A DNA stretch of 34,887 nt from positions 1 to 34,887 of the forward strand of contig MFGV01000027.1 of NCBI GenBank assembly GCA_001778375.1. The letters are read 5' to 3'. A program made the position numbers and the translations under genes. Positions within the stretch are counted from its first letter, which is position 1. The number at the start of each line of letters is the position of its first letter. This stretch comes from Candidatus Firestonebacteria bacterium RIFOXYD2_FULL_39_29 (GTDB lineage Bacteria; Oederibacteriota; D2-FULL-39-29). This document shows, piece by piece, positions 1 to 34,887 of this stretch. Under the pieces are notes generated by a model, which was given only the letters and a program-made list of their open reading frames with translations, did not search any database and was not told the DNA's origin.

Positions 1-124
1 AATTATTAACACGGGTCACAAAAGAATAAAATCCTTGATTTTTCAGTGCAAAAGTTATGGCTTAATTTGCTTGTTGCGGAATCGCTGGGAAGTGGCGAGT
101 TAACTGGCTTTCAAGGAGGTATTC

Positions 125-133
125 TGTTATAAT
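125..133 (+). promoter_or_regulatory. Extended -10 promoter for the tRNA gene
   Basis: A TG-n-TATAAT extended -10 element (TG at 125-126, TATAAT at 128-133) lies 36 bp before the tRNA. Only a weak -35 (TGGCTT, 105-110) sits 17 bp upstream, as is common for extended -10 promoters. The expected start is near 140, leaving a short 5' leader. Nothing else can be supported in bases 1-124. Confidence 0.55.
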
Positions 134-169
134 TATAAAACTAGTTTGCTCCGCTAAAAACAATTCTTC

Positions 170-254
170 GGAGGGTTAGTATAACGGTAATGCAGCAGTT
201 TACTAAACTGCCATCCGAAAGGATTTACAGGTTCGAATCCTGTACCCTCCGCCA
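170..254 (+). tRNA. tRNA with anticodon ACT (Ser-like, encoded CCA)
   Basis: The cloverleaf can be folded by hand. The acceptor stem is 7 bp (170-176 with 244-250). The D stem is 4 bp (179-182 with 190-193) and its loop carries GG. The anticodon stem is 5 bp (195-199 with 207-211). The variable arm is 15 nt with its own 4-bp stem and a GAAA loop. The T stem is 5 bp with a canonical TTCGAAT loop. The discriminator is G and CCA is encoded at 252-254. The 7-nt anticodon loop TTACTAA gives T33 followed by ACT, which would read the serine codon AGU. The long variable arm and G73 also fit serine. Bacteria normally use GCT for AGY codons, so A34 is unexpected. The variable arm is short for tRNA-Ser. 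It could be a variant, a selfish or pseudo-tRNA, or a one-base sequence error. Confidence 0.85.
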
Positions 255-306
255 TTAACCCGAGTAATGCGGAGAACGTCTTTGTCCTTTTGTCCGGAGA
301 TTCCTA

Positions 307-334
307 TTGACACTTGACATAAAATAAGTATAAT
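307..334 (+). promoter_or_regulatory. Consensus sigma70-type promoter
   Basis: A perfect TTGACA (307-312) is followed after 16 bp by a perfect TATAAT (329-334). A second TTGACA (314-319) and a second TATAAT (334-339) overlap them. The predicted start is about 341. No plus-strand reading frame with a ribosome site follows; instead two hairpins and a T-run follow, so it probably serves a small RNA. Confidence 0.7.
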
Positions 335-340
335 ATAATG

Positions 341-405
341 TAGGTACTGAGAAATCAGTCCAAGATAACCAATGCTTAGGGGCTCGCTCTGCGAGTCCCT
401 TTTGC
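341..405 (+). ncRNA. Putative small RNA of about 65 nt
   Basis: This is a complete transcription unit without an ORF. It starts just after the consensus promoter at 307-334, forms a perfect 5-bp stem with a GAAA tetraloop (346-359), continues through about 19 nt of unpaired sequence (360-378) and ends in a GC-rich hairpin plus T-run (379-403). The structure is seen directly; the RNA is inferred. No known small RNA family was recognised. It ends 4 bp from the stop codon of the convergent NYN gene, so it could influence that gene's 3' end by transcriptional interference or antisense read-through. Confidence 0.5.
379..403 (+). terminator. Rho-independent terminator of the small RNA
   Basis: A 9-bp stem (379-387 with 391-399, one G-T pair, 3-nt loop) is followed by TTTT in the plus direction. 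Read on the minus strand there is no T-run after the hairpin, so it terminates plus-strand transcription rather than the NYN gene. Confidence 0.65.
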
Positions 406-406
406 T

Positions 407-1159
407 TTATACGCCATTTATTTTTATTTGCTTTTTCCAGCATATGAATTCTTTTATTTTTTGTATGTCGAAGACAATAAGTCCATCAGACTTAAGTTCA
501 TTTAATTCCTTTGAAACTTTACCTGACGTTGCAAATAGAATAACTTTTTTCCCTTCGCTTAACAACTTTTTCAAAGGATCATAAAAATCACTATCTCCAC
601 TCCATAATACAAATATTTCCGCATTTTGATCATTATAATCCATTAACATATCAATACCAATTTCAACATCAAAATTACATTTCTTTGCTTCTACGGATAA
701 TTTTCCCAGTCTGTTTATGTTAGACAATACTGCGTTCAGATATTTTATATTATCTATGTTAAGCTCACCAAGAAGTTGCGGCTTGATAAATTGCTTCAAT
801 ATTTCCGGTGATTCTCTAGATATGCTTGAAACGTCTATCGAATGATACATAATTTTCACAGGTTTTGTTTTAACAATTAACCCATCCTGTTTAAACTCCC
901 TTATAGAATCTTCAGACTTGATATCGCCTATCAGTGTTCCACAATAAATTGCAATTTTTTTAACTGTATCGAAAGAATCAAGAAATTGCTTAAGTCTTTT
1001 TACATCAACATTCCACTGCAACCTATCCTGCCAGTGCAAAACATTGGCAAAGTCAATATAGACATTAACCGGCTTATCAAGTAATTGCTCTAATTCAATT
1101 ATTCTGTTTTGTTTTAGACCTGCTATTTTTTCTATTCTTTCTGTTTTAGGTGTAAACAT
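407..1159 (-). CDS. NYN (LabA/DUF88-type) nuclease-domain protein
   Basis: A 250-residue protein with the PIN-like NYN fold, a family of metal-dependent RNases or RNA-processing factors. The acidic active-site set is visible: Asp36 in YIDFANV (residues 34-40), Asp164 and Glu166 in FDVEIGIDML, and Asp189/Asp191 in SGDSDF (187-192). It looks full length and cytosolic, without a signal peptide. The ATG is preceded by GAGGAG about 10 nt upstream. It has its own promoter (1226-1253) and is not in the operon to its right. It converges on the putative small RNA at 341-405. The exact RNA substrate cannot be told; many NYN proteins of this type have no known target. Confidence 0.8.
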   Translation of the reverse strand: MFTPKTERIEKIAGLKQNRIIELEQLLDKPVNVYIDFANVLHWQDRLQWNVDVKRLKQFLDSFDTVKKIAIYCGTLIGDIKSEDSIREFKQDGLIVKTKPVKIMYHSIDVSSISRESPEILKQFIKPQLLGELNIDNIKYLNAVLSNINRLGKLSVEAKKCNFDVEIGIDMLMDYNDQNAEIFVLWSGDSDFYDPLKKLLSEGKKVILFATSGKVSKELNELKSDGLIVFDIQKIKEFICWKKQIKINGV

Positions 1160-1225
1160 ATAATTTTACTCCTCAAGCATCCAGTCTTATCTTTCACCCC
1201 TGTAAATATTTTACTTAGTTTAATT

Positions 1226-1253
1226 ATTATACATCAATTAAAAACTATTTCAA
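1226..1253 (-). promoter_or_regulatory. Promoter of the NYN gene
   Basis: On the minus strand, TTGAAA (1253-1248) and a perfect TATAAT (1231-1226) are separated by 16 bp. The expected start is near 1219, giving a leader of about 60 nt that ends in a GAGGAG ribosome site. Confidence 0.6.
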
Positions 1254-1516
1254 GTATTTGTTGCGCTAATACCACAGTTCTGCATTTTTTCCGGTGACGA
1301 CACGGTGATAAAAACAGGACTAAAAGTTCTGAGGCAGATCCGTCTCAAGCGGAAATCGAGCTACAACTAATTGTAGGGTAAATTTTATTTTTTTAATTAT
1401 GGACACAGTCTGTCACACCCGGGATTTTCTTCGGCATAACGTCATAAAGCTCTAATTTGAATAGTTCTACTTCGTTTTTAGAGTTAATATTAAGATTTCA
1501 TTGCAGAAAAAGCTTT
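1254..1516. other. Gene-free stretch between NYN gene and wecA-like gene
   Basis: No ORF with a start and ribosome site is seen. It contains a perfect small palindrome with arms CTACAA/TTGTAG near 1365-1380 followed by a T-rich run on the plus strand, a direct repeat of CGGTGA near 1290, and a short imperfect palindrome around GACACAGTCTGTC (about 1402-1415). None is a convincing terminator for the large minus-strand block that ends at 1517. Confidence 0.4.
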
Positions 1517-2527
1517 TTACGACAACGCTACCGCTAATCCGGCGAAAACTATAGCTACAGCATAGAGGAGAAGAACTGCTTGTTTTTGGGAGAGGCCAAA
1601 GGCCAGAAGTCTGTGATGAAGATGTTTTTTATCTGCCTGGGAAAGAGGGGTTTGATTCTTCCATCTTCGATAGACGGCAAAAACTATATCGAAGATCGGA
1701 ACCGTAAGGATAAGCGCGGGAGTAAAGAGTGTAATTGCCGTGACACCTTTAAATGAACCGATGATTGACATTGAGGCCAGCATAAGTCCCAGAAACATCG
1801 AGCCGCCGTCACCCATAAAGACTCTGGCGGGATTAAAATTAAATCTCAGGAATCCAAGGACCGAACCGGCAAGAACAATTGAAATTACTGAGATGAAAAA
1901 GGAAACTTTACCCGCAATGTAAAAACCTGAACTTGGTGGTTTAAAATACGATACACAAAAGAAGGCTACACAGCCTATAAAAGCAATCCCCCCCGCCAGG
2001 CCGTCAATTCCGTCAATAAAATTCATAGAGTTAATTAGAGCTACTATCCAGATTAATGTAATAATGACGGAGATTATAAGCGGAAATTGCAGATACTTAT
2101 TCCAGAAAGGTATTGTAACTCCCATTATTCTTACGCCAAAATAAATTACAACAAGCGCTACCACCGCCTGTCCCAGAAGCTTTACTTTTGGAGGAAGTCC
2201 CCATTTATCATCAACAAGTCCTACGCCGACCAATATTGTACTGCCAATAAAGAGTCCGAGGAGTTTTCCGGCAAGCAAGCCTGAATTTAAACGGAGCGCA
2301 GGACCAAAGAGGCCGCTAAACATATTATATACCAGGAGAGTCAGGAAAAAAGCTCCGTAAATACCGACACCGCCCCAGAGAGGTATTAAACTGCGGTGGA
2401 CTTTTCTATGAGAGGGTTTGTCAACTGCATCATATTTTACTGCCAGCTTCATGACCTGTTTGGTTATCAGAATCCCAAGCAGCGCGCTAAAAATAAACAA
2501 CGCCCAATACTTGGCGTCTATGTGCAT
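1517..2527 (-). CDS. Glycosyltransferase family 4 (WecA/TagO/MraY-type), polyprenyl-phosphate sugar-1-P transferase
   Basis: A 336-residue polytopic membrane protein, about ten hydrophobic segments. It transfers a HexNAc-1-phosphate from UDP-sugar to undecaprenyl phosphate, the first step of a lipid-linked glycan. Family motifs are in order: KPSHRKVHR (37-45), the VDD aspartates (105-107), NFIDGIDGL (169-177), MGDGGS (238-243) and the cytosolic His loop HLHHR (302-306). The HLHHR loop is typical of WecA/TagO rather than MraY. Length is normal. Its ATG lies inside the 3' end of the dCMP deaminase gene (10-bp overlap), so translation is probably coupled. It is the last gene of the large co-directional block. 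The sugar (GlcNAc or other) cannot be decided from sequence. Confidence 0.9.
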
Positions 2528-3009
2528 TTAAACCTTGTAAGTTTTATCCCGGCTTCCTTTAATATTTTAAGAGCCAGTTTATCGGGATAATCACCTTCAT
2601 AAATAACCTCAGTAACCCCCGCATTTATTATCATTTTTGCACAAGTAACACAGGGTTGAGTAGTACAATATAACACCGAATCTTTCATTGAATTACCAAA
2701 TCTCGCAGCCTGCAAAATAGCATTCTGTTCACCATGCAAACCCCTGCAGATCTCCTGCCTCTGTCCTGAAGGTACTCCCATCTTCTCTCTTAAGCAGCCA
2801 ACTTCGGTACAATGTCTGACGCCTGAAGGTGTTCCGTTATACCCTGTACTCAGTATCCTTTTTTCCTTAACCACTACCGCGCCCACTTTCCGCCTGGTAC
2901 AAGTGGAACGGGTAGCAATGAGATGCGCAACCTGCATAAAATACTGATCCCAGCTCGGGCGCTTATGTAAAGTCTTCTTATTCATTTTATCCCCTGTTTT
3001 CTTTAACAT
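2518..3009 (-). CDS. dCMP deaminase / ComEB-like zinc cytidine deaminase
   Basis: 163 residues with the zinc-dependent deaminase fold: YNGTPSG (57-63) for substrate, His92-Gly-Glu94 (zinc ligand and proton shuttle) and Pro119-Cys120-x-x-Cys123 (zinc ligands). It deaminates dCMP to dUMP for dTTP synthesis; ComEB of Firmicutes is the same family. Two starts are possible: ATG at 3009 with AAGGAA a few bases upstream, or the in-frame ATG nine codons later (2985) preceded by GGGG; both keep the domain intact. It overlaps the downstream transferase gene by 10 bp. Sitting near glyA fits one-carbon and thymidylate metabolism, but this is also a common housekeeping arrangement. Confidence 0.9.
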
Positions 3010-3038
3010 TTATTCCTTTTAGTAAGATTGCGCCCTAA

Positions 3039-3085
3039 GTTTGTAAAGTCAGTAAGGTTATAAAGTTTTATACTAAGGTGTTATA
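3039..3085 (-). repeat. Period-9 degenerate array between comEB-like gene and glyA
   Basis: Units GTTTGTAAA, GTCAGTAAG and GTTATAAAG follow one another from 3039, then fade out. They face an opposite-strand array of the same unit at 3201-3237, so the 3010-3243 gap carries an inverted pair with about 115 bp between the arms. Confidence 0.6.
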
Positions 3086-3138
3086 ATCTATCAACCTCGA
3101 GGTTTTAATTAATAAAATGCCACCCCTAAAAATAACCT

Positions 3139-3207
3139 TATCTCGCTATGTCAACAGATGTTAACATCTATATATCCTACAATATCGAGAAAAGCTTTGC
3201 TTACAAA
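3139..3207. repeat. Dispersed repeat, copy 1 (partner at 22761-22825)
   Basis: About 65 bp matching 22761-22825 with one 1-base gap. Strongest shared blocks are CTATGTCAAC, ACATCTAT and CTTTGCTTAC. The core can form a short hairpin around its ATGT/ACAT arms. It has no coding capacity. Both copies sit beside period-9 arrays. Confidence 0.6.
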
Positions 3208-3237
3208 CCTTATGAACTTTAAAAACCTTACAAACTG
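3201..3237 (+). repeat. Period-9 array, inverted partner, abutting glyA stop
   Basis: On the minus strand, directly after the glyA stop, four 9-bp units fit: GTTTGTAAG, GTTTTTAAA, GTTCATAAG and GTTTGTAAG. The consensus is the same as at 4519-4625. Confidence 0.6.
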
Positions 3238-3243
3238 TTTTCG

Positions 3244-4497
3244 TTATATCTTCACCGGGAATTTTTTACAGAGCTGCTTTACTTTGCCTGCAACTTCTTT
3301 ATGGACTTTTGGACTCTTAATATTTTTAAGCACTCTATCTATAAGCTCGGCTATTTCAGGCATTTGTCCTTCCTTCATTCCCCTGGTTGTTATCGCAGGG
3401 GTCCCTATCCTTATTCCGCTGGTATGCCAGACATTCATAGTGTCATAAGGAATACCATTCTTATTAATCGTAATTCCTGAATCATCCAATACCAGGGCCG
3501 CATCTCTTCCCGTAATATTCAGACCACGAAGATCCACAAGCATAAGATGATTATCCGTGCCTCCGGTGACAAGCTTAAAACCCCGCTTTACAAGCTCTGC
3601 CGCGAGCACTTTTGCATTTTTCACAACCTGCTGCTGGTATTTTCTGAATTCTGGAGTCATAGCCTGCTTAAAACAGACAGCCTTTGCCGCGATAACATGA
3701 ACAAGCGGACCTCCCTGAATTCCGGGAAACACTGCTGAGTCAATCTTCTTTGCAAATTCCTTTCTGCTGATGATAAACCCGCCCCTCGGTCCGGAAAGAG
3801 TTTTATGTGTGGTACCTGTAACAAAATCCGCGTAAGGAGAGGCATCCGGATGTACTTTACCGGCTATCAGCCCGGCAATGTGCGCAATATCTGCCATAAA
3901 ATAAGCTCCTGCCTCCGCAGCAATATCTTTAAACTTTTTGAAATCAATTATCCTCGGATAGGCCGAAGCTCCCGCGATTATTAACTTTGGACGGTGTTTC
4001 AATGCGAGCTGTCTGATTTCATCGTAATCCAGCAGATTTGTATCCCTGTTTACGCCATAGGAAACAATTTTATAGGTCTTTCCCGATATATTAGCCGGAG
4101 CACCGTGTGTTAAATGTCCGCCACAGGACAGATCCATTCCCATAACAACATCACCCGCTTGTAAAACAGCAATGAAAACAGCAAGATTAGCAGAGGAGCC
4201 GGAATGCGGCTGAACATTAACATGTTCCGCGTTAAAGAGTTTTTGCATCCGGTCAATCGCCAGTTGTTCTATCTCACTGGCATATTGGCAACCTTCATAA
4301 AACTTTTTATACGGATACCCTTCAGCATACTTATTAGTAAGAACAGACCCTTGCGCCGCCATTACAGCCTTACTGGCGTAATTTTCAGAAGCAATCATCT
4401 GAAGTTTAGTATTTTCTCTTTTAAACTCCTCTATGATCAACTTTTCCAATACAGGATCTTCTTTCTTTAATACATCGCCAAAATAACCTTTGAACAT
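3244..4497 (-). CDS. glyA: Serine hydroxymethyltransferase
   Basis: 417 residues, the usual SHMT length. It is a PLP enzyme interconverting serine plus tetrahydrofolate and glycine plus 5,10-methylene-THF, the main source of one-carbon units for purines and dTMP. Visible family features are the [10 protein letters not shown] cofactor-binding segment (98-107), DIAHIAGLI (203-211) with the PLP-contacting Asp and His, and the Schiff-base Lys232 in [12 protein letters not shown] (229-240). The ATG has GGAGG 7-9 nt upstream. The neighbouring rpiB, ywlE and sua5 genes reproduce the B. subtilis ywlC-ywlE-ywlF-glyA order. Between glyA and rpiB lies an inverted pair of period-9 arrays. Confidence 0.97.
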
Positions 4498-4518
4498 GCT
4501 TTTGCCTCCGGCAAAAAA

Positions 4519-4625
4519 GTTTTTAAAGTTTATAAAGTTTTTAAGGTTTGTAACGTAAAAGATCTTTTTTCCATTTATTATTCTCAGACCTTATAAACCT
4601 TACAAACTTTATGAACCTTACAAAC
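4519..4625. repeat. Inverted pair of exact period-9 arrays between glyA and rpiB
   Basis: Left arm 4519-4554 is exactly four 9-mers: GTTTTTAAA, GTTTATAAA, GTTTTTAAG, GTTTGTAAC. Right arm 4590-4625, read on the other strand, is four more: GTTTGTAAG, GTTCATAAA, GTTTGTAAG, GTTTATAAG. A 35-nt spacer separates them, so a long imperfect hairpin is possible in the rpiB-glyA transcript. The last right-arm unit contains the rpiB stop codon (TAA at 4618-4620), so the array has invaded the end of the gene. This is the clearest example in the window. Confidence 0.8.
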
Positions 4626-5061
4626 CGTCTTCAATTTTCGTTATTTTATCCAATCTATCCTGATGTCTTCCGCCTTCGAAGGCGGTATTAAGGAACTTCT
4701 TAAGTATCTCCAGAGCAAGCCCTTTCCCGACAACACGGCCTCCCATCACCAGAATATTAGCATTATTGTGTTTCCTTGCCATTTCGGCAAGATACAGATC
4801 GTTACAGAGCGCAGCGCGTATACCTTTCACCTTATTGGCAGCAATAGACATCCCGAGACCCGTACCGCAAAAGAGTATTCCATAATCTGCTCTCTTCGCC
4901 TTTACTTCCCCGGCTACCTTTATTGCATAATCCGGATAGTCAACGCTTTTTTCAGAACTAGCGCCAACATCGTTTACAGAATAACCCATTTTCCCTAATT
5001 CCGCTTTGATATATTCCTTAAGCTCAAAAGATGCATGATCACTGCCAAGAACTATCATCAT
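4618..5061 (-). CDS. rpiB: Ribose-5-phosphate isomerase B
   Basis: 147 residues from the chosen start. It interconverts ribose-5-P and ribulose-5-P in the pentose phosphate pathway (RpiB/LacAB family). Visible: GSDHA (6-10) at the N terminus, catalytic Cys65 in FCGTGLGMSIAANK, and His98-Asn99-Asn100 in HNNANIL. A longer frame opens at 5112, but its first 17 residues do not match the family and would overlap the upstream gene. GAGGAT sits 5 nt before the ATG at 5061, so that start is preferred. The stop codon lies within a period-9 repeat unit. The isomerase feeds PRPP and purine synthesis, in line with purE and glyA nearby. Confidence 0.95.
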   Translation of the reverse strand: MMIVLGSDHASFELKEYIKAELGKMGYSVNDVGASSEKSVDYPDYAIKVAGEVKAKRADYGILFCGTGLGMSIAANKVKGIRAALCNDLYLAEMARKHNNANILVMGGRVVGKGLALEILKKFLNTAFEGGRHQDRLDKITKIEDGL

Positions 5062-5077
5062 TGTATCCTCACTTTCT

Positions 5078-5506
5078 TTAGAGTTTTGATAAAATGTGTT
5101 TATCCACAGCACTAATAATCATATCCAGACTATCCCTATATTCTTCCAAAGTCAAGCCAATAGGATCAGGCACACTTTTGTCTGCCAGCAGTTCAACTTT
5201 ATCTTTCACGGAAATAAAATTTAAACCCAAGATCTCCAAATGGTTCCTTGCTAAGGCATATATCTTATCCGCCTCTGCCGCTATTTCCCCGGTTAGTAAT
5301 CTCGAAACATGAGCAGAAGCATCAATCCCTATCTCTTCCAGAACTGCCAAAGCCCCCTGCGAAGCCGGCATACCGTCAATCGTTGCGACACCTGCCGAAC
5401 TCACCGTTATGCCGCTGATACCAAGATCATCAAGCTTTGATCTTGTATAGTACTCCGCCATTACACTTCTGCAGGTATTTCCGGTACAAACAAAAAGTAT
5501 TTTCAT
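5078..5506 (-). CDS. ywlE: Low-molecular-weight phosphatase, YwlE (protein-arginine phosphatase) type
   Basis: 142 residues of the LMW-PTP/arsenate reductase fold. The P-loop is Cys7-Thr-Gly-Asn-Thr11-Cys-Arg13-Ser and the general-acid loop is VPDPIG. In the YwlE subfamily a threonine in the fifth P-loop position, where tyrosine phosphatases have isoleucine, confers phospho-arginine selectivity; Thr11 is present here. Location next to sua5 and rpiB matches B. subtilis ywlC-ywlE-ywlF. Its ATG overlaps the sua5 stop (TAATG), so translation is coupled. The matching arginine kinase (McsB) is not in this window, so the arginine assignment is by residue and synteny only; a plain tyrosine phosphatase is the alternative. 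Confidence 0.85.
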   Translation of the reverse strand: MKILFVCTGNTCRSVMAEYYTRSKLDDLGISGITVSSAGVATIDGMPASQGALAVLEEIGIDASAHVSRLLTGEIAAEADKIYALARNHLEILGLNFISVKDKVELLADKSVPDPIGLTLEEYRDSLDMIISAVDKHILSKL

Positions 5507-6144
5507 TATTCACAAATCCCGGGGACAATTTCTTCAAGCTGCTTCTTTTTAATAACTCCCTGTCTGAATATTGAGGGATGATCTCCGGTTACATCCACAA
5601 TAGTGGAAACCCCGGGGGATTTCTTAATATCTCCCTCCAGTATATAGTCAAGCTCACTACCCAGTTCACGCTCCACATCCGCCGCATTAGTCAGGTCTTT
5701 CTTTCCCGATATATTCGCGCTTGTTACCGCAAGCGGCTCTTTAACTTTTTTCAATATTTCCATAACTATTTTATTATCCGGCATTCTCACACCGATAGTA
5801 TCCAGACCTGCGGTAACGCCCTGAGATAAGTTTTCTCCCGCAGAAAATATTATAGTAAGCGCGCCCGGCCAGAACTTCTCCATAAGGTCAATTCCAAAAG
5901 GCGGCAATTCTTCGACAAAATCTTCAACATCATGAGGATCTTTTACAAAGATAATAAGAGGTTTATTCTTAGGTCTTTTCTTAATGCTGTATATTTTCTC
6001 TATAGCAGAAGGAATTTTCATCATAGCGGCAATGCCATAGACAGTATCCGTAGGAATAGCTGCCACTTTCCCTGCTTTAAGTTCCGCCGCAAGAAAATCA
6101 AGCTGATCGACTTTCAATATTTTTCCGGAAGCACCATATTCCAT
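5506..6144 (-). CDS. ywlC: Threonylcarbamoyl-AMP synthase (Sua5/YrdC/YwlC)
   Basis: 212 residues. It makes threonylcarbamoyl-AMP from threonine, bicarbonate and ATP for the universal t6A37 modification of ANN-decoding tRNAs. Motifs: PTDTVYGI (31-38), KKRPKNKPL (nucleotide-binding basic stretch), FWPGALT, VRMPDN and TSANISG. It is the short YrdC-only form, without the C-terminal Sua5 domain. The ATG is preceded by AAGGT. It starts 1 bp after the purE stop and shares the base A of TAATG with the following phosphatase gene. Confidence 0.94.
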   Translation of the reverse strand: MEYGASGKILKVDQLDFLAAELKAGKVAAIPTDTVYGIAAMMKIPSAIEKIYSIKKRPKNKPLIIFVKDPHDVEDFVEELPPFGIDLMEKFWPGALTIIFSAGENLSQGVTAGLDTIGVRMPDNKIVMEILKKVKEPLAVTSANISGKKDLTNAADVERELGSELDYILEGDIKKSPGVSTIVDVTGDHPSIFRQGVIKKKQLEEIVPGICE

Positions 6145-6145
6145 T

Positions 6146-6676
6146 TTACCTTCTCTGTTCTTCTAAATATTTTTTAAAGCCTTTCACTTTTAATTTTGCG
6201 GATTTTTTTAAAATGCCGTCATACATCTCTTTCCTGTAGGTCTTAAGGAAAGCTTTTAATCTTTTATCTGAAATCGCTAATATCTCTACGGCAAGTATAG
6301 CCGCATTAAGAGCACCCGGTTTTCCTATCGCTACCGTCGCAACAGGAATACCCCCCGGCATCTGAACAATAGAATAGAGAGCATCAGCCCCCTTTAAAGC
6401 TGAGCTGTCTATAGGAATACCAATAACAGGTACGGTAGTTTCAGCAGCTACAACCCCGGGGAGAGCCGCCGCCATTCCGGCCGCCGCAATAAATACTTTA
6501 GTCCCGCTTTTTTCTTTTGCTCTGATTGTTTTTTGAAGAAAAGGAAGAGCCCTGTGAGCGCTCGCAATAATAATGTCATAGGAAACCCCCGCCTTTTCAA
6601 GCAGATTAACCCCGCCTTCCAGAACAGAAAGGTCAGAATCACTCCCAAGAATTATAGTAACCAGCTCTTTTTTCAT
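6146..6676 (-). CDS. purE: N5-carboxyaminoimidazole ribonucleotide mutase (PurE class I), one conserved His replaced
   Basis: 176 residues; the enzyme rearranges N5-CAIR to CAIR in purine synthesis. Visible: GSDSD (11-15), SAHR (39-42) with the catalytic His41, and the class I C-terminal signature SIVQMPGGIPVATVAIGK. In most class I PurE proteins the loop after SAHR reads AAHLPG; here it reads AAALPG, so the His usually there (His59 in E. coli) is Ala71. Activity may still be retained, since His41 is kept. The ATG has a purine-rich GGGGG/AGGA leader. The partner purK is not in this window. It begins the purE-sua5-ywlE-rpiB-glyA run. Confidence 0.9.
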   Translation of the reverse strand: MKKELVTIILGSDSDLSVLEGGVNLLEKAGVSYDIIIASAHRALPFLQKTIRAKEKSGTKVFIAAAGMAAALPGVVAAETTVPVIGIPIDSSALKGADALYSIVQMPGGIPVATVAIGKPGALNAAILAVEILAISDKRLKAFLKTYRKEMYDGILKKSAKLKVKGFKKYLEEQRR

Positions 6677-6878
6677 ATCCTACCCCCAAAAATAATGCAT
6701 CAATATTACAAAGCAATTTTACCAGATACAGGCTCGAAATCCAAGTAAGAAATACATAAATTCAATTAATTCTGATAAAATCAGAAATTTAAGGAGTATT
6801 TCGAGCTGATGACACAGATTAAACTGAGATATCACAGATAAAATCAAGAAAATATTTTCTTATACATTATGAACCTTA
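6677..6878. other. Intergenic region between smc and purE with nested hairpins
   Basis: A perfect 7-bp hairpin with a 3-nt AAA loop (6770-6786) sits inside a wider 8-bp inverted repeat (CTCGAAAT near 6733-6740, ATTTCGAG near 6798-6805). To its right the words ACAGATTAAACTGAG and ATATCACAGAT resemble the repeated words upstream of atpG (15373-15556). No gene is seen. Confidence 0.45.
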
Positions 6879-9800
6879 TTAACTTGCTGCTGCGCGGCGT
6901 TTCACTGCTTCTGCGCTTACTTTTCCTGTGGCAGGGTCTATATCTTTGAGTTTTACGGAGACTACGGTGGATACGCCCTTCTCCAGCTGTGTAATACCGT
7001 ATAGGGTATCCGCGCACTCCATGGTGAGTTTATTATGTGTGATGATTATAAATTGTACATTACTAAAAGTTTCTTTGAGCATATCCCTGAACCTGAGAAC
7101 ATTGGAATCATCAAGAGGAGCATCAATTTCATCAAGAATACAGAAAGGTGACGGCTTTACCATAAATACGGCAAAAAGAAGACCAATCGCAGTCATTGCT
7201 CTTTCACCGCCTGAAAGCATTGCTACTGAAAGCGGACGTTTGCCGGGAGGCCTTGCTATAATTTCTATTCCTGTTTCCAAAATATTACTCTCGTCCATCA
7301 GCTGTAAGTCACCGTGTCCGCCGTTAAAGAGCTTTCTGAAGACCTCATTAAAATTAGCTTTTATCTTAGTAAAAGTTTCCATGAAGAGTTCTTTCGTCGT
7401 CTGATTAAGCTCCTGAATAACCTTTAAGAGTTCGTTTTTAGCGTCTACAAGGTCTTTCTCCTGCCCTGAAAGGAAGTTAAACCGTACGGTCAACTCCTGG
7501 TATTCATCCATGGAAGCCAGATTAACGGAACCCATCTCCTCTATCGCCACCCTTAACTCTGTAATCTTAATATCTGCAGCTTCCACTGTCAAACTATTAT
7601 CTTTTATATAATCCTTTTCGAGAGCAAGCTGCGAAACATCTACATGATAATCCCTGACAACCCTGTCCTTCACGGCTTTGGATTCCAAATCCTGTTTGTT
7701 TATTTCAATTTCCAATTCAAATAACTGCTTTTGCTTGACCTCATAATCTTTCCTATAAGTTCTAAGCTGTTCTTCATCTTTATAAAAGGAATCCCTGATT
7801 TTGTCATTATTTACTTTTTCATCCGCCAGCAGCTTTTCAAGAGAATCCTTTTTCGGCGCAATCTCTTTAAGGAAGGACTGCAGGGCGGCAACTTCTTTAT
7901 CAAGCCCTGACAGCTGGCCTGCTTTATTCTCTGATTCTTTAAAATAGGACGTTTTGTTCACTTCCAGTTCATCAATATTCAAACCCATACGTGAAAGTTC
8001 ATTCTTTAGGTTAATCTCACGCTGTTCGAGGAAAGTTAACCTTACTTTTCTGTCAGTAAAATTTTCATTTTCTGTCTGTTCGTCTTTTCTGGCGGCCAAA
8101 ACCTCAGATTCAAGCGCTTTTATTTTTTCTTCCTTTTCCTTTTGCGTTTCTGCAGAAGCTCCGCTCTTTCCGGCCAGCTCATCTTTTCTTATACTCAGAG
8201 CAGATTCTTCTTTAGTCAATTCCGAAAGCTCTGACTCCATTACTTTAACCTCTCGCTCCACTCTTACAAGTTCTTCGGTTAAAGACTGCTCTTCCTGCTT
8301 TTTTGCTACAGTACCTTTAACATCCTGAAGTATTTTGAAAAGAGGCTTTACTTTTTTCACATACGAGCCCCATTGCTCGCGGAGGGATCTAATAATGATT
8401 TTCACACTGCTTAATTCTTTCTCTTTTTCAGCACGGTCAAAATCACCCGATATAGAGATACCTATAGTCTCTATGGTTTTTACTTCCTCTGCCGTATATT
8501 CATACACCTCTGCAGAAGTTCTAAGCTTTTTATTCCCGCCTATATCAGCAAGCTCCGTTTTAAGTTCAGAGAGCCTCTTATCTCCGGTTTTTTTTCTTAC
8601 GACTAATTCCTGTTTCTTTCTTTCAAGTTTTTCTTTTGCAAATCTTAATTCATTCAACCTGTTTTCAGCAGTTTTAAGTTCATTCTTAAGATGCACAGCT
8701 TCATTCATTACGTCAAATATCTGAACCCGGAGTTCTTCAAGCTGTTTTTCATTCTGGCGGTGTTTTTCACGCAATTTCTTCGCAGTATCCGCCTGTTTTC
8801 CGATATTCTCTTTCTCGTCAGTAAGACCCTTTACGGTCTCATCATATTCTTTCTTTGCATTTCCTATCTGGCCGACAATACCTTCATTCTTCTTATCAAT
8901 CTCTTCCAACTTGCCTTTTATCTGTTCAATCTCACGGGTCAAAGAATTCTTACGGTCTTCCAGCAGATTGATTTTATTAAAGACATTATTAATCTCATTG
9001 GAAACCTTGTAGTATTCTTCCTGCCTTACAGTAAGTTTTTTCTCTTCTTCAAGGAGATTCTTCCTGCCTTCCTGCAGGCGGACTTCCTCGCTGGTGACAC
9101 TATTCTGAGTGGTATCAATATCATTTTTAAGATTATTCTTTTTGTTATCGAGAGCGTCTATTTCATTTCTAAAATTATCATAACGGTATTTTGCAACCGT
9201 TACTTCGGCGTCTTTAAGCTCTGCAGCAAGTTTTTTATATTTTTCAGCTTTCTTTGCATGTCTTTCCAGACTGTTTATCTGGCGTTTCACTTCCCCGAGA
9301 ACGTCCTTAATCCTTTGAAGGTTCTGATCCGTCTGGTCAAGTTTTTTAAGCGCTTCTTCTTTTCTCGCTTTGTATTTTGAAACTCCCGCAGCTTCCTCAA
9401 AGATATATCTTCGTTCTAGGGGCTTAGAGGAAAGTATCGCATCCATCTTCCCCTGTTCAAGAATAAAATAAGTATCCGTGCCCACTCCGGAATCCAGGAA
9501 CATATTAGTAATATCTTTCATTCTGCACGGATTTTTATTTATGAAATATTCACAATCGGAATTACGGAAAATCTGACGGGTAATTTTCAACTCTTCAAAA
9601 TCAAAAGCAAGCTGTCCCTTAAAATCAGAGAACACCAGCGAAACTTCACCCATGCCAAGAGGTTTTCTTCCTTCTGTTCCGTTAAATATCACATTATCCA
9701 TAGAAGGACTGCGCAACGATTTTACACTCTGCTCTCCGAGCGCCCATCTTATGGAATCAACAATGTTTGATTTACCGGCTCCGTTCGGACCGACAATACA

Positions 9801-9881
9801 AGTAATACCCGGTTCAAAGACAACATCAGTCTTATCCGCAAATGACTTAAAACCGTATAGCTGTAGTTTTTTTAGTAACAA
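6879..9881 (-). CDS. smc: Chromosome segregation protein SMC, lacking a canonical hinge
   Basis: 1000 residues; bacterial Smc is usually about 1150-1200. The ATPase head is canonical: Walker A GPNGAGKS (31-38), FEEAAGVSKYKARK (161-174), ABC signature LSGGERAM (889-896), Walker B CILDEIDAPLDD (914-925) and H-loop His949. Two long, charged coiled-coil arms run about 175-450 and 525-790. In the middle, where a hinge of about 150-180 residues with its Gly-rich dimer interface is expected, there is only a stretch of about 75 residues (450-525) with no recognisable hinge motif and no CxxC zinc hook. The start is TTG at 9881 with GGAG about 10 nt upstream; the first residues LLKKLQLYGFKSFA match the family. 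The frame is uninterrupted. ScpA/ScpB are not in the window. Confidence 0.95.
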   Translation of the reverse strand: MLLKKLQLYGFKSFADKTDVVFEPGITCIVGPNGAGKSNIVDSIRWALGEQSVKSLRSPSMDNVIFNGTEGRKPLGMGEVSLVFSDFKGQLAFDFEELKITRQIFRNSDCEYFINKNPCRMKDITNMFLDSGVGTDTYFILEQGKMDAILSSKPLERRYIFEEAAGVSKYKARKEEALKKLDQTDQNLQRIKDVLGEVKRQINSLERHAKKAEKYKKLAAELKDAEVTVAKYRYDNFRNEIDALDNKKNNLKNDIDTTQNSVTSEEVRLQEGRKNLLEEEKKLTVRQEEYYKVSNEINNVFNKINLLEDRKNSLTREIEQIKGKLEEIDKKNEGIVGQIGNAKKEYDETVKGLTDEKENIGKQADTAKKLREKHRQNEKQLEELRVQIFDVMNEAVHLKNELKTAENRLNELRFAKEKLERKKQELVVRKKTGDKRLSELKTELADIGGNKKLRTSAEVYEYTAEEVKTIETIGISISGDFDRAEKEKELSSVKIIIRSLREQWGSYVKKVKPLFKILQDVKGTVAKKQEEQSLTEELVRVEREVKVMESELSELTKEESALSIRKDELAGKSGASAETQKEKEEKIKALESEVLAARKDEQTENENFTDRKVRLTFLEQREINLKNELSRMGLNIDELEVNKTSYFKESENKAGQLSGLDKEVAALQSFLKEIAPKKDSLEKLLADEKVNNDKIRDSFYKDEEQLRTYRKDYEVKQKQLFELEIEINKQDLESKAVKDRVVRDYHVDVSQLALEKDYIKDNSLTVEAADIKITELRVAIEEMGSVNLASMDEYQELTVRFNFLSGQEKDLVDAKNELLKVIQELNQTTKELFMETFTKIKANFNEVFRKLFNGGHGDLQLMDESNILETGIEIIARPPGKRPLSVAMLSGGERAMTAIGLLFAVFMVKPSPFCILDEIDAPLDDSNVLRFRDMLKETFSNVQFIIITHNKLTMECADTLYGITQLEKGVSTVVSVKLKDIDPATGKVSAEAVKRRAAAS

Positions 9882-9897
9882 CTAATTCTCCTCAACC

Positions 9898-9938
9898 GTT
9901 AAAACGTTACACGTTATCACGTTACTAACGTTCTACAC
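9898..9938 (+). repeat. GTT-phased array upstream of smc
   Basis: Five units each starting GTT and ending AC (GTTAAAAC, GTTACAC, GTTATCAC, GTTACTAAC, GTTCTACAC), 7-9 bp long, run without interruption just upstream of the smc ribosome site. They resemble the period-9 family but with looser spacing. Confidence 0.55.
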
Positions 9939-9978
9939 TAATGTTGTATTATTTTTATCAATAACTCCTATATGTAAA

Positions 9979-9999
9979 CCTAGAACCTAGCACCCAGGC
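9979..9999 (+). repeat. Period-7 array between smc and methyltransferase gene
   Basis: Three consecutive 7-mers: CCTAGAA, CCTAGCA, CCCAGGC. Almost the same words recur at 18774-18801. The remainder of the 9882-10154 gap shows no gene. Confidence 0.55.
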
Positions 10000-10154
10000 C
10001 TTCTATTCAAGCAGTTGTGGTCTATTTCATTCTAACCGCTACATATAGTATAATGATTTACTCAGGTTTGTCAAGGAGAAATGGAGCATTTTTGCAAGTT
10101 TTTCAAACATTTTTATGTACTTTAAGTATTTTCGTTAAGTTATGCTATAACAGG

Positions 10155-11009
10155 TTACTTTTTAACCGCTGCAAATGCAAAATAATCAAGCATCTTTGTT
10201 TTTTCCAGGATATTAGCGGTAAGTTTTTGCGCAAGATTCAGTTTTTTGGAATTTTGACGGATACTTGACCAGTATTCAATCTCAACTACTTTAAACCCCG
10301 CCAGGTCAGACATCTGTCGAAGAGTATTTTTAGTGAAAAGAACAATATGATACGGAAGACCAAAATGTCCGTACTTCCTATCCTCATTTTTTACTAGAGC
10401 CGTTAGATTTTTATACCGGCTGCTTAATCCGTTTATATTAGGGACATATCCAAAAAGCACCCCATCCTGTTTTAAAAGTTTATTAGCTTCTTTCAATACT
10501 TGAAGAGGATTAACAACATGCTCCAATACACTCCAGAGAGTAACAACATCATATTCCGCCGTTTTGAGTTTAAGCTCTTCAACCTTTCCGTTTTTAATAT
10601 CCATGCCATATCTACTTTTTGCATTAGCAACAGCTTTCATTGATAAATCGGTACCTGTAACATTAAAACCGTTGTTAGCTGCAGCATAAGCAAATTGACC
10701 GCCGCCGATACCTATATCCAGCAATTTTCCGGTCAACTTATATTTTTTCACGAGATTTAGTTGTGCTACGCCCCCTCCATAAAATTCATTTTCAAGAAAG
10801 GTCTTATAGTCAATTTTCCCGGATATTTCACCGTGAATGGAACCTTCCCCGTCATAAAGTTTTTTCAGGCTCTCTTCCGAATACCTTGGATTAACATAAA
10901 CAAGACCGCAATTCCTGCATTTCACTATTTTCTGACCGTCTTTTCGCGAGGCCATTATTTTGTAATCATCCCGGTCACAAAGCGGGCAATTGATATATTC
11001 CAGATGCAT
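10155..11009 (-). CDS. SAM-dependent methyltransferase with N-terminal zinc ribbon
   Basis: 284 residues. The N terminus has a four-cysteine zinc ribbon (Cys8, Cys11, Cys31, Cys34) followed by the VYVNPRYSEESL linker usual for this methyltransferase type. The class I Rossmann motif LLDIGIGGGQF spans 96-106 and the acidic motif II is GTDLS (119-123). A DVVTLWSVLEHV segment (154-165) marks the Methyltransf_23/Methyltransf_11 group. Such proteins often modify sugars or small secondary metabolites in cell-surface clusters, but no such cluster is adjacent. The substrate cannot be told. The ATG has AAAGGA 8 nt upstream. Confidence 0.85.
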   Translation of the reverse strand: MHLEYINCPLCDRDDYKIMASRKDGQKIVKCRNCGLVYVNPRYSEESLKKLYDGEGSIHGEISGKIDYKTFLENEFYGGGVAQLNLVKKYKLTGKLLDIGIGGGQFAYAAANNGFNVTGTDLSMKAVANAKSRYGMDIKNGKVEELKLKTAEYDVVTLWSVLEHVVNPLQVLKEANKLLKQDGVLFGYVPNINGLSSRYKNLTALVKNEDRKYGHFGLPYHIVLFTKNTLRQMSDLAGFKVVEIEYWSSIRQNSKKLNLAQKLTANILEKTKMLDYFAFAAVKK

Positions 11010-11029
11010 AATTCAGTCCTTTAGAAATA

Positions 11030-11067
11030 GTCTATAACGTCCACAAGGTCCATAACAGTCTATGAAC
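11030..11067 (+). repeat. Period-9 array upstream of the methyltransferase gene
   Basis: Units GTCTATAAC, GTCCACAAG, GTCCATAACA, GTCTATGAAC. It is the GTC-flavoured form of the GTYYRTAAR unit, also seen at 22722-22757 and 23746-23783. Confidence 0.65.
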
Positions 11068-11119
11068 CTCTGCGGACTTACGTCCGGAGTTTCGGCGAAT
11101 GGAATTCAATTTATTATTC

Positions 11120-11165
11120 ATGCCGCAGAAAACCACGGAGTTCCCTCCGTGGTTTTCTGCGGCAT
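11120..11165. terminator. Perfect 21-bp stem hairpin downstream of prfB
   Basis: Arms 11120-11140 and 11145-11165 are perfectly complementary around a 4-nt TTCC loop. No long T-run follows on either strand, so it may be a terminator-like 3' structure, a bidirectional barrier or a mobile palindrome. Confidence 0.6.
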
Positions 11166-11179
11166 ACTCGCCATAAAAG

Positions 11180-11208
11180 TGACATTATTACAGTCAGTAA
11201 TAATGTCA
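11180..11208 (-). terminator. 12-bp stem hairpin downstream of prfB
   Basis: Arms 11180-11191 and 11197-11208 pair perfectly around a 5-nt loop. On the minus strand the hairpin is followed by CTTTTA, so it could be the prfB transcript terminator, although the T-run is short. Confidence 0.5.
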
Positions 11209-11229
11209 TCCCGGACTAGGATCCGGGAT
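11208..11229. repeat. ATCCCGGA hairpin (GTCATCCCGGA-type dispersed repeat)
   Basis: Perfect 8-bp arms (11208-11215, 11222-11229) with a 6-nt loop, embedded in GTCATCCCGGA...TCCGGGATCCAGTG. From memory, very similar short palindromes recur in many unrelated bacterial genomes. It shares its first base with the preceding hairpin, so the three palindromes at 11120-11229 form one composite. Just downstream (about 11247-11274) is a degraded CCCGCCAGT...TCTT element like those at 12730 and 22614. Confidence 0.55.
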
Positions 11230-11315
11230 CCAGTGTCTTTAATTTTGCCCGCCAGTCGATGGAGGGTCTTAGTTGCCCCGCCAACGATTTATGGAAAAAA
11301 GTGTATTGAAATCCT

Positions 11316-12414
11316 TTACTTTTTATTCGCGTTTGTTCTGAGATACTCTTCTATAAAAACATCTATTTCTCCGTCCATTACGGAAATCGTATTTGTAACC
11401 TCAAATCCCGTCCTGTTATCTTTAACCAGACGGTACGGTTGAAAGACGTAAGATCTTATCTGACTTCCCCATTCTATATCTTTCTTCTCCCCCTGAACCA
11501 GTTTCATCTCTTCTTTACGTTTATTTCCGTAGAACTCATAAAGACGGGCTTTAAGAACTTTATATGCCATTGTTTTATTTTTCATCTGACTTCTTTCAGA
11601 CTGGCAGGTCACAACTATTCCTGAAGCATAGTGAGTAAGGCGGATTGCAGATTCGGTACGGTTTATATGCTGTCCCCCTGCACCTGAAGCACGATAGGTA
11701 TCTATTCTTATCTCCTCATCAGCAATATTAACCTCTACATCATCGACTTCCGGCATTACATCCACAGAAGCAAAAGAAGTATGGCGTCTTTTATTGGAAT
11801 CAAAAGGGGATATCCGGACAAGACGGTGCACACCTTTTTCTGATTTAAGAAAACCATAAACATTCGTACCTGAGAGAAAAAGGGTGACATCCTTAAGTCC
11901 TGCTTCTTCACCGGGCTGATAGTCTACCATTTCCACGGAGAACCCTTTCCTTTCCGCCCACCTATTATACATTCTCAGAAGCATTGAAGCCCAATCCTGA
12001 GATTCGGTACCGCCGGCTCCGGGATGAATGGAAAGAAACGCGTTATGAGTGTCGTATTTATCCGTAAAGTAGAGTTTAAGCTCTTCCGTACGGAGATCTT
12101 TTTTCAGCTGATTAAGCTGTTCAACAATTTCTTTTATAAGTTCAGGGTCTTCCCCGTGCTTAATGAGTTCCAACCCTGCTACTACATCATCAGCTTTCGA
12201 ATTTAATAAATTCCAATTATCAAGTTCTTTCTTATTATCATCGCGCTCTTTCATCAGCTTCTGCGCTTTTTCATTATCATTCCAGAAACCGGAGCTGCCC
12301 GACAAGTTATCGAGTTCCGCAATCCTTAACTGTTTTTTAGACAGGTCAAAGATGCCTCCAAAGCTCTGAAATTTTTGCTTTTATTTCTATTATTTCTTCT
12401 TTTGGTTCAGGCAT
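11316..12414 (-). CDS. prfB: Peptide chain release factor 2, with programmed +1 frameshift
   Basis: RF2 recognises UGA and UAA. The main frame carries the tripeptide SPF (about residues 202-204) and the catalytic GGQ in SGAGGQH (about 246-248). The real start is the ATG at 12414, overlapping the atpC stop as TAATG. Twenty-two codons later an in-frame TGA (12348-12346) is met in the context CTT TGA C with a GGAGG element just upstream. Shifting +1 gives GAC and joins the long frame. The total is 365 residues, the same as E. coli RF2. This is the classical autoregulatory frameshift: low RF2 favours slipping and hence RF2 synthesis. Annotating only 11316-12305 would lose the N terminus. Confidence 0.96.
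12345..12360 (-). promoter_or_regulatory. prfB programmed frameshift site
   Basis: On the minus strand the site reads TGG AGG CAT CTT TGA C. The internal Shine-Dalgarno GGAGG, the slippery CTT codon and the poor-context UGA-C stop match the conserved prfB arrangement in order and spacing. Confidence 0.93.
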
Positions 12415-12674
12415 TATTCACATCCTTCAACGAGAATACGTACTTTATCCGGTAGTACTTCAACAAACCCTTCCCCTACATTTATCTCTTTTTCCTCATT
12501 CCCGTGTTTATATTTCACTTTTCCTTTTTTTAATACAGCCAACATAGGAGCATGATTCTTCAACACCCCAAAACTCCCCACAAGCGAAGGCGCTTCAAGA
12601 GACTCAACTTCACCGGTAAAAAACATTTTATCAGGCGTCAATATTTCAAGTATGAACGACTTTGTATTGCTCAT
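12414..12674 (-). CDS. atpC: F1 ATP synthase epsilon subunit, short form
   Basis: 86 residues covering only the N-terminal beta-sandwich (LEILTPD near the start, GSFGVLKNHAPMLAVLKKG in the middle, GFVEVLPDKVRILVE at the end). Typical bacterial epsilon is about 130-140 residues and has a C-terminal helical hairpin that inhibits ATP hydrolysis; that part is absent, and the frame ends cleanly with a stop that overlaps the prfB start. The shortening therefore looks genuine rather than a frameshift. GGAG lies 9 nt before the ATG. Part of a reduced cluster atpG-atpD-atpC. Confidence 0.9.
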   Translation of the reverse strand: MSNTKSFILEILTPDKMFFTGEVESLEAPSLVGSFGVLKNHAPMLAVLKKGKVKYKHGNEEKEINVGEGFVEVLPDKVRILVEGCE

Positions 12675-12729
12675 TTATGAAACTCCATATTCCTTGCTAG
12701 TACCTCTTTTGCAAGCATGTGATATCACT

Positions 12730-12767
12730 CCCGCCAGTTATTTAGGGCGGGTCTTTCGAAGAGATTA
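12730..12767 (+). repeat. CCCGCC-GGCGGG hairpin element, copy 1
   Basis: A 6-bp GC stem around AGTTATTTAG, followed by GTCTTTCGAAGAGATTA. The same layout (CCGCC, AGTTATATCA, GGCGG, then ATCTTTTGATGAGATTA) recurs at 22614-22650. It is a dispersed palindromic repeat in the atpC-atpD gap. Confidence 0.6.
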
Positions 12768-12855
12768 AAAGTGCTAATTACGCTGATACAATACTTGATT
12801 TCGGAAATCACACCCTGCTTCTTTTTTATCTCTTTATATTCTTAGTGCTTGTTTC

Positions 12856-12890
12856 GAATTTAGAATTTAGAATTTAGTAATTAGAATTTG
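12856..12890 (+). repeat. Period-7 array between atpC and atpD
   Basis: Five back-to-back 7-mers: GAATTTA three times, GTAATTA, GAATTTG. It ends 9 bp before the atpD stop. Confidence 0.65.
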
Positions 12891-12898
12891 CATTATCT

Positions 12899-14447
<1,549 letters not shown>

Positions 14448-14449
14448 TT

Positions 14450-15301
14450 TTAACTTACTGCCGCTGCTCCGCCTACTAAATCACTTAATTCTTTCGTAAT
14501 ACTTGCCTGCCTGGTTTGATTATATACCAGGGTCAATTTTTTTATTATATCATCCGCATTTGTAGTCGCCTGCTCCATTGAAGTCATACGCAATCCCTGT
14601 TCAGAAGCATTCGATTCAAGAAGTATTCCGTAAAATACGACACCTAAATATTTAGGCAATAACCTCTCCAGAAGCGTCTCAACATTCGGTTCAAATATAA
14701 ATTCAGATTTCACTCCTGATACCCCATCAATAGAAACAGGCAGTAATAGGAAATTTTTCGTTTTAGCCTGAGTCACAATTTTAAATTCATTGAATAATAC
14801 ATTGACACTCCGGTACTTTTTCGCTTTATAATCTCTCAAAATATCATTAATAATCCCTACAACACCCGCATAATTCAGATTATTCATGACTGCCGAGTAA
14901 TGTCGCAATGATTTAAATCCGCGATGCGTCAGGTAATCCCTTCCTTTTTTTCCGACAGTAATAATATCCACAGGATTAGGACAGGTCTTGAGATATTTTA
15001 AACAACCTTTCAAAAGAGTACTGTTAAAACTCCCGCAAAGTCCTTTATCGGAGGTTATTACGACCAGCATTTCCTTTTCAGCTTTTTCAGGGGCGGTAAA
15101 ACATACATTATTATAACTATCAGGTTTTTTCGAGACGAGATCCTTCATAAGCATTTCCATATCAAGCTTATAGGGTCTGTTTGATATAAGATTCTGATGC
15201 GCCTTTCTATACCTGACAGCCGCAACCATCTTCATAGCTTTAGTGATCTGCTGGGTCTTTTTTATGCTCGCAATACGTTTGCGTATTTCACGTGTATTCA
15301 T
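14450..15301 (-). CDS. atpG: F1 ATP synthase gamma subunit
   Basis: 283 residues. The central rotor shaft. The N-terminal helix begins TREIRKRIASIKKTQQITKAMKMVA and the C-terminal helix (AMEQATTNADDIIKKLTLVYNQ-like) is intact: the two ends that form the coiled coil inside the alpha3-beta3 ring. The ATG at 15301 has only a weak GGA upstream. The usual upstream neighbour atpA is missing; guaA lies there instead, 345 bp away. The remaining F1Fo genes (atpB, E, F, H, A) are not in this window, so the operon is split. Confidence 0.93.
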   Translation of the reverse strand: MNTREIRKRIASIKKTQQITKAMKMVAAVRYRKAHQNLISNRPYKLDMEMLMKDLVSKKPDSYNNVCFTAPEKAEKEMLVVITSDKGLCGSFNSTLLKGCLKYLKTCPNPVDIITVGKKGRDYLTHRGFKSLRHYSAVMNNLNYAGVVGIINDILRDYKAKKYRSVNVLFNEFKIVTQAKTKNFLLLPVSIDGVSGVKSEFIFEPNVETLLERLLPKYLGVVFYGILLESNASEQGLRMTSMEQATTNADDIIKKLTLVYNQTRQASITKELSDLVGGAAAVS

Positions 15302-15646
15302 TTCAACGGTCCATGTCCTTTTTTGAATATATTTGTTAAACTGGGTACAAGTTTATACTCGACGGCACACATGTGATATCGCTGATTCTAAAAACTGATT
15401 TCGCTGATGTATTTATATCAACGTAATCTACCGGACACCATACTTCTACTTCATGCTTTCCAGATATTACTTTGTTATCTTAATATATCTTTATTGCCAT
15501 TCTTCTTTTCATGCCATCAGGTGATATCGCCGATTCTAAAAACTGATTTCGCTGATATTTCCATCAGAACAATATTTTGTATCCATTTCTTCTTATCAGC
15601 ATCATCCTCTTTTAATCAGAGTAATCTACCAGACCCCGTATTTCGA
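15302..15646. repeat. Gene-free gap with a 36-bp direct repeat upstream of atpG
   Basis: A 36-bp sequence at 15373-15408 is repeated at 15521-15556 with one mismatch. Both contain GTGATATCGC, ATTCTAAAAACTGAT and CGCTGAT words, so the unit itself has a degenerate internal repeat. A fragment of the same vocabulary is at 12717-12727 and 6805-6835. No ORF with a ribosome site is seen. Confidence 0.65.
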
Positions 15647-17209
15647 TCACTCCCATTCGATTGTTGACGGCGGCTTACTGCTAATATCATAAACAACTCT
15701 GTTAACACCCCTTACTTCATTAACAATCCTGTTTGATATAATATTCAATACTTCATAGGGAAGTTTTACCCAATCTGCCGTCATACCGTCCTGGCTTTCT
15801 ACTGCGCGGAGGGCTATTACATTCTCATAAGTTCTTTCATCTCCCATAACACCTACGGTTTTAACCGGAAGAAGAACCCCGAAGGATTGCCAGATAGTTC
15901 GATACAAGCCTGCTTTTTTTATTTCTTCCGTGATAATATGATCAGCATTTTTAAGTATCTCCACATTCTCTTTAGTAACTTCACCAAGTATTCTTACAGC
16001 AAGTCCCGGACCCGGGAAAGGTTGACGCCAGAGAATTTCATCCGGTATTCTAAGCTCTTTTCCTAATACTCTTACTTCATCTTTAAAAAGCTCTCTTAGC
16101 GGCTCTATGAGTTTAAACTTAAGGTCTTTTGGCAGACCGCCGACATTATGATGAGATTTTATAACAGCAGACGGGCCTTTTGTAGAAACGCTCTCAATAA
16201 CATCCGGATAGAGTGTACCTTGCGCGAGAAATTCCATTCCACCAAGATCTCCCAGCCTTTTAGCTTCTTCTTCAAACACCCGTATAAATTCTCCGCCGAT
16301 AATCTTTCTTTTTTCTTCGGGATTGGTTATTCCTTTAAGTTTTTTTAGAAACCTTTCAGAGGCGTCAACATAATGCAAGTTCAATTTAAATCCGTCCCTA
16401 AAAGTCTTCAATACCTCATTTTCCTCATTCTTTCGAAGTACTCCGTTATTGACAAAAACACAGTGAAGATTATCCCCGATAGCTTTATGTATAAGCACTG
16501 CCGCCACGGAAGAATCCACACCGCCGGAAAGCCCGCATAAAACCTTTTTATCTCCCACCAGTTTCTTGACATTATCCATGGCATCTTTTATATAGGCCTT
16601 CATAGTCCAGTCACCTGTACAGCCGCAGATTTTTACGAGGAAATTCCTTATAATATCCTTACCATTTTGAGTATGAACCACTTCAGGGTGGAATTGCACG
16701 CCAAATATCTTTTTATGCCGGTTTCTCACGGCTCCAAACGGACAGGTCATAGTATAGGCAATAGGTTCAAAACCGGGAGGAAGTTTTGTAACCTGATCTC
16801 CATGGGACATCCAAACATCCAATGTAGACCTTAAGTTCCACAAAAGATCAGAAAAATCCTTAATTAACAGCTTTGACAAACCATACTCTCTTTTGTCAGC
16901 TTTTGTAACCTTACCGCCTAAAGTATGTGAGATTAATTGCATTCCGTAGCATATACCAAGTATCGGGACACCTAAATCAAATATTTCCTTATCCATCTTG
17001 GGTGCCCCCTCAGCATAAACACTGGCGGGTCCTCCTGAAAGTATAATTCCTTTTAGTTTTTTGCTCTTTTTCAACTGTTCGGCGGTTGTAGTGGGCGGCA
17101 GTATTTCACAATAGACATTATTCTCCCTTACACGCCTTGCTATCAGCTGGTTATACTGGGAACCATAATCAAGTATAGCTATAAACTCTTTTGTATACGC
17201 TTCTTGCAT
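15647..17209 (-). CDS. guaA: GMP synthase (glutamine-hydrolysing)
   Basis: 520 residues, two-domain form. It converts XMP to GMP using glutamine and ATP. The class I amidotransferase triad is visible: Cys87 in LGICYGM, His174 and Glu176 in VQFHPE. The ATP pyrophosphatase P-loop is SGGVDSS (228-234) and the C-terminal dimerisation domain includes [12 protein letters not shown]. It ends with the conserved KPPSTIEWE. The ATG follows argH by 2 bp, so guaA is probably translated from the arginine transcript. Confidence 0.98.
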
Positions 17210-17211
17210 AT

Positions 17212-18495
17212 TTATTTTACCTTTAACGCTTTGAAAATATCTTTTTCGAAAAGTTTAGAGAAAACTTTAAAATCCTGCAGGCTCAAGTCACTAAAATCCT
17301 TATCCTGCTTTTCACAAAAAAGCACTAACTTCCCCGTCGTAGTATGAGCATCCTTAAAATTCATTCCTTTTTTTACCAGGTAATTTGCGACTTCAACAGC
17401 ATCCGAGTAATCTTTAATCAGCGCTTTTTTTATATTTCCGGTTTTCAGCGTTATATTATTGAAAAGCACCTCAAGTATACTCAAAGATTCCTTGACGGAA
17501 TCGACGACACTAAACAAGTGAAGCTTATCTTCCTGCATATCACTATTATAAGCAAGAGGTAAACCTTTCATTATTGTCAGGATACCGACTAACCCTCCAT
17601 AGGTCCGTCCGGTACGGCCGCGAATCATCTCAAAAATATCAGGATTTTTTTTCTGCGGCATAATACTGCTGCCGGTGGTAAAAGCATCACTAATCTCGAC
17701 ATATGCAAATTCCTTTGTAGACCAGAGTACCATTTCTTCAGATATGCGGCTTAGGTGCATTGAAATAATAGCACAGTCCGATATAAATTCAATAACATGG
17801 TCACGGTCTGAAACAGAATCAATAGTGTTTTTCGTCGGCATGGTAAAGCCCAATTGTTTGGCTACAAACTTGCGATCTATTGGAAATGAACTTCCGGCCA
17901 AAGCGCAGGCCCCGAGAGGCATAATATTTACACGCTTATAAGCATCCGTAAGACGCCAAATGTCACGGCCGAGCATTTCCGTATAAGCTCCAATATACTC
18001 TTCAAATTTTACCGGCTGTGCATGCTGCATATGGGTAAAACCGGGAATTACAACTCCCTTATGGAGAGCTCCCCATTTATCCAGAGAAATTATTACTTTC
18101 TGCAATTGGGAAATTACCCCGATAATCTCAGCTTTCAGATAAAGCTTTTCGTCTAGAGCTATCTGATCATTACGACTCCGTGCCGTATGCATCTTCTTTC
18201 CCGCTTCCCCCGCATACTTAATAACTTCTTTTTCTATATTTGTATGAATATCTTCACAGGTAAGATCGATTTTAAATTTCCCGGCTTTTATTTTTGTAAG
18301 AATTTTTTTAAGAGCAACAATTATTTTTGCCGCATCCTTAGAAGGAATTATCTTCTGCTTACCGAGCATTTTCACATGAGCAATGCTGCCTATGCAATCA
18401 TACTTCGAAAGACGATTATCAAACGAAATAGAAGCGGTAAATTTTGCCGCCATTTCATCAGCCTTTATTTTAAACCGCCCGCCCCAAAGTTTCAT
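17212..18495 (-). CDS. argH: Argininosuccinate lyase
   Basis: 427 residues from the chosen start. It cleaves argininosuccinate to arginine and fumarate, the last step of arginine synthesis. Visible: MKLWGGRF start typical of ArgH, HTARSRND (103-110), THMQHAQP (154-161), and the fumarase-superfamily signature [11 protein letters not shown] (275-285) with the catalytic serine. An upstream in-frame ATG at 18525 lacks a ribosome site, whereas GGAG precedes the ATG at 18495, so the shorter form is preferred. It sits between argG and guaA; the 465-bp gap to argG contains a terminator, so argH may need its own promoter. Confidence 0.95.
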
Positions 18496-18603
18496 TTTTG
18501 CATTTTCTCCATCTTTTCTTGTCATGTTGAGCTATTTTTCTTTTCGCGAAATATCCCTGCTTTTCCAGCATATGATTCCACTTATACTAGAGTAAATCCA
18601 ATA

Positions 18604-18759
18604 ACTAAGATCTAAATTCTAAGCACTAAACAATTACTAATACTTAATCACTAAGTTTTAAACAAAATCATTGCAGTTATATTAATTATCTTCCTTTTTA
18701 GTGATTAGTGCTTTAATCTTAGTCATTGTTTAGTTATTAGTGCTTAATCCTTAGTAATT
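18604..18759. repeat. 156-bp palindromic element, copy downstream of argG
   Basis: It matches 20257-20412 at 152 of 156 positions with no gaps and in the same orientation. The element is itself an imperfect inverted repeat: the left third is built from ACTAAG/CTAAGCAC/ACTAAT words and the right third from their complements, around an A+T-rich centre. No ORF. It looks MITE-like, but no target-site duplication is obvious. Confidence 0.85.
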
Positions 18760-18773
18760 TACCCGCTATGCTT

Positions 18774-18801
18774 CTAGTCCCCAGAACCCAGCACCTAGAA
18801 C
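18774..18801 (+). repeat. Period-7 array in the argH-argG gap
   Basis: Four consecutive 7-mers: CTAGTCC, CCAGAAC, CCAGCAC, CTAGAAC. The words resemble those at 9979-9999. Confidence 0.6.
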
Positions 18802-18861
18802 CTCTTTATTCTAATTGTTAATTATTATATCACTTCCGCGTAGTTTTTTACAATTTTTAAA

Positions 18862-18898
18862 TGAAAAAAGCCGTGCATAGAAAGACTATGCACGGCTT
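18862..18898 (-). terminator. Rho-independent terminator after argG
   Basis: A perfect 13-bp GC-containing stem (18868-18880 with 18886-18898, 5-nt loop) is followed on the minus strand by TTTTTT. It lies 93 bp past the argG stop and should end the argB-D-F-G transcript before argH. Confidence 0.9.
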
Positions 18899-18952
18899 AT
18901 CAATTCAGACTCAAACATCTGCGCCTCTGAGCATCCCCGCTAAAAGTTCCTT

Positions 18953-18979
18953 TTGGCGAGGTCTCGCCCTCGGGCGGAC
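18953..18979 (+). repeat. TTGGCGAG-RTCTCRCC palindrome, copy 1
   Basis: GGCGAG and CTCGCC arms with a 2-nt centre, followed by a GGCGGAC tail. A related copy is at 22674-22699 with the same order of blocks. A short dispersed palindrome. Confidence 0.5.
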
Positions 18980-18990
18980 GCGCCTCCGTT

Positions 18991-20205
18991 TTACTTTATT
19001 TTCTTGGCTCTTTTAAGTATTCCGCCTACTTTTGTGGAAAGTCCGAACAGGTTAATAAAGCCTTCTGCATCTTTCTGGTTATACACTTCGTCCTTGCTGA
19101 AAGTCGCGATATTTTCGTCATATAAAGAATATTCTGATTTTCGAGCCACTGCAAGACAGTTTCCTTTGTAAAGCTTCATCTTAACAGTGCCTGTGGTATT
19201 ACGCATAGCATGATTTATGAAAGCATCAAAGGAACTTCTTAATTCTGACTGCCACTGGCCGTTATATACAAGTTCAGCATAGCGAGGAGCTATAAGCTCT
19301 TTATAGTGCAATGTTTCTTTATCCAAAGTAATGCATTCGAGATCCCTTAAAGCAGCATGTAAAACTGTTCCGGCAGGGGTTTCATAAACGCCCCGGGATT
19401 TCATACCGACCAGACGATTCTCAACAATATCAACCCGTCCTACACCATTTTTTCCGGCAATATCATTAAGTTTAAATATCATCTCCACCGGACCGTAAGC
19501 TTTGCCGTTCAGTTTTTTCGGTATTCCTTTTTCAAAGAATATCTCAACAAATGTTGGTTTATTGGGAGCCTTCTCCGGAGAAACAGTGTATAGGAACATG
19601 TCATCTTTATATTCATTCCAGGTTTTTTCCAGAATACCGCCCTCATAGCTTATATGCCATAAGTTACGGTCCATACTGTAAGGTTTTTTCTTTGTAACAG
19701 GCACAGAGATGCCGCGGGCCTCTGCGTATTCAATTTCTTCTTCACGTGATTGAATATCCCATTCGCGCCAGGGAGCAATTATTTTCAGATCCGGATTAAG
19801 CGCCTTGAAAGTAAGCTCAAAGCGAACCTGATCATTACCTTTCCCGGTCGCACCATGACAGACTGCATCAGCCTTTTCCTTCTTTGCGACTTCTACAATC
19901 TTCTCCGCTATTATCGGACGAGCAAACGAAGTACCCAGAAGGTAGCGTCCTTCGTAAATGGCATTGGCTTTTAACGAAGGCCATATATAATCCGTTACAA
20001 ACTCCTTCTTTGCATCAATTATATATATCTTGCTGGCGCCGGTCTTAATTGCTTTCTTTTTTAACGGTGAGAGTTCTTCCCCTTGTCCCACATCCACCGC
20101 GCAAGCAATAACTTCGCAGTGATAATTCTCCTTAAGCCAGGGAATGATAATAGAGGTATCAAGACCGCCGGAGTACGCGAGGACTACTTTTTTTATGTTG
20201 TTCAT
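18991..20205 (-). CDS. argG: Argininosuccinate synthase
   Basis: 404 residues, normal length. It condenses citrulline and aspartate using ATP. The N-terminal ATP pyrophosphatase loop SGGLDTS (12-18) is clear, as are [13 protein letters not shown] and the [15 protein letters not shown] substrate-binding segment. The ATG has AAGGAG 7 nt upstream. The gene is flanked on both sides by near-identical 156-bp palindromic elements (18604-18759 and 20257-20412) in direct orientation, so it could be lost by recombination between them. A strong terminator follows at 18862-18898. Confidence 0.97.
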
Positions 20206-20256
20206 AATTTTCTCCTTTTCGAAAAAGATTCCACGGATATAATTGCAAATTGAATC

Positions 20257-20412
20257 ACTAAGATCTAAATTCTAAGCACTAAACAATTACTAATACTTAA
20301 TCACTAAGTTTTAAACAAAATCATTGTAGTTATATTAATTATCTTCCTTTTTAGTAATTAGTGCTTTAATCTTAGTAATTGTTTAGTCATTAGTGCTTAA
20401 TCCTTAGTAATT
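20257..20412. repeat. 156-bp palindromic element, copy upstream of argG
   Basis: Second copy of the element at 18604-18759, with 4 mismatches and no indels. It occupies almost the whole argF-argG gap. Because all arg genes read on the minus strand, the element would be transcribed inside the arg messenger and could fold there. Confidence 0.85.
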
Positions 20413-20440
20413 CTGTTTATCGCTGCACTCTCATAGAACC

Positions 20441-21367
20441 TTATAGTTTATCTTTTATTAGTAGATGAAGCACGGCCTTTTGCGCATGCTTTCGATTTTC
20501 CGCTTCGTCAAAAACCACAGAATGACTGCCATCAATAACACCGTCTGTAATTTCATCTCCGCGGTGCGCGGGGAGACAATGCATTACTATGTAATCTTTT
20601 TTCTTTGCGTTTTTTAAAAGTTCTTCATTCAATTGGAAAGCTTTAAAAGCTTTCTTTCTTTCTTCATACTCTTTTTCCATACCCATGCTTACCCAGACAT
20701 CAGTATAAATTACATCAGCATCTTTTACGGCTTCAACAGGATTATTAGTAATGATTAAATCAACTTTTTTTGCCAAAGTTAATGCCGCTTCCAATACTTC
20801 TTTCTTGGGCGCATATTTTTTTGGACAGGCTACCGTAAGCGGAATACCAAGGATTGCGCAGCCAAATATATAGGAATTCGTTACATTATTATCTCCGTCG
20901 CCTACAAAAGCCGCTTTTATCCCTTTTAGCCCCTTCCTTTCTTCCATAGTCTGAAGATCCGCAAGGATCTGACACGGATGCTCATAGTCAGACAGCGCAT
21001 TAATAACAGGCACGGAAGCGTATTTTGCCAGCTCAACAACCCTGCTATGCTCAAAGGTACGGAGAGTTATGGCATGGACATACCTGCTTAATACTTTAGC
21101 TGTATCATGCACAGTTTCACCGCGTGAAAGCTGTATCTCACTGGAGTTCAAATTAATAGGCTGCCCGCCAAGCTCATAAATAGCGGTCTGAAAAGAAAGA
21201 CGGGTGCGCGTCGAGGGCTTTTCAAATATCATAGCTACCGACTTACCGCTTAAACTCTTTTCTTTAAGTTTCCCGCTCTTAAACTCCTTTGCTGTTTTTA
21301 GAACAAAAAGCAGTTCTTCTTTATTTAAATCAGTAATAGCTAGAAAATCTTTTATTTTTAGTTTCAT
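20441..21367 (-). CDS. argF: Ornithine carbamoyltransferase
   Basis: 308 residues. It makes citrulline from ornithine and carbamoyl phosphate. Visible: the carbamoyl-phosphate motif STRTR in FEKPSTRTRLSF, HPCQILADLQT, and the ornithine-side HCLPAHRGDEIT that separates OTCase from aspartate transcarbamylase. The ATG has GGAGGA 8 nt upstream. It starts 18 bp after argD and is probably coupled to it. Confidence 0.97.
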   Translation of the reverse strand: MKLKIKDFLAITDLNKEELLFVLKTAKEFKSGKLKEKSLSGKSVAMIFEKPSTRTRLSFQTAIYELGGQPINLNSSEIQLSRGETVHDTAKVLSRYVHAITLRTFEHSRVVELAKYASVPVINALSDYEHPCQILADLQTMEERKGLKGIKAAFVGDGDNNVTNSYIFGCAILGIPLTVACPKKYAPKKEVLEAALTLAKKVDLIITNNPVEAVKDADVIYTDVWVSMGMEKEYEERKKAFKAFQLNEELLKNAKKKDYIVMHCLPAHRGDEITDGVIDGSHSVVFDEAENRKHAQKAVLHLLIKDKL

Positions 21368-21385
21368 TGGTATTTCCTCCGGAAA

Positions 21386-22585
21386 TCAGAACCTTGTACT
21401 GCTTAATACTTCATCCAATGCAGACACAAGTCTATCAATTTGTCTTCTGGTGACAATCAAGGGCGGTAAAAATCTCAGCACTTTTTCTGCCGTGCAGTTT
21501 ATTAGAAAACCTTTTTCTGCCATCTTTACTACAAGCTCCTTGCCCTGAACGGTTAACTCCAGACCTATCATAAGCCCCATTCCTCTGGCTTCTTTTACAA
21601 TTGAGCTATATTTTACCACCAATTCTTTTAGCTTTTCAATAAAATAAGCTCCGGTCTCTGAAGCGTTCTTTATTAGTTTATCTTTTATGATCGTCTCCAG
21701 TACTGCAAGCCCGGCAACACATACTACGGGTCCCCCGCCAAAAGTAGAACCGTGAGAGCCTGCGGAAAATCCTGAGGCGACTTTATCATTTGCAACCATA
21801 ATCCCGAGAGGAAGACCTCCTCCGATACCTTTTGCAAGCGTCACTATGTCAGGTCTGATACCAAACCCCTCATAAGCAAAGAAATTACCCGTCCTTCCGA
21901 TTCCCGACTGTATCTCGTCAAGTATAAGGACAATATTTTTCTCATCACAAAGTTCTCTTACTTTTTTAAGATATTCAACTGAAGGAACTTTAACCCCACC
22001 CTCCCCCTGTATAGGTTCAAGCAAAACCGCGCATGTCTGCTCGGAAACGAGGTTCTTTAACGAATCAAAATCGCCGTATTCGGCGTATTTAAAACCCTCT
22101 AATAGAGGTTCAAACCCTTTTTGAATCTTTTCCTGTCCTGTAGCCGACAGAGTCGCCATAGTCCGCCCATGGAAGGAGCCTTTCATTGTAATGATCTCAT
22201 ATTTACCAGCGCCAAGTTTCTCTTTCGCATACTTTCTCGCAAGCTTTATCGCCGCTTCATTTGCCTCCGCTCCGGAGTTAGCAAAGAAACACTTATTAAG
22301 TCCCGAAAGTCTGCAAATAAGCTTTGCCAGTTTTATCTGAGGGATAGTGTAATATAAATTAGAAACATGCACTAACTTATTAACCTGATTCCTTACCGCA
22401 GAAGTTACCTTCGGATGACAATGCCCGAGCACATCAACAGCTATACCCCCGAGAAAATCAAGATATTCCTTGCCATTATTATCTATAACCTTCATACCCT
22501 TCCCTTTGGTTATCACAAAAGGAAAACGGGAGTAGGTGGGAAAGATACAAGCTTTCTCTTCGGCCATTATCTGTTCGTTTTTCAT
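21386..22585 (-). CDS. argD: Acetylornithine aminotransferase
   Basis: 399 residues of the class III PLP aminotransferase family. It converts N-acetylglutamate semialdehyde to N-acetylornithine. Visible: FANSGAEANEAAIKLAR, the LIL-DEIQSG aspartate that contacts the PLP pyridine, and the Schiff-base lysine in TLAKGIGGGLPLG. GGAGGAG lies just before the ATG. It sits between argB and argF, which supports ArgD over the related GABA or ornithine aminotransferases. Confidence 0.94.
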   Translation of the reverse strand: MKNEQIMAEEKACIFPTYSRFPFVITKGKGMKVIDNNGKEYLDFLGGIAVDVLGHCHPKVTSAVRNQVNKLVHVSNLYYTIPQIKLAKLICRLSGLNKCFFANSGAEANEAAIKLARKYAKEKLGAGKYEIITMKGSFHGRTMATLSATGQEKIQKGFEPLLEGFKYAEYGDFDSLKNLVSEQTCAVLLEPIQGEGGVKVPSVEYLKKVRELCDEKNIVLILDEIQSGIGRTGNFFAYEGFGIRPDIVTLAKGIGGGLPLGIMVANDKVASGFSAGSHGSTFGGGPVVCVAGLAVLETIIKDKLIKNASETGAYFIEKLKELVVKYSSIVKEARGMGLMIGLELTVQGKELVVKMAEKGFLINCTAEKVLRFLPPLIVTRRQIDRLVSALDEVLSSTRF

Positions 22586-22613
22586 AATACTCCTCCAGAA
22601 AACGATTCCACTT

Positions 22614-22699
22614 CCGCCAGTTATATCAGGCGGATCTTTTGATGAGATTACAAAGCTACAGGATTCTCCGCCCTTGGCGAGATCTCACCACAGGTGGAC
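22614..22699. repeat. Two dispersed palindromes in the argD-argB gap
   Basis: 22614-22650 is the second copy of the CCGCC-GGCGG hairpin element found at 12730-12767, and 22674-22699 is the second copy of the TTGGCGAG palindrome found at 18953-18979. Together with a period-9 array (22722-22757) and a 65-bp dispersed repeat (22761-22825) they make up most of this 302-bp gap, which has no gene. Confidence 0.6.
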
Positions 22700-22721
22700 A
22701 CTGATACAAGCTTTTAAAAAC

Positions 22722-22757
22722 GTCCAAAAGTCCATAAGGTCTGTAATGGCCGTAACG
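22722..22757 (+). repeat. Period-9 array in the argD-argB gap
   Basis: Units GTCCAAAA, GTCCATAAG, GTCTGTAATG and GCCGTAAC, the GTC form of the family. Confidence 0.6.
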
Positions 22758-22760
22758 TCT

Positions 22761-22825
22761 TACCTCTCTATGTCAACCTTTGCTGACATCTATGTATCTT
22801 TCCTTGGGAGAAAAACTTTGCTTAC
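22761..22825. repeat. Dispersed repeat, copy 2 (partner at 3139-3207)
   Basis: Same blocks in the same order as the copy beside glyA: CTATGTCAAC, ACATCTAT, GAGAAAA, CTTTGCTTAC. It is more diverged than the 156-bp element, so it is an older family. Confidence 0.55.
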
Positions 22826-22887
22826 ATTAATGTGGTATTTAATTTAATTACAACTCAATAATGCAAAACATCGTACTTCGTACTTTT

Positions 22888-23721
22888 TCACACTATTTCC
22901 GTTCCAACACCTTTATCGGTGAATATTTCGAGCAACAGAGAGTGTCTTATATTCCCGTTTATGATATGCACTTTTTTTACGCCTTTTTTTACGGCTTCGG
23001 CGGCACCGGTTACTTTTGGGATCATTCCGCCGGTCAGGGTTCCGTCTTTCACCATTTTTGAAACCTCTCCAATGTGTATGCTTGAAATGAGTTTCTTTGA
23101 ACTGTCTAAAACCCCGTTAACATCAGTCAATAAAAGGAGTTTTTCGGCTTTTGCCGTAATTGCAATCTCAGAAGCTGCATCATCAGCATTGATATTATAG
23201 ATATGTCCGTCTTTTCCTCTTCCAATAGGGGCAATTACATGAATATAATCCTTCTTTTTTTCTAAAATAGACAGATCAATATTTTCAACCTCGCCGACAA
23301 AGCCCAACTCTTTACTCATCTGCTTTGCTGTTATAAGGTTACCGTTTTTACCGGAGAGCCCTTCAGCTTTTCCGTGATGTTTATTGAACAATGTTACTAT
23401 CTCTTTATTTACCTTTCCAAAAAGCACTTCTTCGACAATTTCCATTGTTTCTTTATCAGTCACGCGAAGCCCGTTTATAAAATTCGGTTTCTTTCCGAGC
23501 TTTTCCATCGCCGCCGATATCTCCGGTCCCCCGCCGTGAACCACAATGGTATTTACCCCTATGTACTTAAGCAGAGCAATATCCTCAACAACAGAGTCCT
23601 TAAACGCCGCCTCCACCATAGCTTTTCCCCCGAATTTAATAACAAAAGTCTTACCAAAGAACTTCCGGATATAGGGTAAAGCTTCTACTAAAATATCAGC
23701 CTTTTTAATCAGGTTTTCCAT
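22888..23721 (-). CDS. argB: Acetylglutamate kinase
   Basis: 277 residues of the amino acid kinase family. It phosphorylates N-acetylglutamate, the second step of arginine synthesis. Visible: VIKFGGKAM (28-36), VVHGGGPEIS for the phosphate tail, and NINADDAASEIA near the C terminus. GGAGGAG precedes the ATG. It is the first gene of the arg run here (B, D, F, G, H); argC, argJ and argA are not in the window. The N-terminal helix typical of arginine-inhibited, hexameric NAGK seems present (LVEALPYIRKF) but inhibition cannot be proved from this. Confidence 0.96.
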   Translation of the reverse strand: MENLIKKADILVEALPYIRKFFGKTFVIKFGGKAMVEAAFKDSVVEDIALLKYIGVNTIVVHGGGPEISAAMEKLGKKPNFINGLRVTDKETMEIVEEVLFGKVNKEIVTLFNKHHGKAEGLSGKNGNLITAKQMSKELGFVGEVENIDLSILEKKKDYIHVIAPIGRGKDGHIYNINADDAASEIAITAKAEKLLLLTDVNGVLDSSKKLISSIHIGEVSKMVKDGTLTGGMIPKVTGAAEAVKKGVKKVHIINGNIRHSLLLEIFTDKGVGTEIV

Positions 23722-23745
23722 TTACTCCTCCGAGAAAAAAAATAC

Positions 23746-23783
23746 GTCCATAACGTCTGTAAAAGTCCATAAAAGTCTATAAC
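23746..23783 (+). repeat. Period-9 array upstream of argB
   Basis: Units GTCCATAAC, GTCTGTAAAA, GTCCATAAAA, GTCTATAAC; the best-preserved GTC-type copy. It lies between the xer 3' array and the argB start. Confidence 0.7.
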
Positions 23784-23817
23784 GTAAAATATGTTACTCG
23801 CTTTTCGCTGTCGCTCA

Positions 23818-23898
23818 ACTTTCGTCACTTTACCAATTTACTCACTGTGCTTTCTGTACTTGCTGTACTTGCTTTCCCTGCTTTACTTGCTTCTCCTA
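23818..23898 (-). repeat. Nine-unit period-9 array starting at the xer stop codon
   Basis: On the minus strand, from the xer stop: TAGGAGAAG, CAAGTAAAG, CAGGGAAAG, CAAGTACAG twice, AAAGCACAG, then three weaker units. The phase is exactly 9 bp throughout and the stop codon TAG is part of the first unit. The word differs from the GTYYRTAAR type but the period is the same. It is purine-rich on the transcribed RNA. Confidence 0.7.
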
Positions 23899-24759
23899 CG
23901 CGCGAGGGTGTGATTTATCATACACACTCTTCAGCTTTTCCCGTGTCACATGCGTGTAGATCTGCGTTGTTGATAAATTTGAATGTCCAAGCAACTCCTG
24001 AACACTTCTTAGATCTGCTCCGGCATCCAGAAGATGCGTAGCAAAACTGTGCCTTATTGAATGAGGACTAATATGCTTCCCGAGTTTTGAAGACCTTGAC
24101 CATTTATCAAGAATATGCCTGACAGTTCTAGTGTCCAACCTTTTTTGTTTATGGTTAAGAAATAATGCTTCTGAATCTACCGCCTTTTTACTCAGATAGC
24201 TTCTAAGCGTCTCTTTTGCCCTGTCCCCGATGGGAACAATACGTTCTTTACTTCCTTTTCCGAAAACCCTTATTAAATTATTCGTCAAATCAATGCTCTG
24301 CTTATTCAGACCGGTAAGCTCGCTGACACGCAATCCGGTGGAATAAAGTATTTCCAGAATTGCCCTGTCTCTGAAATCTTCCTCTTTATCTCCGCTAATA
24401 GAATCCAAGAATCTGCCCATTTCAAGAGCTTCAAGAAAGCGGGGAAGCTTTTTATCTTTTTTGGGAAAACTGACATTACCTGTCGGGTCTATCTTAATAA
24501 CAGCCTCTTTTTTAAGATAAAAAAAGAAACTTTTCAAAGTTGCGAGTTTTCTTTCTATACTCGCCTTACCGTATTTTTTCAGGGTAAGCTCAACCACGAA
24601 CTCCCTGATATTGATGCCTGTAACTTTTTGAATATCCTCTTTTTCCCGGCAAAATTCAAAGAACTGTTTAAGATCCACGGCGTAGTTTATTATAGTATTT
24701 ATAGAGAAGTTCTTTTCTACCTTAAGATACTCTAAAAACTTGTCAATTAGCTGCTGCAT
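23896..24759 (-). CDS. XerC/XerD-type tyrosine recombinase
   Basis: 287 residues. It resolves chromosome dimers at dif or acts in integration. N-terminal SAM-like core-binding domain (1-95), then the catalytic domain with the full set: Arg144 (TGLRVSEL), Lys168, His233, Arg236 (HSIRHSFATHLLD), His259 (LLGHS) and the nucleophile Tyr268 (TQIYTH). It overlaps the topA 3' end by 17 bp. The dprA-topA-xer order is the one seen in Firmicutes (smf-topA-trmFO-codV) but without trmFO. Context favours a housekeeping XerC/D rather than an integrase. Which of XerC or XerD it represents is not decided. Confidence 0.93.
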   Translation of the reverse strand: MQQLIDKFLEYLKVEKNFSINTIINYAVDLKQFFEFCREKEDIQKVTGINIREFVVELTLKKYGKASIERKLATLKSFFFYLKKEAVIKIDPTGNVSFPKKDKKLPRFLEALEMGRFLDSISGDKEEDFRDRAILEILYSTGLRVSELTGLNKQSIDLTNNLIRVFGKGSKERIVPIGDRAKETLRSYLSKKAVDSEALFLNHKQKRLDTRTVRHILDKWSRSSKLGKHISPHSIRHSFATHLLDAGADLRSVQELLGHSNLSTTQIYTHVTREKLKSVYDKSHPRA

Positions 24760-27220
24760 TCTCTTCTTCGTGTTTACATTCTTTATTCAAGCATCTGAAG
24801 TTATCTTTGAACTTTGCCATGACGGCGTAACCGCATTTCGGGCATTTCCTGTCAAGCGGTTTAAGATTACAAATAAAATCGCAATCCGGGTAGTTAGAAC
24901 AACCAAAGAATGTGCCTTTCTTTCCTTTTCTCATAATAACGTCCCCGCCGCAATCCGGCTTAGGACATTTAATACCGATCCCGATGCTCTTCGTATTCTT
25001 ACATTCAGGATATTTTTCACAAGCCATAAACTTTCCAAAACGGCTGAATTTTGTAACCATTCTGCCGCCGCATTCAATCACGTTACCTTCCTGGCCTTCC
25101 GGTGCAGGGGCCTTTTTCGTTACCCTGACCAGCCCTGCGTCAGTTTTTAAATACTTTGCATCACACATCATATTGGTAATTTCTGCTGCTTGCTCTTCTC
25201 CGTCCATAGACTTTGTATTTTTACATATAGGGAATCCCGAGCAGGCAAGAAATCTGCCGCGAGCGCCCCACTTTACTACCATCGTTCTCCCGCAAGGAAC
25301 AAGCTCTTTCTTTTCTTCCTCTGTAAGTCTGGTAAGATCAACAATTCTTTCAAGTACACCTTCAGCATTCTTTTTATATACGGCATCACATAACTGTCCG
25401 GTCTCCCCGTCACGGTCTTTTTTCATACCGCCCATAATATTTGAAGCCTTAAGAAGATCAACAGAGAAAGGACCATAAAATTCTTTTATTACTGATTTCC
25501 AATCATTATCTCCCTCTTCAACTTTATCAAGTTTTCCCTCCATCTTTGCAGTAAACTCAATATTTAGTATATCCGGAAATGTTTTCATAAGTATATCGTC
25601 CACCAACTCCCCGAGTTCTGTCGGCTTAAACCTTTTATCCAGCCGTTCGACATAATTTCTGTCAAGCAGGGTGGAAATAATAGGTGAATAGGTAGACGGC
25701 CGGCCGATATTGTTTTCTTCAAGGGCCTTAACCAAAGAAGCATCATTATATCTCGCAGGAGGTTCGGTAAAATGCTGATTTCCGGTGATTTCCAGCAGGT
25801 CTAATTTCTCCTGCTCTGTCAGTTTAGGAAGTATTTTCTCTTTTGCGGCTTCCTTTTCTTCACCCTCTACCCCCGCCTCACCCTGCTTTTCTTCCTTTTC
25901 CTCGTCTTCCTCAAAGGTGTACACACCAAGAAACCCTTTAAATTTTATAACAGTTCCGCTTGCTCTGAAATTATATATGCCGGCTCCGATATCAGCAGTG
26001 GTAACCTCAAGTATTGCCGGTTTCATCTGACAGGCCACAAATCTCTTCCAGATAAGATCATATAAGCGGTATTGATCCTTGGAAAGGAACTTTTTGATCT
26101 TCTCCGGCTCACGAAGACAGGACGAAGGTCTGATAGCTTCATGCGCATCCTGAGAGTTCTTCTTGTTCTTATAAAAATTAGGTTTTTCCGGAAGATTCTC
26201 CTGTCCGTATTTTTCTCCGATCAGTCCTCTTACTTCGGTAAGCGCTTCCTCAGCAATCCTGACTGAATCTGTTCTCATATATGTTATTAAACCTACTTCC
26301 CCTTCTTCTCCCACATTCAAACCTTCATAGAGCTGCTGGGCTATCATCATGGTCTTTCTTGAAGTAAATCCCAGCTTTTTAGAGGCTTCCTGCTGCAGTG
26401 TAGAGGTAATAAACGGAGCAGGGGAGTACCTGTTTTTTTCTTTGCTTTCTATCTTTTTTACTATAAATGGATGTTTCTGACATTCAGCAACTATCTTATC
26501 GCCCTCTTCTTTTGTAACTATTTTAAACTTTTCACCGTTTATCTGTGTCAGCTTCGCGGTAAACTGGGGAGGGTTTACTCCTTTTAAAAGAGCTTCTATA
26601 GACCAATATTCTTCCGGTTTGAAAGCCGTTATCTCTTTTTCACGCTCGCAAATCATTCTTAAAGCAACAGACTGCACTCTTCCGGCAGAAAGCCCGCTTT
26701 GAACATTCTTCCAAAGGAGAGGCGAAATCATATAACCCACAAGCCGGTCAAGAATTCTTCTGGCCTGCTGGGCATATACAAGGTCCATATCCAAATCTCT
26801 CGGATTTTCAATTGCGGACATAACCGCTTTTTTGGTTATTTCATTGAACACAACTCTGAAGGTCTGTTTAACCTTCACTACTTTCGGTTTAACCGGTATT
26901 TTCTTGCTTTTACTTTTCTTTTCTTCCAAGATAGCATTTCTTAAGTGCCAGCTTATAGCTTCACCTTCTCTGTCAGGGTCGGTAGCCAGATAGACAATCT
27001 CGCATTTTTCGGCTGCTTCTTTTATATCCTTTAATATCTTTGCCTTATCCCTCATAACTATATATTTTGGCTCAAAATCCGTATCAACTTCTATACCGAT
27101 CCTGCTTTTCGGAAGATCAATTATATGCCCCATCGAGGCCTTAACAATATAATCTTTCCCTAAAAACTTGGAGATGGTATGAACCTTGGTTGGTGACTCC
27201 ACTATAATAAGTTTTTTCAA
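24743..27220 (-). CDS. topA: DNA topoisomerase I
   Basis: 825 residues, type IA. It relaxes negative supercoils. TOPRIM domain with Glu8 (VESPTKV) and DPDREGEA (81-88); active-site Tyr314 in ITYMRTDS; C-terminal zinc ribbons. The last two ribbons have complete cysteine sets (CPKPDC...CSNYPDC and CPKCG...CLNKEC); the first two have lost one cysteine of the first knuckle (single PCG and ECGG), so may not bind zinc. An acidic, Glu/Lys-rich insert of about 25 residues lies near 445-475. The start is TTG at 27220, with AAGGAG 8 nt upstream. It lies between dprA (138-bp gap) and xer (overlap). Confidence 0.97.
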   Translation of the reverse strand: MKKLIIVESPTKVHTISKFLGKDYIVKASMGHIIDLPKSRIGIEVDTDFEPKYIVMRDKAKILKDIKEAAEKCEIVYLATDPDREGEAISWHLRNAILEEKKSKSKKIPVKPKVVKVKQTFRVVFNEITKKAVMSAIENPRDLDMDLVYAQQARRILDRLVGYMISPLLWKNVQSGLSAGRVQSVALRMICEREKEITAFKPEEYWSIEALLKGVNPPQFTAKLTQINGEKFKIVTKEEGDKIVAECQKHPFIVKKIESKEKNRYSPAPFITSTLQQEASKKLGFTSRKTMMIAQQLYEGLNVGEEGEVGLITYMRTDSVRIAEEALTEVRGLIGEKYGQENLPEKPNFYKNKKNSQDAHEAIRPSSCLREPEKIKKFLSKDQYRLYDLIWKRFVACQMKPAILEVTTADIGAGIYNFRASGTVIKFKGFLGVYTFEEDEEKEEKQGEAGVEGEEKEAAKEKILPKLTEQEKLDLLEITGNQHFTEPPARYNDASLVKALEENNIGRPSTYSPIISTLLDRNYVERLDKRFKPTELGELVDDILMKTFPDILNIEFTAKMEGKLDKVEEGDNDWKSVIKEFYGPFSVDLLKASNIMGGMKKDRDGETGQLCDAVYKKNAEGVLERIVDLTRLTEEEKKELVPCGRTMVVKWGARGRFLACSGFPICKNTKSMDGEEQAAEITNMMCDAKYLKTDAGLVRVTKKAPAPEGQEGNVIECGGRMVTKFSRFGKFMACEKYPECKNTKSIGIGIKCPKPDCGGDVIMRKGKKGTFFGCSNYPDCDFICNLKPLDRKCPKCGYAVMAKFKDNFRCLNKECKHEEENAAAN

Positions 27221-27292
27221 AGTAAGCTCCTTTTTACTCTTATTAAAATTAGATTTTTGTTAAACACTTACTACTTAGATATAACATTATGT

Positions 27293-27320
27293 CAGTTTAC
27301 AGTGTACAGTTTACCGTTCT
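27293..27320 (+). repeat. Period-7 array between dprA and topA
   Basis: CAGTTTA, CAGTGTA, CAGTTTA, CCGTTCT: four 7-bp units, the only array in the dprA-topA gap. Confidence 0.6.
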
Positions 27321-27358
27321 TGCTGCGCATCCGATCATCAGAGCCTCTGCGCCTCCGG

Positions 27359-28417
27359 CTACATCTTCACAAACATCTTACCCGGAAACTGTTTTATAAA
27401 TCCTTTTATTTCCAGATTGATCAGGGCGGTTGCAAGCGGCCCGGCTTCTATTTTTGTAATATTTATTATTTCATCTATGTGCGCAGGTTCATTGTTAATA
27501 ACACTAAAAACCTTGTTTTCAAGATCACTAAGCGCTACCGTTTCCAGCTCCGCCTGTCCTTTTTTATTTAAAAATTCTTCAGGAAGAACATCTTTCAGCT
27601 CTTCAAGTATATCTTCAACGGACATCACAAGTTTTGCCCCCTGTTTTATCAGTCCGTTCGGGCCTTTACTTTCTTCACTCGTAATATTACCGGGAAGGGC
27701 AAATACTTCTCTATTTTGTTCAAGCGCGTATCTTGCAGTAATAAGAGCTCCGCTTTTTTCTCCCGCCTCTATAACCAAAGTACCAAGAGTCATTCCGCTT
27801 ATGATCCTGTTCCTTCTCGGAAAATTAAACTTATCCGGCTCAGTAAGCATTGAAAACTCACTAATGACGGCACCGGAGGTTGTAATCTCCTTCGCAAGAT
27901 TCCTATTCTCCGGCGGATATAACTTGCCAAACCCGCTGCCCAAAACCGCGATATTTCTTCCTTTAACTCCGACTGCCGCACTATGACAGACGGTATCAAC
28001 TCCGCGGGCCAGACCGCTAATCACGGTAAAACCTCTTTCGATAAGTCTTAGCGTGAACTTCTCAGCGCAAATCTTTCCGTAATTTGTCGGGTTCCGGCAG
28101 CCTACTATACCGATGGAGATTCCGTCTTCCGGCTTTAAGGTCCCTTTAACGTAAAGCACATAAGGCGGATCACTTATATATTTCAAAGAAGAAGGATACT
28201 CCTCGTCCATTATCGTGACCACTCTGACTTCATATTTCTTAAGCATTTTAAGCTCTTCATCCAGCTCTTTGTGGAGGTTCTTCTTGCTGTTAGAAAGTTT
28301 TTCAATATCTTCCTGCTTAATATTGTTTAAAGCGCCATACTTATCCATTAATTTCCTGAAAGCCAGAGGCGTAATGCCGGCCAGATTAAATAAAATCAAT
28401 CTTTCCGTAACAGTCAT
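27359..28417 (-). CDS. dprA: DNA-processing protein DprA (Smf)
   Basis: 352 residues. It protects incoming single-stranded DNA and loads RecA during transformation. N-terminal SAM-like helices, then the Rossmann-like core: GCRNPT (106-111, in place of the usual GSR), ISGLARGVDTVCH (133-145), FPRRNRIISG (199-208) and SGALITA (222-228). A C-terminal winged helix (about 295-352) completes the long form. GGAG lies 9 nt before the ATG, which overlaps the small upstream gene's stop (TAATG). A comEB-like gene is also in the window, but no other competence gene is seen. Confidence 0.95.
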   Translation of the reverse strand: MTVTERLILFNLAGITPLAFRKLMDKYGALNNIKQEDIEKLSNSKKNLHKELDEELKMLKKYEVRVVTIMDEEYPSSLKYISDPPYVLYVKGTLKPEDGISIGIVGCRNPTNYGKICAEKFTLRLIERGFTVISGLARGVDTVCHSAAVGVKGRNIAVLGSGFGKLYPPENRNLAKEITTSGAVISEFSMLTEPDKFNFPRRNRIISGMTLGTLVIEAGEKSGALITARYALEQNREVFALPGNITSEESKGPNGLIKQGAKLVMSVEDILEELKDVLPEEFLNKKGQAELETVALSDLENKVFSVINNEPAHIDEIINITKIEAGPLATALINLEIKGFIKQFPGKMFVKM

Positions 28418-28632
28418 TATAAATACTCCGTATTGCCTGAACTTTTCTTCTTTTGCTGTATTGATTTTTCCTGCTTATTTTCTTCCGAATTATCAGTTAA
28501 TCTTCTCTCTATCAATCTAAGCTTCTTTTTTGAGGCTTCAATTTTTTCAAGCATAATTTTATTAGCAGGATCTTTAGCCAGAATCCGCTCGCACAACTCC
28601 ACAGTTTTAAGTAAATCCTCTCTTTCGTTCAT
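28417..28632 (-). CDS. Small charged helical protein, unknown function
   Basis: 71 residues, not recognised. It is predicted largely helical: the first 45 residues (LLKTVELCERILAKDP and EKIEASKKKLRLIERRL) have heptad-like spacing, and the tail is rich in Lys, Gln, Glu and Ser. It is convincing as a gene because both ends are coupled: its ATG overlaps the stop of the STAS/HATPase gene (ATGA) and its TAA overlaps the dprA start (TAATG). The frame is too short to assign. Being in the partner-switch operon suggests a regulatory or scaffolding role, but that is only a guess from position. Confidence 0.7.
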   Translation of the reverse strand: MNEREDLLKTVELCERILAKDPANKIMLEKIEASKKKLRLIERRLTDNSEENKQEKSIQQKKKSSGNTEYL

Positions 28633-29600
28633 ATAATCTTTATATATGCTTCACCTTTTTTATCGCTGTCTTTTTTTATTTTTGTAAGGATAAGTTTATT
28701 CTCAACTCCGGATACAGGCGAATAGCTTACCGTGTCCATTGATTTTTTTATAATATACTGTCCCCGCCCCCTATAAGGTCCCTTGCTGGAAAAAAATGAA
28801 TTCCCGGGGAGTTTCTGCATATCAAAAGATTTCCCCTTGTCAGTAATCGTTATTATCAATTTATCATCTTCTGTTGATACATTTATACCGATAGATTTCG
28901 TAACATCAAAATTATAACCGTGCTCAATAATATTCGTAATGGATTCATCCAATGCAAGTTCTATATCATGTATCGAATCCTCAAAGAACCCCTCACGCAC
29001 AGCAAGGGCCCCCACCACCCGCCTGATCGGAGTAATGTAGCTTATATCCGCTTTGATCCACATGTCCATCTTTGAAACAACACCTCCCGCCTTTTCTCTT
29101 TCAAGAGGTTCGATTTTCAATTTTTCATCTATATAAAATATCATACCGCATTTAGGACATTTGTAGATATTCTGAGTATCAATAACTGCTTTAAATACAC
29201 AACCGGGACATTTAACTTCAGAAGGCAAACTCTCCTGTTTTTTTACGATGTTTTCAAAACTTTTATAAGCGGCGGCCTCTTCCGTATGAATATCTAAAAG
29301 TTTTGCCACCCCGCAAAGATCCAGGACTTTAAGTACCCGGGAACTGACATTCGTAAGCTTTAAAGCACCTTCTTTTTCTTTTAGTCTTTCAAAACTCTCG
29401 CTCACTACCGAAATACCCGCGGAAGAAAGATACTCGAGCTCCCTCATATTAAATATTATTTTATTAAAACCATCCTTTAACAGGCCGTCTACGGTTTCCA
29501 CAAGTTTATATGATGTCGCAGAGTCAAGATACCCTTTTATTACAACTATTACCGGGTTTTCTTTCCCTTCTTTTTTTAATTCAATTATTACATCTTCCAT
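28629..29600 (-). CDS. Fused STAS antagonist / zinc ribbon / HATPase anti-sigma-like protein
   Basis: 323 residues in three parts. Residues 1-112 are a STAS (RsbV/SpoIIAA-like) domain with Ser60 in LSSAGIS, aligned with the phosphorylated serine of SpoIIAA. Residues 131-151 form a four-cysteine zinc ribbon (Cys131, Cys134, Cys148, Cys151). Residues 180-310 are a GHKL ATPase of the RsbW type, with the N-box ALDESITNIIEHGY (216-229), the TDKG metal box (253-256) and the GRGQYII glycine-rich lid (288-294). In Firmicutes the antagonist and the kinase are separate proteins that switch partners; here they are one chain. The gene starts directly after the SpoIIE-type phosphatase stop, which would be the enzyme that dephosphorylates the serine. 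No sigma factor is in the window. Confidence 0.88.
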   Translation of the reverse strand: MEDVIIELKKEGKENPVIVVIKGYLDSATSYKLVETVDGLLKDGFNKIIFNMRELEYLSSAGISVVSESFERLKEKEGALKLTNVSSRVLKVLDLCGVAKLLDIHTEEAAAYKSFENIVKKQESLPSEVKCPGCVFKAVIDTQNIYKCPKCGMIFYIDEKLKIEPLEREKAGGVVSKMDMWIKADISYITPIRRVVGALAVREGFFEDSIHDIELALDESITNIIEHGYNFDVTKSIGINVSTEDDKLIITITDKGKSFDMQKLPGNSFFSSKGPYRGRGQYIIKKSMDTVSYSPVSGVENKLILTKIKKDSDKKGEAYIKII

Positions 29601-31067
29601 TCAGACACACCTTATGGTTATAATTGTCATATCATCACTTTGCTGAGTTTCACCTGTAAATCCCAGAATATCCGTTTTCAAGGCTTCTAATGCGGCATTT
29701 GCAGATAAAGTCCTGCTATTTTTACATATTTGAATAAGCCTTTCAAACCCGTATTCCTCTTTCTTTGCATTCATAGCTTCGTTAACCCCGTCTGTATATA
29801 ATACTAAAAGGTCACCTTTATTTACACTAAATTCTTTTACTTCCAAACTGCCTTCAAAGACCCCTTGCGAAACCATCCCCATGGCAATCCCTGTAGTCTT
29901 TATTTGTTCAACCTCTCCGTCTTCTTTCACTATTATAAGAGGAAGATGTCCGGCATCAGAAAAAGCTGCTTTAAAATTAAAAGCATCTAAAGTAAGAAAC
30001 CCCAATGTTACAAACATCCCTCTGGAAGTATCGGCTTTGAACATTATACCGGTATTCAACATTACGTCACGCAAGTTAATTGAACTTTTGACATTTGCCC
30101 GGAGAATTGACCTTATGGTTGCCATTCCGAGTGCCGCCGGAACACCTTTCCCTGAAACATCAGCAACCGCGACACCAAGCTTGGTGTCGGAAAGTTTGAT
30201 AAAATCATAATAATCCCCGCCCACATCTTTAGCCGATCTGTAATAAGAGGCTATTTCAAAACCCTTAAGCTCCGGAACTTCAGACGGAAGAAGAGACATT
30301 TGAATTTGCTGCGCAATTTTCAATTCATGCTGTAACTTTTCTTTCTCAAGTTTCTCTGCTTCGGCTTTCAACAAGTTTGCAGTCATTTCATTAAAAGCAT
30401 CCGCAAACTTTTCCAGTTCATCACCTGTCTTTACTTTAACCTTAAAATCAAGATTTCCCGACCCGATCTTCCTGACACCTTCCGAAAGAAGATTTACCGC
30501 CCTCAAGGAATATCCTATTGAAAATATGGAAAATAATATACCTGCAATAAGTACCAGCAGCGTGATGGTTAAAATAATACTTCTGATATTGGAAACGGCT
30601 TTTTGTATCTCCTCATCAGAAAACCCTACAACCACATATCCTATCTTTTTTTTAGAAGCAATAAGAGAAGACGTTACTTTAATAACCTTAAATTCCGCGT
30701 TTTCCTCAAGTGACAAGATAAGATTGTCTGACAAATCCGGGCTGCCTTTCAAAAGCTTCATATCAGTATGAGAAAGAAGGAGCCCTTTTGAATTATAAAC
30801 TCCGGCAAAAACAACAGAGGAGTCATTTTTCACCTTATCCATGTATGAAGCCAAAAGCATTTCATCCCCAATAAGTACGCTTTCTGCCGCATTACTTGCC
30901 AGATTAGCAACAAGCGCCTCCCCCTTCTTTTTAAGCTCAATTTCAAGATAAGGCCGAAGCTTGGATATTATCACCTGCCCCGTTACAATAAGAATTGCAA
31001 CAAGAAAAACACTTAAGAATAAAGTGAATTTAACTCTTAAACTTATGAACCTCTTAGTTTTCATCAT
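29601..31067 (-). CDS. Membrane SpoIIE/RsbU-type serine phosphatase with HAMP domain
   Basis: 488 residues. TM1 is about 14-36, followed by an extracytoplasmic sensor of about 125 residues, TM2 about 163-185, a HAMP linker (186-235) and the PP2C-like SpoIIE domain. Metal-binding aspartates are Asp285 (GGDYYDF), Asp303 (VADVSGKG), Asp426 (LYTDG) and Asp478/479 (SDDM). It should dephosphorylate a STAS domain such as the one encoded immediately downstream, in response to an external or membrane signal; the signal cannot be told. The start at 31067 or the next Met codon lacks a clear ribosome site. Its promoter is strong and overlaps a palindrome (31093-31109). Confidence 0.92.
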   Translation of the reverse strand: MMKTKRFISLRVKFTLFLSVFLVAILIVTGQVIISKLRPYLEIELKKKGEALVANLASNAAESVLIGDEMLLASYMDKVKNDSSVVFAGVYNSKGLLLSHTDMKLLKGSPDLSDNLILSLEENAEFKVIKVTSSLIASKKKIGYVVVGFSDEEIQKAVSNIRSIILTITLLVLIAGILFSIFSIGYSLRAVNLLSEGVRKIGSGNLDFKVKVKTGDELEKFADAFNEMTANLLKAEAEKLEKEKLQHELKIAQQIQMSLLPSEVPELKGFEIASYYRSAKDVGGDYYDFIKLSDTKLGVAVADVSGKGVPAALGMATIRSILRANVKSSINLRDVMLNTGIMFKADTSRGMFVTLGFLTLDAFNFKAAFSDAGHLPLIIVKEDGEVEQIKTTGIAMGMVSQGVFEGSLEVKEFSVNKGDLLVLYTDGVNEAMNAKKEEYGFERLIQICKNSRTLSANAALEALKTDILGFTGETQQSDDMTIITIRCV

Positions 31068-31092
31068 TATTTGGCTATATGCCCTGTAGTCC

Positions 31093-31109
31093 CTACTATA
31101 TTATAGTAG
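31093..31109. promoter_or_regulatory. 17-bp perfect palindrome over the -10 of the phosphatase promoter
   Basis: CTACTATA and TATAGTAG flank one central T. It covers the -10 and the start site of the promoter at 31100-31127, so it is a candidate operator. An A/T-rich -10 flank could produce part of this symmetry by chance. Confidence 0.45.
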
Positions 31110-31127
31110 AAGACCGCTATTTGTCAA
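31100..31127 (-). promoter_or_regulatory. Consensus promoter of the phosphatase-dprA-topA-xer operon
   Basis: On the minus strand a perfect TTGACA (31127-31122) and a perfect TATAAT (31105-31100) are 16 bp apart. The predicted start is near 31093 and the leader about 25 nt. Confidence 0.75.
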
Positions 31128-31219
31128 ATAATAATTTAAGGGAGAAGTACTTAAGATATATGGCTATATAAGAAGAAGTTAAGCAGATTAATATTCAAAC
31201 TATTAGAAACTATCCATTC

Positions 31220-31369
31220 TCAGAAATTCATCATGACGGTTATTTCCGTAATTTTGTAGTTGCCAGATTCATCGGGCGCCTTAAAAACGCTCAATAGTCG
31301 AGTAGAACAATGGCGCTTAAAGTTTAGGTCAGGAAGTATCTGTTTCTGCCTCTTTCGATTGCCAGTGCC
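31220..31369 (-). pseudogene. Possible 3' remnant of a disrupted gene
   Basis: An open frame of 49 codons without a start runs from just past intron domain V to a TGA at 31220-31222. Its last 22 residues (VFKAPDESGNY then KITEITVMMNF) have the look of a protein C terminus. It may be the 3' exon of a gene into which the group II intron inserted. The evidence is composition and position only; chance is a real alternative for so short a frame. Confidence 0.25.
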
Positions 31370-31379
31370 TTAGTATCCC

Positions 31380-32086
31380 AACCGTGCTTCGTTTCCATCA
31401 TCCCCTCTAAAATTCCGTACGGTGAGTTTTCCCCAGTACGGCTTCAAACATAGGCTCCGTCTGTTTCAGTTATAGCCTTCCCTTTCGGTTTACTATAACC
31501 TTCGTTCATTTATTCAGTGTTTCGGCATTAATTCTTGTCTGTTTAGTAGCCTTTCGGCAAATCAGACCGCCTTCCACTTTTCCATGAACCGCCTACATCC
31601 AGAGGTGCTTTGCTCGGCAAAGTTATGTTGTCTTTACCTTTTTCGCTACTACCACCTCATCCGCCAGTCTGACAAACATTCTCTGCTTTCCTGTTTTACA
31701 GTTATACAGAGAACCTTTTGTTCATCAGACCTTCCTCACTTTGATTGCTAATCCTTTCCTGATTGTCATCCCTCTTACCCCGAAGAGATTGCCGACTGCT
31801 TACCTCTAATTCTTCATCGTCAATTCCAGTCATCACCCCTCAATTACGGGCTTGACTCTCTTATCCCCACTGTCAGTTTATTTCGTGGGCGTAGTTCACG
31901 AGGCTAACTTTGGTTCGTTTCACTATGACCCTCAGGATTGCTCACTCCGCCTGACACAGAATTTTTACTTCCGAGCTTTCAATTGTAAAGTCGCCTTTAC
32001 AATTGTCGGATATAACTACGGTGCCGATTAGAGTACTGCACCGAGAGGACTTTCACCTCCTGGACTAACAATTTTATGAGCTGCAC
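31380..32086 (-). mobile_element. Group II intron without an encoded reverse transcriptase
   Basis: A gene-free block of about 700 bp that reads, on the minus strand, like a bacterial group II ribozyme. The 5' end is near GTGCAGC at 32086, similar to the GUGYG intron start, followed by the GGAGGTGAAAGTCC segment and a GGTGC...GGCACC stem. Domain I words such as GTGAAACGAACCAAAG and GAGGTGGTAGTAGCGAA follow. Domain V is at 31411-31445. The 3' end is not fixed; domain VI should lie just beyond 31411. No reverse transcriptase frame exists anywhere in it (a full intron would be about 2-2.5 kb), so it is an ORF-less intron dependent on a maturase elsewhere, or a relic. Confidence 0.72.
31411..31445 (-). 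ncRNA. Group II intron domain V
   Basis: Reading on the minus strand, AGCCGTAC and GTACGG form the lower and upper helix around a GGGGAAAACTC internal part, with the catalytic AGC triad at the 5' side. This matches the conserved ~34-nt domain V of bacterial group II introns in size, pairing and tetraloop. Confidence 0.75.
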
Positions 32087-32277
32087 AATTGAGCAACTAC
32101 AAGAAAAATCACATACTTTTTCCTTCCTGAGGAATTTCTAATCCATTCTTTATATTCTTGCATTTTGCTTGGGTTTATGTAAAACCCACTGAAAGAAACC
32201 AACAAAAATGGACATCCAAAACACAAAAACACTTTTATTTGCTAATAAATACGAGAAAATCCCGGAAAATTATCTTT

Positions 32278-32328
32278 TCATCCCGAAATAAATAAATACA
32301 AAATTATCGAATGTTTATTCCGCCACAT
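32278..32328 (-). other. 16-codon signal-peptide-like ORF upstream of the intron
   Basis: Following the HEAT-like gene, an ATG at 32328 with GGAGG 8 nt upstream opens 16 codons (MWRNKHSIILYLFIS, Gly, stop). Basic N terminus then hydrophobic core, like the beginning of a signal peptide. It could be the 5' stump of the gene broken by the intron or a chance ORF. The rest of 32087-32346 shows no gene. Confidence 0.3.
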
Positions 32329-32346
32329 GTTTTATGCCTCCATAAC

Positions 32347-33117
32347 TTATTCTTTATCTTCTTTCTTTATTCTGCGATTCTCTATACCCTTTAATTCATT
32401 TTCTATACTTTTATCCCTTGGTTTTCTTAAGTCCCTTTTGTGTCCCTTTATTCTTAAATATGCTTTATATGCTTTCTTTCTTATGTTGTAATCTTTTAAA
32501 CATAATAATTTTTCAACCACTTTTACAACGATTTGATCATCTTCATAATCTAGTGCTTTTATAAACAATGCTTGAAGCTCTTCGTTTACTAGTATCTCCT
32601 CAACTCCAGGATACGCAAATTGACCTTCGTTTTTTGCTAATTCGTCTACAACCTTATATGCAATTTCTTTTTCTCCAAGATAATAAAGCGCACGAGCTGC
32701 ATCTGCTCTCATATCTGTTTTTCCATTTCCCTTCTTCTTTGCAAGCCGCTTTAATTCTTCAATATATCTTTTATCTTTAATTAACCCAGCCTTATTTAAC
32801 TTAGACAAGCTCGCCATTGCCATTACTCTTACTTGCCCATCTTCTTTTTCATTGGACAGCATATTTAGCAAGAAATCCACGGCTTTTATGTCTTTTGTAT
32901 ATCCAAGTGCAATAGCACATAAATACCGATGTGGTGCTACATCAAGAGGAGTTTCTGGCGGATATTTATCTAGTTCAGACCCCTTAATTATTTCATCTGC
33001 AGTCTCTCGTTTATATTTTTCTATATCTTCTTGAGAAAATTGAATCCCATATACATTCCAAGAAAATATTCCAACCACCAACATAATGATTATTAATATA
33101 TTTCTCATATTCTCCAA
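32347..33117 (-). CDS. Exported HEAT-repeat-like protein
   Basis: 256 residues. The N terminus (about 1-24) is a signal peptide: MRNILIIIMLVVGIFS core and a small-residue cleavage region near VYG. The mature part is all helical with HEAT-like pairs, for example APHRYLCAIALGYTKDIKAVDFLLNML (62-88) and VRVMAMASLSKLNKAGL (96-112). The C-terminal 40 residues are strongly Lys/Arg/Glu-rich. It has no catalytic motif, so a role as a scaffold in the periplasm or on the surface is likely; function is unknown. Start: Met1 with GGAGGATTGGAG upstream; Met4 is also possible. It follows a LolA-like remnant by 6 bp, suggesting a former envelope operon. Confidence 0.7.
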   Translation of the reverse strand: MENMRNILIIIMLVVGIFSWNVYGIQFSQEDIEKYKRETADEIIKGSELDKYPPETPLDVAPHRYLCAIALGYTKDIKAVDFLLNMLSNEKEDGQVRVMAMASLSKLNKAGLIKDKRYIEELKRLAKKKGNGKTDMRADAARALYYLGEKEIAYKVVDELAKNEGQFAYPGVEEILVNEELQALFIKALDYEDDQIVVKVVEKLLCLKDYNIRKKAYKAYLRIKGHKRDLRKPRDKSIENELKGIENRRIKKEDKE

Positions 33118-33123
33118 TCCTCC

Positions 33124-33303
33124 CTAAAACTTAAATTCATTATCGTCTATTCCTTTGTTAATTTTTATATCCTCATAAATTGTTTCTGTTTTAGTAGTTT
33201 CACGTTGTTCGGTTGTTTTCATATTTTCGTTCTTATTCAGCTTCATTACCTCCGGCGCCAACCCCCTTGTAATATTTACTTCAGTTGTAACTTTCAACGG
33301 CAG
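33124..33303 (-). pseudogene. C-terminal remnant of a LolA-like envelope protein
   Basis: An open frame of 59 codons without a good start (the in-frame ATG at 33246 has its ribosome site too close). The peptide contains two related segments, VNITRGLAPEVMKL and IKINKGIDDNEFKF, which is the pattern seen at the end of outer membrane lipoprotein-sorting (LolA/DUF-type) proteins. The N-terminal two-thirds of such a protein is absent upstream, so it is probably a gene fragment. A genuine short protein from ATG 33246 (40 residues) is an alternative. Confidence 0.4.
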
Positions 33304-33509
33304 TCAAATATCTTAATTACATTTCAACTTTCTCGTTTTTAACTCATGGACAGGCTACGCTTATTTTGTTTCTTTGAGTGCTAAGGGTCTTTTGTTCCTA
33401 ATATAACACCAAATATCTTTTCCAACTTCTTTAATACTCTATATTTTAGAAACGGCCGGCTCATTGCTGTTTGCTTCCTTTCACCCCTGAAACTTAGTTC
33501 CTATATATT
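33304..33509. other. Gene-poor stretch between hicA and the LolA-like remnant
   Basis: It holds one 27-codon ORF on the minus strand (33381-33464, starting MSRPFLKYRVLKKLEK) with AAGGAAG about 10 nt upstream. Nothing identifies it. No promoter, terminator or repeat is convincing here. Confidence 0.3.
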
Positions 33510-33731
33510 TTACAATTCCAGAAAATCTTCCAGTTTTATTTCGACATCATTTATAATACTTCTTAAAAGACCCCTGCCGAGATCTTCACCTTTATGCAAT
33601 GGGACTACAGTACATCTGCCATCCGGATGTCTCCAGAATGTATGACTACCTTTTTGCCGGACAAATTCAAATCCTGCTTTTTTAAGTTTTCTACAAACTA
33701 CACGTCCGGAAATTGGAATAAGCCGTGTCAT
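33510..33731 (-). CDS. hicA: HicA-type mRNA interferase toxin
   Basis: 73 residues with the double-stranded RNA-binding-like HicA fold: GFEFVRQKGSHTFWRHPDG with the catalytic His30, then VVPLHKGEDLGRGLLRSII. It cleaves translated mRNA when released from HicB. Slightly longer than the usual ~60 residues, N-terminal end MTRLIPISGRVVCRKLKK included. Its ATG overlaps the hicB stop (ATGA), so toxin synthesis depends on antitoxin translation. Confidence 0.92.
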   Translation of the reverse strand: MTRLIPISGRVVCRKLKKAGFEFVRQKGSHTFWRHPDGRCTVVPLHKGEDLGRGLLRSIINDVEIKLEDFLEL

Positions 33732-33955
33732 ACTCTAACTTCAACCTGCTGAACACCTACAAATTCTGATATATTCACAACAGACTTATCATGTTTCTTA
33801 ACTTCCAAGCATAACTGTATTGCTTCCTGTATTCTCTTCAAAAGTTCTTGTATAGTTTTTGCCTGAGAATGACACCCCGGAAGATCCGGTACTTTTGCGA
33901 CGTACATATTGTCTTCATCTTTTTCTATCAAAACAGATAACTTATACATTTTCAT
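33728..33955 (-). CDS. hicB: HicB-type antitoxin
   Basis: 75 residues: the partially degraded RNase H fold of HicB, with VAKVPDLPGCHSQAKTIQELLKRIQEAI (18-45). It has no obvious C-terminal DNA-binding domain, so it is the short form; autoregulation would need another factor or the toxin. It precedes hicA, antitoxin first. GGAGGT lies 5 nt before the ATG. An extended -10 promoter is just upstream at 33986-33994. Confidence 0.9.
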   Translation of the reverse strand: MKMYKLSVLIEKDEDNMYVAKVPDLPGCHSQAKTIQELLKRIQEAIQLCLEVKKHDKSVVNISEFVGVQQVEVRV

Positions 33956-33985
33956 AGCTTACCTCCAGAATTACTTCACGTTTCT

Positions 33986-33994
33986 ATTGTACCA
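33986..33994 (-). promoter_or_regulatory. Extended -10 promoter for hicBA
   Basis: On the minus strand TGGTACAAT (TG-n-TACAAT). The -35 region is weak. Distance to the hicB ATG is about 30 nt. The rest of the 33956-34157 gap has nothing else supported. Confidence 0.5.
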
Positions 33995-34157
33995 TATTTT
34001 TAAGCTTTTTCCCATTTCCAGATTTTACGGTACACCTTTAAAATGTTAAACTCACATAACTTTTACTTTCAAATATATCAACAAAAGGATTGCTGTGCAT
34101 AATTTAATGATATGCCTGATTAATATGATATTTGCTGTATTTAAATATAAAAAGTAA

Positions 34158-34457
34158 TTAATCCGGGTGAGGAACTATTGCAAAAACAGTTATTTCTTTG
34201 GCTTGCGGGCCGTAATAGAAAAATATTCTATGTGCTCCTGGTGTATTATTTTCAGCATAAGCTTCAAATATTTTTTCTCCACGAGGGCCAAAGACAGTAT
34301 AATACTCGTGTGTATTTAGGCTAGGATGCCTGGGATTTGTTTTAAAATATCCAATTGCTTTTGCTACTGCTTTGTATCTTTTTTTTAAGTCCGGAGAAGT
34401 TCTTATTAAATGAAGCTGCGCATCAGCTTTATTTGAAAATAATATCTTAAAATTCAT
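34158..34457 (-). CDS. RelE/ParE-superfamily toxin
   Basis: 99 residues. The N terminus FKILFSNKADAQLHLI and C terminus HRIFFYYGPQAKEITVFAIVPHPD match the RelE/ParE fold (a short helix pair then a beta sheet). ParE-like gyrase poison or RelE-like ribosomal RNase cannot be separated without structure. It follows its antitoxin with a 4-bp ATGA overlap, the standard toxin-antitoxin arrangement. Confidence 0.8.
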   Translation of the reverse strand: MNFKILFSNKADAQLHLIRTSPDLKKRYKAVAKAIGYFKTNPRHPSLNTHEYYTVFGPRGEKIFEAYAENNTPGAHRIFFYYGPQAKEITVFAIVPHPD

Positions 34458-34798
34458 ACTTCTTTAAGATATTTATTCAAGTTATTGACTTTTTTTACCC
34501 TTCCTGCTTTGGCATCTTCAAGCCCTTCATGAAATTCTCTAGATAACTTATTATCCTGATAAAGCCATGCTTCGTTAACAGGCACATTAATATAAGGCTT
34601 TAGTAAGATATCGCCATTATTGGCTACAAAAACACGATATGAATCTATTTTCATCATCTTAGAGTTTATTTTAATCTGTTTATCTCCAAGAGCAATACGA
34701 TGTTTAGAATCTAGAGATTTTATTGCACAGGAAATAAACTTTTCGTGGATATCGATAGTATCCTTTTTTTTAGAAATTTTATTTATAGTGGTTTTCAT
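34454..34798 (-). CDS. Antitoxin of the RelE/ParE-like pair (AbrB/MazE-like)
   Basis: 114 residues. Residues 50-85 (IDSYRVFVANNGDILLKPYINVPVNEAWLYQD) have the short beta-strand, Gly-turn pattern of SpoVT/AbrB-type DNA-binding domains, and the C-terminal helices (LSREFHEGLEDAKAGRVKKV and on) resemble toxin-wrapping tails. Family assignment is by pattern, not a firm match. GGAGG lies 7 nt before the ATG. A 24-bp palindrome (34818-34841) just upstream is a probable autoregulatory operator. Confidence 0.65.
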   Translation of the reverse strand: MKTTINKISKKKDTIDIHEKFISCAIKSLDSKHRIALGDKQIKINSKMMKIDSYRVFVANNGDILLKPYINVPVNEAWLYQDNKLSREFHEGLEDAKAGRVKKVNNLNKYLKEV

Positions 34799-34809
34799 AA
34801 TATCCTCCT

Positions 34810-34841
34810 AGTATAATGTTCACATGAAAGTTTCAGTGAAC
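34810..34841 (-). promoter_or_regulatory. Promoter and palindromic operator of the terminal toxin-antitoxin pair
   Basis: A -10 element TATACT (34815-34810, minus strand) lies next to a 24-bp nested palindrome at 34818-34841: outer arms GTTCAC/GTGAAC, inner TGAAA/TTTCA. The palindrome covers the spacer and -35, the usual site for repression by an antitoxin or antitoxin-toxin complex. Confidence 0.55.
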
Positions 34842-34887
34842 AGATGACTTAAATTTGCTAAAATATATTATGTTCTTTGCCAGAAGC

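Follow-up and report, generated by a model that had tools for sequence, protein, structure and literature searches.

The gap between rpiB and glyA in Candidatus Firestonebacteria bacterium RIFOXYD2_FULL_39_29 holds two arrays of short repeated units on opposite strands, and further pairs lie in other gaps of the 34,887-nt stretch of DNA that we analyzed (the window). A preliminary description of this locus had read such pairs as RNA hairpins between cistrons. We therefore asked what the paired arrays are, and what keeps their two arms inverted.

In the rpiB/glyA gap, the two four-unit arms lie 35 nt apart, at the coordinates that the preliminary description had given (Table 1). Its term "exact 9-mers" is right for the spacing, a 9-nt pitch, but not for the letters, as the units differ. 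The 7-mer pair that it reported was found in the atpG/atpD gap, at most one base from the positions first given, and a pair is also present in the comEB/glyA gap, where the plus-strand arm is damaged. The AtpG protein of the window shares 90% identity with its counterpart in Candidatus Firestonebacteria RIFOXYA2_FULL_40_8.

Table 1. Positions of arms, spacers, neighboring elements and genes in the window
Feature	Position	Strand	Basis
comEB-like deaminase gene	2518-3009	-	ORF call, Pfam family
9-mer arm, damaged, with some three units, at the comEB end of comEB/glyA gap	3039-3065	+	units by eye
Dispersed palindromic element (CAAAGCTTTTCTCG..GTTGACAT..CGAGA) beside the 3200-3235 arm, TAAG on both sides (possible 4-nt duplication)	3137-3203	-	
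9-mer arm, four units, glyA end of comEB/glyA gap	3200-3235	-	sequence
glyA	3244-4497	-	ORF call, Pfam family
9-mer arm, four 9-nt units of GTTNNTAAN type (GTTTTTAAA GTTTATAAA GTTTTTAAG GTTTGTAAC), glyA side of rpiB/glyA gap	4519-4554	+	sequence and whole-genome pattern
Spacer (loop), 35 nt, separating the arms of the rpiB/glyA gap	4555-4589	.	sequence
9-mer arm, four 9-nt units (GTTTGTAAG GTTCATAAA GTTTGTAAG GTTTATAAG), rpiB/glyA gap; outermost TAA is the rpiB stop codon	4590-4625	-	sequence, ORF calls
rpiB	4618-5112	-	ORF call, Pfam family
ACGT-type arm, in a mixed-family pair with the CTAGG-type 7-mer arm that faces it at 9974-9992; related pair in G001, a genome of the same genus	9897-9932	-	
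atpD-like gene	12899-14314	-	ORF call, Pfam family
7-mer arm, four units (ACTAAGT ACTAATG ACTACTG ACTATTT), atpG/atpD gap	14339-14366	+	sequence
7-mer arm, four units (ACTAATT ACTAGTG ACTAATG ACTATTT), atpG/atpD gap	14414-14441	-	sequence
atpG	14450-15301	-	ORF call, Pfam family
7-mer arm, family 7C, two blocks of roughly four units; partner arm placed by eye near 18600-18660	18697-18759	-	
7C arm, second near-identical copy; partner arm seen by eye within this gap	20350-20412	-	
GTCYRTAA-type 9-mer arm facing a AAGCAAGTA-type arm at 23837-23892, a mixed-family pair	23746-23784	+	

Two near-identical long 7-mer palindromes with a 32-nt higher-order period were also seen in the window at 18526-18990 and 20206-20440, about 1.6 kb apart. 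Elsewhere, a 7-nt array pair of TCTCGATT type lies between tRNA-Ile and tRNA-Ala genes (L044, 18062-18153). At Rfam gathering scores, the only matches in the window were to tRNA and to a group II intron (D1-D4 region, 31918-32062), and none fell in the gaps.

Unit families, unit number and orientation

In the 9-mer unit, GTT and TAA are nearly fixed, and the two letters in between plus the ninth letter are variable. Several families, named by eye, coexist in one genome: GTTNNTAAN, GTCYRTAAN and AAGCAAGTA types among the 9-nt units, and ACTAATG, ACAATTG, ACTAAGC, CTAGGTT and other types among the 7-nt units. A coding reading of the 9-nt units (Val-X-Lys, GTT NNT AAR) was dropped because the 7-nt arms show the same behavior. 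Other periods were noticed as well, namely 10-nt units (ACCTTTACGG) in G003 (L235, L237) and 8-nt units in G013 (L243, L245).

A 301-nt query spanning the rpiB/glyA gap found 71 matches in the window's own genome. We scanned a 347,797-b sample of this genome, with 34,029 b of gaps and 307,572 b of called ORFs. The gaps held 17 period-7 arrays, against 0.4 in shuffles, and 9 period-9 arrays, against 0.2. Despite nine times as much sequence, the called ORFs held 1 and 8, respectively, several of which were low-complexity stretches or small ORFs. Per base, the arrays are thus far denser in gaps than in ORFs, an intergenic placement of the kind seen in the short repeats called STRR. The period-7 gap arrays in this sample (21) span 27-42 nt, where 27 nt is the smallest reportable span, or about four units by eye.

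In an exact search of 45 genomes of the phylum, the four-unit (GTTNNTAAN)n word occurred in 8 of the 9 genomes of the order and in none of the 36 others. The reversed word had no match in any of the 45, so the arrays are not due to chance. An inexact search outside the order gave one weak match (G037, E 2.6e-4). The smallest genome of the order, G002 (1.7 Mb), has no four-unit and two three-unit matches; it also lacked period-7/9 arrays in 21 gaps and gave no Y1 transposase match.

In the window's family, the number of units per arm is narrowly limited. Exact counts of facing and of units cover the GTTNNTAAN family; in the window's own genome, the three-, four- and five-unit words have 103, 41 and 0 matches. 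From 100 of the 103 matches, which were those listed, we rebuilt 59 arrays, 41 of four units and 18 of three, and all 41 four-unit words differ from one another. Across the four armed genomes of the window's family, the four-unit word has 131 matches and the five-unit word 1. In the sister family, four units were found in 80 of the 121 arms in the sequence sampled, three in 25 and more than four in 16; some of its arms have 5-8 units, and one-unit indels occur. With looser matching, at loci that were for the most part selected for their resemblance to the window gap, arms of four units made up 44 of 60 in the window's own genome and 25 of 47 in relatives.

Adjacent units are seldom identical in the window's own genome (1/123, against 11.3 expected when same-index units are shuffled among arms, P < 1/5000; 0/114 pairs in the locus set). 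Relatives in a mixed set gave 5.8% against 8.1% expected, which is not significant, and the sister family gave 21/240 against 28 expected (P 0.07). The avoidance of identical neighbors is therefore clear only in the window's own genome, and weak or absent in relatives.

As the preliminary description had noted for single gaps, both arms of a pair follow one unit grammar and face each other. In the window's own genome, all 11 pairs of neighboring arms within 300 nt were facing (among the 100 matches listed of 103). The sister family had 35 neighboring pairs, of which 30 were facing and 5 were not. In the locus set, pairs faced at 16 of 16 own-genome loci and at 10 of 13 in relatives, the other 3 not facing. 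Facing arms around a non-coding spacer resemble the terminal inverted repeats of MITEs, as do the AAAGTT..AACTTT ends of the filled site described below.

STRR copy number varies through slippage, and longer arrays occur. The paired arrays might likewise be neutral tandem repeats made by slipped-strand copying, with chance or an inversion accounting for the opposite orientation of the arms. Indels of unit size seen between orthologs, and the 5-8-unit arms and identical neighbors of the sister family, would suit this explanation, as would the similar heptamers and the four-repeat array of Nostoc in the accessible parts of the published accounts. Yet no exact 9-mer array in the window's own genome exceeds four units (16 of 121 do so in the sister family), and the limit is sharp throughout the window's family. 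The scarcity of identical neighbors in the window's own genome, weak or missing in relatives, is the opposite of what fresh slippage leaves, and the uniform facing there also speaks against it. We regard slippage as an improbable source of these pairs.

Folding and pairing of the arms

We folded 26 two-armed elements, 105-264 nt in length, and compared them with dinucleotide shuffles. The median z was -6.1 (range -1.8 to -8.8), and the median on the other strand was -5.3. The window gap 4498-4617 gave -33.4 kcal/mol (z -5.2) on the minus strand, the strand on which the preliminary description had proposed to fold the gaps. Paired arms can thus fold.

If the folded stem were what is maintained, changes in one arm would be expected to be compensated in the other, as the preliminary description had suggested. 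We compared own arms with swapped arms at three registers and by duplex energy. In 26 pairs, the match score was 26.9 for own arms and 27.4 for swapped arms (permutation P 0.86), and the duplex energy was -30.4 versus -32.3 (P 0.98). Among 33 elements with four units in each arm, the identity of the variable NN letters was 0.205 versus 0.242 (P 0.90). Own arms thus pair no better than swapped ones. Moreover, of 27 9-mer arms that look single, 11 face, by eye, an arm of another repeat family; a 28th, in the window, stands outside this set. A selected RNA stem is unsupported by these results, since the arms show none of the covariation to which the preliminary description had itself tied it.

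The two arms are related in another way. In the sister family, they agree on the presence or absence of C at unit position 9 in 27 of 30 elements (Fisher P 2e-5). This agreement of sub-type fits a common origin of both arms, after which the variable letters drifted freely. We attribute the common grammar of the arms to that origin, not to base-by-base pairing, and hairpin formation to the layout of facing arms.

Selection on intercistronic mRNA hairpins, for processing, 3'-end stability or pausing, would keep the arms inverted because they must pair. Besides the strong folding, the location is suggestive, because by eye the elements frequently lie between the stop codon and the ribosome site of co-directional genes. 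The 148 gaps of the own-genome sample comprise 119 co-directional, 15 convergent and 14 divergent ones, of which 20, 3 and 0, respectively, held period-7/9 arrays. Their absence from divergent gaps would be expected of such hairpins; it also fits, weakly if taken alone, tolerance away from promoters. The slow change of some elements points the same way as the folding. Against selected hairpins stand the missing covariation, the arms of different families that face each other, and the frequent loss or replacement of elements in orthologous gaps. Also, where an element is kept, its loop is nearly as conserved as its arms (mismatches 9/323 and 6/531, respectively). We consider this explanation unlikely.

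Turnover of the elements and their neighbors

Comparison of the same gaps across G000 (the window's own genome) to G004 showed mostly different families, mixed families or short gaps. Related elements in the window's own genome and G001 were found in two gaps, atpG/atpD and the gap beside a 1000-aa ORF; the atpG/atpD gap is short in G002-G004. Among 106 orthologous gap pairs from G005-G008, 26 carried 9-mer arms on both sides, 6 on one side and 74 on neither.

One of the six one-sided pairs is a clean filled and empty site. A 130-nt two-armed unit with the ends AAAGTT..AACTTT is present in G007 and absent in G008, the coding flanks being 10.6% diverged. No target duplication, a usual mark of MITEs, was found at this site, the one such site seen. 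The difference may also be a precise loss in G008 instead of a gain. The other five one-sided pairs, which cover three gaps, are messy.

Elements present on both sides behaved in two ways. In 10 of 21 newly compared pairs they were nearly unchanged, with the arm and spacer mismatches given above; in the other 11 they could not be aligned as the same element, with 100/514 arm positions mismatched. This split was made after seeing the data, from contigs partly picked for holding arms, and among the ten conserved pairs three compare the same gap and one, with 0.4% coding divergence, is little informative. For the 74 armless pairs, 1294/8597 sites differ, and their coding flanks differ by about 14%. 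In three of the gaps with conserved elements, where other DNA exceeds 100 nt, the element (arms and spacer) differs at 1/110, 4/110 and 2/126 positions and the rest at 26/157, 18/108 and 11/209. Nearly identical arms were also seen to differ by 9-nt indels, and exactly one 9-nt unit differs between some orthologous arms, in agreement with the earlier suggestion that selection or copying acts on units.

Strong conservation of armed gaps was considered and rejected. A first set of six simple pairs had shown 0/342 mismatches in arms, 1/200 between arms (five pairs with a spacer) and 525/5230 outside. That set was biased, since it was picked from similar search scores, and the later set of 21 pairs was mixed. 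A seventh pair (L012/L026), with 12/144 mismatches, spans several elements.

Alternatively, selection might maintain the arms as iteron-like arrays, each offering four binding sites to a protein that binds DNA or RNA, with any mobility incidental. A fixed GTT..TAA frame around two variable letters, usually in four copies and in a set orientation, is what such sites would look like, and about half of the shared elements change slowly. However, occupancy turns over fast, one genome holds several unit families with 7- and 9-nt pitch, and the explanation comes without a candidate protein. We hold it to be quite improbable.

On balance, we lean towards reading the paired arrays as the ends of small palindromic elements, dispersed between genes and gained or lost as a unit, with the hairpin secondary. 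This reading draws on the directly observed layout, orientation and turnover, the four-unit limit in the window's family, the one filled and empty site and the lack of covariation between arms. Our confidence is tempered by the non-facing arms in relatives and by a neighbor rule that is clear only in the window's own genome.

Under such a scheme, each arm would be a short block, usually of four variable units from a 9-nt or 7-nt family, nearly always pointing inward, and the whole element would come or go at once. Within it, units would change through point mutations and through single-unit gains or losses, and other small elements would land inside or next to the arms. A putative enzyme that reads the arms may provide mobility; any gain to the host would be equally conjectural. 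Hairpin formation may restrict where the elements are tolerated.

The spacers bear on how such elements could spread. Those of different elements in the sister family are apparently unrelated by eye beyond a GTAAA..TTTAC junction. Some elements of the window's own genome, also by eye, have one of a few recurring inner junction sequences. Unrelated spacers disfavor simple copying of one master, as do arms of mixed families. If the elements move, the spacers must undergo rapid replacement, or else different spacers acquire their arms by new formation or by capture.

It is possible, if doubtful, that the pairs represent a new class of mobile element. Each would have a locus-specific loop between two inward arms of four iterated units that differ from their neighbors, and would be inserted or removed whole, with no target duplication, by a putative recombinase able to read or count the units. 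In that case, the unit families would be specificities of one machinery, and the arms would be exchangeable.

Y1 transposases were found in 12 of 13 genomes searched, including all 8 armed genomes of the order but not G002, and also in all four outgroup genomes. Twenty Y1 genes (L191-L210), mostly of about 190-235 aa, were collected, many flanked by GGGACAG..CTGTCCC or GTGACAGTC..GACTGTCAC palindromes; with their own palindromes, they are apparently RAYT-type elements in their own right. In a REP/RAYT system, the palindromes of the element would flank the transposase gene. No 9-mer GTTNNTAA or ACTAATG-type arm was seen by eye beside these genes (20 loci from 7 genomes, with flanks of at most 260 nt on each side, some ending early at contig ends). 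At L207, one GTCYRTAA-type stretch lies about 170 nt from the Y1 gene. A RAYT (Y1) enzyme as the mobilizer is now a lead only, because many of the genes carry palindromes of their own, the outgroups have Y1 and G002 is small.

Other small elements lie among the arms. The element at 3137-3203 has matches in G001, G003 and G004. Several further copies are likewise found at TAAG/TAAA, which suggests that arms may serve as landing sites. A 118-nt element (L264, 4196-4313) has many copies in G006-G008, which are 93-98% identical between loci and between species. Several copies interrupt 9-mer arms, where they occupy TTATAA-like sites and may have duplicated a TA, and the element is apparently an active MITE landing in arms.

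Comparison with known repeat systems

REP/RAYT and MITE-type sequences (REP, ERIC/RU, Correia) are short non-coding palindromes between genes that vary in presence and absence among relatives. The elements described here are likewise dispersed, non-coding and palindromic, present in some relatives and absent from others, with no target duplication at the one site seen. Where REP and MITE sequences have a single conserved terminal repeat, the arms here are arrays of four units, and the spacers differ between copies. They also differ from REP/RAYT systems in having no partner enzyme among the loci examined, where the local Y1 genes have other palindromes.

The accessible parts of the STRR papers on the cyanobacterium Nostoc PCC 7120 describe intergenic repeats, usually of 7 nt, that are foldable, occur in operons and are of unknown function, one example having four copies (PMC2408588, PMC2670836). 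The csR1 sequences ttgtcagttgtcag and ccactgactactgac given there resemble the ACTAATG/ACTACTG units of the window. In contrast to STRR, the arrays here commonly have 9-nt units, stand in facing pairs around a spacer, stop at four units, have few identical neighbors and belong to an unrelated phylum.

A second likeness is to the P6b stem of the Nostoc tRNA-Leu(UAA) intron. As far as the available text of PMC4476775 goes, its arms consist of degenerate 7-nt units (Class I TDNGATT, Class II NNTGAGT); single units are gained or lost on one side, whole regions are replaced, and repeat number is kept within one-type lineages. Stem arms of degenerate units that gain or lose single units are common to both systems. 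However, P6b is one site inside a group I intron, whereas here there are many intergenic sites and several families, and mixed families can face each other. The TAACTGA direct repeats of Beggiatoaceae are, in the available text of PMC4679880, abundant intergenic heptamers, scattered, with 7-nt indels between Cyanothece strains. They consist of a single exact heptamer, directly repeated, which in Maribeggiatoa mostly stands immediately ahead of start codons, and that text does not describe them as facing pairs.

Our literature search, which left subscription papers mostly outside, found nothing on intergenic repeats in Firestonebacteria. The accessible parts of PMC2408588, PMC2670836, PMC4476775 and PMC4679880 do not describe facing pairs, a four-unit limit, avoidance of identical neighbors or exchange of arms between families. 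To the extent that these sources cover it, the kind of array is known in outline, from the STRR heptamers, the P6b stem and the TAACTGA repeats. It is an old puzzle whether such repeats are products of slippage, binding sites or mobile elements. Facing pairs with a near-fixed number of non-identical units, in genomes so closely related that one site is seen both filled and empty, make this puzzle decidable by strain comparison and a search for an enzyme or protein that reads the units.
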